NCBI RefSeq assembly: GCF_041295575.1
Contig: NZ_CP160452.1
Location: 1,984,001 to 2,048,000, forward strand
Length of the DNA stretch: 64,000 nucleotides
Reading direction: 5' to 3'
Origin: Sporosarcina pasteurii
GTDB taxonomy: Bacteria; Bacillota; Bacilli; Bacillales_A; Planococcaceae
In this document: one piece after another, positions 1 to 64,000 of the stretch
Numbering within the stretch: position 1 is the first letter of the stretch
Layout: each line of letters opens with the position of its first letter
Position numbers and translations under genes: made by a program
The notes under the pieces: model-generated
What the model was told of the DNA's origin: nothing
Databases searched by the model: none
Seen by the model: only the letters and a program-made list of their open reading frames with translations

Positions 1-1
1 A

Positions 2-337
2 GACTTGGGCAATCAACCACATAAACTGATTGAAGAATATTATTCTATCTATCCTGCTGAATTAATTAATGTTCCGACAGAATTAAAATCTATTTTATTT
101 GAACGCAATATAACAAAGCGAGGCTTATCCTTGCTGGACAACGCCGCAGAAGAAGGTCACATCAAACGAGAAGATGTAGAAGAAATTAATGAAATGACAA
201 TTCTGATTTGGCAAGGGATGTTATCAAATATGTTAAACAACCGAACAGAATACGACAGTCAAGTTGCCGCAAGTAGGACAATGCATTATATTGAAAAAAC
301 CGTTCACAGTGCACTTAAAAATAAGCTCCCCAGCTAA
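2..337 (+). CDS. Partial C-terminus, probable TetR-type regulator
   Basis: The reading frame is open to the left edge, so this is the 3' end of a gene starting outside the window. A TTG at 5 could serve as a start but has no visible ribosome site. The visible ~110 residues are all-helical with no membrane segment. The pattern of a 'LIWQGML' helix followed by a final amphipathic helix rich in Arg/Lys resembles the ligand-binding/dimerisation half of TetR/AcrR repressors; the DNA-binding half would lie outside. A strong hairpin terminator follows at 352-391. The TetR reading is inference from helix pattern only; if right, it could regulate the acyltransferase gene next door. Confidence 0.45.
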   Translation, partial: DLGNQPHKLIEEYYSIYPAELINVPTELKSILFERNITKRGLSLLDNAAEEGHIKREDVEEINEMTILIWQGMLSNMLNNRTEYDSQVAASRTMHYIEKTVHSALKNKLPS

Positions 338-351
338 AAATTTCCAATAAA

Positions 352-391
352 AAAAGTAGAGATAGAATCTTCACATTCTCCCTCTACTTTT
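352..391. terminator. Bidirectional hairpin terminator
   Basis: A perfect 10-bp stem (aaaagtagag / ctctactttt) is flanked by A-rich and T-rich runs. It ends the upstream plus-strand gene and may also stop minus-strand transcription. Confidence 0.8.
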
Positions 392-562
392 CCATTCTTT
401 ATGCTATCGGATTTACCTCATTTTTCTAAAGAAGCCCCCACATAAACTGCTTTCCCTTTAATCTTGGCTTCCTCTTTGCGATACACTGGGGGAATCGTCC
501 CCCATATGAACACTGTCACCTCTATATTCCTCAAGTAGTAATCTATTTTGTTCAATGAATAA

Positions 563-628
563 AAAACACCTCTTGAATGTAAAACGAGGTCAAATCGTTC
601 TCCCCCATTTCCCATCAAAAGGTGTTTT
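563..628 (-). terminator. Possible long-loop terminator of the acyltransferase gene
   Basis: On the minus strand AAAACACCT (628-620) can pair with AGGTGTTTT (571-563), followed by more T residues. The ~48-base interior is long for a terminator, so this is tentative. Confidence 0.35.
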
Positions 629-645
629 ACTTTGTTATTTAACGC

Positions 646-2406
646 TTACTTCCCTGCAATTTGTTTTAATTCCTTTAATGCATCTATGATATGTTGTTTT
701 AACTTTGCGGCTTGTTCTTTCTCAGCGGTACGACAAGAAATATTAATCGAGATAGAATGATCCAGTAAAATATAAGCAATTCCAAATCCGCCTTGCACGA
801 CAGGTCCAAAAATTCGAGATTTTACATTGTCGTAAGCCATCCCACTTGTAGAAAGGAAATCTTCACGTAAAGTTTTATATCCTTCATCTTTAAAAATTGC
901 AGGCAGTTCTTTCACTCCGAGGTTTTCCCCGTATTGTAAATAAACTTGTTCCAAACCAAACATATGCCTTTCAACACCAAAACCCGTTCGACAATCATGA
1001 ATTCTATTTGAATGGGCATCACTTGCAGTCCTCATTAACGCATACAATTCGTTATCATGATGATCCTTGTTTTCTAATGCTTGTACTAACGCCCACTTCT
1101 CCATGCTAGTCGCCCTCGCACATTCCGTCCTGCCTTCTTTAAAATGGCGAATAGATACGGGTTCGTAAACACTCTTTAACGTACCGAATGTACGGTACTG
1201 GGCAATTTGCAATGCCATATGGAAGAAAGCATCCGGACTTAGACGCATTCTCTTTATCTTATCTGCGCCAAATTCTTCAAATGTCGCAGTTTTTACATGA
1301 TACTCATTTTTCCGTTGCTTACTTTTCTCTGCTAGTTTTCGTAACGATTGCTCGATTTCTTCGGATACTTCCCAATCCAACTTTGTACTTGTTGGTTTTT
1401 CATCCGTATAAATGATTTCCTCTGTTTCCTCAGCAAACCCTTCATTTACATAACTAATCACGGCAAATATTGTTGTGCCATCAACTGCGGTATGTTCGAT
1501 GCTATAACCAATTCGCCCTTTTTTCGTTATGACGAGTTGAATAGTTTTATCGTAATATTTACTTTGACTATTTAACATTAAATTTTCAATTGCTTCTTGA
1601 GAATTATCGCTATCTTCATCTATCGAAATTACGATAAGGGAATCCGCAATCGCTTGAAGATTATCGGCATTTACTTTAGATATCTTCAAATCATTATAGA
1701 TTTGTGCAGCTTCATCTCTTTCAGCTGTTGTAAAAAGACCGACATTCATTCCTTCTTGCTGTTCTGTTTGAAAGATGTTTTCAATCGCTTCAGTTATCAT
1801 TTTACTTTGGTAAATTTCGCCATTTTCATTCGTCACGTTAACTTGGTACATATGATTTTTGTAGATAATGATGACGAAATTATTTCTTTTATCAAAACTA
1901 GCAACCCTGAACTGGTCTCGGTTTACTTTTGGAATTCGAACAGAGCGAAAGAATTTTTTATATTGCCCCATATCTAATGGAACACCTTTGATCGTAACTG
2001 GTTTTACTTCACCATCAATAATCTTATGGTAATATTCCGCAACCGAGAAACTCACTTTCCCTGCAAGTTCTGCAGTAGTAGGCGCTTTTTTTAGTCTCGG
2101 TCGGTCAACTAAAATGTTGAAATGCATACCTGTTGGTAATGAACCACGGTACTTTAAATATTTGTCTTCCCAAAAAGGCGTAAGCCAACTACCTTCTGTA
2201 TTATTTTTTAACTGATAAAGTTTTTCTTGGAGCTTTTCTGCGTCTCCATTTCTCTCAAAAAAATGTTGTAGAGCGTTGGCCGTATTATTAAATTGTTTTT
2301 CATCTACGAGGGGTTTAATCCATTCGAGGAGTTTCGTATGTGTACTCGTTAATGGTGGGATTGGGAATGATGGTAATTTTTGTTGATTATCAAATGTCTT
2401 TTTTAT
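646..2406 (-). CDS. Choline/carnitine O-acyltransferase family protein
   Basis: This enzyme moves acyl groups between CoA and carnitine or choline. The active-site signature His-Thr-x-x-Asp-Gly is at about residue 305 and the family Ser-Thr-Ser motif lies near the C-terminus (FLSTSGM). The first ATG is at 2127, but the same frame stays open for 93 more codons that clearly belong to the family N-terminus (proline-rich KLPSFPIPPL, then FWEDKYLKYRGSLPTG). An in-frame TAG lies just beyond, and there is no ATG, GTG or TTG. The likely start is ATA at 2406 or ATT at 2409, placed 8 or 5 bases after AAAGGAG (2421-2415). That gives ~586 aa, the usual family length. Substrate cannot be told from sequence. 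No signal peptide or membrane segment. The family is best known from eukaryotes and is patchy in bacteria, so acquisition is possible. Confidence 0.85.
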   Translation of the reverse strand: MKKTFDNQQKLPSFPIPPLTSTHTKLLEWIKPLVDEKQFNNTANALQHFFERNGDAEKLQEKLYQLKNNTEGSWLTPFWEDKYLKYRGSLPTGMHFNILVDRPRLKKAPTTAELAGKVSFSVAEYYHKIIDGEVKPVTIKGVPLDMGQYKKFFRSVRIPKVNRDQFRVASFDKRNNFVIIIYKNHMYQVNVTNENGEIYQSKMITEAIENIFQTEQQEGMNVGLFTTAERDEAAQIYNDLKISKVNADNLQAIADSLIVISIDEDSDNSQEAIENLMLNSQSKYYDKTIQLVITKKGRIGYSIEHTAVDGTTIFAVISYVNEGFAEETEEIIYTDEKPTSTKLDWEVSEEIEQSLRKLAEKSKQRKNEYHVKTATFEEFGADKIKRMRLSPDAFFHMALQIAQYRTFGTLKSVYEPVSIRHFKEGRTECARATSMEKWALVQALENKDHHDNELYALMRTASDAHSNRIHDCRTGFGVERHMFGLEQVYLQYGENLGVKELPAIFKDEGYKTLREDFLSTSGMAYDNVKSRIFGPVVQGGFGIAYILLDHSISINISCRTAEKEQAAKLKQHIIDALKELKQIAGK

Positions 2407-2414
2407 AATAATTA

Positions 2415-2421
2415 CTCCTTT
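2415..2421 (-). promoter_or_regulatory. Ribosome binding site that decides a non-ATG start
   Basis: AAAGGAG on the minus strand precedes ATT-ATT-ATA-AAA-AAG. The ATA at 2406 is 8 bases away and the ATT at 2409 is 5 bases away. The 'ATA AAA AAG' context looks like a former ATG AAA AAG that lost its G. Confidence 0.6.
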
Positions 2422-2857
2422 CTATGAACCTAAATATTATTATGATGGTAATTCGAACATTTATTTGCTCTAAATCCAATTATCTTTTACTCGTGATCAT
2501 TTAAAAATATGCAGAAATTGAAGAGAATGCATCGCCTTTTAATTACTTTTTCCTATGTAGGATGCGTATCAATTCAAAAAAACAAACGCATGCTTCACGA
2601 TACGAAGCATTGCGCAGTTGGGTTTCCGAGCTTAATTATGTCCATCTTACTCTCTATTATAATGGATTAACGCCTAATTATCCATTTTTGTCTTCGCAAG
2701 TCCGCTCCATCGCCTTCTATTACGCACGAATATAGACAGATAGACAGTCCTATAATGAACCTACCTGACTGAAAGGGAAAACACTTTCTACTTTTATAAA
2801 AATCAAGTATACTAGTAAAGTCTAAAAAATTTTCGTACACACTTGGAGGTAGAAACA
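2422..2857. other. Intergenic region between divergent genes
   Basis: About 440 bases with no supportable gene. It should hold the promoter of the acyltransferase (minus) and of the Tim44-like gene (plus). A hairpin around 2588-2611 (ATGCTTC / GAAGCAT with extra flanking pairs) has no T-run. TATACT at 2808-2813 is a candidate -10 for the plus-strand gene, but the -35 (tttcta, 2785-2790) is poor. Confidence 0.4.
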
Positions 2858-3298
2858 ATGAAAAAATTATTCGCATCTTTACTCGCGATTACGCTACTGT
2901 TCTCGCCTATTGGAAATTTCGTTTTTAACGACTCCCCAGTTGCTGAAGCAAAGCGTTATAAATCTGGTAAGAAAAACTTTAATATCGATAAGCAAAAACA
3001 GCAACCGAGTCAGTCCAATATTCAAAAGAAAAAAGAAAATGAGAATGTAAACAAAAACAGTACTGCTCAAAACAATAAAAAACCATCCATGGGAAGCGGC
3101 TTAATGAAAGGCTTACTTATGGGTGGTTTAGCAGGTTTATTATTTGGCGGATTATTTGCTAATATGGGCATGTTAGGTTCGGTTCTAGGATTTTTAATAA
3201 ATGCACTTGCGATTGTTGCATTAGTTGTACTTATTAAAAAAGTATTCGACTTATTTAAAAAGAAGAAAAAAGAGGAAGCTAGACGATGGGACAATTAA
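2858..3298 (+). CDS. Secreted/membrane protein resembling the Tim44-like N-terminal region
   Basis: The start is ATG 2858, six bases after GGAGG; an earlier in-frame TTG lies inside the ribosome site region. 146 residues: signal peptide (~1-29, ending near VAEAKR), a Lys/Gln/Asn-rich linker (~35-75), a Gly-rich hydrophobic stretch (GLLMGGLAGLLFGGLF, ~85-100), a second membrane segment (~110-130) and a Lys-rich end. The layout AEAKR - basic linker - Gly-rich hydrophobic pair matches the N-terminal half of bacterial Tim44-like proteins, but the C-terminal Tim44 lipid-binding domain is absent. The stop overlaps the start of the next gene by 13 bases, so the two are probably translated together. 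Function unknown. Confidence 0.65.
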   Translation: MKKLFASLLAITLLFSPIGNFVFNDSPVAEAKRYKSGKKNFNIDKQKQQPSQSNIQKKKENENVNKNSTAQNNKKPSMGSGLMKGLLMGGLAGLLFGGLFANMGMLGSVLGFLINALAIVALVVLIKKVFDLFKKKKKEEARRWDN

Positions 3299-3582
3299 TT
3301 ATTTCCGAACAAGATATTATCAATGCGATTTGTCTTTTCATGTCTCATGAAAAAGATATCGAGCCTGACGAAGTAGAAGTCGAACTCATTTATGATGATG
3401 AAGAGGAAATGGCCTTTACAGCAGAAACGAGTATCCATAACAAAACTGAATTAATTCCAACTGCTAAAATAATTGCCGCTCTTCGTTTATGGATTGATCT
3501 TTACACAGAATCAGAAGGAATCTCGGCAGGGATTAAACTTCATTTTAATGAAAACGACGGAATTTATGCATCCGTATGGTAA
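3286..3582 (+). CDS. DUF2653 (YxcD-like) family protein
   Basis: 98 residues, acidic and soluble, with an alpha/beta pattern (ISEQDIINAICLFM; DEVEVELIYDDEEE). It resembles the DUF2653 family typified by B. subtilis YxcD, whose function is unknown. Its ATG lies inside the end of the preceding membrane-protein gene, and a terminator follows at 3592, so the pair forms a two-gene unit. A cytoplasmic partner of the membrane protein is a reasonable guess only. Confidence 0.65.
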   Translation: MGQLIISEQDIINAICLFMSHEKDIEPDEVEVELIYDDEEEMAFTAETSIHNKTELIPTAKIIAALRLWIDLYTESEGISAGIKLHFNENDGIYASVW

Positions 3583-3591
3583 TCTTTTTAA

Positions 3592-3636
3592 AGGCTTTTC
3601 AATCAGTCTACGCTTAGGCTGTTGAAAGCCTCTTTT
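3592..3636 (+). terminator. Terminator after the DUF2653 gene
   Basis: Imperfect stem with aggcttttcaa pairing to ttgaaagcct, followed by ctttttat. Confidence 0.7.
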
Positions 3637-3715
3637 TATATGATTTTATTATGATAAAAGTTCGAATTCAATTTAATTCTGATGTATAATTCAGACATAA
3701 AGGAGAATTGGACAA

Positions 3716-4498
3716 TTGAAAAAATCATTTTATATATTCTTTACGGCGCTACTGTTATTTTCGCTCACTGCTTGTTCAACTACCGCTGAAAAAACAGGTG
3801 ACTCTGAAGAAAAGGTTGTTCTTACAATTTCCTCAGCAGTAAGCTTATCAGATGCACTCGAAGAAATTAAAACAATATACGAGAGAGATCATTCAGTTCG
3901 ACTTACTTTTAACTTAGGTGGCTCTGGCAGTCTCGCCCAACAAATTCAACAAGGCGCGCCCGTTGATATTTTTATTTCGGCTAATGAAAATTGGATGGAC
4001 ACATTGGTACATAATGACCTCATTGATGAACAATCACTTGTGACGATTACAGGAAATAGATTAGTTCTGATCGCTCAAAAGGGCTCAAAGCTACACTTTC
4101 CATCAGTCGATCAAATCATTCCTGAAAAAGTGAATCAAATCGCAATTGGCAATCCTGAGAGTGTTCCGGCTGGAAAATATACACAGGAGGCTTTGCAAAC
4201 AGCAAACCTATGGAATGACTTAGAAGAAAAACTCATTTTAGGGAAAGACGTGCGTCAAGTAGTGACTTATGTTGAAACTGGGAATGTCGATATCGGCTTT
4301 GTTTATGAAAGTGATGCACTTTCTGCAGAGCAAATCTCCATCTTAGCAACTGTTCCAGAAAATTCACATGACAAAATTACATATCCAGGTGCAATTTTAG
4401 CGTCTTCTAAACATGCACATGAAGCGAAGGATTTCTTAACATTCCTTACTTCAGAACAATCGCAACAAGTGTTTGAAAAATACGGCTTTCGTCATTAA
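3716..4498 (+). CDS. modA: Molybdate ABC transporter, substrate-binding lipoprotein
   Basis: Captures molybdate (or tungstate) outside the membrane and delivers it to ModBC for molybdenum-cofactor synthesis. The start is TTG 3716, after AAGGAG. Residues 1-20 form a lipoprotein signal with lipobox LTAC (Cys ~20). The mature part shows ModA landmarks: AVSLSDAL (~44-51) and NLGGSGSLAQQIQQGAPVDI (~66-85), where the family's oxyanion-binding Ser residues lie, then the FISANE segment. Length (260 aa) is normal. It leads a modA-modB-modC cluster with 14-17 base gaps, closed by a terminator at 5854. TATAAT at 3685-3690 is a candidate -10. No ModE or molybdenum riboswitch was seen. Confidence 0.93.
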   Translation: MKKSFYIFFTALLLFSLTACSTTAEKTGDSEEKVVLTISSAVSLSDALEEIKTIYERDHSVRLTFNLGGSGSLAQQIQQGAPVDIFISANENWMDTLVHNDLIDEQSLVTITGNRLVLIAQKGSKLHFPSVDQIIPEKVNQIAIGNPESVPAGKYTQEALQTANLWNDLEEKLILGKDVRQVVTYVETGNVDIGFVYESDALSAEQISILATVPENSHDKITYPGAILASSKHAHEAKDFLTFLTSEQSQQVFEKYGFRH

Positions 4499-4514
4499 GA
4501 CTAGGTGATTTATT

Positions 4515-5201
4515 GTGAATGAACTAAATCTTTCTCCGTTATGGCTGTCGATTAAGACAGCCTCGTTTGCAACTGTTATTGTTTTTATTTTGGGCGTGAT
4601 ACTCGCCCGTATGATTGCAAGAAATCATTTTCCCGGAAAAAGTATACTAGAGGCAATTATCTTATTGCCTCTTGTCTTACCCCCAACCGTCGTCGGCTTT
4701 GGGTTATTATATCTTTTTGGGAAAAATGGTTTTATTGGTCAGTGGCTCAGTCATTATTTTGACATACAAATTGTTTTCACTTGGTATGCAGTCATTATTG
4801 CAGCTGTTGTTGTTTCTTTTCCGCTTATGTATCAAAGCGCAAGTGCTGCTTTCCAACAATACGATAGAAATATTGAACATGCTGCCTATACGATGGGCGC
4901 CTCGAAGTGGAAAGTATTTTGGACCATTTCATTTCCACTCGCATGGCCCGGTTTGCTGTCAGGATTAGTCTTATCTTTTGCACGTGCACTAGGTGAATTT
5001 GGCGCGACCCTCATGCTTGCGGGCTATATTCCAAACGTGACAGATACCATTCCGTTAGCCATTTACTTTGCCGTTGAATCTGGAAATATGGATATGGCTA
5101 AATTTTGGGTATTCATCATTATCGCATTTGGTTTTAGTGCAATCCTTTGGCTCAATTGGTGGAGCAAACGGCATATGATGCGTTTTCAAGTGAAACAATA
5201 A
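4515..5201 (+). CDS. modB: Molybdate ABC transporter permease
   Basis: Forms the transmembrane channel for molybdate. The start is GTG 4515, after aggtgatt. 228 residues with about five to six membrane helices. The cytoplasmic EAA loop that contacts the ATPase is visible as AAYTMGASKWKVFW followed by 'PLAWPGLLSG', then RALGEFGATLMLAG, a hallmark of molybdate/sulfate permeases. Length is typical of ModB. It is in the middle of modABC, 16 bases downstream of modA, consistent with one mRNA. Confidence 0.93.
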   Translation: MNELNLSPLWLSIKTASFATVIVFILGVILARMIARNHFPGKSILEAIILLPLVLPPTVVGFGLLYLFGKNGFIGQWLSHYFDIQIVFTWYAVIIAAVVVSFPLMYQSASAAFQQYDRNIEHAAYTMGASKWKVFWTISFPLAWPGLLSGLVLSFARALGEFGATLMLAGYIPNVTDTIPLAIYFAVESGNMDMAKFWVFIIIAFGFSAILWLNWWSKRHMMRFQVKQ

Positions 5202-5217
5202 AGATAGGAGAATAGTG

Positions 5218-5853
5218 ATGCTTACCGTAGACATTCAAAAACAACTGTCCCATTTTGAATTAACAACTTCATTTACCGTCGCGAAAGATGAAATTGTTGT
5301 GCTTTTTGGTCCATCAGGTTCTGGTAAAACGACTATATTAAATTGTATTGCAGGCCTTTCAAAACCAACTGCCGGTCAAATTACATTACATAATCGAGTG
5401 TTATTTGATCATAAACGAGTCAATGTACCGATTCAGCAACGTAATATTGGGTATCTCTTTCAAGCTTATGCCCTTTTCCCACATTTAACCGCATGGGAAA
5501 ATATCGCATACGGCATGAAATCACAACCATTCGCTGAACATTTAATGGAGGAACTGGGCATCGTTCATCTGAAAGAACAGTATCCTCATGAAATTTCAGG
5601 CGGCGAAAAGCAACGTGTCGCAATTGCGCGCGCCCTTGCGACAGAACCTGAATTGTTATTATTAGACGAACCCTTTTCCGCTTTAGACGATGAGACAAAA
5701 GAAAAAGGCCATCGTGAACTATTACGGCTACATGAACAGTGGGAAATCCCCATTCTCCTCGTCACACATAGTAAAGCAGAAGCCGAAAAACTTAGTAATC
5801 GCATCTTATATGTAAATGAAGGTCAACTGATAGAACCAACACCTTCCATGTGA
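5218..5853 (+). CDS. modC: Molybdate ABC transporter ATP-binding protein, no TOBE domain
   Basis: Powers molybdate import. ATG 5218 is preferred over the adjacent GTG 5215 because AGGAG sits 7 bases upstream. All ABC ATPase motifs are present: Walker A GPSGSGKTT (~31-39), Q-loop in LFQAYALFP, signature SGGEKQRVAI (~124-133), Walker B LLLLDEP (~146-152) and H-loop VTHSKAE. At 211 aa it ends soon after the ATPase core, so it lacks the C-terminal molybdate-binding (TOBE/MOP) domain found in the ~350-aa ModC of E. coli. The stop is followed at once by a strong terminator, so the short form is probably genuine. Confidence 0.88.
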   Translation: MLTVDIQKQLSHFELTTSFTVAKDEIVVLFGPSGSGKTTILNCIAGLSKPTAGQITLHNRVLFDHKRVNVPIQQRNIGYLFQAYALFPHLTAWENIAYGMKSQPFAEHLMEELGIVHLKEQYPHEISGGEKQRVAIARALATEPELLLLDEPFSALDDETKEKGHRELLRLHEQWEIPILLVTHSKAEAEKLSNRILYVNEGQLIEPTPSM

Positions 5854-5883
5854 AAAAGCTGCTACCAGGATAGCAGCTTTTTA
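5854..5883 (+). terminator. Terminator of modABC
   Basis: Perfect 11-bp stem aaaagctgcta / tagcagctttt with a 6-base loop and a trailing T-run. The A-run on the other side may also stop the converging cupin gene. Confidence 0.9.
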
Positions 5884-5888
5884 GTTTC

Positions 5889-6506
5889 CTATAACGGTTT
5901 ACAAAAGGTATAGGGACTCCATTGATAAATAGGATCCGTGAATGTCGAGTTAATATCGACATGCTCGTGTTGATCACGATGACAATTTTTTGGAGGTCCG
6001 ATAAATACTGATGGCGGTATCGGCTTCGTTACTTTCTTCCATTTTTCTTCATCAACACAATACGTATCCGCTACAATATTGGCTGGCGTTACATTTAAAA
6101 GATCCGAACCTAAAATCACTTCAGGTTTCGGTGCATTGAAAATCCCTAAAAAATGTGTGTCGTCGGCATTTGAAACAATATAATGCCACCACCCTTGTGG
6201 AACATTGACGACTTGACCTGAAGTGATGGGATAACTAAGAAGCTTTTTTGTGCGCGGATTGACGAGTGAGACTGTAACTCGCCCGCTAATACAATAAACC
6301 AATTCCGACGCATTTTGATGGTAATGCGGTTCAACAATCTTGCCTTCACTTAAATAAATATCGAGCACCGATGTGTTGTCTAATGTATTTAATTGATCAA
6401 TACTCAGTTCATTAATGAAGTTTTTATTATCCCTTTTAAAAAGAGTGTTTTGATTAACATCGAATGTATATTCTGCACTTGGTGAACTAACATCAAATTT
6501 TTTCAC
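5889..6506 (-). CDS. Cupin-domain protein
   Basis: 205 residues with a central cupin barrel. Motif 1 is visible as PHYHQNASELVYCISGRVTV (~60-79), with metal-ligand candidates H, H and E. Motif 2 is GQVVNVPQGWWHYIVSN (~98-114), supplying a third His. The layout resembles oxalate-decarboxylase/germin-like single cupins, but the C-terminal ~70 residues (with CHRDQHEHVD) are not recognised and could bind metal. It stands alone, convergent with modC. The enzymatic reaction is unknown. Confidence 0.75.
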   Translation of the reverse strand: MKKFDVSSPSAEYTFDVNQNTLFKRDNKNFINELSIDQLNTLDNTSVLDIYLSEGKIVEPHYHQNASELVYCISGRVTVSLVNPRTKKLLSYPITSGQVVNVPQGWWHYIVSNADDTHFLGIFNAPKPEVILGSDLLNVTPANIVADTYCVDEEKWKKVTKPIPPSVFIGPPKNCHRDQHEHVDINSTFTDPIYQWSPYTFCKPL

Positions 6507-6649
6507 CCTTCAAATCCCCCCTTACCCTTAATCGGAACCCATTCTTAACGTATGTATATCATCGGATTCTGGTCACAAACAGTTTTGTTGGTACTAATGA
6601 ATATAGATTTAACAGGCCATGACGTTTATAGTTATTTTCGAACGAAAAA

Positions 6650-6680
6650 AGCTGTTTGATAATAAATCTATCAAACAGCT
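6650..6680 (-). terminator. Terminator after the CWC gene
   Basis: Perfect 11-bp stem agctgtttgat / atcaaacagct; on the minus strand it is followed by TTTTTTC. Confidence 0.85.
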
Positions 6681-6689
6681 ACTCCTCAT

Positions 6690-6926
6690 TTAATTTTCAT
6701 CATAAAACGTTGACTTAAATCGATTTAAACAACTTTCGCAAATACAAGTCTTTCTTACTGCTTCCGGCGGTAGAAGGTCAAAGAGTTCACTTGGAAAGAA
6801 CGCTTTCGTACACCAACAATCTCCTAATGACTTTCCTTTGCCATTGCAGCAATTATTATGACGATGACAAAGCGGACAGTTTTCTAGTTCCTTCTCTACT
6901 CGATTCAATTCACTCAACACGCACAT
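6690..6926 (-). CDS. Cysteine-rich CWC family protein
   Basis: 78 residues containing paired cysteines (CPLC, NNCC, DCWC, CICESC), matching the small cysteine-rich 'CWC' family that probably binds zinc. Its function is unknown. Its ATG lies 17 bases inside the end of the brnQ remnant upstream, so it was probably co-translated with that gene when it was intact. No signal peptide. A terminator follows at 6680. Confidence 0.75.
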   Translation of the reverse strand: MCVLSELNRVEKELENCPLCHRHNNCCNGKGKSLGDCWCTKAFFPSELFDLLPPEAVRKTCICESCLNRFKSTFYDEN

Positions 6927-7350
6927 TTGTCACTGATTCTTGAATTAAAGCTACACGTTCATTTTTCATCTTACTTATAATAAAACCAATCACTGCGCCT
7001 ACTATTCCAGTAACAATCCACCCTGCCCCATTTTCAAAAAGCGGAATGAAACCAAAAACTGCATCGATTGTATCTGGAAAAATATTCGCTTCTTTCAATG
7101 CATCTAAAATCGCAATCAGCCCTACACCAATGATTGTACTAACATAAACAGATTGATAACCATTGAATAAGTTGTTAAACAATACCAATGCGATTAACGC
7201 GATGGCAATTGGATATAAAAGTAATAAAATAGGGGATGCCATCGTCAAAATGGCGTTTAATCCAAAATTGGTAATGATTAAACTTAACAAAGCAAATACA
7301 ATTAACCAACCCTTGTAGGAAACAGATGGAACAATACGCTCGAAAAGCAA
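6910..7350 (-). pseudogene. brnQ: 5'-truncated branched-chain amino acid carrier BrnQ
   Basis: The ~146 residues match only the C-terminal third of the LIV-II carrier BrnQ (about 440 aa): YKGWLIVFALLSLIITNFGLN, then ASPILLLLYPIAIALIALVL and further helices. An in-frame TGA lies three codons before the first TTG, and beyond it is the terminator of the app operon, so the first two-thirds are missing rather than frameshifted. No ribosome site is obvious. A four- to five-helix fragment is unlikely to transport. It may survive only as leader for the overlapping CWC gene. Confidence 0.75.
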
Positions 7351-7417
7351 TCCAATTCAAGGAAAAGAAGAAGATATCATTAAAATTTTCCAAGCAGCTT
7401 ACTAAAATAAAAATAAT

Positions 7418-7452
7418 AAAGACAGCCTTCTACAAGTTAGAGGGCTGTCTTT
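7418..7452 (-). terminator. Terminator of the app operon
   Basis: 10-bp stem aaagacagcc / ggctgtcttt with a T-rich tail on the minus strand, starting seven bases after the appC stop. Confidence 0.85.
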
Positions 7453-7458
7453 TGAAGT

Positions 7459-8391
7459 TTATCGGCCATCACTCTTCGGATCAAACGCATCTCGAAGACC
7501 ATCTCCAATAAAGTTAATCGCCAGAACTGTAATTAATATACATAGTCCCGGAGGTATCCATGCTTCAGGGTGATAACGCAGGATCCGAATACTTTGTGCT
7601 TCCGAAATCATATTCCCCCATGTTGGTGTCGGTTGAGGAATCCCAAACCCAATAAAACTTAATGCAGATTCAATAATAATCATCGTCGCCATCATTAACG
7701 TAGCGTTCACAATAATAGGCCCTATCGCATTCGGAATAAAGTGCCTAAAAATAATCCTTGAATCGCTTGCACCGATTGCCCGAGCCCCCAGCACAAACTC
7801 TTGCTCTCTTAATGACAGAAAGGTCCCCCTGACAATTCTCGTTAACGTTGGCCATGAGGTGATGGCGATAACTGTCACAAATATACCAATGGTCACTTTC
7901 TCCAATAAAGCAATGATCGTTAACGCCAGGACAAGGAAAGGCAATGCCAATACTAAGTCTGCAAGTCTCATAATTAAGTTATCAATCACACCACCATAAT
8001 AGCCTGCAACAGCACCCGTAATCAGTCCAATCAGAAGTGTGAATATCATTGCGCTAAATCCAACAATTAACGATATTCTAGCCCCGTACAATAACCTAGC
8101 AAAGTTATCTCGACCAGAACCATCAGTCCCCAAAATATGTTCGCTTGATGGACTTTGCTCTACTTTCAATAAATCAGCTTGCCGCGGATCATACTCTGTT
8201 AAAAACGGTGCAAAAACAGCCATACTAATGACAATTAATAAAACAAAAATCCCAAAGATTGCTAGTTTATTTTTTAAAAAGCGTCGGATTGATAGTTGTA
8301 ATGGGCTTCTATACTTACGATTGGCCTCCAAGTCCTCGGAGGTAAATTGTGGTTCAATTGGAAATGTATTTTCCTGGTTAGATTGCGTCAT
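7459..8391 (-). CDS. appC: Oligopeptide ABC transporter permease AppC-type
   Basis: Second transmembrane subunit of a peptide importer. 310 aa with the DppC/OppC layout: a cytoplasmic N-terminal tail, a first helix (~35-55), the LGTDGSGRDNFARLLYGARI segment (~93-112) characteristic of this subfamily, then five more helices. The EAA loop reads GARAIGASDSRIIFRHFIPN. It is the last gene of appD-F-A-B-C, the order of the B. subtilis app operon, 11 bases after appB. Confidence 0.9.
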   Translation of the reverse strand: MTQSNQENTFPIEPQFTSEDLEANRKYRSPLQLSIRRFLKNKLAIFGIFVLLIVISMAVFAPFLTEYDPRQADLLKVEQSPSSEHILGTDGSGRDNFARLLYGARISLIVGFSAMIFTLLIGLITGAVAGYYGGVIDNLIMRLADLVLALPFLVLALTIIALLEKVTIGIFVTVIAITSWPTLTRIVRGTFLSLREQEFVLGARAIGASDSRIIFRHFIPNAIGPIIVNATLMMATMIIIESALSFIGFGIPQPTPTWGNMISEAQSIRILRYHPEAWIPPGLCILITVLAINFIGDGLRDAFDPKSDGR

Positions 8392-8402
8392 TCTTTATCA
8401 CC

Positions 8403-9368
8403 TCAATCATAACGAATTCTCGGATCGACAATGCTATAGAAAATATCTGCGAGTAGGTTTCCGACCAGAATGGCTACACCTAACAGCAGTGCGATCGCCA
8501 TCACAATTGGGTAATCACGATTTGTGATTGAACCAATAAATAATGTGCCTAACCCCGGAAAATTAAATACTTGTTCTGTAATAATCGCGCCACTTAAAAT
8601 CGCGCCAAATTCAAATCCCATTAATGTGATGATTGGAATTAATGCGTTACGTAATGTGTGTTTATAAAGGACATTACGTTCACTCATCCCTTTTGCCTTG
8701 GCCGTTCGAATATAATCACTGCTGAGCACATCTAACACTTCAGAACGCATATAACGCATATATGCCGCCGTACTCGCGAGTCCTAATGTAATTCCTGGAA
8801 GAAACATATGATGAATTCGATCTTTAAATTCTGCAAATCCAGACAGATCTGTTGAAGATAACGTACCTTGTGCAGGAAACCATCCTAATTTAATCGATAA
8901 AAAATAAATCACAACGAGTCCGAAAAAAAAGTTCGGAATGGCTAGTCCCGCAAAGCCAAATGTAGTGCCCGCATAATCCAATAATGAATAAGGTTTTTTA
9001 GCAGAATAAATACCAATGGGAATGGCTACAACCAGCGTTATAATAAGCGCAAATAAACCTAAATAAACCGTATTAACTATACGTTCCTTAATTAGACTTT
9101 GGACGGAACGACCATTATATGTAATGGATTCGCCAAAATCTCCTCGCGAAACCCGACTTGCCCACATCAAATATTGTTCTGGTATTGACTTATTTAAACC
9201 AAGCGCTTCACGTTGTTGTTCATAAACTTCCGGGTTAATATTTGGATCTAGAATTTTACCTGTAAAAGGATCTCCTGGTGCTGCCTTCGCTAATCCAAAT
9301 ACGATCATTGACAGTGCAATTAACATTGGGATAAACACTAAAATTCTTCTGATAATGTATTGAATCAT
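8403..9368 (-). CDS. appB: Oligopeptide ABC transporter permease AppB-type
   Basis: First transmembrane subunit of the peptide importer. ATG 9368 begins MIQYIIRRILVFIPML, the usual DppB/OppB opening, with AGGGGG upstream; an earlier in-frame start at 9413 would put 15 unrelated residues in front. 321 aa, six predicted helices, EAA loop TAKAKGMSERNVLYKHTLRN, C-terminus NLLADIFYSIVDPRIRYD typical of the family. It is separated from appA by a 12-bp hairpin (9393-9421). Confidence 0.9.
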   Translation of the reverse strand: MIQYIIRRILVFIPMLIALSMIVFGLAKAAPGDPFTGKILDPNINPEVYEQQREALGLNKSIPEQYLMWASRVSRGDFGESITYNGRSVQSLIKERIVNTVYLGLFALIITLVVAIPIGIYSAKKPYSLLDYAGTTFGFAGLAIPNFFFGLVVIYFLSIKLGWFPAQGTLSSTDLSGFAEFKDRIHHMFLPGITLGLASTAAYMRYMRSEVLDVLSSDYIRTAKAKGMSERNVLYKHTLRNALIPIITLMGFEFGAILSGAIITEQVFNFPGLGTLFIGSITNRDYPIVMAIALLLGVAILVGNLLADIFYSIVDPRIRYD

Positions 9369-9392
9369 TAGTAAACGCCCCCTAGAAAGGAG

Positions 9393-9421
9393 GAGAGTAT
9401 ATGATAAGCTCATATACTCTC
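9393..9421 (-). other. Intercistronic hairpin between appA and appB
   Basis: Perfect 12-bp inverted repeat gagagtatatga / tcatatactctc with a 5-base loop. It is not followed by a T-run on the transcribed (minus) strand. It could stabilise the upstream appDFA mRNA or partly stop transcription, giving excess binding protein over permease. Confidence 0.65.
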
Positions 9422-9434
9422 TTCTCGTTAATCG

Positions 9435-11237
9435 TTAATCATTCACCCACCAAGTATGAGCATCTTTGTACATCGTGTATGGCAACACTTCTACACCTTG
9501 TAGTCGATCATTGTATGCCCAAATACTATTTTGCGCATACAGAATGAGCGCTGGTAAGTCTTCTGAATAAAGATCTTGCCACTCTCGATACTTTTCAACC
9601 CGGTAATCTTGTTCAAATGCATTTGGTGCCTTTACTGCATCGTAAAGTAATTCATCAGACTCTGGATTGTTCCAACGGGAGAAGTTATAAGCATCTTTAA
9701 TGCCCCAAAGACCTAATGGATCTGGGTCTCCACTGCCTAGATTCCAACCGATTAAATATAAATCCCAATCCGAGTTATCATTCGTTAATCCTTCTACGTA
9801 AACAGACATTTCTTTCGGTTGACGTAAATCAACTTTAATGCCTACTTTATCCAAATTATCTGCAATAATCGGTGCAGATTTCTCACGTAATTGGTTTCCT
9901 GTAGGATATTCCATGTTCAGGACCCATTCGTTTCCATCTGGGTCTTCACGGTATCCATCCCCATCCACATCCACATAGCCTAATTCATCTAACATTTCCA
10001 TCGCTTTTTCAGGATCATATGAATAGTTCATTCCTGCATTTTCATCATAAGCCCAGAACTGTACAGCAATTGGTGAATTAATTAACTCACCATGACCGTG
10101 TAGTAGCCCTTGACCATGACCTTCACCGATTAAACCTTGTCGATCAATCGCCCAAGCAATTGCTTGTCGAACTTTTGGATCGGCAATCTTTTCGTTTGGC
10201 ACCCAATTATCAGGATTGATGACGCCATTTTCAACATCTTCAGCTGTACGATGATTATGTTTAAAGCCTAGAATTTGGTATCCAAAATCAGGTTGTTCAA
10301 TCATCGTTACATTCTCATATTCGTTGACCATATCGAAGTCAGCAGGGTCAATTCCACCTGGAAGTGCGATAAAGTCAATTTCGCCTTTTTCTAGTAATCC
10401 TGTCATGACAGATTGTTGAACAATCTTCCACACTAGTTTATCTAAATGTGGCTTACCTTGCCAGTAATCTTCATGACGTTCAAGAATGTATTGTTCACGT
10501 TCAATCATTTCAGTAAACTTGAATGGACCTGTACCAATTACTTTTCCAGCATCCAACGATTCCGCTGCCTCTGGAATTTCAGCTACTGGAATGTCTTTAA
10601 AAACATGTTCAGGAATAATCGGGAAACTAGTATAATAAAGCGGCATAATATTTGGCTCTTCAAATTTAAATGTCACTTGATAGTCGCTATCCGCCACAAC
10701 CCCAACAAATTCATCCGTCTCACCACTTGCATATTCCTCATAACCTAGCAATGGCTCCACATAGTTTGTACGTACACCGCCTGCTGATACATAGTCAGGG
10801 TCAGAAATCGCTTTATACGTGAATACAACATCATCCGCTGTAAATTCTTCACCGTCATGCCATTTGACCCCTTCCTCTAATTGGAAAGTGATTTCTGTCT
10901 GGTCTTCGTTCGTCTCCCAACTTTTCGCTAGTTTAGGGATAAACTCTAAAGATTCATTTTGAGATGTAAGCCCCTCATGCGTAAAGTCAAGAATGTTCGC
11001 CTCGTATGCTTCTTCATAAAAAATCGGGTTAAACATACCTGCCGGCGCTGTATGCATCGCACCAGTGATCGTCCCCCCATCTTTTGGACCATCTGATGCC
11101 GCTTTTTCCTCTTCAGTTGTTTCGGTAGCTTTTCCGTCGCCTTTCTCACCGTCTGGCTCATCCGCACTACATGCTGCAAGCACAAGTCCAAACATAAATA
11201 ATATAATCATGAGCAACAAATGATTACGTTTTAACAA
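9435..11237 (-). CDS. appA: Oligopeptide-binding lipoprotein AppA-type
   Basis: Family 5 extracellular solute-binding protein that captures peptides for AppBCDF. Lipoprotein signal with lipobox LAAC (Cys ~22), then a charged spacer (~24-52). Domain landmarks: TFQLEEGVKWHDGEEFTADD (~115-134), the family signature, and DPKVRQAIAWAIDRQGLIGE (~345-364). The end DAHTWWVND fits peptide-binding proteins. 600 aa is longer than B. subtilis AppA (about 540). A DVDGDGYREDPDG segment (~412) looks like the calcium-type loop common in these proteins. It sits in the conserved place between appF and appB. Specific peptide range cannot be told. Confidence 0.9.
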   Translation of the reverse strand: MLKRNHLLLMIILFMFGLVLAACSADEPDGEKGDGKATETTEEEKAASDGPKDGGTITGAMHTAPAGMFNPIFYEEAYEANILDFTHEGLTSQNESLEFIPKLAKSWETNEDQTEITFQLEEGVKWHDGEEFTADDVVFTYKAISDPDYVSAGGVRTNYVEPLLGYEEYASGETDEFVGVVADSDYQVTFKFEEPNIMPLYYTSFPIIPEHVFKDIPVAEIPEAAESLDAGKVIGTGPFKFTEMIEREQYILERHEDYWQGKPHLDKLVWKIVQQSVMTGLLEKGEIDFIALPGGIDPADFDMVNEYENVTMIEQPDFGYQILGFKHNHRTAEDVENGVINPDNWVPNEKIADPKVRQAIAWAIDRQGLIGEGHGQGLLHGHGELINSPIAVQFWAYDENAGMNYSYDPEKAMEMLDELGYVDVDGDGYREDPDGNEWVLNMEYPTGNQLREKSAPIIADNLDKVGIKVDLRQPKEMSVYVEGLTNDNSDWDLYLIGWNLGSGDPDPLGLWGIKDAYNFSRWNNPESDELLYDAVKAPNAFEQDYRVEKYREWQDLYSEDLPALILYAQNSIWAYNDRLQGVEVLPYTMYKDAHTWWVND

Positions 11238-11328
11238 GAAAATACCCCCTTTTTAAATGTTCATTAGATAAATCAGCCATCCCCTTACAATGTTTATCGA
11301 TCACATCACCCCCTAAAAGACTCAGAAA

Positions 11329-12369
11329 CTATGAATCTGTATATAAGTGGCAAGCCACATAATGATTGTCTTCTAATTCTATTAACTCAGGCGATACTGA
11401 TACACAACGGTCATGAACCTTTGGACACCGCGTCCTAAATGCACAGCCCGAAGGTGGATTTGCTGGACTCGGTAAATCACCCTCAAGTTTAATTTTCTCT
11501 CTTCTTACGTTAGGTGCGGCTTGATCCAAATCTATGATTGGAATTGATGAAAGTAAGGCTTCTGTATAAGGATGCAATGCATTTTTATAAAGTTTTTTCT
11601 TGGAAGTCAACTCTACGATTCTACCTAAATACATTACGGCCACTCGATCACTAATATGTTTGACAACACTTAAGTCATGCGCAATAAACAAGTAAGTAAG
11701 CCCTAACTCTTCTTGTAAATCTTTCATTAAATTTAACACTTGGGCTTGAATAGACACATCGAGTGCGGAAACAGGCTCATCACAAATGACGAACTTCGGA
11801 CGCACGACAAGGGCACGAGCAATGCTAATACGTTGACGTTGCCCACCCGAAAACTCATGCGGATACTTTTGTCTATCATCGGGACGTAGCCCTACTCTTT
11901 GAATAATGTCCAGGACGCGTTTTTTTCTATCTTCTGCCGATAATTTCCCTTGAACAATTAACGGTTCTTCAATTAATTGGCCAACACTCATTTTAGAATT
12001 TAACGATGCAAAGGGATCTTGAAATATAATTTGCATATCTTCACGAAGAGGCCTAATTTGACGCTGACTTAAATTGGAAATATCGACACCATTGAAAATA
12101 ACCTTTCCTTCGGTAGGATCTAAAAGCCGAAGTAAAACACGTCCTAAGGTTGATTTCCCAGAACCAGATTCGCCAACGACGCCAAGCGTTTCACCTTGTT
12201 TTATCGTAAAAGATATCCCATCTACTGCTTTTAAATGACCAATCGTTCGCTTAAAAATACCCCCTTTTATCGGGAAGTACTTTTTTATATTTCGAACTTC
12301 TACAAGTGAGTCTTTTTCCAAAGTATGTTGTTCATTGGAACTCTCGATATTTTGTTGGATAATCGTCAT
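11329..12369 (-). CDS. appF: Oligopeptide ABC transporter ATPase AppF-type
   Basis: One of the two ATPases of the peptide importer. ATG 12369 overlaps the appD stop as ATGA, which supports this start; the frame is open further but the extra 42 residues are unlike the family. 346 aa: Walker A GESGSGKST, FQDPFASLNSKM (Q-loop), signature SGGQRQRISIARAL, Walker B FVICDEP, and the C-terminal oligopeptide-ABC extension with four-cysteine-type cluster (CAFRTRCPKVHDRC ... ACH), a known iron-sulfur/Cys motif of OppF/DppF proteins. Confidence 0.92.
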   Translation of the reverse strand: MTIIQQNIESSNEQHTLEKDSLVEVRNIKKYFPIKGGIFKRTIGHLKAVDGISFTIKQGETLGVVGESGSGKSTLGRVLLRLLDPTEGKVIFNGVDISNLSQRQIRPLREDMQIIFQDPFASLNSKMSVGQLIEEPLIVQGKLSAEDRKKRVLDIIQRVGLRPDDRQKYPHEFSGGQRQRISIARALVVRPKFVICDEPVSALDVSIQAQVLNLMKDLQEELGLTYLFIAHDLSVVKHISDRVAVMYLGRIVELTSKKKLYKNALHPYTEALLSSIPIIDLDQAAPNVRREKIKLEGDLPSPANPPSGCAFRTRCPKVHDRCVSVSPELIELEDNHYVACHLYTDS

Positions 12370-13355
12370 CTGGATTCCCCTACTTCCTCTTGAAGATAAC
12401 AACGAACAAAATATCCCGGCAAAACTTCGGTTAATTCTGGATGGGATTGTATACACTTTTCCATGACGTAAGGACATCGCGTAGAGAAACGACATCCTTT
12501 TGGAAAATTAAATGCAGGCGGCACAGTTCCCTTTATCGTTCCAAGCCGATCAACATCTTGGTCTATATTGGGTAAACTTGCCAATAACCCTTTTGTATAA
12601 GGATGTTTTGTTGATTTTAATAGAATTTTTGTAGCGGCCTGTTCAACAATTTGTCCCCCATACATCACCATGACGCGATCTGCATATTCTGATACAACGC
12701 CGAGGTCATGCGTAATTAGCAAAATAGACATTCCAAAAGTTTTTTGCATATCTGCTAGTAAATCTAATATTTGCGCTTGTATTGTTACATCTAATGCCGT
12801 TGTCGGTTCATCTGCAATTAGAAGTTTTGGTTCACATGAGATTGCAATCGCAATCATGACCCGCTGTCTCATTCCACCAGAAAGCTGATGGGGATATTCT
12901 TTAATCAACTCTTCAGCCCTCGGTATCCCTACAATTTTTAATAGTTCAATTGCACGAGATTCCGCTTCCTTTTTACTGACCTTTTTATGTTTCCGAATGA
13001 CTTCGATAATCTGATTACCGATTGTATAAACAGGATTTAATGCGGTCATCGGTTCTTGAAATATCATCGCTATCTCATTGCCCCGAATACTTGTCATTTG
13101 TTTTTGTTTTAAACGAGTTAAATCTTTATCACTCACTGTAATCTTCCCATCAACAATACGTCCTGGCTTATTGATAAGTTGCATAATTGAAAGTGCAGTC
13201 ATACTTTTACCGCTTCCAGATTCACCCACTAAAGCAACCGTTTCGCCAGGATAGACCGAAAAAGAAACGTCATCCACAGCTTTAGCCACTTGCTTTTCTG
13301 ATAAATAAAAATAGGTTTTTAACTGTTCAACATCTAATACTGGTAATTTGCTCAT
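12366..13355 (-). CDS. appD: Oligopeptide ABC transporter ATPase AppD-type
   Basis: First gene of the app operon and the partner ATPase of AppF. ATG 13355 starts MSKLPVLDVEQLKTYF, the usual OppD/DppD opening, four bases after a GGGGGG run; a TTG at 13367 is an alternative. 329 aa with Walker A GESGSGKSM, FQEPMTALNPVYTIG, signature SGGMRQRVMIAIAI, Walker B LLIADEPTTALDVTI, H-loop ITHDLGVV and the Cys cluster CRFSTRCPYVMEKC. It is expressed from the promoter at 13478-13506, with a CodY-like box in the leader. Confidence 0.92.
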   Translation of the reverse strand: MSKLPVLDVEQLKTYFYLSEKQVAKAVDDVSFSVYPGETVALVGESGSGKSMTALSIMQLINKPGRIVDGKITVSDKDLTRLKQKQMTSIRGNEIAMIFQEPMTALNPVYTIGNQIIEVIRKHKKVSKKEAESRAIELLKIVGIPRAEELIKEYPHQLSGGMRQRVMIAIAISCEPKLLIADEPTTALDVTIQAQILDLLADMQKTFGMSILLITHDLGVVSEYADRVMVMYGGQIVEQAATKILLKSTKHPYTKGLLASLPNIDQDVDRLGTIKGTVPPAFNFPKGCRFSTRCPYVMEKCIQSHPELTEVLPGYFVRCYLQEEVGESR

Positions 13356-13395
13356 AATGCCCCCCAATCGACAATATCCCAGCTCATCCCTAGAG

Positions 13396-13410
13396 AATTT
13401 TCAGTCAATT
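13396..13410. promoter_or_regulatory. CodY-like box in the app leader
   Basis: AATTTTCAGTCAATT agrees with the published CodY consensus AATTTTCWGAAAATT at 13 of 15 positions. It lies about 60-75 bases downstream of the predicted transcription start, a position where bound CodY could block elongation. CodY control of peptide permeases is well known in Bacillus. Confidence 0.55.
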
Positions 13411-13446
13411 ATGTTTGCGTTCTTGTAGGATAGAATATTACAACAA

Positions 13447-13482
13447 ACAATGTTAAATAATTCCGATAATTAGGTACATTGT
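13447..13482. promoter_or_regulatory. Dyad operator candidate over the app promoter
   Basis: Outer arms acaatgt / acattgt and inner arms taatt / aatta share nearly the same centre (13464-13465). The right outer arm overlaps the -10 hexamer, as expected for a repressor site. No regulator is assigned. Confidence 0.45.
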
Positions 13483-13506
13483 ATGTGGTCCCTCCCTAGT
13501 TGTCAA
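13478..13506 (-). promoter_or_regulatory. Sigma-A promoter of appDFABC
   Basis: On the minus strand TTGACA (13506-13501), a 17-base spacer, and TACAAT (13483-13478): a near-perfect housekeeping promoter, giving a leader of roughly 115 bases before appD. Confidence 0.8.
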
Positions 13507-13564
13507 TACTATTTCAGTGATTCGACTGAACATTGCAAATTATCTTTTCAACCGACAAAAACCC

Positions 13565-13602
13565 TAAAAAAATACCGAATTCGAGCACCTCTCGAATTCG
13601 GT
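13565..13602 (-). terminator. Terminator after the M23 peptidase gene
   Basis: Perfect 12-bp stem accgaattcgag / ctcgaattcggt followed by ATTTTTTT on the minus strand. Confidence 0.9.
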
Positions 13603-13610
13603 CCTTACTC

Positions 13611-14603
13611 CTATTGAGTACTTTCTCTATCCTGACGTTCCCATATTCTTAAGTAAGGATACGGGTCGAACGCCCACTCTACTCTGCCATTGTATTTATA
13701 CATTCCGTAATGCAGATGAGGTGGGAAACGTCCCGATGTACCTTCTTTCCCATATCCCGAACTGCCAACATACCCTATAACATCACCCGGTTCGACAATG
13801 CTTCCTTCTTTAAACTCTTTATTAAACGATGATAAGTGAGCATAATAATGGTAGGTATTATGCATATCTCGAATCCCAACACGCCATCCACCGTAATCAT
13901 TCCATCCCATGATTTCAATCATTCCATAAGAGACCGAACGAACGGGAACTCCGTAACTTGCAAATAAATCGGTACCCTCATGAATCCTTCGTCCTCCCCA
14001 TCCGCGACTAGCCCCCCATGTCCCTCGATAACTATAATGAGACCTAACTGGTAGTGGAAAGGCTCTCTTATCAAGCGCATTCGTCTGAAAATGTTCGTAT
14101 ATTTTCGCAATCGTTATAATTTGCTGTACAGTTTCTTTTTTGTCGTAGTAATCCATTAGCGCTTTTTTAAATCCTTTTTCTGTATGCGAATAAGCATGTA
14201 AATACTCGGACAAAGTGTACATAATATCATCAGGGCTATTAGTACTTGCAAAGCCGTCCCCATCTCCATCTTTTCCAAGACCATCAAAATAAGCAATTGA
14301 AAATGGAGATTGGTCTTCATAAGAAGGATTATGCAACCCGGCCCAAATATGCGGAGAAAAATTCATAGCGATAGGTTCTTCCCTTTGTTCAAGATCAGAT
14401 CTCACTTCCTGAATATTTCGCTCGAACTGATCAATTGCTGCTAAATAAAACCAAGGGACCTCAATGCTTGAATATTTCATGTAATAATCCATTCGATCTG
14501 CCAAGATTTCTTCTCTTGTCTTTTCGTTTTCAGCATGAACCGTGATCAAGAAAACAAAACTGAAGCAAAAAGCAACTATAAATGAGCGTATCCATGTACG
14601 CAA
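13611..14603 (-). CDS. LytH-like M23 metallopeptidase
   Basis: Secreted peptidoglycan endopeptidase. The start is TTG 14603, 7 bases after AAGGAGG; residues ~1-24 form a signal peptide. The C-terminal M23/LytM domain (~190-320) has the zinc motifs HEGTD (HxxxD) and HLHYG (HxH). The N-terminal ~60-170 region has FSPHIWAG and a calcium-loop-like DGDGDGFASTNSPDD followed by IMYTLSEYL, recalling the end of soluble lytic transglycosylase domains, though no clear catalytic Glu is evident. Size and layout match B. subtilis LytH (YunA, ~326 aa), a sporulation-specific L-Ala-D-Glu endopeptidase that trims cortex peptides. Orthology is likely but not proven. Confidence 0.78.
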   Translation of the reverse strand: MRTWIRSFIVAFCFSFVFLITVHAENEKTREEILADRMDYYMKYSSIEVPWFYLAAIDQFERNIQEVRSDLEQREEPIAMNFSPHIWAGLHNPSYEDQSPFSIAYFDGLGKDGDGDGFASTNSPDDIMYTLSEYLHAYSHTEKGFKKALMDYYDKKETVQQIITIAKIYEHFQTNALDKRAFPLPVRSHYSYRGTWGASRGWGGRRIHEGTDLFASYGVPVRSVSYGMIEIMGWNDYGGWRVGIRDMHNTYHYYAHLSSFNKEFKEGSIVEPGDVIGYVGSSGYGKEGTSGRFPPHLHYGMYKYNGRVEWAFDPYPYLRIWERQDRESTQ

Positions 14604-14693
14604 AACAATACCTCCTTCTCGATACGTCAAATAGTTTCCCCTGTTCGACTTTTTTTATAATCCTGTTTGTAAAAGAACTTGTTCAAATAAAAA

Positions 14694-14725
14694 AACACTT
14701 CATCCTTTTTTTAGGACGAAGTGTT
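14694..14725 (-). terminator. Terminator after yqkE
   Basis: Stem aacacttcatcct / aggacgaagtgtt (one mismatch) with a T-run on the minus strand. Confidence 0.85.
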
Positions 14726-14741
14726 GAAATGGAAAAATCAG

Positions 14742-14984
14742 TTAAAATTTTGAACCGATATCGCCGTATTCATTGAGCAATTCTTCAAACGTTTTATTTT
14801 TTTCTCTTTCTTTTCGCTCAAGTCGAATTTGCTCTTGTCTTTGTTCTTCTTTTTTCTTTTCAACCTGTGCCAATTCTTTTTTCGCTTCTTTTAATTTGGA
14901 CAAGACGTCTTCATTTAGCGCATCGGATATACTTAATGACGAATCTTGATTCGATTTGCGCTGATGATGCTTGTTTTTCCTCAT
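14742..14984 (-). CDS. yqkE: YqkE family protein (DUF3886)
   Basis: 80 residues, highly charged, with one long predicted coiled coil rich in Lys, Glu and Gln (~28-66) and the conserved ending TFEELLNEYGD. This matches YqkE, a small cytoplasmic protein of unknown function in Bacillales. ATG 14984 follows GAGGGAT. It lies 17 bases after the thiolase gene and may be read from the same mRNA. Confidence 0.8.
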   Translation of the reverse strand: MRKNKHHQRKSNQDSSLSISDALNEDVLSKLKEAKKELAQVEKKKEEQRQEQIRLERKEREKNKTFEELLNEYGDIGSKF

Positions 14985-15001
14985 CTTTATCCCTCTTTCA
15001 T

Positions 15002-16186
15002 CTATGGTCTAGTGACAATTGTTGCGACCCCTTGACCTCCACCAATACAAAGTGTCGCAAGACCTGATTTCACATCACGACGCTTCATTTCATGAAGTAA
15101 AGTGACAAGTATTCTTGCACCACTAGCACCGATTGGATGACCAAGTGCAATTGCGCCGCCGTTTACATTTAATTTTTCTTGATCAAATCCAAGTTCTTTA
15201 TCAACAGCTATCGACTGTGCAGCAAATGCTTCATTTGCTTCGACTAAGTCAATCTCACCGAGTGTCATGTTCGAACGTTCCAATACATTTTTCACCGCTT
15301 GGACAGGACCAATCCCCATGACAGATGGATCAACGCCGGCTCCAGCATTTGCGGCAATGGTTGCGAGTGGTGTGATCCCTAGCTCATCTGCTTTCTTTTT
15401 TGACATAATAACAAATGCCGCTGCACCGTCATTAATCCCAGATGCATTCCCTGCAGTGACGCTGCCGTCTCGTTTAAACGCTGGACGCAACTTGCCTAAT
15501 TGTTCGGCTGTTGCTCCTTGACGAACATGCTCGTCCGTATTGAATATTTTAGGTTCTCCTTTACGTTGCGGAATTTCAACTTCTACAATTTCATCTTTAA
15601 ATTTTCCCGCTTCAATTGCTTTCGCTGCTTTTTCTTGTGAACGTGCAGCAAATTCATCCTGTTCTTCTCGGGAAATTGCATAACGGTCGCATAGATTTTC
15701 TGCAGTTGTTCCCATATGATAATCATTGAATGCACACCATAAACCATCAGAAATCATACTATCAATCATTTTTTGATTGCCCATTTTAAAGCCTTCACGC
15801 CCATTTTGGATTAAATATGGCGCTTGACTCATATTTTCCATACCACCTGCAACAATGATATCCGCATCGCCGGCTACAATTGCTTGACGTGCTAAATGAA
15901 CGGCTTTCAAACCAGAACCGCAAACTTTATTTATAGTCATAGCTGGGACCGTTTCAGGGAGCCCTGCTTGAATAGATGCTTGTCTAGATGGATTTTGTCC
16001 AATGCCCGCCTGTAAAACATTTCCCATAATAACCTCGTCCACTTTGTCTGCTTCAACACCTGCCCTATTTAAGGCTTCTTGAATTACCGTAGCACCTAAC
16101 TCAACTGCGGATATATCTTTTAATGAACCTAAAAATGAGCCGATTGCAGTTCGCACGGCACTTACGATGACAACTTCATTTGACAC
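15002..16186 (-). CDS. Acetyl-CoA C-acetyltransferase (thiolase)
   Basis: Interconverts two acetyl-CoA with acetoacetyl-CoA, or cleaves 3-ketoacyl-CoA. 394 aa, full length. Catalytic residues are visible: nucleophile Cys in NKVCGSGLK (~88), His in [10 protein letters not shown] (~350) and the second Cys in LCIGGGQG (~380). It is divergent from the HMG-CoA lyase gene, whose product makes acetoacetate and acetyl-CoA, so together they suit breakdown of leucine or acetoacetate. Close to ThlA/MmgA/YhfS paralogues; which one cannot be told from sequence alone. Confidence 0.9.
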
Positions 16187-16227
16187 TTTTTGTTCCTCCT
16201 AAGAAATTCTCTATTTAAAATATTCAG

Positions 16228-16257
16228 TTGCTTGTACATACACCCATTCCTTATAAT
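16228..16257 (+). promoter_or_regulatory. Promoter candidate of the HMG-CoA lyase gene
   Basis: TTGCTT (16228-16233), an 18-base spacer and a perfect TATAAT (16252-16257) precede AAGGAGGAGG and the ATG at 16282. The -10 is strong, the -35 fair, and the leader would be short. Confidence 0.5.
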
Positions 16258-16281
16258 AGAGAATAAGGAGGAGGGGATGAT

Positions 16282-17190
16282 ATGTTTATTTTACCAAAAA
16301 ACGTGACAATAATCGAGGTAGGTCCACGCGATGGATTACAAAACGAACGAAATCTTGTTCAAACTCAAGATAAGCTTGCGTTTATTCAAGCACTTCAACA
16401 TGCTGGTATTGAGGAAATGGAGCTTACTTCATTCGTTTCACCAAAATGGGTGCCGCAAATGGCTGATGCAAAAGAAATTGTTGAACAAAGTGAGCACATT
16501 GGAAGACAAATTGTATTAACACCAAATGCTAAAGGAGTAGAGCTTGCAATTGATGCCGGCGCAAAAAGTGTTGCATTTTTTGTAGGGGTCAGTAATTCTT
16601 TTAATCAAAAGAATATTAATCGTACAACTGCGGATAGCATGAGAGCGATTACACCTCTTATTCAAGATTTAAAAAGTAAAGACATTTTTGTTCGCGCATG
16701 TATTTCGACCGCTTTTTATTGTCCATACGAAGGAAAAATCCAACTAGAGGACGTTATTCAATTGTGTAAACAGTTCGTCGAATTAGGGGTAGATGAGCTA
16801 AGCGTCGCAGACACGATTGGGCAAGCAAATCCAGTTGAAAGTTACAATTTATTCTCCGCACTACTAAATGAGCTTCCGAATATACTAATAACAGCACACT
16901 TTCATGATACGCGTAAAATGGCGCTTGCAAATATTTTTGCTTCCCTGCAAGCTGGTATCCAACGATTTGATACGTCGGCTGGTGGGCTTGGTGGATGTCC
17001 GTTTGCGCCTGGTGCAACGGGAAATGTTGCGACTGAAGACGTCGTACATCTACTCGATTCACTTGGCATCCAGACGGGGATTGATATCGAAAAGGTATGT
17101 GAAGCTATTTCTCTTATTGAACCGCATGTTTCAAGGCCCATTGAAACTGGTATGTATAGACTGTACAAGTCAAGGTCAAAAACACAATAA
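16282..17190 (+). CDS. yngG: Hydroxymethylglutaryl-CoA lyase
   Basis: Cleaves HMG-CoA to acetoacetate and acetyl-CoA, the last step of leucine degradation. 302 aa TIM-barrel. Diagnostic motifs: EVGPRDGLQNE (~12-22, metal-binding Asp and catalytic Arg), HFHDTR (~205) and GGLGGCPFAPGATGN (~235-249) with the catalytic Cys. ATG 16282 follows AAGGAGGAGG. A YqkD-like hydrolase follows 17 bases downstream. The remaining leucine-degradation genes are not in the window. Confidence 0.93.
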   Translation: MFILPKNVTIIEVGPRDGLQNERNLVQTQDKLAFIQALQHAGIEEMELTSFVSPKWVPQMADAKEIVEQSEHIGRQIVLTPNAKGVELAIDAGAKSVAFFVGVSNSFNQKNINRTTADSMRAITPLIQDLKSKDIFVRACISTAFYCPYEGKIQLEDVIQLCKQFVELGVDELSVADTIGQANPVESYNLFSALLNELPNILITAHFHDTRKMALANIFASLQAGIQRFDTSAGGLGGCPFAPGATGNVATEDVVHLLDSLGIQTGIDIEKVCEAISLIEPHVSRPIETGMYRLYKSRSKTQ

Positions 17191-17207
17191 TTAGGAGGAC
17201 ATTTGTT

Positions 17208-18128
17208 TTGAAACGGCGAACGCTTTATATGACAAGTATTTTCTCGAGTGCAATCGCAGCGATCGTAACGATATTCGGCATCTTCTCGACAAACCGCCTA
17301 ATGTATTTAAAATTGAAAGACCATGACATGATTGTACAACGAGAAGTATTGGCAAAACGCTTTGATGAAAAATGGTATGAAGCCGTTAATAAAGAAGAAC
17401 TTTGGATACAATCTCCAAACGATTACTTATTGCATGCGATTTTCTTAAAACCTTTAGAGACAAATCGTACGGTTATTATTTGTCATGGTGTCACTGAAAG
17501 TAAAATTAATTCATTTAAATATGCACGTTTATTCGAAAGGCTTGGATTCAATTCAGTTATTTATGACCATCGAAGACATGGGGAGTCTGGTGGGAAAACG
17601 ACGAGCTTTGGCTTTTATGAAAAGTCTGATTTAAAAGCAATCGTTCAATATATCCGGAATAGAATTGGCGAACATGCATTACTTGGCATTCACGGTGAGT
17701 CGATGGGCGCGGCTACAACTATTTTATATGCGGGTACATATGAAGATGAAGCAGACTTTCACGTTGTTGATTGTCCATTCTCTGATTTTACGGAGCAAGC
17801 CTTGCATGTATTGCGAAGAGAAACACCTTTTCGTACGACAATGGTGTTGCGAATTGCTAACTTGTTTTTGAAAATGCGTGATGGTTATACATTAAAGCTT
17901 ATTTCGCCAAAAGAAGTCATTGCAAATGTCCAAAAACCTATGCTTTTTATCCATAGTCTAGAAGATGATTTTATTCTTCCCTACATGACAGAGGAATTGT
18001 ACGAAAAGAAAATCGGTTCTAAAATGTTAAAGCTTTTTGATAAAGGTGCACATGCAAAATCGTTTAATGACAACCCTGAAGAATATGAAAAAACGGTACA
18101 AGAATTCCTTCAAAAGTTTGTGCTCTAA
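17208..18128 (+). CDS. yqkD: YqkD-like alpha/beta hydrolase
   Basis: 306 residues. The start is TTG 17208, nine bases after AGGAGG. An N-terminal hydrophobic helix (~8-25) probably anchors it to the membrane. Hydrolase landmarks: oxyanion-hole HGVTESK (~96), nucleophile elbow GIHGESMGAAT (GxSxG, ~163), acid Asp in SLEDDF (~251) and His in KGAHAKS (~285). Length and layout match B. subtilis YqkD, whose substrate is unknown. Its nearness to yqkE recalls the B. subtilis yqkD-yqkE pairing, although other genes are interposed here. Confidence 0.82.
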   Translation: MKRRTLYMTSIFSSAIAAIVTIFGIFSTNRLMYLKLKDHDMIVQREVLAKRFDEKWYEAVNKEELWIQSPNDYLLHAIFLKPLETNRTVIICHGVTESKINSFKYARLFERLGFNSVIYDHRRHGESGGKTTSFGFYEKSDLKAIVQYIRNRIGEHALLGIHGESMGAATTILYAGTYEDEADFHVVDCPFSDFTEQALHVLRRETPFRTTMVLRIANLFLKMRDGYTLKLISPKEVIANVQKPMLFIHSLEDDFILPYMTEELYEKKIGSKMLKLFDKGAHAKSFNDNPEEYEKTVQEFLQKFVL

Positions 18129-18215
18129 TGAAATTCAAGAGCATCATGCCATGGGAAGCACTGGAATGCCCGCAGACAAAGATGCTTGAACAAATTATAC
18201 TAGAAAAATAAACAA

Positions 18216-18236
18216 CCCGTTGATTTTCTCAACGGG
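18216..18236. terminator. Bidirectional terminator between yqkD and yneF
   Basis: Perfect 8-bp stem cccgttga / tcaacggg with a short loop; T-rich on the minus-strand exit (ttgtttatttt). Confidence 0.75.
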
Positions 18237-18248
18237 TCCATTTATTGC

Positions 18249-18494
18249 TTATTTCTTTTTTGACTTTTTGTCCTTCTTATCGCTCATTTTATTCATCTGA
18301 TTCATCATCTGATTGATGCGCTTTTGTGAAGGTTTTTGCCCCATTTGCATCATCATCATTCGTAGCATATCCTCATTAATCGGCGGGTTCTCTTCCAAGT
18401 ATTTCATCATATATTGACGTGCAATGAAAAATCCAAGGGCCACACCAGCTAATAGCGCGACGATGATGATTATTATCCACCAAATCGTTGCCAT
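18249..18494 (-). CDS. yneF: YneF family membrane protein (UPF0154)
   Basis: 81 residues: one N-terminal membrane helix ([20 protein letters not shown], ~7-26), then the conserved [20 protein letters not shown] (~36-55) of the UPF0154 family and a Lys-rich tail. Function unknown. It keeps the B. subtilis position after tkt and sirA. Family length is usually ~72; the extra Lys/Met-rich tail accounts for the difference. Confidence 0.9.
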
Positions 18495-18578
18495 TCGCTA
18501 TACCTCCTTCACTTCTGTTGTTCAAAAATACGGTTCCATGAAGGATTATACAACACTACGCGCGGATATACTACCATT

Positions 18579-19028
18579 TCATCGAAAAACTACTGCACTT
18601 TTATATTTTTCTTGTGTATGCTTAACAGGTTTCAACCATCCCCACTCACCTTGACCATTCATGATTGCGAAAAAACGTCTATCCGCTTCAGATAACGCGA
18701 CGAATAAATCAAGATCTAGCATCCTAGAACCATCACATTTCACCGTTAATGAGTAGGGAGAAAATGTGATTAGAATCGTTCCTTTCACTGGATGTGTTAA
18801 TTTATATTGTCCATTTTCTAGTCTTACTGTCGTGTATATCTCACCGAGCCTTGCAACAATCGCATGATCAACTGATTCCTGATCTACAATATCACATAGA
18901 TAACGGACTTCCTGTAAATCATCACTACGATTTACATTTTCTTTCAATAAGTCATATAAGAGTTGCTCACGTCCAAGAATAAATTGTTCATACATTTCCT
19001 TAATTTTATAAATACCGTATGATCGCAT
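18579..19028 (-). CDS. sirA: SirA, sporulation inhibitor of replication
   Basis: In B. subtilis SirA (YneE) binds DnaA domain I under Spo0A control and blocks new replication at sporulation onset. Here 149 aa with similar length, the opening YxIYKIKEMYEQFILGRE and the closing GWLKPVK, which parallels the B. subtilis ending GWLNPVK. Position between tkt and yneF is the same as in B. subtilis. ATG 19028 (MRSYG) is preferred; a GTG at 19037 is possible. The middle of the protein is very divergent, so identity rests on ends plus synteny. Confidence 0.75.
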   Translation of the reverse strand: MRSYGIYKIKEMYEQFILGREQLLYDLLKENVNRSDDLQEVRYLCDIVDQESVDHAIVARLGEIYTTVRLENGQYKLTHPVKGTILITFSPYSLTVKCDGSRMLDLDLFVALSEADRRFFAIMNGQGEWGWLKPVKHTQEKYKSAVVFR

Positions 19029-19193
19029 ATCCCCCACCCCCTACTACAGATGATACATACTCTTCTTTAAAAAGGCTGTCACACTGTGATGGATTCCTTC
19101 ACTATTATCGTCGAATTTTGTCGGTAATTACAATAATCAGTCTTATCTGAATTCAGGTACTGAAAAAGGTATAATCTAATTCATTTCATACAA

Positions 19194-19234
19194 AAAAAGT
19201 TTCAATGCCGCCTGAACGACATTGAAACCTTTTA
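19194..19234 (-). terminator. Terminator of tkt
   Basis: Stem aaaagtttcaatg / cattgaaacctttt (one bulge) with a T7 run on the minus strand. Confidence 0.85.
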
Positions 19235-19236
19235 TT

Positions 19237-21243
19237 TTACGCTTCTAGTAAAGCCTTTACTTTAGAGACAACATTTTCTACTGTGAAGCCATATTTTTCA
19301 ATGACAATATTTCCTGGTGCGCTTGCTCCGAATGTATCGATTGCAAGAACATCACCTTCGTCACCTGTATATTTATGCCAGCCTAGTGACGCACCCATTT
19401 CGATACCTAGACGCTTTTTAACGTTTTTCGGTAGGACGCTGTCTTTATATGCTTGATCTTGTTTCTCAAACAGATCCCAAGACGGCATAGATACGACTGA
19501 TGCATCAATACCTTCTTCCTTAAGCGCTTTTTGTGCTGAAACTGCTAAGTTTACTTCTGAACCAGTTGCTAATAAAATCGCATCCGCTTGATCTTTTGAT
19601 GCAGGAGATACAACGTAAGCACCCTTAGAAACGCCTTCCATTGCAAGCTCAGCTGATTTTGGTAAAACATCAAGGTTTTGACGTGATAACACAAGTGCAG
19701 TTGGCGTTCTTTCCGAACTTACTGCCATTTTCCATGCAGCAGCTGTTTCATTCGCATCAGCTGGACGGATAACAGATAATCCTGGCATTGCGCGAAGTGC
19801 TGCTAAGTGCTCGACAGGCTCATGAGTTGGACCGTCTTCCCCTACTGCTACGCTGTCATGCGTAAATACGTAAGTTACAGGAACTTCCATTAATGCTGAA
19901 AGTCGAACTGCTGGACGTACGTAGTCACTGAATACGAAGAACGTCCCGCCGTATACGTGTAGACCGCCATGCAGTGCCATACCGTTTAATGCAGTACCCA
20001 TTGCAAACTCTCTAACACCGAACCAAATATTACGTCCCGCGTAGTTTGCTGGTAGGAATGCATCTGAACCTTTAATCATTGTATTATTTGAACCTGCAAG
20101 GTCTGCACTTCCTCCAAATAATGCCGGGACAACTTCTGCAATTGCGTTTATTGCATCTCCAGAAGCTGCACGCGTTGCGAGGGATGTGCCTTCCTCATAC
20201 TTTGGTAAAATGTCATCAAAGTTTTCTGGAAGTTTACCTGCGATCGCATCTTGCAATTCCGTCGCAAGCTCAGCATGTTCAGCTTGATAACTTTCGAATA
20301 ACTCGTTCCATTGTTGTTCTTTCTCTAGGCCTAACTTAGTTGTCGCTTCTCGGAAACTTTCATAAACCTCTTCTGGAACATGGAAATCTTCTTCAAATGT
20401 CCACTTGTAATAGTCTTTTGTTAACTTCATTTCATCTTCACCGAGCGGCGCACCGTGTGAAGCAGAACTGCCGGATTTATTTGGAGAACCGTAACCAATC
20501 ACTGTTTTAATTTCAATCATTGTCGGGCCGCCAACATTCTCTTTCGCTTCTTCAATTGCATTTGAAATAAGTCCAACGTTATTTCCATCTTCAACACGGA
20601 TGTAATTCCAACCATATGACTCAAAACGTTTTTGAATATTTTCAGTGAATGACATATCCAAGTCGCCATCTAATGAAATGTCATTACTATCGTAAAGAAC
20701 GATAAGTTTATTTAGTTGTAGGTGTCCTGCAAGTGAAATTGCCTCTGCAGCGACACCTTCCATTAAGTCCCCATCTCCACATAGTGCATATGTATAGTGG
20801 TCAACGACATCGAAACCAGGTTTGTTATATTTGGCCGCTAAATGTTTTTCTGCCATTGCCATACCAACAGCCATACCAATCCCTTGGCCAAGCGGTCCAG
20901 TTGTTGCTTCTACGCCATCTGTGTATCTGTATTCAGGGTGACCAGGTGTTTTGGAGTCCCATTGTCTGAAATTCTTAATTTCTTCCATAGGCAAATCGTA
21001 GCCAGATAGGTGAAGTAGGCTGTATAACAACATAGAGCCATGTCCAGCTGATAAAATAAAACGGTCGCGGTTAAACCACTGTGGGTTAGAAGGATTGTGA
21101 TGCATGTGCTTTGCCCAAAGTGTATAGGCCATTGGCGCAGCCCCCATCGGCAGTCCTGGATGACCGGATTTCGCCTTTTCTATTGCATCAATTGAGAGTG
21201 TTCGGATTGTATTAATTGCAAGTTGATCAATTTGTTGAGTCAT
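19237..21243 (-). CDS. tkt: Transketolase
   Basis: Thiamine-diphosphate enzyme of the non-oxidative pentose phosphate pathway, moving two-carbon units between sugar phosphates. 668 aa, full length. Visible landmarks: substrate His in [10 protein letters not shown] (~26-35), the TPP/metal motif [10 protein letters not shown] (~156-165) ending near NDISLDGD, and the pyrimidine-domain [20 protein letters not shown] (~467-486). Cytoplasmic. Order sirA-tkt-ynzC is as in B. subtilis. Terminator directly after the stop. Confidence 0.96.
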
Positions 21244-21345
21244 AATGAATGTACTTCCTTTCGCTTTTCAATCATTTACTTACTCTTACAGTTTAGACAA
21301 ATTTCTGTGTAAAAACAATTTTAATGAAGTAAATCATAGATTTTA

Positions 21346-21579
21346 TTACTGTTTGGATTGTCGATTTTTTGCTTGCTTCACTTTCTCCGGTGTTACATCA
21401 TTACCTTCGGGATCGATGACTTGAACATTTTCAATCGTTTCCCGCATGTTAGAACGGAAAGATGCAAGATATTCTTGTCGCAGTTTGCTCTGCTCTTTCG
21501 CTTCTTCCATCGAAAGCCCCGACGTTTTGGATTTCTTCGATAGTTCATTAATACGGTTTATTTTTTCTTTTGATAACAT
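21346..21579 (-). CDS. ynzC: YnzC family protein (UPF0291)
   Basis: 77 residues, helical hairpin family: IxRINELSKKSK ... LSMEEAKEQSKLRQEYL, matching UPF0291 (YnzC). In B. subtilis it belongs to the SOS-induced yneA-yneB-ynzC operon. Here it lies 145 bases after yneB. Function unknown. Confidence 0.92.
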   Translation of the reverse strand: MLSKEKINRINELSKKSKTSGLSMEEAKEQSKLRQEYLASFRSNMRETIENVQVIDPEGNDVTPEKVKQAKNRQSKQ

Positions 21580-21724
21580 ATACGTTCCTCCATAAATTTA
21601 ACATAACGAGTTAATTTCATAAATCTCACTTAATTATCTCACATTTCAGCAGTTTATTCATTCAGGAAAATAAAATGAATAACATAGTTAAAAGATATAC
21701 AAAAAAAGCAAGAAGTGCAATGTT

Positions 21725-22695
<971 letters not shown>

Positions 22696-22710
22696 TGTAA
22701 CTCCCCCTAC

Positions 22711-22752
22711 TAAGAATACTTACTCAGAATACTTGTTCGGAATACCTGTTCT
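22711..22752. promoter_or_regulatory. LexA-box cluster in the yneA transcript start region
   Basis: Three direct repeats read on the minus strand as GAACAGGTATTC (within 22739-22752), GAACAAGTATTC (22727-22739) and the weaker GAGTAAGTATTC (22711-22726). They resemble the Bacillus SOS box CGAAC-N4-GTTYG with a weaker right half and sit just downstream of the yneA -10. Confidence 0.6.
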
Positions 22753-22753
22753 C

Positions 22754-22782
22754 ATATTAGGATAGTTTTTTTCATTTGTCAA
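22754..22782 (-). promoter_or_regulatory. Sigma-A promoter of yneA-yneB
   Basis: Minus strand TTGACA (22782-22777), 17-base spacer, TAATAT (22759-22754). Confidence 0.8.
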
Positions 22783-22792
22783 TACTTTCGTT

Positions 22793-22806
22793 CGAACTAG
22801 CGTTTG
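22793..22806. promoter_or_regulatory. LexA box 1 of lexA
   Basis: CGAACTAGCGTTTG fits CGAAC-N4-GTTYG and overlaps the lexA -35 hexamer. It also lies just upstream of the yneA -35. Confidence 0.8.
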
Positions 22807-22832
22807 TTTTTTTATACGAACGCTGTTATACT
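22804..22832 (+). promoter_or_regulatory. Promoter of lexA
   Basis: TTGTTT (22804-22809), 17-base spacer, TATACT (22827-22832). Both hexamers are covered by LexA-like boxes, as expected for self-repression. Confidence 0.75.
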
Positions 22833-22858
22833 AAATTCAACGATAGAATTCATGTTCG
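22817..22858. promoter_or_regulatory. Further LexA-like boxes of lexA
   Basis: CGAACGCTGTTATA (22817-22830) overlaps the -10; GAATTCATGTTCG (22846-22858), read on the minus strand as CGAACATGAATTC, lies downstream. Both keep one strong CGAAC half-site. Confidence 0.55.
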
Positions 22859-22907
22859 AGTAGATTAATGCTCTGAATAGATGAAATAATTTAAAGAGGT
22901 GAATGAG

Positions 22908-23528
22908 ATGACAAAGATTTCAAAAAGACAAGAAGCCATCATGGATTTCATTAAATCCGAAGTAAATCAAAAAGGGTATCCACCTTCTGTAAGAGAAATT
23001 GGCGCTGCAGTTGGATTAGCTTCTAGCTCAACTGTTCACGGGCATTTAGCACGCTTAGAAAGCAAAGGCTATATTAGACGTGATCCAACAAAACCACGTG
23101 CAATTGAAGTTTTAGATCCTGAAGGTCTAGAAGCGATTAAGCCGGGCGTTTTGCATGTTCCACTTATCGGAAAAGTTACAGCTGGACAACCGATTACAGC
23201 AATTGAAAATATTGAAGAATACTTTCCTTTACCTGAGTCATTCGGAACAAACGAAGATAATCTGTTCATGTTAGAAATTGTTGGCGATAGTATGATTGAA
23301 GCGGGTATTTTAAATGGCGATTACGTTGTTGTAAAACAAAAGAGTACGGCGGATAACGGTGAAATCGTTGTTGCCATGACCGAAGAAGAAGAAGCAACTG
23401 TTAAAAGATTTTTCAAAGAGAAAAATTACTTCAGACTTCAACCAGAAAACGCTTCGATGGACCCAATTATCGTCGACAACGTGTCCATTTTAGGTAAAGT
23501 AGTCGGCGTTTACAGAACGATTCATTAA
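22908..23528 (+). CDS. lexA: LexA repressor
   Basis: Master repressor of the SOS response. ATG 22908 ([12 protein letters not shown]) matches the known Bacillus LexA start; a GTG at 22899 would add three residues. 206 aa: winged HTH (~1-65, [31 protein letters not shown] region), self-cleavage site Ala-Gly in KVTAGQPI (~92), catalytic Ser in [10 protein letters not shown] (~128) and Lys in YVVVKQ (~166). Divergent from yneA; self-regulated through the boxes at 22793-22858. Confidence 0.97.
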
Positions 23529-23572
23529 TCACCTAAAATAGTGTATGTGCCGTCTCAATTAAATAGCACCAC

Positions 23573-23611
23573 AAAAAAGAGTTTAGGATATTCACCCTAA
23601 ACTCTTTTTTT
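23573..23611 (+). terminator. Terminator of lexA
   Basis: Near-perfect 15-bp stem aaaaaagagtttagg / cctaaactctttttt, suited to both strands. Confidence 0.9.
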
Positions 23612-23674
23612 AATCGCTAACTTTTTCATGATCTCGTGTCGCATCTACCCGGCGGTTTCAGCTTTTCTTGTGAT

Positions 23675-23788
23675 CCAGCTTCAGGCGTCAGATGCTCGGG
23701 TCATAAGTAAACTGACTATGTGGCAAAGATCGCCACGTCGTCAGTTTAGCTTATGCCTGTCGCATCTAATCGACGCCTTCAGCTTTTC
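23675..23788. repeat. Long palindromic intergenic repeat, element 1
   Basis: About 114 bases folding into one long imperfect hairpin: outer arms cagcttcaggcg / cgccttcagc, middle arms gtcataagtaaactgac / gtcagtttagcttatgcc, inner arms gtggc / gccac. It abuts a second copy in direct orientation; both copies are preceded by cagcttttcttgtgatccag. It lies between the lexA terminator and the ynbB stop. Confidence 0.8.
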
Positions 23789-23909
23789 TTGTGATCCAGC
23801 TTCAGGTGCCAGCCCTTCGAGTCGCTTCAACCCGCCAGTCAAAGTCAAAAAGCGACTTTGGCTGGCGGGTCTCCAGCGCTTGTCAGGGCTAACCGGCACC
23901 TTCAGCTTT
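23789..23909. repeat. Long palindromic intergenic repeat, element 2
   Basis: Same ends as element 1 (ccagcttcagg ... ccttcagcttttc) but a different interior: arms acccgccagtcaaagtc / gactttggctggcgggt with a short A-rich loop, flanked by gccagccctt / agggctaaccggc. The last bases run into the ynbB stop codon. Confidence 0.8.
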
Positions 23910-25167
23910 TCATGATCAATCCTTCTTTGATTAGTTTTTCTGTTGAGGAAAGAACGGCTGCTTTTACGTGTTCGTATGTTAGGCCACCTTGTACGTATGC
24001 AGTGTATGGCGGTCTAATTGGGCCGTCTGCTGTTAGTTCAATGCTTGAACCTTGGATGAATGTTCCTGCTGCCATAATGACATCATCTGTGTAGCCCGGC
24101 ATTTCCGATGGAACCGGTGCAAAATGAGCATTGATTGGGGAGTTTTCTTGAATCGTCTGGCAAAAAGCAATCATTTGTTCAGCATTCGCAAAGGACACCG
24201 ATTGAATCAAATCTGTTCGTTCGGTCGTATAATGTGGTGTTGTCACAAGTCCATAGCTATCTAATAGCGCAGCCGTGAAAATTGCACCTTTGACTGCTTG
24301 ACTGACGATATGTGGTGCTAGGAAAAAGCCTTGGTACATTTCAAGCAATGTATCTAATGAAGCACCCGCCTCTGCTCCTAATCCAGGAGAAGTCATTCGA
24401 TTCGCACATAACTCAACAAGCGCTTCTTTCCCTGCAATATATCCGCCTGTTCTTACAAGTCCGCCGCCCGGATTTTTAATTAAAGAGCCCGCCATTAAAT
24501 CAACGCCAACTTCAGTAGGTTCTAGTTCTTCAACAAATTCTCCGTAGCAATTGTCGACGAATACAATCACGTCAGGCGCTATCGCTTTTACTTTCTCGAC
24601 CATTTCCTTAATTTCGCGGACCATAAAAGATGGCCGATCCGAATAACCTTTAGAACGTTGAATCCCAATTACTTTCGTTTTGTCGTGAATGTTTTTTTCA
24701 ACTTCTTCAAAATCCACAGAACCATCTTCTAATAAGTCGATATGTTTGTATGTAATGCCGTAGTCAGCAAGTGACCCAGTATCTTTGCCATTACCACTCA
24801 CAATAGAGTCAAGCGTATCGTAAGGTTTTCCAGTAATATATAATAACTCATCACCTGGGCGTAATACGCCAAATAAACTGATGGAAATGGCATGCGTTCC
24901 AGAGATGATTTGGTTACGTACGAGACAGCTTTCTGCACCAAAAGTTTCCGCATACACTCGCTCTAATACGTCACGTCCTTCATCATCATAGCCATACCCT
25001 GTTGATCCAGTTAAATGGAAATCACTAACACGGTTATTGCGAAATGCTGCCAGGACCTTTTTTTGATTTGCATATGAAATTCGTTCAATCTGTTTGAAAT
25101 AAGGCGTGAGTTTTTCTTCAATTCCCTCTACTTTATTAGTTAAATTTAATTCTTCATTTAGATCCAT
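23902..25167 (-). CDS. ynbB: YnbB, PLP-dependent 'aluminium resistance' / methionine gamma-lyase-like protein
   Basis: 421 residues, fold-type I PLP enzyme related to cystathionine lyases. PLP landmarks: DNCYGEFVEE (~205-214) and the Schiff-base Lys in GSLIKNPGGGL (~236). The substrate has not been established for the family; 'aluminium resistance' is a historical label. ATG 25167. The final Lys-Ser-stop codons fall inside the border of palindromic element 2. Single-gene unit, convergent with lexA. Confidence 0.88.
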   Translation of the reverse strand: MDLNEELNLTNKVEGIEEKLTPYFKQIERISYANQKKVLAAFRNNRVSDFHLTGSTGYGYDDEGRDVLERVYAETFGAESCLVRNQIISGTHAISISLFGVLRPGDELLYITGKPYDTLDSIVSGNGKDTGSLADYGITYKHIDLLEDGSVDFEEVEKNIHDKTKVIGIQRSKGYSDRPSFMVREIKEMVEKVKAIAPDVIVFVDNCYGEFVEELEPTEVGVDLMAGSLIKNPGGGLVRTGGYIAGKEALVELCANRMTSPGLGAEAGASLDTLLEMYQGFFLAPHIVSQAVKGAIFTAALLDSYGLVTTPHYTTERTDLIQSVSFANAEQMIAFCQTIQENSPINAHFAPVPSEMPGYTDDVIMAAGTFIQGSSIELTADGPIRPPYTAYVQGGLTYEHVKAAVLSSTEKLIKEGLIMKS

Positions 25168-25366
25168 AATGATTTTGCCTCTCTCTGTTGTATATTCATC
25201 TAATCATTTTATCAGTTTGTAGCAGTAGGTCAACGTTTCCTGCTTTTCATTCACTTTTCAATCGCGTAATTCTTTCGATTTTCTAAATACGATATTCTTT
25301 ATAGTCAATTAGCGTATGTTATGATTAATCAAACAACAATGGAAATCCGTTCGAAATGGGGGATAT

Positions 25367-25975
25367 GTGTTGGCTTGGGATGTCTTCAGTTTTATCGGTA
25401 CAGTTGCATTTGCAATTTCTGGTGCGATTATTGCGATGGAAGAAGAATATGATTTGTTAGGTGTTTATATATTAGGGACGGTCACCGCATTTGGTGGAGG
25501 GGCCCTTAGAAATCTGCTGATAGGCCTCCCACCTACAGCCTTATGGAGTCAAGGATTTTTATTTCAAGTTGCCATAATTTCCATTACAATTATCTTTTTA
25601 TTTCCAAATCATTTAATCACCCATTGGGAACGATGGGGCACCTATTTTGATGCAGTTGGCCTTTCAGCATTTGCTATACAAGGTGCTATGTTCGCTGTAG
25701 AATTGGAACTTCCAATTAGCGCGGTCATTGTTGCCGCCATTTTAACTGGTTCGGGTGGGGGCATCATTCGAGATTTACTTGCAGGCAGACGGCCATTAGT
25801 CTTTAAAAGAGAAATTTATGCTGTCTGGGCGGCTGTTGGGGGATTATTCGTCGGTCTCGGCTTATTTAACAATGATATTGCCTTATATCTTTTACTCGTA
25901 GTGATCACTTCTCTTCGAATTTTGTCTTTAATTTATCACTGGACACTTCCTGTCAAATCAATTGTTAATAAATAA
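25367..25975 (+). CDS. TRIC-family cation channel protein (UPF0126)
   Basis: 202 residues with seven predicted membrane helices built as an internal duplication: FGGGALRNLLIG (~43-54) and GSGGGIIRDLLAG (~128-140) are the equivalent Gly-rich turns. This matches prokaryotic TRIC trimeric channels (UPF0126, e.g. B. subtilis YvgT). GTG 25367 or TTG 25370 is the start, after GGGGG. Ion preference cannot be told. It stands alone, convergent with hfq. Confidence 0.85.
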   Translation: MLAWDVFSFIGTVAFAISGAIIAMEEEYDLLGVYILGTVTAFGGGALRNLLIGLPPTALWSQGFLFQVAIISITIIFLFPNHLITHWERWGTYFDAVGLSAFAIQGAMFAVELELPISAVIVAAILTGSGGGIIRDLLAGRRPLVFKREIYAVWAAVGGLFVGLGLFNNDIALYLLLVVITSLRILSLIYHWTLPVKSIVNK

Positions 25976-25976
25976 A

Positions 25977-26015
25977 AAAGCGGAACTTGGTTTTTTAAGC
26001 CTAGTTCCACTTTTA
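25977..26015. terminator. Bidirectional terminator between TRIC gene and hfq
   Basis: Stem aaaagcggaacttgg / cctagttccactttt (two mismatches), A-rich on one side and T-rich on the other. Confidence 0.8.
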
Positions 26016-26016
26016 G

Positions 26017-26241
26017 TTATTCTTCTAAGTCCATCGTAATTGTTTTTGTCGGTACATAAGTCGAAATAGCATGCTTATAAATGAGTTGCTGTTTGCCTTC
26101 CGTTTCTAGCAGGATCGTGTAATTATCATAAGATTTTATCAATCCTTTTAACTGAAAACCATTCATCAAAAATACGGTCACAAAAACATTGTTTTTGCGT
26201 AATGTGTTTAAAAAGACATCTTGCATATTCCCTTGTGTCAT
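26017..26241 (-). CDS. hfq: RNA chaperone Hfq
   Basis: 74 residues, Sm-like fold that forms a hexameric ring and helps small RNAs pair with mRNAs. Sm1 motif [20 protein letters not shown] (~24-43) and Sm2 core YKHAIST (~57-63), the YKHA signature. Usual length for Firmicutes. ATG 26241 follows GGAGGAA. It is downstream of miaA by 42 bases, the conserved miaA-hfq pair. Confidence 0.96.
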
Positions 26242-26283
26242 TGATATATTCCTCCCATTCCAATGTACTACTTGAGTTCTCCT

Positions 26284-27231
26284 CTATCTATTTCGCTGCA
26301 AAATTTGAAAATCCTTCAAAATAATTGAAATTTCTTTCAAAATTTCCTCTGTCCCTCGTTCAGCATCAAACCAAATAATATCAAGTTTATTTCTAAAGTA
26401 AGTCATTTGACGTTTTGCATAGTTACGCGTACTTTTTTTAATGGCTTCTACTGCATCTTCATATGACATTTTTCCTTCCAAATACCCTTGAAGTTCACGA
26501 TACCCGATCGCCCGCATTGATTGGGTATCTTGAATGCCTTTTTGTAAAAGGTTGTCCACTTCATCTAGAAAACCTTGTTCCATCATCATTTCTGAACGCA
26601 TATTAATTCGGTCGTAAAGAACTTCACGATTCATGTCTAAGCCAACGATTAAATGATTAAAGAGCGCTTGATTGCCAGCATTTTGTTCATGTTCATTTTT
26701 CGTTCTTCCAGTGACTTCGATAATTTCAAGCGCTCGAATGATGCGTCGATGATTATTCGGATGAATTTTCTCTGCACCTACCGGATCTATTCTGACCAAT
26801 TTTTCATATAAATAGTCTGGCCCTAGTTCTTCTAACTCGTTTTCTAATCGACTTCGAACTTCAGGATCGGATGCTTCTTCTGTAAATCGAAAATCATAGA
26901 GGACAGATTGAATATATAATCCTGTTCCTCCAACAATAATTGGCAATTTTCCCCGGGCTTGAATATCTTTAATCCAACCTCTTACTTCTGCTTGGTATTC
27001 TGCTACCGAAAAACTTTCTGTCGGTTCTTTCGTATCAAACAAGTGATGCGGCACGCCGTCCATTTCGTCTTTCGTAATTTTTGCGGTACCAATATCAAAC
27101 CCTTTATACACTTGTGTTGAATCGCCATTAATAATTTCCCCGTCAAGCAATTTAGCTAATTCAACACTCAGCGCAGTTTTACCTGAGGCAGTTGGTCCTA
27201 CAATTGCCAGTACATCTAATTTATTTTTCAT
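26284..27231 (-). CDS. miaA: tRNA dimethylallyltransferase
   Basis: Adds a dimethylallyl group to A37 of tRNAs that read UNN codons; MiaB (35555-37096) then completes ms2i6A. 315 aa. P-loop [11 protein letters not shown] (~12-22), DSTQVYKG (~37-44) with the base-recognition Asp, DIGTAKI, and PHHLFD, all family hallmarks. ATG 27231 overlaps the stop of the hydrolase gene as ATGA; a GTG 15 bases upstream is less likely. Confidence 0.96.
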
Positions 27232-28142
27232 CTTTTTTCTATCCACTCCAACACAGCCTGAATGACTTCTTTCCGAGTTGAGTCCCCAAGGAGTTCATGT
27301 CTTCCGCCCTCGAATAATAATACAGTGACATCTTCAATTTTCGCTTTCTCATATTGCTTTGCAACTTTCCATAATGCTTTTCCGTTATTGCCCACTGGAT
27401 CTTCTGTCCCACCAAATAATAAAATAGGTAGCCTTTTCGGTGTGCGTGCAATTTCCTTTGTATTATGGATAAGGCCTAGTCCTGAAAATAAATCAAGGAA
27501 AAATTGCGTCGTCGGAATGAATCCACAAAACTCATCATTTATATAAGTAAATACAAGCGTATTATTTTTTGATATCCAATCAAATTTAGTTGACGGTTTT
27601 TTAATCCCACGGTTGAAACTGCCAAACACGAGCGCGTCTAGTAATTTATTCTGCTGTGCATAACCGGCTTTTCTACCCATAATATGACCAATTGCTTGGC
27701 CGGCATAACGAGCGACTCCACCATCATCGCCAGTAGCCGAAAGGACAACTAAATCGACAAGATAGCCATATAATTGAATAAAACGTCTAGCAATAAAAGA
27801 CCCCATACTATGTCCTAACAGTATAAACTTTCTTGTCGGGTACTCATCTTTCATAAAACTGATTACTTCATAGGCATCTTCGACAACTCGATTAAAACCG
27901 TTTTTATCAGCAAAATGGCCCCGTTTACCGTTCATTTCAGCTGTTCTTCCATGTCCTCGGTGGTCATGCCCAGTTACGATATAACCTTGTTTGACAAAAA
28001 AATCAGCTGATGACTCATAACGCCCACTATGCTCTTCCATTCCGTGAAGGATATGGATATGGCCGACTGGCGTTCCTTCTGGTTGCCGGCTATAGGCATA
28101 CACCACTACGCCATCCGACATTTCAAGTGACCATTCTTTCAT
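27228..28142 (-). CDS. Lysophospholipase-like alpha/beta hydrolase
   Basis: 304 residues. Family signature [16 protein letters not shown] (~33-48), nucleophile elbow LGHSMGSF (~109-116), acid in [10 protein letters not shown] (~241-250) and His in GGRHEL (~280). This is the monoglyceride-lipase / lysophospholipase PldB group, whose B. subtilis member is YtpA. ATG 28142 lies within the end of glpD (20-base overlap), which suggests coupling of glycerophospholipid turnover with glycerol-3-phosphate oxidation. Real substrate unknown; no signal peptide. Confidence 0.85.
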
Positions 28143-29781
28143 AAGGAGAATGCCCCCCTTTCGCAAATTGAATCTGTCCTTCAAGTTCATCTAAAAAAGT
28201 ACTTTTTTCAAGTTCCGTATATGACAACAATTCTGCCATATAGTTCACAAGTGCCAATTTATATTGTTCAACTTTATCAATCTCAAAGTAGAGACTCCCT
28301 TTCCTGCGAATCAAATAATCGGACGGTGTTATTGCCATCTCATAATGGATTGCATATAACACTTCAACCCGCATAAGGAGTGGAAGGGGATTTTCTACAT
28401 TTTTTAATACGTTCGCAAAAACCAATAGCTGATCTACATTAGTTCCATAAAAACTTGCAAGATAGTTACCTTCCGCTAAGGTTAAGCCATATAAAGTTGC
28501 TTCATGCATTTTACTGCGTAGGAATGAATGGAAATGTTCGGCATCATTAAATTCTCCACCCGACAATCGCAATTGTTCAGTAACAGCAGGAATGAATGGC
28601 TTTTTATCTAAGTAATGAACAACTTTATCGACAACTGTTTCAGCCATTTTACGATAGCCCGTTAATTTACCACCCGCTATGGTAATCAGACCGGTATCTG
28701 AGACCCAAATCTCATCCTTCCTAGAGATTTCCGATGGCTCTTTCCCTTCCGCGCTAATTAACGGACGAATGCCGGCCCACGTCGATTCAATATGCCAACG
28801 TTTTAATTGGATTGTCGAAAAAGCACATTGTACACAGTCAATCAGGTAGGCAATTTCTTCCTCGTTTGCTTTCGGCTCTAGCTTATCCCCATCGTAAAAA
28901 GTATCTGTCGTCCCTACGTACACCTTTTCTCCCCGTGGGATGGCAAATATCATACGGCCATCAGGCGCATCAAAATAGAGCCCCTGCCTTAAAGGAAAAT
29001 GTACTTGGTCAATGACGATATGAATGCCTTTTGTATGAATAATTTTTTTATTGTCTAATAGGTCGTCTTGTTCTCGTAATTCATCTACCCAAGGGCCTGT
29101 TGCATTCACAATTTTGGCCGCTTGAATGTTAAGTCTATCTCCTGTAAGGATATCTGTTGCATACACACCTGTAATTTTCCCTTGTTCATACTGAAACTGT
29201 TCAGCTTTCACGTAATTTAAACAAATGACACCACGTTCAGCAGCCTTTTTTAATGTTTCAATCGTCAACCTAGCATCATCTGTTTGGTATTCTACGTAAC
29301 AACCTGCACCTTGAAGGCCTTCACTTTTTAAGAAAGGTTCCTTCTCAAGCGCCTCTTCAGCGGTCAACATTTCTCTACGCTCATTCTTATGCACTTTTGC
29401 CAATAAATCATAAACATAGAGTCCTATAGAAGTGGAGCGTTTGCCAAATGTACCATCTTTATAAATCGGCAACAGCATCTGCATAGGTTCTGTAATATGG
29501 CGAGCATTTTGATAAACAATCTCTCGTTCTCGACCAGTTTCAGCGACCACTTTCACGTCTAATTGCTTTAAGTAACGTAACCCACCATGCACGAGCTTGG
29601 TAGAGCGGCTGGAAGTCCCGGCTGCAAAATCTTGCATGTCAATCAGCGCTACAGATAATCCTCGTGTCACTGCGTCAAGTGCAATGCCGGCTCCTGTAAT
29701 ACCTCCACCAATCACGAGTAAATCGAATGTATATTTATTGAGTATTTGTTTAATTTTCGGACGTTGTAGTGATGAGAACAT
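28123..29781 (-). CDS. glpD: Aerobic glycerol-3-phosphate dehydrogenase
   Basis: Membrane-associated FAD enzyme oxidising sn-glycerol 3-phosphate to dihydroxyacetone phosphate and passing electrons to quinone. ATG 29781 (MFSSLQRPKIKQ) is favoured; a TTG at 29799 lies in the ribosome-site region. 552 aa. FAD-binding GGGITGAGIALDAVTRG (~25-41), SSRSTKLVHGGLRYL (~56-70), and the late WAGIRPLI and GGKLTGYR motifs. No glpFK genes nearby; glpD sits between mutL and a lipase, unlike the B. subtilis glp locus. Confidence 0.95.
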   Translation of the reverse strand: MFSSLQRPKIKQILNKYTFDLLVIGGGITGAGIALDAVTRGLSVALIDMQDFAAGTSSRSTKLVHGGLRYLKQLDVKVVAETGREREIVYQNARHITEPMQMLLPIYKDGTFGKRSTSIGLYVYDLLAKVHKNERREMLTAEEALEKEPFLKSEGLQGAGCYVEYQTDDARLTIETLKKAAERGVICLNYVKAEQFQYEQGKITGVYATDILTGDRLNIQAAKIVNATGPWVDELREQDDLLDNKKIIHTKGIHIVIDQVHFPLRQGLYFDAPDGRMIFAIPRGEKVYVGTTDTFYDGDKLEPKANEEEIAYLIDCVQCAFSTIQLKRWHIESTWAGIRPLISAEGKEPSEISRKDEIWVSDTGLITIAGGKLTGYRKMAETVVDKVVHYLDKKPFIPAVTEQLRLSGGEFNDAEHFHSFLRSKMHEATLYGLTLAEGNYLASFYGTNVDQLLVFANVLKNVENPLPLLMRVEVLYAIHYEMAITPSDYLIRRKGSLYFEIDKVEQYKLALVNYMAELLSYTELEKSTFLDELEGQIQFAKGGHSPYERMVT

Positions 29782-29805
29782 GTCATTCACCCTTTCCAAA
29801 ATCTC

Positions 29806-31701
29806 TTACATAACTCTTTTAAACATTTTTTCAATTTCATACGTCGTAAAATGAATTAAGACAGGTCTACCGTGCGGACAAGTGAAAGGATTTTCTGCTT
29901 CTCCTAAATCTTTTAATAAGATTTCCATATCTCGTAACGTTAAATGATGGTTCGCTTTGATGGAACGTTTACAGCTCATCATAATCGCTGCTTCTTCTCT
30001 TAATTTACCAATATCAACTTTTCGTGTGTGTAAAACTTGTTCGATGATTTCTTCAATAATCGCTGTTTCCTCTCCTGTAGGAAACCATGTTGGAAATTCA
30101 CGAACGATATAAGAAGTAGGTCCAAATTCTTCCAAATATATACCTACGTCTTCTAGAACTTGTTTGTTTTCTTCAATCTTCACTTTTTCATCTGTTGAAT
30201 AATGGAATTGTAAGGGTAGCAATAATAGTTGGCGTTCTTCATTTTCAGCTTGCTTTAATTTATCTCTAAAAAACTCATACTTAATACGTTCTTGGGCTGC
30301 ATGTTGATCAATCATATAAAACCCATCTTCGTTTTGGGCAATAATATACGTGCCATGCACTTGACCGACCGGGAATAGCATCGGAAACTGTTTAGTAGAT
30401 GAAATAACGGGTTCTTCATATTGTTCGTTTTCAGAGACTACTGGTTCTTCAGACTCCTGCACAACCCACTCATCTTCTGCATGCTCGACCTTTTCTGTCT
30501 TGTTATAAATCGGCTCTTGCTTTGGTAGAGGCGTTGTAGCTGTAGAAGATGGAATAGAAGGTACACTAGGTGGTTGATAGGCTTTACGCTCTATTGTACT
30601 AGTTGGTACGGGCTCTGTATTCTTTTCTATCTCTTGTTTTTCATTTTGGGCCCATAAACTTGTCTGTTCTGAGTTTTGTTTAGGTACTTCTTTTTTAACG
30701 GCTCCAGGAATTGTGACTTTTCCTCGAACGGCCTGTTGAATGGTCTCCTGAATTAACGTCAGTAATTCACTTTCTTTACTCATCCTGATTTGCTGCTTAG
30801 ACGGATGAACGTTTACATCAGTTAAAAACGGATCGCCATCGATATTGATCACGGCAATCGGAAATCTGCCGATTGGTAAAAATGTGTGGAAGGCATCTAG
30901 AATCACTCGATTAATGGCATGGCTTTGTATCCATCTTCCATTGACAACCGTTGTCATATAATTTCTTGAAGCACGCGTCATCTCTGGTAATGTTACGAAT
31001 CCGTGGATTGCATAATCTGCGTTTTCTCCTTTAAATGGAACCATCTTTCGCGCAACTGCCATTCCATAAATATCAGAAATGACGCGTAGCTGATCGCCGC
31101 TTCCAGTCGTTTGTAATAACGTTTGGCTATGATGGGTCAATTTAAAAGCGATATTCGGGTGACTTAAAGCCAATCGGTTTACAAGCCCAATTGTATGGCC
31201 CAACTCTGTTTGAATTGTTTTCATATATTTTAATCGCGCAGGTGTGTTGAAAAACAATTGTGAAACCGTCATGTCAGTCCCTTTTCGGAAAGCGGCTTTT
31301 TCATGTTTAATGAGTTGACCGCCGTCAATATGTACTTCTGTTCCAGTACTTTCTCCGTCAGATGTCCACAAGTCGATTTTAGATACGGACGCAATACTCG
31401 CAAGTGCTTCCCCACGGAATCCAAGCGTTCGAATGCGAAATAAATCATGCTCATTTGATATTTTACTCGTTGCATGACGTTCAAATGCTCGAACTGCATC
31501 TTGCTCTGACATCCCTTTTCCATTATCGGTCACGCGAATTTTTTGAAGCCCCGCTTCTTCTAGCGCGATTTCAATCACCGTACTATCCGCATCTATCGCA
31601 TTTTCTACTAGTTCTTTTACAATTGAGGCGGGGCGTTCTACCACTTCACCCGCCGCAATTTTATTGGATAACATATCATCCATTACTTTAATAATATTCA
31701 A
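29806..31701 (-). CDS. mutL: DNA mismatch repair protein MutL
   Basis: Links MutS mismatch recognition to strand excision. The start is TTG 31701, following AAAAGGTGATGG. 631 aa. N-terminal GHKL ATPase (~1-330: ELVENAIDADST, DNGKGM, TLGFRGEALASI), a Pro/Glu-rich linker (~340-430), and a C-terminal endonuclease domain with DQHAAQERIKYE (~453), SCKRSIKANHHL and CPHGRP. The nicking motif is expected in organisms that lack MutH. Six bases after mutS. Confidence 0.96.
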   Translation of the reverse strand: MNIIKVMDDMLSNKIAAGEVVERPASIVKELVENAIDADSTVIEIALEEAGLQKIRVTDNGKGMSEQDAVRAFERHATSKISNEHDLFRIRTLGFRGEALASIASVSKIDLWTSDGESTGTEVHIDGGQLIKHEKAAFRKGTDMTVSQLFFNTPARLKYMKTIQTELGHTIGLVNRLALSHPNIAFKLTHHSQTLLQTTGSGDQLRVISDIYGMAVARKMVPFKGENADYAIHGFVTLPEMTRASRNYMTTVVNGRWIQSHAINRVILDAFHTFLPIGRFPIAVINIDGDPFLTDVNVHPSKQQIRMSKESELLTLIQETIQQAVRGKVTIPGAVKKEVPKQNSEQTSLWAQNEKQEIEKNTEPVPTSTIERKAYQPPSVPSIPSSTATTPLPKQEPIYNKTEKVEHAEDEWVVQESEEPVVSENEQYEEPVISSTKQFPMLFPVGQVHGTYIIAQNEDGFYMIDQHAAQERIKYEFFRDKLKQAENEERQLLLLPLQFHYSTDEKVKIEENKQVLEDVGIYLEEFGPTSYIVREFPTWFPTGEETAIIEEIIEQVLHTRKVDIGKLREEAAIMMSCKRSIKANHHLTLRDMEILLKDLGEAENPFTCPHGRPVLIHFTTYEIEKMFKRVM

Positions 31702-31707
31702 GTTCCA

Positions 31708-34269
31708 TCACCTTTTCTCGGTTCGAAGCTTTTCCTGTAACTCCACAATATATTGCATCGCTTGAAGGGGCGTCATATTAATCACATCTTTAGTATTTAA
31801 ATCCTCAAGAATTGCTTTTTCTTCATTTGTAATCGTCTGTTTTTCTTCACTAACTTCCTCAAAGAAGGCAAGTTGTTCAGGCTCTACAGTTTGAATCACG
31901 GTTGCATCAGCACTTTCAAATGTCTCCAACAATTCTTTTGCCCGGTCTAATAGTGAAGCCGGCAAGCCCGCTAAGTCGGCTACATAAATTCCATAACTCT
32001 TATCTGCCGCGCCTTTCATCACTTTATGAAGGAAAACAACTTTTCCGTCCTGCTCCATCGCCGCGACATGCACATTTTCCAGACGAGATAGTTGTTCATC
32101 GAGTGTTGTTAATTCATGGTAATGCGTAGAAAATAATGTATTCGCACCAATTTCATTATGAATATATTCCATCATCGCTTGTGCAAGTGACATGCCGTCA
32201 TATGTAGAAGTCCCCCTACCGATTTCGTCAAATAACAGCAGACTATTTTCAGTCGCATTTACAATTGCATGTTGGGATTCCATCATTTCCATCATAAAAG
32301 TACTTTGACCAGAAGCTAAGTCATCTGCAGCACCGATTCTCGTGAAGATTTGGTCTGTCACAGGTAAGGTAGCACTGTCGCAAGGTACATAACAGCCAAT
32401 TTGTGCCATGACAACCGTTAAAGCCACTTGCCTCATATACGTACTTTTACCCGACATATTCGGTCCAGTAATCAACAGCATATTCGCATCTTCTGCTAAT
32501 ACACAACTATTCGGGACGTATAGAGAATGGTCCATCATTTTCTCTACTACTGGATGGCGCCCATTCTTTATTTCTAATGCCTTACTATCGTGGAATACTG
32601 GTTTCACATAGTTTCTTTTTTCAGCAACCTCAGCAAATGAAAGTAGTACATCTAATTCACTTAATACAGAGGCAAGTTGTTGAACTTCCGGAATATATGG
32701 TTTTAGTTGTTCACGTACATGACTAAACAAGTCATACTCAAGCTCAAGGCCATCTGCTTCCGCATTTAAAATCAAATCTTCCTTCTCTTTCAATTCCGAA
32801 GTGATATAACGCTCCGCATTCGCAAGCGTTTGTTTACGTTCATAACGTTCGAGATCCACTAAATGAATATTAGACTTTGTAATTTCAATAAAATACCCGA
32901 ATACTCGATTATACCCGATTTTCAAGTTTTTAATGCCCGTTTTCTCACGTTCAACTTGCTCTAATTCCGCCAGCCATTGTTTTCCATTTCTTGAGGCGTC
33001 ACGATATTCATCTAGCTTTTTATCATATCCATCTTTAATTACGCCGCCTTCTTTTACTGTTATCGGCGGATTTTCAGCAATTGATTTTTCTAGTAATGCG
33101 GTTGCGTCTTCACAAAGGTTAATTCTTGTTGCAAACTCTTCAAGAAGAGGTTTCCCCGAATGTTCTAATGCGTTTTTTATTTCAGGGACTCTTCTAAGTG
33201 AATTACGAAGTTGCGCTAAATCTCGACCGTTTACAGAACCCATCGAAATACGACCCGCTAATCGTTCTAAATCATATACTTCTTTTAAAGACGTTTTTAG
33301 ATCATCACTTAAAAAGAATTCTTCAAGTAATTCCGTAACGATATCCAGACGCTTTTCAATTTCTTTTCGGTCTGCTAAAGGCTGATGAATCCACATTTTT
33401 AATTTTCTTGCGCCCATCGCAGTCACGGTTTCGTCTAATAGCCAATAAAGTGTTCCTTCTTTTGTGCCTGTTCGGATGGATTGCACAAGTTCTAAATTTC
33501 GCATTGAGTTCGCATCAATTGATAGTTTCGCATTTTTTCGAATAAATTCAAACGGCCTGATATGATCAAGGGATGTTTTTTGTGTTCGCTTCACATAAGA
33601 AATGAGTCTGCTACACGCTTCCACTACATTCCCTGGTATATTTTCTGATAGTTCTACTGTTTCTTCATTATGTTCAATGGAAAGTGCAATATTTCGATTT
33701 GCCATACTGTCGCTAAGTGCAATATGGAGACTTTCATCAACGACTATTTCTTTCATACCGAGCGCTTCAATTTCAGATATTAACGTACGTTCATCGCCCT
33801 CAACATATTGAACTTTCCCTTCTCCTGTCGATAAATCAAGATAAGCAAGGCCATAGTACGTATCATCAACAATATTGGCCGCACCAATAAAATGGTTCGT
33901 ATTCGTATCAATACTTTTTCCTTCTGTGATTGTTCCTGGTGTGACTATACGCATCACTTCTCTTCTAACAATCCCTTTTGTCGCACGAGGATCTTCCGTT
34001 TGTTCACAAATGGCTACTTTATAACCTTTTTGAACTAATGTTTCAATATAACCGGCAGCAGAATGATAAGGCACACCACACATCGGTATTCTGTCACCTT
34101 CTCTAGCATCCCGGCTTGTTAATGTGATTTCCAAAATTTGAGATGCCTGAATCGCATCATCAAAAAATAATTCATAAAAATCGCCCAGTCTAAAAAACAA
34201 AAAAGAGTCCTTATGATTTTCTTTTATATTTAAATATTGTTGAATCATTGGTGTATAAGCTGTTGTCAT
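31708..34269 (-). CDS. mutS: DNA mismatch repair protein MutS
   Basis: Recognises mismatches. ATG 34269 is favoured over the GTG at 34281 because of the GTGAGG ribosome site and the usual MTTAYTPMIQQY opening. 853 aa. Mismatch-reading Phe-x-Glu in FFRLGDFYELF (~28-38), Walker A ITGPNMSGKST (~595-605), Walker B LLLFDEIGRGTSTYDG (~669-684) and ATPase His in FSTHYHEL. Near the C-terminus QLAFFEE resembles a sliding-clamp-binding peptide. Cotranscribed with mutL. Confidence 0.97.
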   Translation of the reverse strand: MTTAYTPMIQQYLNIKENHKDSFLFFRLGDFYELFFDDAIQASQILEITLTSRDAREGDRIPMCGVPYHSAAGYIETLVQKGYKVAICEQTEDPRATKGIVRREVMRIVTPGTITEGKSIDTNTNHFIGAANIVDDTYYGLAYLDLSTGEGKVQYVEGDERTLISEIEALGMKEIVVDESLHIALSDSMANRNIALSIEHNEETVELSENIPGNVVEACSRLISYVKRTQKTSLDHIRPFEFIRKNAKLSIDANSMRNLELVQSIRTGTKEGTLYWLLDETVTAMGARKLKMWIHQPLADRKEIEKRLDIVTELLEEFFLSDDLKTSLKEVYDLERLAGRISMGSVNGRDLAQLRNSLRRVPEIKNALEHSGKPLLEEFATRINLCEDATALLEKSIAENPPITVKEGGVIKDGYDKKLDEYRDASRNGKQWLAELEQVEREKTGIKNLKIGYNRVFGYFIEITKSNIHLVDLERYERKQTLANAERYITSELKEKEDLILNAEADGLELEYDLFSHVREQLKPYIPEVQQLASVLSELDVLLSFAEVAEKRNYVKPVFHDSKALEIKNGRHPVVEKMMDHSLYVPNSCVLAEDANMLLITGPNMSGKSTYMRQVALTVVMAQIGCYVPCDSATLPVTDQIFTRIGAADDLASGQSTFMMEMMESQHAIVNATENSLLLFDEIGRGTSTYDGMSLAQAMMEYIHNEIGANTLFSTHYHELTTLDEQLSRLENVHVAAMEQDGKVVFLHKVMKGAADKSYGIYVADLAGLPASLLDRAKELLETFESADATVIQTVEPEQLAFFEEVSEEKQTITNEEKAILEDLNTKDVINMTPLQAMQYIVELQEKLRTEKR

Positions 34270-34373
34270 TATGTACCTCACTATAAAGTCATGTTTTATT
34301 CATTATATCAAAATTCCAATGGATTTAAAGAAAACCCGGGGATTGGCTAGATAATCCAATTTATCGTTGAAAT

Positions 34374-34398
34374 AGAAAAAAGCCGGAAAGTCCGGCTC
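34374..34398 (-). terminator. Terminator of cotE
   Basis: 7-bp GC-rich stem agccgga / tccggct with a TTTTTT tail on the minus strand. Confidence 0.8.
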
Positions 34399-34426
34399 AA
34401 TGATGGTATGAAAAGTGCAATCCCTC

Positions 34427-35026
34427 TTAATCTTTTCGACCGTGTCCATGGTGATGATCTTCTTTATGTCCATGGCCGTGTCCTTTACCATGCTCTTGAT
34501 GTTTACCTTGATGGTCGTGATGATGCCCATGATGATGACTTGATGATTCATCTCGAAGCGGCCATTCCTCTTCAAATGTGTGCGGATGAACGGTCACGCA
34601 GATTTTTGTTTCACCGATGACTTCTGCAATCAGTTCACGCTCTACACTAATCACAAATTTCTCACCGCATTTGGAGATAATTGCCTCGGTACAATTCGGA
34701 TGCTGAATGACATTCACGATTACTTCTTCATGTCTTGACGTCGGTTCATCCCGGTAATGTAATCGAATTCGGTCTTTATACGAAATTGTTTCCGTAAATA
34801 CCGAAGTTTTAGAATGATTACTGTGGGAATACCAGACGTTCACATCAAATTTTCCAGACACTTCCACGTATTTCCCGACCTTTCTTGCTTGATGGGTGTG
34901 GTTAATAACCCAACAACCAAGAATACTTGTCGGTTTGTTTGGCGGGCTTAATGTTTCTTTTGACTCCGTCCGTTGCTTACCTTTCGCGACTACGGCCTTC
35001 GTCACAATTTGACGTAGATTCTTCAG
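34427..35026 (-). CDS. cotE: Spore outer-coat morphogenetic protein CotE with His-rich tail
   Basis: CotE forms the ring around the forespore on which the outer coat assembles. The core (~8-150) contains VTKAVVAKGK, SILGCWVINH and KVEVSGKFDVNVWY-like segments shared with B. subtilis CotE. The start is placed at CTG 35026, 7 bases after AAGGAGG; it gives MKNLRQIVTKAVVAKG, parallel to B. subtilis MSEYREIITKAVVAKG. A GTG at 35005 is the first ordinary start but is 28 bases from any ribosome site. Residues ~159-199 are a tail with 16 His in the last 36 positions, where B. subtilis CotE has an acidic tail. Gene order ricA-cotE-mutS is conserved. Confidence 0.88.
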   Translation of the reverse strand: MKNLRQIVTKAVVAKGKQRTESKETLSPPNKPTSILGCWVINHTHQARKVGKYVEVSGKFDVNVWYSHSNHSKTSVFTETISYKDRIRLHYRDEPTSRHEEVIVNVIQHPNCTEAIISKCGEKFVISVERELIAEVIGETKICVTVHPHTFEEEWPLRDESSSHHHGHHHDHQGKHQEHGKGHGHGHKEDHHHGHGRKD

Positions 35027-35033
35027 TTTTCTT

Positions 35034-35040
35034 CCTCCTT
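35034..35040 (-). promoter_or_regulatory. Ribosome binding site pointing to a CTG start of cotE
   Basis: AAGGAGG on the minus strand lies 7 bases before CTG 35026. The frame is closed by a TGA about 30 bases upstream of the CTG and contains no ATG, GTG or TTG before 35005. Confidence 0.6.
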
Positions 35041-35083
35041 CATTCGCTTCAATTCATCATATGCGACAGAAGCCCAAGAAGTG

Positions 35084-35114
35084 AAAAAATCGGCAAGAAA
35101 TTTTTCTTGCCGAC
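35084..35114 (-). terminator. Terminator of the miaB-ricA unit
   Basis: 11-bp stem tcggcaagaaa / tttcttgccga followed by TTTTTTC on the minus strand. Confidence 0.85.
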
Positions 35115-35120
35115 TAAAAA

Positions 35121-35555
35121 TTATTGAAGATGGTCATAAGTTGTGTTTTTTACGTATGATCCTGTTTCGCCACGAAGCAAATCTCCGCCAGTAGATTTAA
35201 TCACTTCGTTCGTAACGCCATTGGCAATTGTTGTAGATACCAATTGTAGAAGTTCATTGACCTCTCCTTGAGATTGCTTGAATTCTTGAACAATCGGAAC
35301 CGCATCAATTTCTTTTTCAATGTTTGCGATTTTCTCTTCAATGATATTCAGTGCACGTTCTTTTCCATACTGTTGGAAATTAACAGCTTGTTTTTGTAAA
35401 GATTTTAAACTTGAAATGCTTTCACGTACTTTTTGATTTTCGTTAATTTGTGCTTCTGCACGTTTAAAGAAATCAACCTGCTCCGTATTGGCAATCATAT
35501 TTGCAATTTCATACGCTTTTTCAATGATTTCCTCTTTTGTATATTTCTTCTCCAT
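35121..35555 (-). CDS. ricA: RicA (YmcA), RNA maturation/biofilm regulator subunit
   Basis: With RicF and RicT, RicA forms an iron-sulfur complex that aids RNase Y-dependent mRNA processing and is needed for competence, sporulation and biofilm in B. subtilis. 144 aa, all-helical (KKYTKEEIIEKAYEIANMIA ... KSLQKQAVNFQQYGKERAL), the YlbF/YmcA fold. The ATG overlaps the miaB stop by one base (TAATG). The partners RicF and RicT are not in this window; RNase Y is nearby at 38606. Confidence 0.9.
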   Translation of the reverse strand: MEKKYTKEEIIEKAYEIANMIANTEQVDFFKRAEAQINENQKVRESISSLKSLQKQAVNFQQYGKERALNIIEEKIANIEKEIDAVPIVQEFKQSQGEVNELLQLVSTTIANGVTNEVIKSTGGDLLRGETGSYVKNTTYDHLQ

Positions 35556-37096
35556 TAATTTAATACCTCATCTTTCTCCACGACATGTAAAAACTCGCCG
35601 TCAAGCGACCATGTTTTGGCCTCTGTTATTTTTACATTCACTAATTTTCCGATAACGGATTTAGGTGCCTTGAAGTTAACAAGTTTATTTTTACGTGTAT
35701 ACCCTGAAAGTACTTCGTCATTTCGTTTACTTTCGCCTTCTACAAGCACTTCAACAACTTGTCCTTCAAATTGTTTCATAGCTTCAGCTGCATATTCATT
35801 GACAAGATTATTTAATCGCTGTAAACGTTCTTTTTTGACTTCCATTGGAATATTATCCTTCATTTTTTCTGCAGGCGTGCCGTCTCTTGGCGAATAAATA
35901 TACGTATATGCCATTTCAAAGCCCACTTCTTTATATAACGTCATCGTTTCTTCAAATTGTTCGTCTGTCTCATTTGGAAAACCAACGATAATGTCTGTCG
36001 TCAATGCAACATCTGGAATTGCTTTTCTAATTTTCTCGACAAGTTCAAGATAGCTTTCACGTGTGTAGGCTCTTCCCATTATTTTTAGTATGCTTGAAGA
36101 ACCTGACTGTACTGGTAAATGAATATGTTCGACGAGATTTCCGCCTTTTGCTAGTACTTCAATCAGTTCATCATCGAAGTCCCACGGGTGACTCGTTGTA
36201 AATCGAACCCTAGGGATATCAATACGACGCAAATCAGCCATTAGATCAGCAAGTCGATAGTTTAAATCGTCAAAATCCTTTCCGTATGCGTTTACGTTTT
36301 GTCCCAGCAATGTAATTTCTTGATAACCTTGAGCTGCTAAGTGTCTTACTTCTTGAATAATATCTTCTGGTCTTCTACTACGTTCTTTTCCACGGGTAAA
36401 TGGCACGATACAATATGTACAGAATTTATCGCAGCCGTACATAATATTGACCCAAGCTTTAATATTGCCGAGACGTTTTTTGGGAAGGTTCTCAATAATG
36501 TCGCCTTCCTTAGACCAAACTTCAAGAACCATTTCTTTTGACATATATGCTTCATGTATAATGTTTGGCAATCTATGGATATTATGCGTCCCAAAAACCA
36601 TATCAACTTGGTCATACGTTTGCAAAATTTTATTCACGACTGATTCCTGTTGAGACATACAACCGCAAACCCCGATTAAAATATCTGGGTTACGTTGTTT
36701 TAAAGGTTTTAAATGTCCTAGCTCACCAAATACTTTATTCTCCGCATTTTCACGGATCGCACAAGTATTTAATAGGATAATGTTTGCATCTTCAACAGTT
36801 GTTGTTGGTTCATAGCCGAGTGCTGTAAAAATGCCCGCCATCACTTCAGTGTCGTGTTCGTTCATTTGACAGCCGTAAGTTCTAATATAGAATTTTCGGC
36901 CATTCCCCATACCTTCAAAACGTTCTTCAATTTCAAAGTCATCGAAATAAGAAACTTCCTCTTTACCGCGTCTTCTTGCTTTCTTTAAAGAAGGCGGTGT
37001 ATAAACAGTTTGAAAGTAATGACTATAATCTTTTTCTTCTTTATTTGCTAAACCTGGTTTTACTTGACCAGTGCTTAAACGTTGTTCTTCATTCAT
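35555..37096 (-). CDS. miaB: tRNA-2-methylthio-N6-dimethylallyladenosine synthase MiaB
   Basis: Radical-SAM methylthiotransferase that acts on i6A37 made by MiaA. 513 aa. The N-terminal cluster cysteines are in [20 protein letters not shown] and GVCGCMSQQ (~75-160); the radical-SAM triplet is CDKFCTYC (~223-230); the TRAM domain is at ~440-505. An extra N-terminal stretch of ~65 residues is normal for Bacillus MiaB. It leads the miaB-ricA unit. Confidence 0.96.
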
Positions 37097-37255
37097 ATTT
37101 TCGTTCCCCTTTCTTACAGTCCTTCGGGAATTTGTCCGTACTCATTGTACATTATACTGAACTATAGCGCCACTGTAAAAGAAGTGCTTAAGATTGTTGG
37201 AGGTTTGTCACATCCCCACAAAAAAGTTTTTCAGTAAAAGTCTATCATTATCAAT

Positions 37256-37294
37256 AAAAAAACTACAAAGGAAAAATTCCTTCGTAGTTTTTTA
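37256..37294 (-). terminator. Terminator of spoVS
   Basis: Stem aaactacaaaggaa / ttccttcgtagttt (one mismatch), with T7 on the minus strand. Confidence 0.85.
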
Positions 37295-37334
37295 ATGTCT
37301 AAAAATATCTTTTACGCAACGCCTTACATTTTAA

Positions 37335-37607
37335 TTATGCTCTCGCTGACTTTTGCACGAGCAATTTTAAAGCCGTGCGCCCCTCACCGTTAATTATTAT
37401 ATCTGTGAAGGCAGGTGCGCATGTTAGATCCGATCCACTGGGTGCTACGAAACCTCTTGCGATAGCGATTGCTTTCACCGCCTGGTTTAATGCGCCTGCT
37501 CCAACTGCCTGCATTTCGGCATAGCCTTGTTCCCTGATAACTGCAACAAGTGCGCCAGCAACAGAATTAGGATTTGAGCTTGAAGATACTTTCAATGGGT
37601 TCACCAT
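37335..37607 (-). CDS. spoVS: Stage V sporulation protein S
   Basis: Alba-fold nucleic-acid-binding protein needed for late sporulation. 90 residues, with the strongly conserved NPNSVAGALVAVIREQG, GAGALNQAVKAIAIARGFVA and PAFTDIIINGEGRTALKL blocks. ATG 37607 follows AAGGAGGA. Conserved order rny-ymdB-spoVS. The first five residues are slightly longer than in B. subtilis (86 aa). Confidence 0.96.
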   Translation of the reverse strand: MVNPLKVSSSSNPNSVAGALVAVIREQGYAEMQAVGAGALNQAVKAIAIARGFVAPSGSDLTCAPAFTDIIINGEGRTALKLLVQKSARA

Positions 37608-37689
37608 TTTTCCTCCTTATTTTCCGATATCTATGAACGGATTTGTCCATAGAGTATCATATGAATATGAGGAGACTTTTAGACGCAAC

Positions 37690-38487
37690 TCAAACTTCAA
37701 ACGGTCTGTCTTCATTAATCATAATTCTTTCGACGTGGAGTGCTTTTCCTGTTGCATCATCCAACTCGACAAATAAACCGTTTAATTGATCACGACCTTT
37801 TTTAGGTACTTCAAACCGAACTGGTAAATTGGTTTGGAATCGATAAATGACATCTTCTTTTTTCATCCCAAGGATTTCATCATATGGTCCCGTCATACCA
37901 ACGTCAGTTATATAAGCAGTACCATCTGGTAAAATCCGTTCATCCGCGGTTTGTACATGTGTATGTGTACCAACGACAACAGATGCACGGCCGTTTAAAT
38001 GCCAACCCATCGCAATTTTTTCACTCGTTGCTTCCGCATGAAAATCAACAAATACAAGTGGTGAAGATTTCTGTGCTTCTTCAATCAATTCTGTTGCTTT
38101 AGCAAAAGGATCCCCGTGAGGAGGTAAAAAAGTCCTTCCATGCAAATTAATGACCGATAATGTTACATTATTTTTAGTAATTGTTGTCATCCCTTTACCA
38201 GGTGCCTCGTCTGAAAAGTTTGCTGGACGTATTAAATAATCTGTTTCGTCAATAAAATCATAAATCTCTTTATGATCCCAAGTATGATTTCCCATTGTGA
38301 CAACGTCCACACCGGTTCGTAACAAATCGTCAAAAATACGTTTTGTAATTCCTCTCCCCGCTGCTGCATTCTCTCCATTCGCAATGACAACGTCTGGGCT
38401 ATACTTCCTCTTTAAACGCGGTAAATAGCGTTCTACGGCTTCACGTCCTGGTGATCCTACGATATCTCCAATAAAAATAATTTTCAT
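37690..38487 (-). CDS. ymdB: YmdB phosphodiesterase
   Basis: Dinuclear metallophosphoesterase with 2',3'-cAMP phosphodiesterase activity in B. subtilis, affecting RNase Y-linked mRNA turnover, biofilm and sporulation choices. 265 aa. Metal ligands are visible in FIGDIVGSPGREA (~4-16), NGENAAAGRG (~37-46), GNHTWDHKEIYDF (~66-78) and VDFHAEATSEK, VGTHTHVQTAD. It is directly downstream of rny in the standard order. Confidence 0.95.
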   Translation of the reverse strand: MKIIFIGDIVGSPGREAVERYLPRLKRKYSPDVVIANGENAAAGRGITKRIFDDLLRTGVDVVTMGNHTWDHKEIYDFIDETDYLIRPANFSDEAPGKGMTTITKNNVTLSVINLHGRTFLPPHGDPFAKATELIEEAQKSSPLVFVDFHAEATSEKIAMGWHLNGRASVVVGTHTHVQTADERILPDGTAYITDVGMTGPYDEILGMKKEDVIYRFQTNLPVRFEVPKKGRDQLNGLFVELDDATGKALHVERIMINEDRPFEV

Positions 38488-38561
38488 AAAAAAACCTCTT
38501 TCCTTAAATTTACGACCCTTATGATGCTTTCCCTTAATTCAACGGCTCTATTTCTATATCC

Positions 38562-38603
38562 AAAAAGAAATGGCTCCCGCTTTACAATGCACGGAAGCCA
38601 TTC
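38562..38603 (-). terminator. Terminator of rny
   Basis: Stem aatggctcccg / cggaagccatt (one mismatch) then TTTCTTTTT on the minus strand. It may only partly separate rny from ymdB. Confidence 0.75.
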
Positions 38604-38605
38604 CA

Positions 38606-40162
38606 TTATTTTGCATAATCAACTGCTCGTGTTTCACGAATAACGGTAACTTTAATATGACCGGGATAATCCAATTCTTCTTCAATTCTTTTTCGAATAT
38701 CTCGTGCGAGTCGATGTGCTGTAATATCATCGATTTGGTCAGGATGAACAATAATCCGTACTTCACGACCTGCTTGAATCGCATAAGATTTCTCAACACC
38801 TTCGTAGGATTCTGATATCTCTTCAAGCTTTTGTAATCTACGAATGTAATTTTCAAGTGTTTCACTTCTTGCGCCTGGTCTAGCCGCAGATAAAGCATCC
38901 GCTGCTGCGACCAGCACTGCGATGACCGATGTCGCTTCAGTATCTCCGTGATGCGATGCAATACTATTAATGACGACCGGGTGTTCTTTATATTTCGTTG
39001 CAAGTTCTACACCAATTTCAACGTGACTGCCTTCGACTTCATGATCTATTGCTTTTCCAATATCATGAAGAAGTCCTGCACGCCTTGCAAGTGTTACATC
39101 TTCGCCAAGTTCAGCTGCTAAGAGTCCTGTTAAATAGGCAACTTCCGTTGAGTGTTTCAAGACGTTTTGTCCATAACTCGTACGGAAACGCAATCTACCG
39201 AGAATCTTAATGAGATCCGGGTGAAGGTTATGAACCCCGATATCGAACGTTGTCTGCTCTCCAGTTTCCCGAATAAGCTCGTCCACTTCACGTCTCGACT
39301 TATCGACCATTTCTTCAATTCTAGCCGGGTGAATTCGACCATCCTGCACCAATTTTTCAAGTGCGAGTCGAGCTGTTTCCCGTCTGACTGGATCAAAGCC
39401 CGATAAGACGACTGCTTCCGGTGTATCATCGATAATTAAATCGATTCCGGTTAACGTTTCTAGTGTCCGGATATTACGTCCTTCACGGCCAATAATTCGA
39501 CCTTTCATTTCATCATTTGGTAAGTTTACTACCGATACGGTTGTTTCAGCAACATGGTCCGCTGCGAATCGTTGCATAGCGACAGAAAGAATTTCGCGCG
39601 CTTTCTTATCGGCTTCTTCTTTTGCTTGCAACTCTGACTCTTTCGTCATGACGGCGATATCTGTAGAAAGTTCTTTCTCCACTTCTGTGAGAATAATTTG
39701 CTTCGCTTCTTCTCTCGTAAGTGAAGATATTCTTTCAAGTTCCGTCTGTTGAACGTTAACGAGTTCTTCCGCCTTGCGTTCCATTCGTTCAATATGCTGT
39801 TGTCGTCCAGTATACGCTTCTTCCTTGCGTTCCAGACTCGCTTCTCTTTTATTGAGCGTATTTTCTTTGCGATCGAGGTTTTCTTCTCTTTGCAAATGAC
39901 GGTTCTCTTGTTTTTGCAACTCAGCCCGTCGCTCGCGGATTTCAGCCTCCGCATCAAGTCTCAATTTGTGAGTTTCATCCTTCGCTTCCAATAGTGCCTC
40001 TCTTTTCATTGCCTCCGCTTCACGTTTTGCCTCTTCGACAATCGCTTCTGCCGAGTGTTTGGCACCTGTCACTTTTGATTCATTCACTTTTCGATTAACA
40101 AAATAGAGTACAACGGCACCGACGATGAAACCTAGCAAAGCGGAGATGATGATTTCTAGCAT
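38606..40162 (-). CDS. rny: Ribonuclease Y
   Basis: Membrane-anchored endonuclease that starts mRNA decay. ATG 40162 ([15 protein letters not shown]) is preferred to the upstream GTG 40171, 8 bases after GGAGG. 518 aa: membrane helix (~3-21), long Glu/Arg/Lys coiled coil (~30-200), KH domain (~205-270, [17 protein letters not shown]), HD domain (~330-430, [12 protein letters not shown] with the metal-binding His-Asp). Promoter at 40269-40297. Confidence 0.96.
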
Positions 40163-40268
40163 CCTGGTCACCTCCTATTGCTTCTCTTTTCATGTTAGTC
40201 GGCTCGTACATCAAATTACAATATACTGCCAAATTTAATTCATTATAGTATACAATTATACACTTTTA

Positions 40269-40297
40269 ATTGTAGCGATGTAAAAATGACATGTCAA
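40269..40297 (-). promoter_or_regulatory. Sigma-A promoter of rny
   Basis: Minus strand TTGACA (40297-40292), 17-base spacer, TACAAT (40274-40269); a second possible -10 (TATACTATAAT) lies just downstream. Confidence 0.75.
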
Positions 40298-40416
40298 GGA
40301 TTGACAAGCATTGACCTACTTTTATTTAATGATTAATTTCTTTTAACGTGAGCGCAGTTCTTATCCTTGCTTCACTTACTTCTCTAGTGAATCAAATCAC
40401 TTCTGAGGTTCAGTTG

Positions 40417-40447
40417 AAAAAAGCTCACCCTCTGAGAGGATGAGCAC
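40417..40447 (-). terminator. Terminator of recA
   Basis: 11-bp stem gctcaccctct / agaggatgagc (one mismatch) with TTTTTTC on the minus strand. Confidence 0.9.
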
Positions 40448-40466
40448 TAAAAAAACAATTGTACGA

Positions 40467-41534
40467 TTACTTCTTTTTATCTTCTAATAATAGTTCAAGT
40501 TCTTCATCTGCTTCATCAACATCATGACCATCAATAATTTCAGCCGCGCCATCAAGACCATAGAATGCTCTGATTTTCTGATCAATTTCTGCCTTAATAT
40601 CAGGGTTTTCAATTAAAAACTGCTTCGCATTTTCTCTTCCTTGTCCAAGTCTTTCACCTTCATACGAATACCACGCACCGCTCTTTTGAACGACTTCTGT
40701 TTCTGCACCAAGGTCGATAATTTCGCCTTCTTGCGAAATACCCTGTCCATACATAATATCGACTTCTGCCGTGCGGAACGGAGGCGCAACTTTATTTTTC
40801 ACAACTCGAATACGCGTTTTGTTCCCGACAATATCTGTACCTTGTTTAATCGCTTCTCCTCGACGAACGTCGATACGAACAGAAGAGTAAAACTTTAACG
40901 CACGGCCACCCGGTGTAACTTCCGGACTCCCAAACATAACGCCGACTTTTTCACGAATCTGGTTAATAAAAATAGCGTTTGTTCTTGACTTGTTAATTGC
41001 ACCAGATAACTTACGAAGTGCCTGTGACATGAGACGAGCCTGTAGACCAACATGGGAATCCCCCATCTCGCCTTCTATCTCAGCTTTTGGTACAAGTGCA
41101 GCAACTGAGTCAACAACAATAATATCAATTGCACCACTACGTACTAATGCCTCACAAATTTCAAGGGCCTGCTCCCCCGTATCCGGCTGCGAAAGTAACA
41201 ACTCGTCAATATTAACGCCAAGTTTCTTAGCATACTCCGGATCTAGCGCATGCTCTGCATCGATGAATGCGGCTGACCCACCTTCTGCCTGTGCAGCGGC
41301 AATCGCATGAAGTGCAACTGTCGTTTTACCTGAACTCTCAGGACCATATATTTCAACAACACGTCCACGTGGGTATCCGCCCACCCCTAGTGCAAGGTCT
41401 AATGCAAGTGAACCACTTGAAACAGTTGAAATTTTACGATCTGTTTGTTCGCCAAGTTTCATGACGGAACCTTTTCCAAACTGTTTTTCAATATCTTTTA
41501 ACGCTTTATCTAAAGCGGCTTTGCGATCGCTCAA
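40467..41534 (-). CDS. recA: Recombinase RecA
   Basis: DNA strand exchange, and co-protease for LexA self-cleavage. 355 aa. Walker [15 protein letters not shown] (~66-79), Walker [16 protein letters not shown] (~140-154), DNA-binding loop 2 region [20 protein letters not shown] (~197-216) and an acidic tail ([16 protein letters not shown]). ATG 41534 follows GGGAGGAA. LexA box and promoter upstream put it under SOS control. cinA lies upstream as in many bacteria. Confidence 0.98.
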
Positions 41535-41578
41535 ATTTATTTCCTCCCTAAGTTCATCCTCGTTTTATTTCTAAACTA

Positions 41579-41607
41579 ATTATACCTCTTTATTCTTAAA
41601 TACACAA
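41579..41607 (-). promoter_or_regulatory. Promoter of recA
   Basis: Minus strand TTGTGT (41607-41602), 17-base spacer, TATAAT (41584-41579). The LexA box at 41616-41629 lies nine bases beyond the -35. Confidence 0.75.
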
Positions 41608-41615
41608 CAAAAATG

Positions 41616-41629
41616 CGAACATCTATTCG
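41616..41629. promoter_or_regulatory. LexA box of recA
   Basis: CGAACATCTATTCG (minus strand CGAATAGATGTTCG) closely parallels the B. subtilis recA SOS box CGAATATGCGTTCG. Confidence 0.85.
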
Positions 41630-41720
41630 AAAACATTTAGAAAATGGCATTTTCGTCGAAGAATTCATGTTAATATGCATTTTTCATTGCGAATAGACAT
41701 GAAAAATAATAACTTTCTTC

Positions 41721-42959
41721 CTACTTAGTTAACAGCTTGATTAGATAATACAAAGCAAATCTTGCCGTTCGGTGACGATTGGCATTTCTTGAACCTGAAA
41801 GTAATAGCTTATACGTCATTGGAACCCGATTAGGTAACGCTATCCCGATCCAGACTGTTCCTGCCGGTTCACCATCATGTGGTGTTGGACCAGCTGCACC
41901 TGTTATTCCGATACCAATATTCGTATTAAACTTCTCTTGAACTTTTAATGCCAATGAAGCAGCACATTCACTACTGACAATTCCATGTTCTTCCAATAGT
42001 TTTTTGTCCACACCAAGTTGTTCAACTTTTGCTTCTTCATTATAAACGACGAGACCGCCTGCCAATGCTGAACTGACCCCTGGCTCTTTCGCTAACTCTG
42101 CTAGAAAGAGACCCGCTGTTAAGCTTTCAGCAGCTGCTAATGTATAACCATGTGATTGAAGCAATTCTAATGCTTTTGAGGATAATGTATCCTCATCCGT
42201 TCCAAAAATAAATTCGCCGACAATGGCGCGTATTTCTTGTTCAATTGGCGCAATCATTTTATGCGCATCTTCAATTGTCGCCGCTTTCGCAGTAATCCTA
42301 AGCGTGACGGCATCTGCCGTTGCTAGCGGAGCAATGGTTGGATTTGATTGTTTATCTAACAGTGGTTGGATACGATGTTCCAATTCTGCTTCACCAATTC
42401 CATAAAACTTCAAAACATGAGAAGTAATAATTTCTCTTTCTCCACTTTGTTCTAGTAAGTAAGGAATCGCTTCATCGACAATCATTGGCTCCATTTCATG
42501 GGGTGGCCCAGGTACGAGTATGTAATGTTTCCCATTATTTTCAACAGCCATGCCAGGCGCCATGCCAGTGCGATTATTTAGTACTGTGCTCCCATTAAAA
42601 ACAAGTGCCTGTTTTTTATTATTCTCTGTCATAGTTCGTTTACTTCGTATAAAATACTGTTCAATATAAGTAAGCGCCTCTTTATCGCTTACAAGCTCCA
42701 AGCCAATATGAGCAGCAATGGTCTCTTTTGTCATATCATCTTTTGTCGGTCCAAGTCCGCCTGAAAAGATTAAGACATCCGCACGTTTTTCAGCAATTTC
42801 TATTGCTTCTTTTAACCGGATAGGATTATCCCCAACAACTGTATGATAATAAACATCTGCGCCAATCTCAGCTAGACGTGCTGAAATAAAAGCAGCATTT
42901 GTATTCGTAATTTGACCGAGCAATAATTCAGAACCAACTGCTATAACTTCAACTTTCAT
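41721..42959 (-). CDS. cinA: CinA, competence/damage-inducible protein, NMN deamidase
   Basis: 412 aa with two domains: a MoCF-like / ADP-ribose pyrophosphatase-type domain (~1-170: VGSELLLGQITNTNAAFI, FSGGLGPTKDDMT) and a C-terminal nicotinamide-nucleotide amidase domain (~255-412: LAAAESLTAGLF, GGLVVYNEEAKVEQLGV, GITGAAGPT). ATG 42959 and the GTG at 42962 share the GGGAG ribosome site. Located between pgsA and recA as in B. subtilis. Confidence 0.94.
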   Translation of the reverse strand: MKVEVIAVGSELLLGQITNTNAAFISARLAEIGADVYYHTVVGDNPIRLKEAIEIAEKRADVLIFSGGLGPTKDDMTKETIAAHIGLELVSDKEALTYIEQYFIRSKRTMTENNKKQALVFNGSTVLNNRTGMAPGMAVENNGKHYILVPGPPHEMEPMIVDEAIPYLLEQSGEREIITSHVLKFYGIGEAELEHRIQPLLDKQSNPTIAPLATADAVTLRITAKAATIEDAHKMIAPIEQEIRAIVGEFIFGTDEDTLSSKALELLQSHGYTLAAAESLTAGLFLAELAKEPGVSSALAGGLVVYNEEAKVEQLGVDKKLLEEHGIVSSECAASLALKVQEKFNTNIGIGITGAAGPTPHDGEPAGTVWIGIALPNRVPMTYKLLLSGSRNANRHRTARFALYYLIKLLTK

Positions 42960-42972
42960 CACACTATCTCCC

Positions 42973-43551
42973 TTACATAGAGTCGAGTAACACTCTTCTA
43001 TTTTTATAAAAATAGTCTACCCCTGACCAAACAGTAAATATCAGTGCAATATAAAGCATAATCATGCCGAAAGGAAAGCCAATTGAGCTAAAGAAAATGT
43101 TATTTAAGAGTAAGGATGCGATCGCAATAATTTGTGCAGTTGTTTTAATCTTACCTAGTTGATTCGCAGCGACAACTTCTCCGCCACCAGCTAAAATAAG
43201 ACGTAGTCCAGTCACAGCAAATTCACGACTAATAATTACGATTACAATCCATGAAGGGGCAGAACCGAGTTCAACAAGTATAATGAGCGCTGCCGCTACG
43301 AGTAGTTTATCAGCCAATGGATCTAGAAACTTCCCCATATTTGTCACTAAATTATGCTTTCGGGCAATATAGCCATCGAGCCAATCTGTTAATGAAGCAA
43401 CAATAAATATAAGCCCTCCAATGAAATGTGCTACTTCAATGGTTGTGCCGAGTAGCGCTATCGTTCCAAATTCAAAATCGACTAACATAAAAACCATAAA
43501 AATCGGTATGAGAATAATTCTAGATATTGTAATTTTATTTGGTAAATTCAA
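42973..43551 (-). CDS. pgsA: CDP-diacylglycerol-glycerol-3-phosphate phosphatidyltransferase
   Basis: Membrane enzyme making phosphatidylglycerol phosphate. The start is TTG 43551 (MNLPNKITISRIILIP), which matches the family opening and follows AAAGGAAAGG; the frame stays open 56 codons upstream but that part is unlike PgsA. 192 aa, about five membrane helices, with the CDP-alcohol transferase motif DGYIAR ... GKFLDPLADK (~60-82). Followed 13 bases later by cinA. Confidence 0.95.
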   Translation of the reverse strand: MNLPNKITISRIILIPIFMVFMLVDFEFGTIALLGTTIEVAHFIGGLIFIVASLTDWLDGYIARKHNLVTNMGKFLDPLADKLLVAAALIILVELGSAPSWIVIVIISREFAVTGLRLILAGGGEVVAANQLGKIKTTAQIIAIASLLLNNIFFSSIGFPFGMIMLYIALIFTVWSGVDYFYKNRRVLLDSM

Positions 43552-43724
43552 GTGGTACACCTTTCCTTTCAAAAAAAGATCATTGTCATATTTAACATTG
43601 TGCTTATTGAGATCTATTTTAATAATAGACTCAGGCAGCAAAAACCAAACCTTACTAGCCTTTAATAAATTTAAGCATTCACCTATATAAATGATGCCTA
43701 GTACTTTAAATAAACGCATAAAAC

Positions 43725-43760
43725 AACTGTAGACAAAGTCAACGAACTTTGTCTACAGTT
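43725..43760 (-). terminator. Hairpin between rodZ and pgsA
   Basis: Perfect 15-bp stem aactgtagacaaagt / actttgtctacagtt with a 6-base loop. Only a weak T-run follows (gtttta), so it may stop transcription partly or protect the 3' end. Confidence 0.7.
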
Positions 43761-43782
43761 TAGATTACGAGAACAACCCCAA

Positions 43783-44670
43783 TTATTCCTTATTGTATTC
43801 GATAATAATATTTTGTGGGACTGTATCGGATGCATACTCAAGTAATTCGCCATTCACGTAAATCTCGGTTTCTGTAGGACGACCAACGCGAATACGAATT
43901 TGCTCTGTGTCTGTCACATCTACCTCAACTTTTTCTCCCGCTTGCATAATTCTTGCACCCGGCGTTCTTTCTGTCCGATTTTCGTCTGTCACGCCAATCC
44001 ATGAAGGCCCGTTTGTGCGAATTTCAAGTTGGAATTCTTCACTATTTTCAAGTGAATATGTAGAATTTTCTCCTGCCACATTAATGTTTTCCAGTTTTTG
44101 TTGTTTCTCAACTTCATCTACTTCGTCTACTTCATCTACTTTGTCTGATTCATCTTCCACTTTTGCGTCATCATTCGTTTCTTCGGTGTGGCCCATTTGT
44201 GCCCCATTGTTAGAATTAGGTTGATCCTCGACCTGAATCGGATCTTCAGAACCAATTGGAACTTCTGAAGGATTTGACACATTATGTTTCCAAAGGAATG
44301 TAATGACTAAGATGATGACAATAATAAAAAGCGCAACAATAATTTTCGGCATAATTTCACTGAGTTGACTTGAATGTCGCGAACGCCTTCTTGTAAGTGT
44401 CGGGGATGTAAGTTGTTGCTCTTCTTCAGCCTCAACTGTTTCAGCACTCCCTTTATATAAAGAGAGCATTTCGTCTGCATCTAATCCAACTGCCTCCGCA
44501 TATTGTTTAATAAATGCACGCACATAAAATGAACCAGGCATTGAACTAAATTCTTCATTTTCAATACCAGCTAAATATCTTTTTTGTATTTTCGTTATTC
44601 CTTGCAAATCATCTAGCGTATAGCCTTTTGCTTTTCTCGCCTCTTTAAGACGGTCACCAAGTCCGGTCAC
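43783..44670 (-). CDS. rodZ: RodZ-like cell-shape protein (YmfM)
   Basis: Cytoskeletal linker that connects MreB to the membrane. GTG 44670 (MTGLGDRLKEARKAKG) is preferred over a GTG 9 bases upstream. 295 aa: N-terminal HTH_25 domain (~3-75, YTLDDLQGITKIQKRYLAGI), a membrane helix (~112-132, IIVALFIIVIILVITFLW), an acidic extracellular linker with a DEV tripeptide repeat (~170-190) and a C-terminal beta domain (DUF4115-type, ~210-293). Gene order ymfK-rodZ-pgsA is conserved. Confidence 0.9.
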   Translation of the reverse strand: MTGLGDRLKEARKAKGYTLDDLQGITKIQKRYLAGIENEEFSSMPGSFYVRAFIKQYAEAVGLDADEMLSLYKGSAETVEAEEEQQLTSPTLTRRRSRHSSQLSEIMPKIIVALFIIVIILVITFLWKHNVSNPSEVPIGSEDPIQVEDQPNSNNGAQMGHTEETNDDAKVEDESDKVDEVDEVDEVEKQQKLENINVAGENSTYSLENSEEFQLEIRTNGPSWIGVTDENRTERTPGARIMQAGEKVEVDVTDTEQIRIRVGRPTETEIYVNGELLEYASDTVPQNIIIEYNKE

Positions 44671-44686
44671 CCATAACACCTGCCTA

Positions 44687-45523
44687 TCAAAGGTTAAAGA
44701 TGTCGAATCCCCCCATTAATCCGTGATTGGACATCATGTGGTTTTTCTCCATCATTTCGTATGTAATTTCTTGATCGTGGTCTGTTCTAAGTTCAATTAT
44801 ATAATCGAAATCTTCGATACTGTATTCCGAATGTTGAACAAAAATATCTGGATGTTCAACCACTTTTATGGCTGGAATACGCATCATTTCACGGACCAGT
44901 TGTAAATGTCTTTCATCTGCCTCTTTCCTTGAGACAATGCCATCTAAAATAAAAATATTGTCTTTTGAAAACTCATCGCCTGCCAACGTCTTTCGAATGG
45001 TTTGCTTAATCATTGTGGAAGAAAGAAATATCCATTTTTTGTTAGCGCATACGCTAGCAGCAACAACGGATTCGGTTTTGCCAACGCGTGGCATTCCTCT
45101 AATACCAATTAATTTATGACCCTCTTCTTTAAAAAGCTCTGCCATAAAATCAACTAAGATTCCAAGTTCACTACGCAAAAACCTAAACGTCTTCTTATTG
45201 TCCGTGTCTTTTAAGATGTATCGACCGTGTCGAACAGCTAAGATATCGCTTAATTTCGGTTCGCGTATTTTTTTGATTTGAATCGTATCCATAGTGGATG
45301 CGATTAATTCAAAACGGGCGATTTGCGCATCGTCATCCGTCCTTAATAATAAACCACGACGAACACCACCATCAATTTGCTCGGGATTTCTACCATCTAC
45401 GTTAGCATCCACGCTATTAATTGTCGTAATATTAACACGCAACATGCCAAGTAGTGATGCAATATCTCCGAGTAACCCTGGACGATTAACTTGAATTTCG
45501 TATTCGAGATACCAATTCCCCAT
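44687..45523 (-). CDS. ymfK: YmfK family protein (DUF3388)
   Basis: 278 residues starting at ATG 45523 (MGNWYLEYEIQVNRPGLLGD). The N-terminal ~85 residues look like an ACT-type ligand-binding domain (RPGLLGDIASLLGMLRVNI). A P-loop-like GIRGMPRVGKTESVV (~138-152) follows in a second domain. Matches YmfK / DUF3388, function unknown. In B. subtilis ymfJ lies between ymfI and ymfK; here the gap is only ~100 bases and has no such gene. Confidence 0.88.
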   Translation of the reverse strand: MGNWYLEYEIQVNRPGLLGDIASLLGMLRVNITTINSVDANVDGRNPEQIDGGVRRGLLLRTDDDAQIARFELIASTMDTIQIKKIREPKLSDILAVRHGRYILKDTDNKKTFRFLRSELGILVDFMAELFKEEGHKLIGIRGMPRVGKTESVVAASVCANKKWIFLSSTMIKQTIRKTLAGDEFSKDNIFILDGIVSRKEADERHLQLVREMMRIPAIKVVEHPDIFVQHSEYSIEDFDYIIELRTDHDQEITYEMMEKNHMMSNHGLMGGFDIFNL

Positions 45524-45629
45524 TCGAAACACCCTTTCCGCTATTAGTAGGACGTTCAAAAATCAACTTAGTTCCATAATAACGGATATAACTCCTTAAG
45601 AAAAGGAAAGATATAAGATGCGGTAAAAA

Positions 45630-46364
45630 CTAGATGTACCAACCGCCGTTTAACTTCAAAATTTCTCCCGTCATATAATCTGCTTTTCCACTTAATAAAA
45701 AATCAACGAGGTCTGCCACATGTTGGGGTGTACCTGTCGTTAGTAGCGGAATTTCTTGCATAATCATTTCTTTCTCATCTTCTGGTATACAATCGTTCAT
45801 TCTTGTTTCAATCCATCCCGGCGCAATGGCATTGACACGTATACCTGCATAAGACGCTTCTTTGGCATAGGCTTTCACAAAGGCATGTTGAGCACCTTTA
45901 ACAGCAGAATACATAACTTCGCCCGCTGCTCCTGTATTCCCCCAAATTGAACCGATAAACACAATATAAGATTCTGTGAACTTTCTTAAGCGTGCAGAAA
46001 GAAGGCTTACTAACTGTGCGGGGTTTTGAACATGAACCCTCCATAGTGCCTCCATATCTGCGGTCGTTGTCTCCGTTAGCAACTTATTCATCGATTGACC
46101 GTTGGCGATAACGATAGCCCTTGCTTGCTGGACCTGATGGGCTACTTGATTGGCGCCCTCTTCAAATAAAAAATTCCCTTGAACAAGTAGAAATTCAAGC
46201 TGAGGATAGCGTTCTGCTAGCTCTGACCGAAGTTTCTTCGCTTCCTCAATTCGTTCATTAAAGTGAATATAAATTGACCAACCACTCTTAGCAAGTTGGT
46301 GGCAAATGGCTTGGCCAATGCCACCAGTTGCGCCAAGAACGAGCACATAATTATTTTGCTTCAT
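45630..46364 (-). CDS. ymfI: YmfI, SDR-family EF-P 5-aminopentanone reductase
   Basis: Short-chain dehydrogenase. 244 aa with NAD(P)-binding LGATGGIGQAI (~9-19), catalytic Ser in FIGSIWG (~136) and Tyr-x-x-x-Lys in MYSAVKGA (~149-156), and VNAIAPGWI. In B. subtilis YmfI reduces the modification on elongation factor P. The assignment rests on conserved synteny and SDR motifs. ATG 46364 overlaps ymfH by 14 bases. Confidence 0.88.
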   Translation of the reverse strand: MKQNNYVLVLGATGGIGQAICHQLAKSGWSIYIHFNERIEEAKKLRSELAERYPQLEFLLVQGNFLFEEGANQVAHQVQQARAIVIANGQSMNKLLTETTTADMEALWRVHVQNPAQLVSLLSARLRKFTESYIVFIGSIWGNTGAAGEVMYSAVKGAQHAFVKAYAKEASYAGIRVNAIAPGWIETRMNDCIPEDEKEMIMQEIPLLTTGTPQHVADLVDFLLSGKADYMTGEILKLNGGWYI

Positions 46365-47658
46365 TGGATTGCTCAGCCGGAATCACTTTGAATACAGTAT
46401 GGCCTTCTGTTGCGCTTAATGTTGAGAAAGCATCTTTTAAATGTGTCAGCGTCATTTTTTCAAGGGTAGGAACGACATCAAATAAGTCCATCTCATTAAA
46501 TTTATAGCGCGTAAATTGATTCGCGATAAATTCTATCGAATTCAGTGAACGCATAAATTGTCCGATTTTTCGCTTACGAACTCTTTCCAACTCTTCTTCA
46601 GTTACCGCCCATGAAGTCGTTGCATCTTCAATTGTTTTTCGGATTTTTGCTTCTAATGCATCTGGATTTTCAGTATCAGAAACAATCATCGCAAATCCAA
46701 AACCATGTTCTTGAGAAAAGCTATAAGAATAAGACTCATCAATTAGTCCATCTTCATAAGACTCTTCAAAGAATGAGGAAGAACGTCCGAATAAAATATC
46801 TAATAACAAATCTACCGCTAATTCTTGTGTGAGCATTTCTTTACCCGAGATGTTCGTATTTGTACATTTCATCCCAAAGCTAAGTTTTGGTTTCGTAACA
46901 TCCATTTCAAGCGTTCGTTCAGCAATCGCTGCAGTATTTGGCTCTTCTGGGAAGTTACGAACAATTTCTGATGGTTTGTCAAAAGTTTTTTTCGATTGGT
47001 TCTCTTTAATAAAAGTCATCATTTCTTCCGGCTCTACAGCACCAACAACAAATAACACCATATTTGATGGGTGGTAGAAGGTTTCGTAACATTCATATAA
47101 ATGGGCAGCTGTTATCTTATCAATTGACTCAATCGTTCCTGCAATATCTATCTTCACCGGATGATTGTGATATAGATTTTCAATCGCTCCGAAATACAAT
47201 CGCCAGTCTGGTAAATCGTCATACATTGTAATTTCCTGACCAATAATTCCTTTTTCTTTTTCCACAGTTTCTTCAGTAAAATACGGTTCTTGTACAAAAT
47301 CTAGAAGCACTTCCGTATTATCGTATACTTTATCTGTAGCGGAGAAAAGGTAGGCAGTCCTCGTAAACGATGTGAAGGCATTTGCAGAGCCTCCGAGTAC
47401 ACTAAATTTCTGGAAAATGTCCCCTTCTTCTTTTTCAAACATCTTATGTTCTAAGAAATGAGCAATTCCATCTGGAACAGTTACTGCTTCTTCTTTCCCG
47501 TGAGGAATAAAAGTCCGATCAACAGAGCCATATTTCGTCGTAAATGTAACGAAAGTTTTTGAAAAACCTTTTTTCGGTAAAATGTATACATCAAGACCAT
47601 TCTCCAAAGTTTCATTGTATAAGGTTTCCTGTAAGTTTTCAAAGTGTATTTTATTCAT
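46351..47658 (-). CDS. ymfH: YmfH, M16 family zinc protease
   Basis: 435 aa insulinase-family protein with the inverted zinc motif HFLEHKMF (HxxEH, ~67-71) and a downstream Glu region (ETVEKEKGIIGQEI, ~136-149). It forms a pair with YmfF, which lacks the motif; in related systems such pairs act as one heterodimeric peptidase. Substrate unknown. Overlaps ymfF by 8 bases and ymfI by 14, so all three are coupled. Confidence 0.92.
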   Translation of the reverse strand: MNKIHFENLQETLYNETLENGLDVYILPKKGFSKTFVTFTTKYGSVDRTFIPHGKEEAVTVPDGIAHFLEHKMFEKEEGDIFQKFSVLGGSANAFTSFTRTAYLFSATDKVYDNTEVLLDFVQEPYFTEETVEKEKGIIGQEITMYDDLPDWRLYFGAIENLYHNHPVKIDIAGTIESIDKITAAHLYECYETFYHPSNMVLFVVGAVEPEEMMTFIKENQSKKTFDKPSEIVRNFPEEPNTAAIAERTLEMDVTKPKLSFGMKCTNTNISGKEMLTQELAVDLLLDILFGRSSSFFEESYEDGLIDESYSYSFSQEHGFGFAMIVSDTENPDALEAKIRKTIEDATTSWAVTEEELERVRKRKIGQFMRSLNSIEFIANQFTRYKFNEMDLFDVVPTLEKMTLTHLKDAFSTLSATEGHTVFKVIPAEQSNEAK

Positions 47659-48934
47659 TCGAAGCCGTCTCCTTTCCCGATAGCAAATAAATAATTTCTA
47701 ATTGAATAGTCGATGCCATCTCTTTCACATCATCTTTGGTGACAGCTTCCCATGCTTTTATTAAAGTATCTGCTGTAAAGTTTTCATCGAGTTCTTTATA
47801 TTGATCAAATACTTCTATTTGCCCTCGAGCAGAGTCGAATGTGCTCGTAATACTATTCGTCAGCAAAGCTTTCGTTTGTTCCATTTCAAGGTCTGTAATT
47901 TCTCCGTTTTGCAATGCGCTCAATTGCTCTTTGATCAGTGTTACAGCTTTTTCTTCTAGCTCTGCATCAATTCCAGCCATTACATAAAGATATCCATAAT
48001 GTGAAGAATAAGAACTGGAAGCGTAATAAGCCATACTTTCTTTTTCACGTACATTCATAAATAATTTACTATGGGCAAAACCACCAAAAACGCCGTTTGT
48101 AACTTGCATCTTTGAATAATCTGGATGATGAAACCCAACTGGTGTACTAAAAGCTAAATGAAGTTTCCCTTGCTTCATCTCTTGTTTTTCTCGTACATGC
48201 TGAACATCGCCACTTGCCTTATGCTCGTCTGTTTTGAAAGCTTGTTGTTGACGGCTAGGACGCGCTTTAAATGGTAATAACTCTTTCAGCTTTTGAGCAA
48301 TTTCTTGTTCATCGATGTTTCCAACGACATAAATATCAATGATATCATTTGCGATCATCGATTCATATGCTTGCAATAGAGTTTCTGCTGTAATCGCTTG
48401 AACGGCTTGTTCAGTCCCATCCGAACTAGTAGAAACCGGGCTATTTGGACGTAAATTTTCAAGCATTCTTTTTTGTGCATAGCTTGTCTTATTATCATAT
48501 TGAGAACGAATTCGTTCAGTTACTGAACGTTTCTCTCGAGCGACGATTTTTTGATCAAATTCGCCATTTACTAAATTTGGGTTGAAGATAACTGTTTGAA
48601 TAAGTTCCAGCGTTTCACCTAATACATAAGAGTCGTTTATATATTCATCATTTACACAATCTACGTTAAGTGTAATCATATGGGTCGCGCCGCGTTTGGC
48701 AGTGTCTGTGTATAGTACAGTTCCGTACAAATCATCTAGCTTCTTTCGTAATTCGCCTTGAGTTCGGTACTTAGCGTTAGAGTCCTGCAAGACATTTGCA
48801 AGTACTGCACGTGCAGCTGCTTTTTCTTCCGTTAATTCGCTTTTCCATTTGATTGAAAAACTAACTGTTTTAAATTGCTCAGATTTACGCGTATATAAGG
48901 TAACGCCTTGTTCAATTTGACTTTTAGTAAACAT
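47651..48934 (-). CDS. ymfF: YmfF, M16 family non-catalytic partner
   Basis: 427 aa; ATG 48934 (MFTKSQIEQGVTLYTR) follows AGAGGTG. It has the overall M16 fold (TVIFNPNLVNGEFDQKIVAREKR ~110) but at the place of the HxxEH motif reads ARAVLANVLQDSNAKY, so no zinc site. Probably the inactive half of a YmfF-YmfH dimer. Starts a ymfF-H-I unit downstream of the nup operon. Confidence 0.9.
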   Translation of the reverse strand: MFTKSQIEQGVTLYTRKSEQFKTVSFSIKWKSELTEEKAAARAVLANVLQDSNAKYRTQGELRKKLDDLYGTVLYTDTAKRGATHMITLNVDCVNDEYINDSYVLGETLELIQTVIFNPNLVNGEFDQKIVAREKRSVTERIRSQYDNKTSYAQKRMLENLRPNSPVSTSSDGTEQAVQAITAETLLQAYESMIANDIIDIYVVGNIDEQEIAQKLKELLPFKARPSRQQQAFKTDEHKASGDVQHVREKQEMKQGKLHLAFSTPVGFHHPDYSKMQVTNGVFGGFAHSKLFMNVREKESMAYYASSSYSSHYGYLYVMAGIDAELEEKAVTLIKEQLSALQNGEITDLEMEQTKALLTNSITSTFDSARGQIEVFDQYKELDENFTADTLIKAWEAVTKDDVKEMASTIQLEIIYLLSGKETASNE

Positions 48935-49137
48935 ATTTAGCACCTCTGTTTTTGTTAATATGCTGCATCTTACATTCACTATACATTTCACGTTATGCAA
49001 CTTGCAAATAACTGGTGAAGTTTTTCGTAATTATTAATCCACTCGTCAATTCACTTATGAAAATAAAGAGGAAATACTTTTCGCGTATCCATAAATTACA
49101 TTGGATCAACTTAATGTTTCCCAACAATCATATGCAT

Positions 49138-49185
49138 AAAAAAGCTGCCTGAAGTGCATTTGAAATGACTTCTTAGGCAGCTTTC
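49138..49185 (-). terminator. Terminator of the nup operon
   Basis: Stem aaaagctgcctgaag / cttcttaggcagctttc (internal mismatch) with T-run on the minus strand. Confidence 0.8.
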
Positions 49186-49191
49186 GTATGA

Positions 49192-50151
49192 TTAACGTTG
49201 CCCCTTAATATAAGGTTGACCGATTGCTTTCGGTGCATTTGCTCTACCGATAAATCCTGCAAGTGCAAGTATCGTTAACACATACGGTAAAATATGAAGA
49301 TACACTGTTGGAACATCTTGGATATAAGGAATTTTTGAAGCACTAATGGCTAATGCTTGGGCAAAGCCGAAGAATAATGCCGCTCCCATCGCGCCAATTG
49401 GATGCCACTTCCCAAAAATCAACGCAGCAAGTGCCATAAATCCTTGACCATTAATGGTTGCATGTCCAAAGTCATTTGTTGTCGTAATTGCATAGACCGC
49501 ACCACCAATTCCTGCAAGTGCACCTGAAATCACAACTGCGATATAACGTGTTTTCGTCACGTTAATCCCCATTGTATCTGCCGCCATTGGATGTTCACCA
49601 ACTGAGCGAAGTCGTAAACCAAATGGCGTCTTATATATAACAAACCAAGCGAATAGTGCCACGACAATTGCCAATATTGATGACCCATAAACAGATTTAA
49701 AAAACATCGGACCAATGAACGGAATATCTTGCAAAATCGGCACATCAAATCTTGGGATTTTCTTTTGAATTAAATCTGTTTGCCCTTTTCCAAAAATCAT
49801 TTTTACAGAGAAAAGCGCAATTGCAATCCCTAGCATATTAATGGCGACACCCGAAACAACTTGATCTGCACGGAATGATATAGAAGCAACCGCATGCAGA
49901 AGTGAGAAAACTGCAGAAACGGCCATGGCCACTAATAGTGCGATCCAAGGCGTCCAAGATCCGAAAGTATCTGCGTACAACAAGTTAAACAAAATTCCGA
50001 TGAAAGCCCCCATCACCATGAGACCTTCTAAACCAATATTTACAACACCTGAGCGCTCAGAAAAGACACCGCCGATCGCTGTAAAGATTAACGGAGCAGC
50101 ATACGCGATGGTTGCTGGAACGATAAAATATAATAAATCAAGAAAACTCAT
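49192..50151 (-). CDS. nupQ: Nucleoside ABC transporter permease NupQ-type
   Basis: Membrane subunit of a BMP-family nucleoside importer. 319 aa, about eight to nine helices, with GLEGLMVMGAFIGI (~40-53), characteristic of the branched-chain/nucleoside permease group, and RSVGEHPMAADTMGINV (~182-198) as ATPase contact loop. It starts one base after the nupP stop. Matches YufQ/NupQ, part of the guanosine transporter of B. subtilis. Confidence 0.9.
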   Translation of the reverse strand: MSFLDLLYFIVPATIAYAAPLIFTAIGGVFSERSGVVNIGLEGLMVMGAFIGILFNLLYADTFGSWTPWIALLVAMAVSAVFSLLHAVASISFRADQVVSGVAINMLGIAIALFSVKMIFGKGQTDLIQKKIPRFDVPILQDIPFIGPMFFKSVYGSSILAIVVALFAWFVIYKTPFGLRLRSVGEHPMAADTMGINVTKTRYIAVVISGALAGIGGAVYAITTTNDFGHATINGQGFMALAALIFGKWHPIGAMGAALFFGFAQALAISASKIPYIQDVPTVYLHILPYVLTILALAGFIGRANAPKAIGQPYIKGQR

Positions 50152-50152
50152 C

Positions 50153-51199
50153 TTACTTCGCCTCCTTTTTCTTATTCATTCGGTTTAATAAAACCCGTAT
50201 GATATAGCCGGATGCGACAAAGAAAATAATGAGTGCAATGACAATTGAAACAATTTCTACTGGTACACCAGCAGCGTTTGGCATGTTATTAGCTCCGTAT
50301 TTCAAAGAACCAAATAGCGTAGCACCGAAAATAACACCCAGCGGCGTATTAGCGCCTAAAAGGGCAACCGCAATGCCGTCAAATCCAATACCAGTAAAAC
50401 CGCCCATTTTAGAAATATTTCCAAATGTACCGAGTGCTTCCATTGCTCCGCCAAGTCCAGCGAATGCACCTGAAATCACCATGGACAGTACAATGTTTTT
50501 ATTTACATTCATCCCCGCATACTGCGATGCATGGTCATTAAATCCAACCGCTTTTAACTCATAGCCTGTCCTTGTCTTTTCAAGAATAAACCACATGACA
50601 ACAACCATGAGCAATGCAATGAGGATTCCATAATGCAAAGTTGAAAAGTCCGTTAAGTTGGACAAAAACTCAGAACGCAGCGATGCGGTCTTCTGAATTC
50701 TGTCGATTTTATAACTGCCGTCTGAAACTGTAGTGATCAGCGCATTGACAGTATGCAATGCGATATAGTTCATCATAATCGTTACGATAACTTCATGGAC
50801 ACGTAAAGTCGCCTTCAGTATACCTGGTATAAGCCCCCACAATGCACCCGCAGCAGCAGCAGCTAGCAATGCTAAAGGCAAATGAATAAATGCCGGCAAT
50901 TCAAAAGCCATTCCAACATACGCAGCAGCAAACCAACCGACAATTAGTTGCCCTTCTACCCCGATATTAAATAGACCTGTTCGGAAAGCAAATGCGACCG
51001 CTAACCCAGCAAGGATATATGGGCTAATTTGACGAATCGTTTCTCCAATAGAATAGGAGCTACCGAATATACCATGCCATAACGCAATATATCCGTTAAT
51101 GGCATCATAACCACTCATCCACATGACAATCGCCCCGACAAATAAACCGAGAATAATTGAGATGATTGGTACTAGTATTTTTAAAACTCTATTTGACAT
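50153..51199 (-). CDS. nupP: Nucleoside ABC transporter permease NupP-type
   Basis: 348 aa starting at ATG 51199 (MSNRVLKILVPIIS), inside the end of nupO; a GTG four codons upstream is possible. About nine helices; FNIGVEGQLIVGWFAA (~80-95) and ELKAVGFNDHASQYAGMNV (~217-235) are the family landmarks. Cotranscribed with nupN, nupO and nupQ. Confidence 0.9.
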   Translation of the reverse strand: MSNRVLKILVPIISIILGLFVGAIVMWMSGYDAINGYIALWHGIFGSSYSIGETIRQISPYILAGLAVAFAFRTGLFNIGVEGQLIVGWFAAAYVGMAFELPAFIHLPLALLAAAAAGALWGLIPGILKATLRVHEVIVTIMMNYIALHTVNALITTVSDGSYKIDRIQKTASLRSEFLSNLTDFSTLHYGILIALLMVVVMWFILEKTRTGYELKAVGFNDHASQYAGMNVNKNIVLSMVISGAFAGLGGAMEALGTFGNISKMGGFTGIGFDGIAVALLGANTPLGVIFGATLFGSLKYGANNMPNAAGVPVEIVSIVIALIIFFVASGYIIRVLLNRMNKKKEAK

Positions 51200-52760
51200 C
51201 GTGATTGTCACCTTCTTTCAATATGACTTCATCATCAACGGTGACCATTTCATCTTTTGAATGACCTGCCATAAGAAGTCCAAGCTCTTGCTCATCCGTC
51301 TCATTTTGATTGACGACATCGATAATTTGTCCATCATAAATCACTGCAATGCGATCTGATACATTCATGATTTCATCGAGTTCAAAAGAAATTAATAAGA
51401 CCGCTTTTCCTCTATCGCGCTGTTCTATTAATCTTTTATGAATAAATTCAATGGCACCAACGTCCAATCCACGTGTTGGAAGCGCAGCAATAAGCAGCTC
51501 CGGGTCACGATCAATTTCGCGGCCAATAATTAATTTTTGTTGATTACCTCCAGATAATGAACGTGCTAAAGCATGTTCACCTTGGGTCCGCACGTCATAC
51601 GCTTCAATTAGTTCGCGCGCTTTTTTAGAAATCAGTTTAAAATCCATAATTCCTTTTTTGGAAATCGGTTTTTGATAATACGTTTGTAATACAGCGTTAT
51701 AACCAACTGTAAAATCTAACACAAGTCCGTGCTTATGCCTATCTTGTGGAATATGTCCAATTCCTGTTTCCGTAATTTCTCGAGGTTTTTTATTCGTCAC
51801 ATTTTCATTGTTTATCGTAATGTTACCGCTCTTCACTTTTTGAAGACCAGTAATGGCTTCGATTAACTCGGATTGGCCATTGCCATCAATGCCGGCAAGC
51901 CCTACAATTTCACCACGTCTAACAGACAGATTTAGCTTTTTCACTTTCTCGATGCCTCGAGCATCTTCTACGACAAGTTCTTCAATTTTCAATACTTCAT
52001 CTTTTGGATTGGCAGGTACTTTTTCAGTTTTAAAAGAAACTTGACGCCCCACCATTAATGTCGCTAATTCTTCAGGATTCGTTTCAGACGTGTTAACCGT
52101 ACCAATACCTTCTCCTTTTCGAATGACCGTCACCCGATCAGAGACATCCATAATTTCTTGCAATTTATGGGTAATGATAATTATAGATTTGTCTTCCTCA
52201 ATGAGCTTCTTCATTATTTGAATTAACTCACTAATTTCCTGAGGGGTTAACGATGCTGTCGGCTCATCAAAAATTAAAATTTCAGCCCCACGATATAGCG
52301 TTTTTAGTATCTCAACACGTTGTTGCATACCAACTGAAATATCTTCTATTTTTGCATAAGGATCGACATTTAACCCATATAACTTAGAGATTTCTTCTAC
52401 TTTTTTAGCGGCCCCAACAATGTCAATGACGCCTCTTTTTTTCGGTTCATTTCCTAAAATAATATTTTCTGTCACCGTAAAGTTTTCAACGAGCATAAAG
52501 TGCTGATGCACCATTCCTATCCCTAAATTATTAGCGATATTTGGGTTAGAGATATTGACTTTTTTTCCGTGGACACGGATTTCTCCAGCTTCAGGTTGAT
52601 ATAGGCCGAAAAGAATATTCATTAAGGTAGATTTCCCTGCGCCATTTTCACCTAGTAATGCGTGAATCTCACCTTTTTTTAATTGCAAATTAATGTTATT
52701 ATTTGCAACGAATTTTCCAAATTCTTTTCGAATGCCTAGCATTTCTATTACATACTCCAA
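51189..52760 (-). CDS. nupO: Nucleoside ABC transporter ATPase NupO-type
   Basis: 523 aa, two fused ATPase domains. TTG 52760 (MEYVIEMLGIRKEFG) is 8 bases after GGGAG; a GTG nine bases upstream lies inside the ribosome site. Domain 1: Walker A GENGAGKSTLM (~38-48), Walker B EILIFDEPTA. Domain 2: GIDGNGQSELIEA (degenerate Walker A) and signature LSGGNQQKLIIGRE, then LLIALPTRGLDVGA, where the usual Walker B Glu-Pro is replaced, as is common in this group. Same layout as YufO/NupO and sugar RbsA-type ATPases. Confidence 0.92.
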   Translation of the reverse strand: MEYVIEMLGIRKEFGKFVANNNINLQLKKGEIHALLGENGAGKSTLMNILFGLYQPEAGEIRVHGKKVNISNPNIANNLGIGMVHQHFMLVENFTVTENIILGNEPKKRGVIDIVGAAKKVEEISKLYGLNVDPYAKIEDISVGMQQRVEILKTLYRGAEILIFDEPTASLTPQEISELIQIMKKLIEEDKSIIIITHKLQEIMDVSDRVTVIRKGEGIGTVNTSETNPEELATLMVGRQVSFKTEKVPANPKDEVLKIEELVVEDARGIEKVKKLNLSVRRGEIVGLAGIDGNGQSELIEAITGLQKVKSGNITINNENVTNKKPREITETGIGHIPQDRHKHGLVLDFTVGYNAVLQTYYQKPISKKGIMDFKLISKKARELIEAYDVRTQGEHALARSLSGGNQQKLIIGREIDRDPELLIAALPTRGLDVGAIEFIHKRLIEQRDRGKAVLLISFELDEIMNVSDRIAVIYDGQIIDVVNQNETDEQELGLLMAGHSKDEMVTVDDEVILKEGDNHDVK

Positions 52761-52922
52761 TGAGTTCACTCCCTTACACCTATGTTTTAATTCTTTTAGA
52801 CTATTTTTATAAAGATAAATTAATACAAGAAAGACTTTCAATCTATGAAAATCTTTCCTCTATTAGTTTAATTCAGAGGTACCATTCGTCATAAGAAGAA
52901 TATTCCCACACTTACTTCATAA

Positions 52923-52952
52923 ATAAAGACCGGAACAAGCCCGGTCTTTATA
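52923..52952 (-). terminator. Hairpin between nupN and nupO
   Basis: Perfect 11-bp stem ataaagaccgg / ccggtctttat with a 7-base loop and T-rich exit. As an attenuator it would raise the binding protein above the membrane parts. Confidence 0.8.
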
Positions 52953-52973
52953 AAATCACATCAAGCCATTCAA

Positions 52974-54050
52974 TTATTTCTTTTTACGCTCAGTTGGCAC
53001 TTCTATTTCGCCATTAGAGATTTTCTCGATGTACTCTTGAATTTTTGCGTCGATATCTTCAGGAATTGCTCCACGAGAATCAGCTAAACCAACACGCTCT
53101 TCTTTTACGCCGTAAACAATTGTTTCGCCGCCTGGGAACTCACCTTTTTTCGCTAGTTCTGAAACGTCAACAACAGAAGCATCTACACGCTTAAGCGCAG
53201 ATGTTAATGTAACGTTCTGATCGCCAACTTGACCTTCGTCAAATTGGTCAGAGTCTACACCAATCACCCAAACATTTGCATTTGGATCTGCTTGCTTACG
53301 CTCTTTTGCTTCCGCAAATACACCGTTTCCTGTCGCACCAGCCGCATGGAAAATAATATCCACACCAGATGCATACATGAGGTTTGCAGTTGCTTTACCA
53401 AGTTCCGCTTTATCAAATGCGCCTGTATATTCAACGTCTACTGATACATCAGGGTTAACTGATTCAACACCAGCTACAAATCCTGCTTCAAAACGTTCAA
53501 CAACTGGAATATCCATTCCACCAACAAAGCCAACTTTATTCGACTCTGTCATAAGCGCTGCAGCAACTCCTGCTAAAAATCCTGCTTCTTCATCTTTAAA
53601 AAGAATGCTTGCAACGTTTGGTTGCTCTACAACACCATCAATAATCGCAAAATTTGTATCCGGACGTTGCTCAGCAATTTCGTCAATCGCGTCGACAATA
53701 ATAAAGCCAACGCCGAAAATTAAATCAAAATCACGCTGTACAAGTTTGTTTAGGTTTGGAATATAGTCTGTATCGTCGTTGGATTGTAAGTAGTCAAATC
53801 CACCGTCTCCTCTTTCCATATTGTTATCCGCACCAAACTGTTGAATTCCTTCCCAAGCTGACTGGTTGAACGACTTATCGTCAATCCCTCCAAAGTCTGT
53901 TACCATGGCAACCGTGAATTCAGATGCTTCGTTCGAAGAACCTTCATTGCTCTTGCCTTCATCTTGACCTTTATTCGAGCCACATGCTGCTAGAAAAACG
54001 CTTACAACAAGCAACATTGCCAATAAAAGGTTAAATCTACGCTTTTGCAT
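52974..54050 (-). CDS. nupN: BMP-family nucleoside-binding lipoprotein
   Basis: 358 aa. Lipoprotein signal with lipobox LAAC (Cys ~22) then a Gly/Ser/Glu-rich spacer. BMP-family motifs: VAMVTDFGGIDDKSFNQSAW (~48-67), KVGFVGGMDIPVVERFEAGF (~172-191) and VIGVDSDQ. Binds a nucleoside for import by NupOPQ. Resembles B. subtilis NupN/YufN; related to the surface lipoprotein Med/TmpC family. It follows the GntR gene by 52 bases. Confidence 0.9.
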   Translation of the reverse strand: MQKRRFNLLLAMLLVVSVFLAACGSNKGQDEGKSNEGSSNEASEFTVAMVTDFGGIDDKSFNQSAWEGIQQFGADNNMERGDGGFDYLQSNDDTDYIPNLNKLVQRDFDLIFGVGFIIVDAIDEIAEQRPDTNFAIIDGVVEQPNVASILFKDEEAGFLAGVAAALMTESNKVGFVGGMDIPVVERFEAGFVAGVESVNPDVSVDVEYTGAFDKAELGKATANLMYASGVDIIFHAAGATGNGVFAEAKERKQADPNANVWVIGVDSDQFDEGQVGDQNVTLTSALKRVDASVVDVSELAKKGEFPGGETIVYGVKEERVGLADSRGAIPEDIDAKIQEYIEKISNGEIEVPTERKKK

Positions 54051-54102
54051 TACAAATAGACCTCCCTATTTTTCTTATATATTAGTAGGACGCTGCTGCG
54101 TC

Positions 54103-54828
54103 TTATACCCTTTTACGTACTACGTGAAAACTAAACTTATCGGCTCTGAAATAATTTTTCGAATATAGAACCATCTCACCGTCATCACTGTAATGTTTTT
54201 GTGTCAATGCCAACAGCGGGATATCGATACCGCATCTTAATAGTGCGGAGGCTTCTTCATCGTATCCAATTGGCTCGATTTGTGCCACTGCTTGTGTAAT
54301 CCGAATATTTCCAGATTGTTCAATAGCGTCAAATATCGAAGTTTTCAAAAGTTCATCAGCACCCACCGGAAAGTTTCTCGCCAGCACTTGATCGATACAA
54401 AATACGACTGGTTGCCCATCTGCAGTTCTCAAACGTTTAATTGTCATGACTTTGTCAGTTTCTCCATAATTAAATCGCTTGATACTAGTATCCGTGACAT
54501 CTGATTCAGAAACATCCATAAAGATTGTTCCTGGCTCCATTCCAGCCTGTTGAATCATCGTCGTCACGCTAGTTAACTCTTCAATCCCCGATGTAAACAA
54601 TGGTTTAGGATTCACGAAAGTACCGACACCGTGCTTCCGTTCGACGATTTTCTCACTTTCTAAAACTTGAAGCGCTTTCCGTAATATCGCAAGACTAACG
54701 CCTAAACTTTTTGCAAGCTGAAATTCGGAAGGGAATCGTTCGTTTGCCTTAATCACACCTGATTCAATGTCTTGTTTTAATCGTTCAACTACATGTAAGT
54801 ATAATTGTTCATGTTCTTCCTTCCCCAT
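54103..54828 (-). CDS. ymfC: GntR-family transcription regulator YmfC
   Basis: 241 aa. N-terminal GntR winged HTH (~8-75: RFPSEFQLAKSLGVSLAILRKALQVLESEKIVERKHGVGTFV) and a C-terminal UTRA ligand-binding domain (~95-235). In B. subtilis ymfC follows spoIIIE. Here it precedes nupNOPQ on the same strand, so it probably senses a nucleoside or related compound and controls that operon. No palindromic operator was established. Confidence 0.88.
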   Translation of the reverse strand: MGKEEHEQLYLHVVERLKQDIESGVIKANERFPSEFQLAKSLGVSLAILRKALQVLESEKIVERKHGVGTFVNPKPLFTSGIEELTSVTTMIQQAGMEPGTIFMDVSESDVTDTSIKRFNYGETDKVMTIKRLRTADGQPVVFCIDQVLARNFPVGADELLKTSIFDAIEQSGNIRITQAVAQIEPIGYDEEASALLRCGIDIPLLALTQKHYSDDGEMVLYSKNYFRADKFSFHVVRKRV

Positions 54829-55173
54829 TCTTACATCACCACCTTCTAACGAATAAACCGTTAATAACTTCTGCGTTCTTATTCAATTTCACTATACCAC
54901 TTTCGACTCATAAAATAAACACACATCTAATGATTCTATTATTCGGAAATTATCGAAGGATATGAAGTTTTAGCTTTATCAACCAATCCCTTATCGTCTT
55001 ATCATCGCCACTTATATCTTGAATTTTTTGTTAATGGCCAGTTAAACTTAAGTCTTTAAACCTTGACTAAAGACCCACAACCCACTCGTACTTTGGTCAT
55101 CCGCGGCATTTATAAAACTTGCCTATATCCCCCACTATTTGGTGAGGGATATAGCTGAAAGTGATAACGTCGA
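54829..55173. other. Intergenic region between spoIIIE and ymfC
   Basis: About 345 bases. It should carry the ymfC promoter, and it ends with the spoIIIE terminator. The middle (54900-55110) shows no gene, repeat or strong structure. Confidence 0.5.
55123..55154 (-). terminator. Terminator of spoIIIE
   Basis: Stem ctatatccc-cac / gtg-gggatatag with small bulges and a loop of about six bases. No clear T-run. Confidence 0.65.
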
Positions 55174-57516
55174 TTAATCACTCTCTCCTTTATCGACAAG
55201 TACTTGACGCGGCCTACTTCCATCCGGCGGCCCCACAATCCCCCGCATCTCCATTTGATCGACGATTCGAGCTGCGCGTGAATAACCTATTCTAAAACGG
55301 CGCTGCAACATCGATACAGATGCTGTTTGCATATTGGTGACCAATTGGACGGCCTCATCATAAAGCTCGTCTGTCTCTTCGTGAGGCGGAACTTCAACGA
55401 TTTCTGTCGGTATCATTTCTTCTTGATATTGAGCCTTTTGTTGCTCGATTACAAAGTCGACTATCGCCTCCACTTCACTATCAGAAACGAAAGCACCTTG
55501 AATTCTAACCGGCTTTGAACCACCTGCTGGTAAAAAGAGCATATCTCCTCTTCCTAACAACTTATCGGCACCACCAGTATCTAAGATGGTTCTAGAGTCA
55601 ATCGCCGACGACACTGCAAACGCGATTCTTGACGGGATATTGGCTTTAATGACACCAGTAATGACATCCACACTCGGTCTTTGTGTTGCGATAATTAAGT
55701 GAATCCCTGCAGCACGTGCCATTTGAGCAAGTCGTGTAATCGAATCTTCAACATCACTAGAAGCGACCATCATTAAATCCGCTAGTTCATCAACAATTAC
55801 AACGATATATGGCATATGTGGATGTTTTTCATCATTTTCTTCATTCCACACATCAATATGTGCATTATACCCTTCAATATTTCTTGTTCCGGTATGGGAA
55901 AACAATTCATAACGCCGTTCCATTTCCGAAACAACCTTCTGCAATGCTTGTGCTGCTTTTCTAGGATCTGTAACAACGGGTGCTAATAGATGCGGAACTC
56001 CATTGTAGACATTCAATTCAACCATTTTAGGATCAATCATCATCATTTTCACTTCATGCGGTTTTGTACGCATTAAAATACTAATAATAATGCCATTAAT
56101 ACACACACTCTTTCCGCTTCCCGTAGATCCTGCAATCAGCATATGTGGCATTTTATTTAATTCCGTTAGGATCGCTTGTCCAGTAACGTCTCTTCCTAGT
56201 GAAATCATAAGTTTAGCGTCTGGTGAATTATTCTCTTTAGACTCAATCACTTCTCGTAAACTAACAACCGCGACGTTCGTGTTTGGAACTTCAATCCCGA
56301 TTGCAGACTTACCAGGGATAGGCGCTTCAATGCGGAGGTCACTTGCCGCAAGTGCTAATGCTAAATCATCTGTCAAACTTACAATTCTACTAACTTTTAC
56401 ACCTGTATCTGGCAAGATTTCATATTTAGTGACAGCAGGGCCTAGATGGACTTGCGTCACACGTGCTTTCACACCAAAACTTAGAAACGTCTCTTCTAAT
56501 TTTTTTGCATTCGCTTGAATGGAATTATATTCACCAGATTGGTCATTATATGGCGTTTCTTTAAGCAATGATGGCGGCGGTAAAATATACGATTCATTTT
56601 CCTCTTCTCCTGTCACGCCGCTATAAGTTTCAATTTCCTCTGGCGCTAGCGGTTCTTCCTCTGCATTTGACTGTTCTACTGGTTCTGGAGTAGGTTCAGG
56701 CATTTCTTCTTTCTTTTCGATTCGTTCGTTAAAAGCTGAAATAATTGGTTGTGTAGGAGATTCTTCAGCAATTTCCACCGCCATCTCTGGAACTTGTGCA
56801 GGCTCTTTCTCTTTAGCCTGTTTTTTCTTTTTAGATCTCGATTGTCTTGTAGAAGCTGGTTCCTTCTGTTGCTCATTCTTTTCCCGTTTAAACACTTCAC
56901 TAATCATTTGTTTGGTTGAACCGTAAACTTTAGGGGCGGTTTCTGCAAGATAAGGAATGAATGCTTTTCCTGACAACAAAACTAGACCAATTAAAAGTAA
57001 CAATACGCCTGCAACTTTTGCACCTGTAGAATCAAATAATGAATAAAACAATGCATAAATAAAAGCGCCTACCATTCCTCCACCAAGCGATCCGCTCCGT
57101 GTAGCAATTCCGTCATTTGTGACAAGTACATGCCACGTCTGTTTGATGGATGAGTTTGTCAACAATACTCGATTTTCAGACATTGTATCGAATAAGGAAA
57201 TATGGCTAAATAATAGCAGACTCCCAAGTACGAACAAACTCCCGAAGAGTATTCGATTTTTCCAGCCTCCCACTTTGCGCTTAACCATAAAAATAAGTGC
57301 TTGAATAATTAGTAATAACGGGATAGCTACATGCCAATTACCGAATAAAAACCTTGAACCTGAAGAAAGTGCTCTTCCAGCTGGTCCTAGTTCAAAAATA
57401 ATAATGACAGCTAACCCTATCATAACTAAACCAATAATTTCATATAGCAAAGGATTTAAACCTGTCTGTTTCTTCTTTCTTGGTTTTGCTTTTCTTCGCC
57501 TTTTATTTCTTGACAT
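55174..57516 (-). CDS. spoIIIE: DNA translocase SpoIIIE/FtsK
   Basis: Pumps chromosomal DNA across the closing septum into the forespore. 780 aa: basic N-terminus ([15 protein letters not shown]), four membrane helices (~22-185), a Pro/Glu-rich linker (~215-320), alpha-beta translocase motor (~325-700) with Walker [15 protein letters not shown] (~462-475) and Walker [12 protein letters not shown], and the gamma winged-helix domain (~715-780) that reads SRS sequences ([20 protein letters not shown]). Conserved next to ymfC, but tepA and ylzJ that separate it from rnjB in B. subtilis are missing. Confidence 0.95.
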
Positions 57517-57600
57517 GTTCCTCCTCCTTTCGCATCTTTATTTCTTTAAGATTGGGTATATCACTATATAGTTGATTTTCGTTCCGGGCGGACGCTTTTC

Positions 57601-57712
57601 CAGCTTCAGGCGCTAGCCTCTCGGGACACTTCAGACTTTCCAAAAAGGCAAAAGCGCCTTTTGTGGGAAGTCTTCCAGTGCCTGTCGAGGCTAAGCGAAC
57701 GCCTTCAGCTTT
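57601..57712. repeat. Long palindromic intergenic repeat, element 3
   Basis: Third copy of the 23.7-kb element: cagcttcaggcg ... cgccttcagcttt ends, middle arms acttcagactttcc / ggaagtcttccagt and ggcgctagcctc / gaggctaagcg, central aaggcaaaagcgcctt. Located directly upstream of spoIIIE. Confidence 0.8.
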
Positions 57713-57823
57713 CAGTATTTCCTTAGGGCTGGCGGTGAGCCAATCGCAAAACGCAGATTGCGATTTGCCGTATTTTTGCGGTTTTCTCAGAAATTACGGC
57801 ATCCTGTTGGATATTCCTGGCTC

Positions 57824-57934
57824 ATAACGCTTCGCTTTTGCTCGTAAAAGCCGTTCTTCGTCACGGCTTAGGGCAAAGATGTGCTCTCAAACGCTTCGCT
57901 TTTTGGTCGCAAAAGCCGTTCTTCGTCACGGCTT
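57824..57934. repeat. Tandem imperfect ~64-base repeat
   Basis: The block aacgcttcgcttttgctcg...aaaagccgttcttcgtcacg, about 46 bases, occurs at 57824-57869 and again at 57888-57934 with few changes. Each copy ends in a small hairpin (aagccgt / acggctt). Confidence 0.75.
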
Positions 57935-58040
57935 TCGCTAATCCCACCGGAGTCGCCGCCCTCCACTACAATCAACGGAGATACCCTCATTTAAAATAAG
58001 CAATTATAAATTCACTCAACATTAGTTCACTAAACAAAAA

Positions 58041-58073
58041 GGATTTCCCGCCGGTTAGACGGCAAGGAAACCC
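58041..58073 (-). terminator. Terminator of rnjB
   Basis: Imperfect GC-rich stem ggatttcccgccg / cggcaaggaaaccc followed by TTTTTG on the minus strand. Confidence 0.75.
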
Positions 58074-58098
58074 TTCGGCATAAGTTGTTCTCAGTCAG

Positions 58099-59766
58099 TT
58101 AGTATTCCATAATAATTGGAATGATCATCGGTCTTCTTTTCGTCTGTTGGTACAAGTAAGAACTTAACGTATCACGAATCTCTGTCTTTATCCCTGTCCA
58201 CTCAAACGATTTTTTAGTCACATGTTTATCAACTATTTTTCGTACAAGTTTCCTCGCTTCTTCTAACAACTCTTCTGATTCACGCACATAGACAAATCCT
58301 CGAGACACAATCTCAGGACCTGCCGCAATTCGCTTCTGTTTACGATTCAGCGTGATGACAACAGTGAAAATTCCATCTTGCGACAATAGTTTTCGATCTC
58401 GTAATACAATATTCCCTACATCTCCAACACCGATGCCGTCTATTAGAACATTCCCGGCTTGAACGCGGCCACTCATCCGCATTTTATTGTTTTTATATTC
58501 TACAATATCGCCTTTATCTGCGATGAAAATACTTGTCTTTTGAATCCCTGTTTGCTGCGCGAGTTTTGAATGCGCGATCAACATACGGTACTCCCCTTGA
58601 ATCGGGATGAAATATTTAGGCTGCATTAAATTTAACATTAACTTAAGATCTTCCTGGCTTCCATGGCCAGAGACATGTACTTTTCTATTTGACGTCAAAA
58701 CTCTTGCGCCTTTTTTAGAAAGTTGATTCATCGTTTCATACATCGAGACTTCCATTCCTGGAGAGGGTGTAAATGTAATCAGTACTGTATCCGTGTCGTT
58801 AATCTTAATATCTTTATGATGGTTACGGACAATTTTCTCCAGTGCATCTAATGGTTCACCTTTATTGCCAGTAACGATAATGACAACTTCATCGTTTTCA
58901 TACTTATCTATCTCTTGTACCGGAATCACAACATCATCTTCTATCGTTAAATACCCTAGTTTCATGCCAACTTCGAAGTAGCTTTCAAGACTTTTTCCTA
59001 CAACCGCGACTTTCTTTCCTGATTCAAACGCTTTATCGAATACTTGTTGAATTCGAATAAAATTCGATGCATAGAGCGCAACAAGAATACGTCCCTTCGC
59101 TTCATGAAACGTCTTGGACAGATGTGTTTCAATGACTGATTCTGAAGTTGTGTAGCCAGGACGCTCAGCTTCTGATGAATCAGACATTAAAATAAAGACA
59201 CCTTTCTCGCCTAGACTTGCCATTTTACCGATATCAGGACGATATTTGCCTTTTGCTGATTGGTCAAATTTAAACTCTCCTGTATGAACAATCGCACCTT
59301 CACTCGTATTGAATACAATTCCGAGAGAATCTGGAATGCTATGTGTTGTATTGAAAAAAGTTACATGCGTACGGTTAAAATTCATACGACTTCTGTTCGT
59401 CACTTCAAAAAATCGTATTGGATGCGGTGCAGGTTTTTCTTTCAAGTGCTCTTTTGCTAACGCCAACGTTAATTTCGAACCATAAACAGGAGCTTGTACA
59501 ACTTGTAATAAATAAGCAAGTGAACCAATCGCATCCTCATGTCCATGTGTTAAAAATATTCCTTTTACACGTTCTTTATTCTCTTCAACGTATGTAAGGT
59601 CAGGTATGACAATGTCGATTCCTAGCATCTCACTTTCTGGAAACATAAGCCCCGAATCGACGATAAACATTTCATCGTCAATTTCTACGACATACATCGC
59701 TTTTCCAACTTCCCCTACCCCTCCGAGGGGAATGATTCTAATACATTCATTTTTTATTTTCGTCAA
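58099..59766 (-). CDS. rnjB: Ribonuclease J2
   Basis: Beta-CASP metallo-beta-lactamase nuclease that partners RNase J1. 555 aa. The start is TTG 59766, 7 bases after TAGGAGG. Metal motif HGHEDAIGS (~77-85) rather than the HTHEDHIG of RNase J1, which points to J2. Later beta-CASP motifs: MSDSSEAERPGYT (~196-208), VSGHGSQEDLKLM (~367-379), and a C-terminal domain ending in RRPMIIPIIMEY. Order dapA-rnjB-spoIIIE is that of B. subtilis (ymfA). Confidence 0.93.
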   Translation of the reverse strand: MTKIKNECIRIIPLGGVGEVGKAMYVVEIDDEMFIVDSGLMFPESEMLGIDIVIPDLTYVEENKERVKGIFLTHGHEDAIGSLAYLLQVVQAPVYGSKLTLALAKEHLKEKPAPHPIRFFEVTNRSRMNFNRTHVTFFNTTHSIPDSLGIVFNTSEGAIVHTGEFKFDQSAKGKYRPDIGKMASLGEKGVFILMSDSSEAERPGYTTSESVIETHLSKTFHEAKGRILVALYASNFIRIQQVFDKAFESGKKVAVVGKSLESYFEVGMKLGYLTIEDDVVIPVQEIDKYENDEVVIIVTGNKGEPLDALEKIVRNHHKDIKINDTDTVLITFTPSPGMEVSMYETMNQLSKKGARVLTSNRKVHVSGHGSQEDLKLMLNLMQPKYFIPIQGEYRMLIAHSKLAQQTGIQKTSIFIADKGDIVEYKNNKMRMSGRVQAGNVLIDGIGVGDVGNIVLRDRKLLSQDGIFTVVITLNRKQKRIAAGPEIVSRGFVYVRESEELLEEARKLVRKIVDKHVTKKSFEWTGIKTEIRDTLSSYLYQQTKRRPMIIPIIMEY

Positions 59767-59909
59767 TTTTTTTCCTCCTAATTCTACTTCCCGGCCAGTT
59801 CAGCTATTTTTCATTATACGTGACGAATCGTTTTGGTACAAATATAAAAGTTGAAGAATGTGGTCATTTTATTTTATGTATTTTTAGAATAAAGCGAGAT
59901 TATTCACTA

Positions 59910-59997
59910 CAAGCATAAGTTGACCTCTCGACGTGGCGAACTTTGCCACATAGACAGTTTGCTTATGACTCGAGCGGTTGCCACCCGAAGCTAGACA
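59910..59997 (-). repeat. Long palindromic intergenic repeat, element 4 (inverted, partial)
   Basis: Read on the minus strand it begins tgtctagcttcggg and contains gtcataagcaaactg, then tatgtggcaaagttcgccac, matching the interior of element 1 (23695-23755) at most positions. The outer closing arm is lost. Lies between dapA and rnjB. Confidence 0.8.
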
Positions 59998-60000
59998 ACA

Positions 60001-60034
60001 AAAAAAGCCGGTCTCATTTTTAACCGGCTTTTCC
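60001..60034 (-). terminator. Terminator of dapA
   Basis: 8-bp stem aaagccgg / ccggcttt with TTTTTT exit on the minus strand. Confidence 0.85.
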
Positions 60035-60922
60035 TTAAATAAAAATCCGTTTCGAACTTTGTAAGTTCTTAATGGCTTGATTCACGCATTCTTTATCTTT
60101 TAATCCTACTAACGGCAGTCTCACTTCACCTACATCTACACCAAACACTTTAAGTGCATGTTTAATTGGCACTGGATTCGGCGCTGTAAATAACGCTGTA
60201 AATAATGGCAAGAGGGTGCGGTGCATTGTTGCCGCCGCAGTCGTACGTCCTTCCAAATAAGCAGTCATCATTTTTTGCATTTCATTCCCCACAACATGAG
60301 AAGCTACTGACACAACCCCATCTCCACCGATGGCAAGTAAGGGCAAGGCCAATGCGTCATCACCACTGTAGACTTTAAAGTCATCTTCGGTACCACTAAT
60401 AATTGCAGCCATTTGCTCAAGATCCCCACTTGCTTCCTTGATCGCATGAATGTTTTTTATTTTTGATAACGCAATGGTCGTTTCAGGCAGCATATTAATG
60501 ACTGAACGCCCAGGTATATTATATAAGAGGATTGGCAACTCGGTCTCCTTGGCAATGGCCGAGAAATGTGCAAACAGACCTTTTTGGTCCGGTTTATTAT
60601 AGTAAGGGGTCACAAGCATAATGCCATCCACCCCGCACTGTTCAGCGAGCTTAGTCGCTTCCATAGAGCCAGCCGTCGAATTGCTACCTGTACCCGCAAT
60701 AATCGGAATTCTACCATTCACTTTTTTCACAGCAAACGTTAGAAGTTCCTCCACTTCTTTTCGCGTTAAAGTTGGAGATTCACCAGTCGTTCCACAAACA
60801 ACGATTGAGTCTGAGCCATTCGCAATTAGATGTTCAATTAACTGATCAGTTTTCTCAAAATCAATGTCTCCTGTTTGTGAAAAAGGAGTGACCATCGCCG
60901 TTGATATTCGTCCGAGTTCCAT
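60035..60922 (-). CDS. dapA: 4-hydroxy-tetrahydrodipicolinate synthase
   Basis: Condenses aspartate semialdehyde and pyruvate, the first step toward lysine, diaminopimelate and dipicolinate. 295 aa TIM barrel. GTTGESPTL (~43-51), Tyr in LLYNIPGRSV (~134) and Schiff-base Lys in AIKEASGD (~162). ATG 60922. It is 19 bases after asd; aspartokinase dapG, normally between them in B. subtilis, is missing. Confidence 0.96.
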   Translation of the reverse strand: MELGRISTAMVTPFSQTGDIDFEKTDQLIEHLIANGSDSIVVCGTTGESPTLTRKEVEELLTFAVKKVNGRIPIIAGTGSNSTAGSMEATKLAEQCGVDGIMLVTPYYNKPDQKGLFAHFSAIAKETELPILLYNIPGRSVINMLPETTIALSKIKNIHAIKEASGDLEQMAAIISGTEDDFKVYSGDDALALPLLAIGGDGVVSVASHVVGNEMQKMMTAYLEGRTTAAATMHRTLLPLFTALFTAPNPVPIKHALKVFGVDVGEVRLPLVGLKDKECVNQAIKNLQSSKRIFI

Positions 60923-60941
60923 TTACCCCTTCCTTTTCAAG

Positions 60942-61982
60942 TCATATCGATGTTTTTATCGAAACAAGGCTTTCTGCAATTTGAACAGAGTTTAGTGCTG
61001 CCCCTTTTAATAAATTATCCGACACTACCCATAAATGGAAACCAGTAGACTTATCAGGATCTTTTCGAATTCGTCCTACAAATACATCGTCTTTTCCTTC
61101 CGCAAATAAAGGCATCGGATAAGTTTGCGTATCCACATCGTCTTGCAAAACAACACCTGGTGCATGACTAAGAACTTCTCGTATCTCTTCAACAGACACA
61201 TTCTCTTTCTCTACTTCGATATATAGAGATTCTGAATGTCCAGTTACGACAGGGAGACGGACGCACGTTGCTGAAACTTGTAACTCTGGCATACTAAATA
61301 TCTTTTTCGTCTCGTTCATCATTTTCAGTTCTTCAAGTGTATATCCCGAAGCATCGAATGCATCTATTTGTGGAATTGCATTAAATGCGATTGGATAATG
61401 TTTTTTCCCTGCAGCAGAAGGTAATATTTCACCTTCAATTTCTGCACGACTCTCAAGTTGGTCAGCTTGCGCTTGTAGCTCATCAATCGCTTCTGAACCC
61501 GCTCCAGAAACAGCTTGATACGTTGACACGACAATTCGTTTCAAACCGTACTTTGCTCGAATTGGCTCCAATGCTGCGACCATTTGAATCGTAGAACAGT
61601 TTGGATTGGCGATTATTCCGTTATGTTGACGAAGTGCTTCTAAATTCACTTCTGGAACAACAAGCGGAATATCCTCAACCATACGAAAAGCGCTTGTATT
61701 ATCAATTACAACTGCGCCGCGTTTTACCGCTTCCTCTGCAAACATTTCAGAAATTTTACCGCCTGCACTAAAAAATGCAATATCTACTCCATCAAATGCT
61801 TCTGGAACAGTTTCTTCAACAACAAATTGCTTTTCGCCTACTTCGACTTTATTTCCCGCCGATCTTTTTGAAGCAAGCAATTTGATTGAACTTGAAGGAA
61901 AATTTCTTTCAAGTAATTTTTCTAATATTTTTGTCCCAACAGCTCCTGTTGCACCGACAATCGCTACATTCACTTTACCCAT
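60942..61982 (-). CDS. asd: Aspartate-semialdehyde dehydrogenase
   Basis: Reduces aspartyl phosphate to aspartate semialdehyde using NADPH. ATG 61982 (MGKVNVAIVGATGAVG) follows AAAGGGAG. 346 aa. NADP-binding GATGAVGTKIL (~10-20), catalytic Cys in NPNCSTIQ (~129), and H-bearing RLPVVTGHSESL (~240). Feeds DapA next to it and, through DapA, the DpaA/DpaB dipicolinate step. Confidence 0.96.
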   Translation of the reverse strand: MGKVNVAIVGATGAVGTKILEKLLERNFPSSSIKLLASKRSAGNKVEVGEKQFVVEETVPEAFDGVDIAFFSAGGKISEMFAEEAVKRGAVVIDNTSAFRMVEDIPLVVPEVNLEALRQHNGIIANPNCSTIQMVAALEPIRAKYGLKRIVVSTYQAVSGAGSEAIDELQAQADQLESRAEIEGEILPSAAGKKHYPIAFNAIPQIDAFDASGYTLEELKMMNETKKIFSMPELQVSATCVRLPVVTGHSESLYIEVEKENVSVEEIREVLSHAPGVVLQDDVDTQTYPMPLFAEGKDDVFVGRIRKDPDKSTGFHLWVVSDNLLKGAALNSVQIAESLVSIKTSI

Positions 61983-62061
61983 TACAAATCTCCCTTTCAG
62001 CATCTATGCAGTAGTATTGGAAAGATTATATCATAACAATGGCTTGAATGTGTAAGAACCT

Positions 62062-62652
62062 TCAATTTTCTTCATGAATTATTAATAATGGCTGAAGTTG
62101 CTCTTTTCTAATTGCTGCTTCTGCTGCTGGTACCATACGTGTAAAATCAGAGATAAGGGAGTTTGGTTTTTTGAATGGATCATCTTGACCAAAAGGAATA
62201 AAGAAGACATTTTTCATATTTAGGAGCTTCATAAGATTAGGGCCATTTAAACCAAGGGCGTCATTCGTGGAAATTCCTAATAAGACAGGACTACCATTTC
62301 GTAATGTAGCTTTTGCTGCCATTAACACTGGTGAATCTGTCGCAGCATTCGCAAATTTACTGAGTGAGTTTCCAGTAATTGGGGCAATGATCATGCAGTC
62401 TACTGGCGTACTCGGTCCAAAAGGTTCAGCACCTACAATGGTCGAGATGACCTTTTCGCCAGTTGCCTTTTCAATCCTTTCGATCCATTCCTCTCCAGTT
62501 CCAAATCTAGTCGCAGCAGTAAGAACTGAGTGTGTAATGACCGGAACTACCGTCCCACCTGCATCTTTTAAAGAATCTATCATGGGAATTACTTCTTCGT
62601 ACGTACAATGTGAGGCGGTTATTCCGAGGCCAATCCGCTTTCCTTGTAACAT
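62062..62652 (-). CDS. dpaB: Dipicolinate synthase subunit B
   Basis: Flavoprotein-like subunit of dipicolinate synthase (SpoVFB), made in the mother cell; the product accumulates in the spore core with calcium. 196 aa with flavoprotein-family features GLGITASHCTYEEV (~7-20) and IIAPITGNSLSKFANAATDSPVLMAAKA-type segment (~88-115). 12 bases after dpaA. Missing internal promoters suggest transcription with dpaA. Confidence 0.95.
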   Translation of the reverse strand: MLQGKRIGLGITASHCTYEEVIPMIDSLKDAGGTVVPVITHSVLTAATRFGTGEEWIERIEKATGEKVISTIVGAEPFGPSTPVDCMIIAPITGNSLSKFANAATDSPVLMAAKATLRNGSPVLLGISTNDALGLNGPNLMKLLNMKNVFFIPFGQDDPFKKPNSLISDFTRMVPAAEAAIRKEQLQPLLIIHEEN

Positions 62653-62664
62653 TTATTTCCCCTT

Positions 62665-63435
62665 TCATCTACGGTTTATCCGATTGAGCGCATCTTTTAA
62701 AGCACTCGCTGCATCAAACGGAAAATGCTTCCCTGGCAGACCAGGGAGTAATCTATAGTATTCAACATTTTTCGTTTCAACTAGGCAGCCCGGTGCTGAT
62801 GCAAGATCAAAGATGAAAAGGGGGTGTTGATTTCCAATTTCTAACCATTTAGCTGGTATCGTATTCACTAAATAATTCCCTTCCATTGGTAACTCTTCCG
62901 CAATCGAAGCGATTTGATAGCCAAGCAGTTTTGCTTCCGCAAGTTGTGCCTCTGAACGGGCGACAACAATAACTTGCCCACCGATACCACGAATCAGTTC
63001 AGCTACCATTTTTCCAACTCTCCCGAAACCTGCAACAAGAAACGTACTGTTTCCTATTGTTTGGTTCGTTTCCCTATAAAATTCTTTCATAAAGGCTTCT
63101 GCCGTAATCTGTGCATTTTCCCATATATATAGTTCTTCCTTCAAATAGGAGTGGATGGATAAACCAGCGTCTTCAAAGGGCTTCAACCATTCCGGTGAAG
63201 TTACTCCTGTATACAATGTCGGTTTGTTCTTTAGTAATTCTACTGGAATCGTCCCTGTCATTTGTAAAATCGGAAAGACGATATGATTCGGTTGAAAGTG
63301 GATGATTTCGTTTGTTAATTTCTCGGAATAATGATTCGCTTGAACAATTCGGCAATCGTACCCATCTTCACTCATTAGATTTTTACACACATTGAGTCGA
63401 TCATCTGTACCAATAAACAACCATTTATTACTCAT
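62665..63435 (-). CDS. dpaA: Dipicolinate synthase subunit A (short form)
   Basis: NAD(P)-binding subunit of dipicolinate synthase (SpoVFA). 256 aa, shorter than B. subtilis DpaA (~297). Rossmann motif FLVAGFGRVGKMVAELIRG (~131-149); substrate-side GVTSPEWL and ending LLPGLPGKHFPFDAASAL. ATG 63435 lies inside ymxH (8-base overlap), supporting the start. The missing residues appear spread through the N-terminal domain rather than a truncation. Confidence 0.93.
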   Translation of the reverse strand: MSNKWLFIGTDDRLNVCKNLMSEDGYDCRIVQANHYSEKLTNEIIHFQPNHIVFPILQMTGTIPVELLKNKPTLYTGVTSPEWLKPFEDAGLSIHSYLKEELYIWENAQITAEAFMKEFYRETNQTIGNSTFLVAGFGRVGKMVAELIRGIGGQVIVVARSEAQLAEAKLLGYQIASIAEELPMEGNYLVNTIPAKWLEIGNQHPLFIFDLASAPGCLVETKNVEYYRLLPGLPGKHFPFDAASALKDALNRINRR

Positions 63436-63700
63436 CTAAAAAAACCTCATCCATCCGACCTGTTTTACCGAAAAGAATTCGATGTTCCCCAATTAAAACA
63501 ATTTCTTCCCAAGGTATGAACTCCTCAGAAGAATCATTTTTCAACCCAAACAGCCCTGTTCTTTTTTTAATTTCTAATCCAATAATCTCACCAGTTTCTC
63601 CATTAAAAATTAAGTCCGTATCAGCGAGAAGTCCGTAACGTACGCCATCTTTCACTTGTATTAATTCTTTTTGTGCAAGTTCCGATAGTAACAACTTCAT
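63428..63700 (-). CDS. ymxH: YlmC/YmxH family PRC-barrel protein
   Basis: 90 residues of PRC-barrel type: LLLSELAQKELIQVKDG ... GLLADTDLIFNGETGEIIGLEI. Same family as the sporulation protein YlmC/YmxH; molecular role unknown. ATG 63700 follows GAGGAGA. It lies between the M16 peptidase gene and dpaA, as in B. subtilis. Confidence 0.88.
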   Translation of the reverse strand: MKLLLSELAQKELIQVKDGVRYGLLADTDLIFNGETGEIIGLEIKKRTGLFGLKNDSSEEFIPWEEIVLIGEHRILFGKTGRMDEVFLDE

Positions 63701-63771
63701 TCTCCTCTCTTCTTCTTTTTATCAATATATGACTAGAATCCGAAAAGATTGTTAACGAAGTGTAATTTGTT

Positions 63772-63999
63772 CTAATGTGCTGGTGGTTTAATGATGGAGA
63801 TAGCAGGCTCCTCACGAAATAGATAGGCAATCATTTTTTCTACATTTAACTTTTTGATCCCATTTATTTTAGCCACAACCTCTTCAACATTTCTATGAGA
63901 TTGTAACAAAAGTTCTTGGTGGCCATTACGCGACATCCGAGATTCAGTACTTTCTAGTCCTAACAAAAACCCAGTTATTACATACTGTTTTGCATTTTC
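63772..63999 (-). CDS. M16 peptidase C-terminus (PepR/YmxG/MlpA)
   Basis: The frame is open to the right edge; only the last ~75 residues are seen. FLLGLESTESRMSRNGHQELL is the C-terminal M16 repeat typical of the processing-protease-like YmxG (MlpA). The zinc-site half lies beyond the window. Position upstream of ymxH agrees with B. subtilis. Confidence 0.88.
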   Translation of the reverse strand, partial: ENAKQYVITGFLLGLESTESRMSRNGHQELLLQSHRNVEEVVAKINGIKKLNVEKMIAYLFREEPAISIIKPPAH

Positions 64000-64000
64000 C

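Follow-up and report, generated by a model that had tools for sequence, protein, structure and literature searches.

Two hairpin-forming units stand side by side between lexA and a gene labelled ynbB in Sporosarcina pasteurii, and the locus raises the question of what such units are and how they came to lie there in a row. The window analysed is a 64,000-nucleotide stretch (G000:C1:1984001-2048000) of the 3,298,318-base single contig that makes up this genome (G000). The adjoining pair, described in a first-pass annotation from the letters alone, is recovered by a covariance model of the unit (R1) as two strong matches (Table 1). Their interiors are unlike and pairing is intact in both. The z values of single-strand DNA folding against 200 dinucleotide shuffles are given for the + strand in Table 1 and are −6.9 and −6.6 for units 1 and 2 on the − strand.

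Table 1. Positions of lexA–ynbB locus features and further units in the window, and of Bacillaceae-1 matches in other loci
Feature	Position	Strand	Evidence and remarks
lexA	22908..23528	+	Left neighbour, points toward element; ORF; NCBIfam TIGR00498 lexA 255 bits, cut-off 111
Inverted repeat with A-run and T-run	23573..23610		15-nt perfect inverted repeat
Remnant: unit 3′ end and spacer (TGTCGCATCTACCC...CAGCTTTTCTTGTGAT)	~23637..23674	+	Sequence by eye; direct repeat D1/D2
Unit 1, CATAAG type	23675..23786	+	R1 126.2 bits; fold z −9.0
Inter-unit spacer TCTTGTGAT	23787..23795	+	Letters identical to the end of the remnant
Unit 2, CGCTTC type	23796..23909	+	R1 100.6 bits; fold z −8.5
Right neighbour (ynbB in the first-pass annotation)	23902..25167	−	ORF; NCBIfam: weak PLP-lyase family matches only
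Unit 3, ACACTTC type	57600..57712	+	R1 91.6 bits; nested in another repeat (GTTCCGGGCGGACGCTTTT ... GGGCTGGCGGTGAGCC)
Unit 4, 3′-truncated	59891..59994	−	R1 51.2 bits; sequence
Terminator-like hairpin AAGCCGGTT..ACCGGCTT with T-run	60001..60030	−	Sequence
RF01690 (Bacillaceae-1) matches	L025:1362-1428, L183:542-608, L186:513-579, L226:472-538, L290:3710-3776		Locus coordinates

The lexA–ynbB locus and the repeat family

A third, partial copy, absent from the first-pass list, lies directly upstream of unit 1 and retains the 3′ end only. The inverted repeat between lexA and this remnant is likely the lexA terminator. A terminator scan of positions 23400-24100 (5 or more pairs in the stem, 3-8 bases in the loop and 5 or more T among the 8 bases behind) called no site, and it is strict, since it misses even this likely terminator. 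Unit 2 contains the stop codon (23902-23904) of the right neighbour. A 95-codon frame spans the array and, on inspection, neither its length nor its frame is conserved across subtypes.

Elsewhere in the window, the motif CCAGCTTCAGG has four exact matches, of which that at 52585 is by eye free of any surrounding element and is taken as chance. Unit 3 falls in the left part of a larger repeat (GTTCCGGGCGGACGCTT..CCGTGGGGCGGGCGGTGAGCCAATCGC..) at window positions 57575-57760, which also holds a unit in its left part at L017, L021 and L028 and into which the unit may have inserted. Unit 4 is preceded on its own strand by a hairpin with a T-run and then by TGTTGT.

The family is dispersed, as the first-pass annotation had supposed. 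Model R1 gave 48 matches in the own genome at E ≤ 0.01 (E-values that are rough, by the search tool's own note), two of them opposite-strand readings of places already counted; the reading of the own-genome copies left out four of the 48, namely these two, one partial match and the weakest. Further copies are present in 36 of 61 genomes of relatives and, at the level of the order, in 178 of 250 genomes and 16 of 19 genera, where up to 15 candidates per genome were scored and a count of 15 means at least 15. Model R2 matched 58 of 398 genomes (32 of 146 genera) in the class, and the matching genomes among the 299 of the phylum, three in all, lie within that class. A pattern scan of named genomes found at least 118 stretches, 80 of them listed (77 of these 80 loci were left out of a later count). 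The carriers among the matches listed are Sporosarcina, Planococcus, Planomicrobium, Jeotgalibacillus, Bhargavaea, Filibacter, Neobacillus, Peribacillus, Mesobacillus, Cytobacillus, Metabacillus, Sutcliffiella, Gottfriedia, Rossellomorea, Litchfieldia and Bacillus species, including Bacillus infantis, which bears out the statement of the first-pass annotation that similar sequences occur in many Bacillaceae. A record titled Arthrobacter beigongshangensis (L250, NZ_JADHDX010000008.1) also carries the element; the taxonomy lists a Sporosarcina beigongshangi, so the name on this record may be in error or out of date. A blastn search of plasmids and phages with one unit gave no match, and a single query says little for so variable a family. 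The unit is without a covering Rfam family and without a paper naming it in the literature searched, and a prior description in subscription papers, which lay outside that search, is possible.

Fold and covariation of the unit

The unit comprises ∼113 bases and is followed by a spacer of 5-10 bases, giving an array period near 120 bases. The whole element is one long hairpin followed by TTTT. The hairpin is made up of an outer stem AGC..GCT, two six-base stems that vary freely and have a fixed bulge, a conserved core CTCGRGTCATAAG..CTTATGCYTGTCG and one fixed G·T pair. The core, the ends and the G·T pair (109 of 113 copies) are near-invariant. The ends themselves (CYAGC..GCTTTTC) are short imperfect inverted repeats; about ten imperfect terminal bases are conserved and the inner stem is free. 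Both outer stems use all four Watson–Crick pairs at most positions.

The first-pass annotation had also claimed that pairing is kept while the interior sequence varies, and this was assessed in two alignments. The first, of 12 own copies and not fitted to the model, gave 40 pairs in RNAalifold, 26 of them with two-sided change. The second contained 114 copies (113 distinct) from the own and related genomes. The covariation score of the 113 distinct copies was 0.554, compared with a mean of 0.173 (sd 0.005) for 500 shuffled alignments, all of which it exceeded, and at most 0.113 for slid versions; two-sided changes occurred in 35 of the 40 pairs. Paired cells made up 92.0% of the 114-copy alignment against 70.7% after shuffling, and 945 cells against 261 showed two-sided change. 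Because this second alignment was fitted to the model, the counts made on it lean toward the model. The claimed conservation of pairing is well above chance, and neither outcome that the first-pass annotation had named as refuting, a lack of further copies or of covariation, was observed.

The order in which the arms change was read from copies of differing divergence. Below 6% divergence one-sided changes dominate (5 and 27 against two-sided 2 and 5 in A2; 7 and 8 against 0 and 0 in A3), whereas at 15-18% two-sided changes dominate (347 versus 101 in A2; 241 versus 178 in A3). The idea that an arm is copied from its partner in a single step was therefore rejected, and the arms change stepwise. 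A two-step correction and selection would leave the same pattern in these counts and cannot be told apart by them.

Insertion sites, arrays and gain or loss of units

The 155 arrays analysed comprise 97 single, 39 double and 15 triple units, three arrays of four and one of five; in the 58 arrays of two to five units all units point in one direction. The sequence to the left of the arrays was compared with the right side read in reverse and with random positions, using 152 arrays (three with repeated left contexts were left out). A T-run lies 5-18 bases to the left in 92 of 152 arrays, compared with 26 of 152 on the right and 207 of 1276 at random, and a hairpin of at least six pairs abuts the T-run in 25 of 152 on the left, 6 of 152 on the right and 18 of 1276 at random. 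The enrichment of T-run and hairpin is thus confined to the left side, and unit 4 provides an example within the window. A motif of the element's own 3′ end also occurs at the left of 75 of the 152 arrays and at the right of 8, so that remnants are one-sided; left copies are 5′-truncated. Neither T-run nor 3′-end motif was found at the left of 49 of the 152, and with about a third of sites lacking the T-run the target rule is incomplete.

The genomic settings are those in which terminators and short spacers are expected. Half of the genes that run toward the element from the right (15 of 30, from mechanical ORFs and with some loci orthologous) end within 9 bases of it, nine loci adjoin the 3′ end of 23S, and the fabG–acpP gap contains matches in 34 of 68 genus genomes, all in one direction, some of them fragments and many orthologous (61 of the 68 genomes were parsed at this gap, seven were not, and the match search covered all 68). 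The + strand lies on the G-rich strand in a ratio of 64:32, counted after removal of shared flanks (112 of 155 arrays kept), exclusion of three more and omission of |skew| < 0.03; a lagging-strand bias was nevertheless rejected because this ratio is confounded with gene direction.

Orthologous sites differ by whole units, and the units are accordingly mobile, as the first-pass annotation had suggested in speaking of mobile units. The lexA–ynbB order occurs in the genus, where 68 of 68 genomes match the query, but only two of the 28 parsed (28 of 30 loci; two left out) have a match between the genes, namely G000 and G081, where the unit is degenerate (27.7 bits). Between G000 and G081 site 1662558 reads remnant plus one unit versus remnant, site 2968718 remnant plus two units versus remnant, and site 1300884 a remnant with units A and B versus units B and C; site 2603032 has two units in G000, one in G081 and none in G268, and sites 2546110, 2126636 and 2759952 are present in both G000 and G081. 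Filled and empty sites also coexist within single genomes, in the spacers between 23S and 5S (one of 22 loci was excluded, its 23S end being unreadable). Six of seven readable spacers of G018 are empty and read AACTACTTTTTATAATAGG, and the seventh reads AACTACTTTTT, 122 bases, ATAATAGG, the insert being exactly one array period placed inside the T-run behind a hairpin. In G178 two of six spacers are filled, with 118-119 extra bases, and in G075 seven of eight hold two to three units and one a remnant only.

In G081, the closest relative, a further gene-like open stretch accompanies the degenerate unit between lexA and ynbB (L096), and in other relatives (L110, L105, L119) the same space is filled by another tandem repeat family (GCCATTACAGTTTCCGC / GCCATGACAGTTCGG).

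We tentatively favour, at a little under an even chance, the explanation that each unit is a copy of a mobile DNA element, non-coding and non-autonomous, whose recognition would depend on its fold, in the simplest case that of a single DNA strand, and which would insert into T-rich sequence immediately behind a different hairpin, typically that of an intrinsic terminator. As the unit itself ends in a hairpin and TTTT, every insertion would rebuild the target, and later units would thereby land head to tail and form arrays; these would then grow or shrink by recombination, with deletions leaving 3′ remnants at the left. A dedicated enzyme would presumably carry out the insertion. Not every array need arise by such re-targeting, since rows whose units are all alike (five in L177) or alternate (ABABA in L180), and likewise L182, show block duplication, which would explain many arrays without it; both processes would then act.

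The strongest competitor, although an unlikely one, is a classical MITE, in which a DDE transposase would read duplex inverted-repeat ends and leave a target duplication of 5-10 bases, pairing being a by-product. Such an element would have terminal inverted repeats of 15-30 bases in common with a full-length transposon; the unit has the roughly ten conserved end bases described above. The inverted-repeat ends of the unit are in keeping with this reading, as is the likeness between spacer and right flank, which share 4.68 of 7 letters against 3.53 (sd 0.13) by chance in 57 arrays and which match over long stretches in individual arrays (L059, L066). That likeness fits either a short target duplication or a tail borne by the element. 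In the G018 pair, the cleanest available, the repeat at the junction is at most TTTT.A, and any target duplication there would be no longer than that. Moreover, the stem adjacent to the ends changes all its letters while pairing stays, which binding to duplex sequence would not maintain, and the G·T mispair and the bulges are fixed. According to the relevant passage of one source, bacterial MITEs are non-coding intergenic elements of 70-300 bases that fold as RNA or DNA and bear traits of mobility (PMC3733652). Elements such as bcr1 of B. cereus, RUP, NEMIS and ERIC share these traits with the present one, which has no coding capacity, falls within 70-300 bases and occurs in many dispersed copies, but which differs in the free, pairing-conserving letters of its end-adjacent stem and in its hairpin and T-run target. 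The element may yet prove identical with one of bcr1-bcr18 or with Bhal-1 of B. halodurans, which is given as 74 bases where it is described (PMC2267715).

Pairing chemistry and candidate mobilising systems

The first-pass annotation had left a choice between mobile units and structured RNAs, and the mobile, non-coding part of that proposal is borne out by unit gain and loss and by the filled and empty sites. The RNA part, that transcripts of the units have a function (in mRNA processing, stability or protein binding) for which the units are kept, mobility being secondary, is weakened and now appears quite unlikely. The pairs were counted in reliably paired columns of non-redundant sets of 81 and 100 copies (2645 and 3300 cells). 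On the + strand G·T occurs in 24 and 36 cells and A·C in 48 and 68, so that the pairs are almost purely Watson–Crick, with G·T at ∼1% and A·C at ∼2%. In the stems of 95 tRNAs from the same loci G·T accounts for 150 of 2031 pairs (7.4%); tRNA A·C is zero by the program's construction and hence only G·T is comparable. Stems kept as RNA on the + strand should favour G·T, and its rarity relative to A·C makes the stems of the unit unlike RNA-selected ones. On the − strand G·T exceeds A·C by 2:1, which leaves room for an RNA role of that strand, although G·T is still only ∼2%. Covariation of the kind expected of a structured RNA is therefore accompanied by little tolerance of G·U (∼1-2% versus 7.4% in tRNA). 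The units also have no constant sense, the + strand being the sense strand at acpP and the − strand behind 23S, and the orientations of neighbouring genes are mixed (23 ++, 19 −−, 12 −+ and 11 +− in 65 arrays). The matches in half of the genus genomes at fabG–acpP, in one direction throughout, argue for an RNA role.

So does the overlap with an Rfam family. A scan of the window at the gathering score gave 0 matches, with Bacillaceae-1 (RF01690) absent from both of the lexA–ynbB units, and in eight further loci no family covers the unit itself, only RF01690 and a tRNA scoring above gathering. The RF01690 matches fall in five of these eight loci, inside or overlapping units and always opposite the element's + strand (Table 1). 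On the + strand the two loops of the RNA have the sequence CAGGA(T/C/A)G, or one close to it, on covarying stems, and we take these loops to resemble the CsrB repeat. Bacillaceae-1 appears in the table of a 2010 survey as a certain RNA of Bacillaceae (PMC2864571). It shares that host group with the element but, at 67 positions and with two small hairpins, covers the apical insert and not the unit.

The possibility that there is no dedicated mobility, the units being old repeats that spread solely through homologous recombination and duplication, is highly improbable. Block-duplicated arrays and unit loss between direct repeats would be its natural products, but single units occur throughout the genome at sites unrelated to one another, G018 has rRNA spacers both with and without a unit, and the adjacent units at the lexA locus belong to different subtypes.

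The idea of the first-pass annotation that an IS200- or RAYT-type transposase mobilises the units is not supported, and a REP-like element moved by a RAYT or another Y1 transposase retains very little probability. Y1 enzymes in general recognise hairpins and insert without long duplication, which fits the present sites, and 51 of the 68 genus genomes contain Y1_Tnp (PF01797). However, the 17 that lack it include G031, which has 47 element matches, and two genomes in a single contig, G189 and G114, which have at least 15 each, and both Y1_Tnp copies of the own genome have in-frame stops. REP/REPIN sequences with RAYT resemble the element in being intergenic, palindromic, dispersed, non-coding and often clustered. 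In the relevant passage of one source REP palindromes have 20-40 bases and are tagged at one end with GTAG or CGTC (PMC3733652). The element has ∼113 bases, one hairpin per unit, a strictly head-to-tail arrangement and no Y1 association, and such a four-base tag was not seen, on informal inspection, in a unit that ends as given above.

Retrotransposition into terminators of a small RNA ending in a hairpin and U-run is equally improbable: the position behind hairpin and T-run sites and the 5′ truncation of left copies would suit it, but reverse transcriptase (PF00078, RVT_1), found in 47 of 68 genus genomes, is absent from 21, including G031 (47 matches), single-contig G150 (at least 15) and G178 (11), and the pairing is not RNA-like. 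Group IIC introns, for which insertion at intrinsic terminator motifs is described (PMC4424553, PMC10190682), share the target of a hairpin with a T-run but, unlike the 113-base element, contain a ribozyme and a reverse transcriptase. G031 thus carries neither enzyme, and both were dismissed as required partners because their presence does not follow element number; an enzyme since lost is possible. Integron attC sites, which are recognised as a folded strand, are likewise imperfect palindromes with bulges in head-to-tail arrays, but the element has no conserved R boxes, its stem letters varying, and no cassettes; identity with an attC-like site was rejected by eye because the would-be R-box letters vary.

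A further-reaching form of the explanation that we favour, insertion of a folded strand behind hairpins, is possible but doubtful. The units would then represent structure-addressed mobile DNA of a new kind, in which the folded strand is read, the address is any hairpin with a T-run, an intrinsic terminator above all, and is rebuilt by the element at its own end, so that terminators serve as landing strips and arrays propagate themselves. Selection would act only on the fold and a few fixed unpaired positions, freeing the stem letters to drift, and the Bacillaceae-1 'RNA' would not be an RNA gene in its own right but a passenger or a module of these elements. This would supply a name and a rule of movement for an intergenic element that is among the commonest without annotation in Bacillales-type genomes, would explain the rows of hairpins behind terminators, in 23S–5S spacers and in front of acpP, and would turn an Rfam RNA family into a component of mobile DNA. 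It would also offer a system for measuring selection on fold apart from selection on letters, and the enzyme, if one were found, might turn out to be a hairpin-directed recombinase of a new type.

Two further structures were seen to the left of units. L083 and L058 have, 60 bases to the left of the unit, an element 3′ end that follows its own reverse complement, the two forming a short, near-perfect terminator-like hairpin, as if the end had folded back and been copied. Many Bacillaceae units (L287, L269, L266, L270, L283, L278, L257 and L261) have a common left context, ATAAGAAAGTATAAAATTTTGTACTTTG..TGT, which is perhaps a further element or a promoter.
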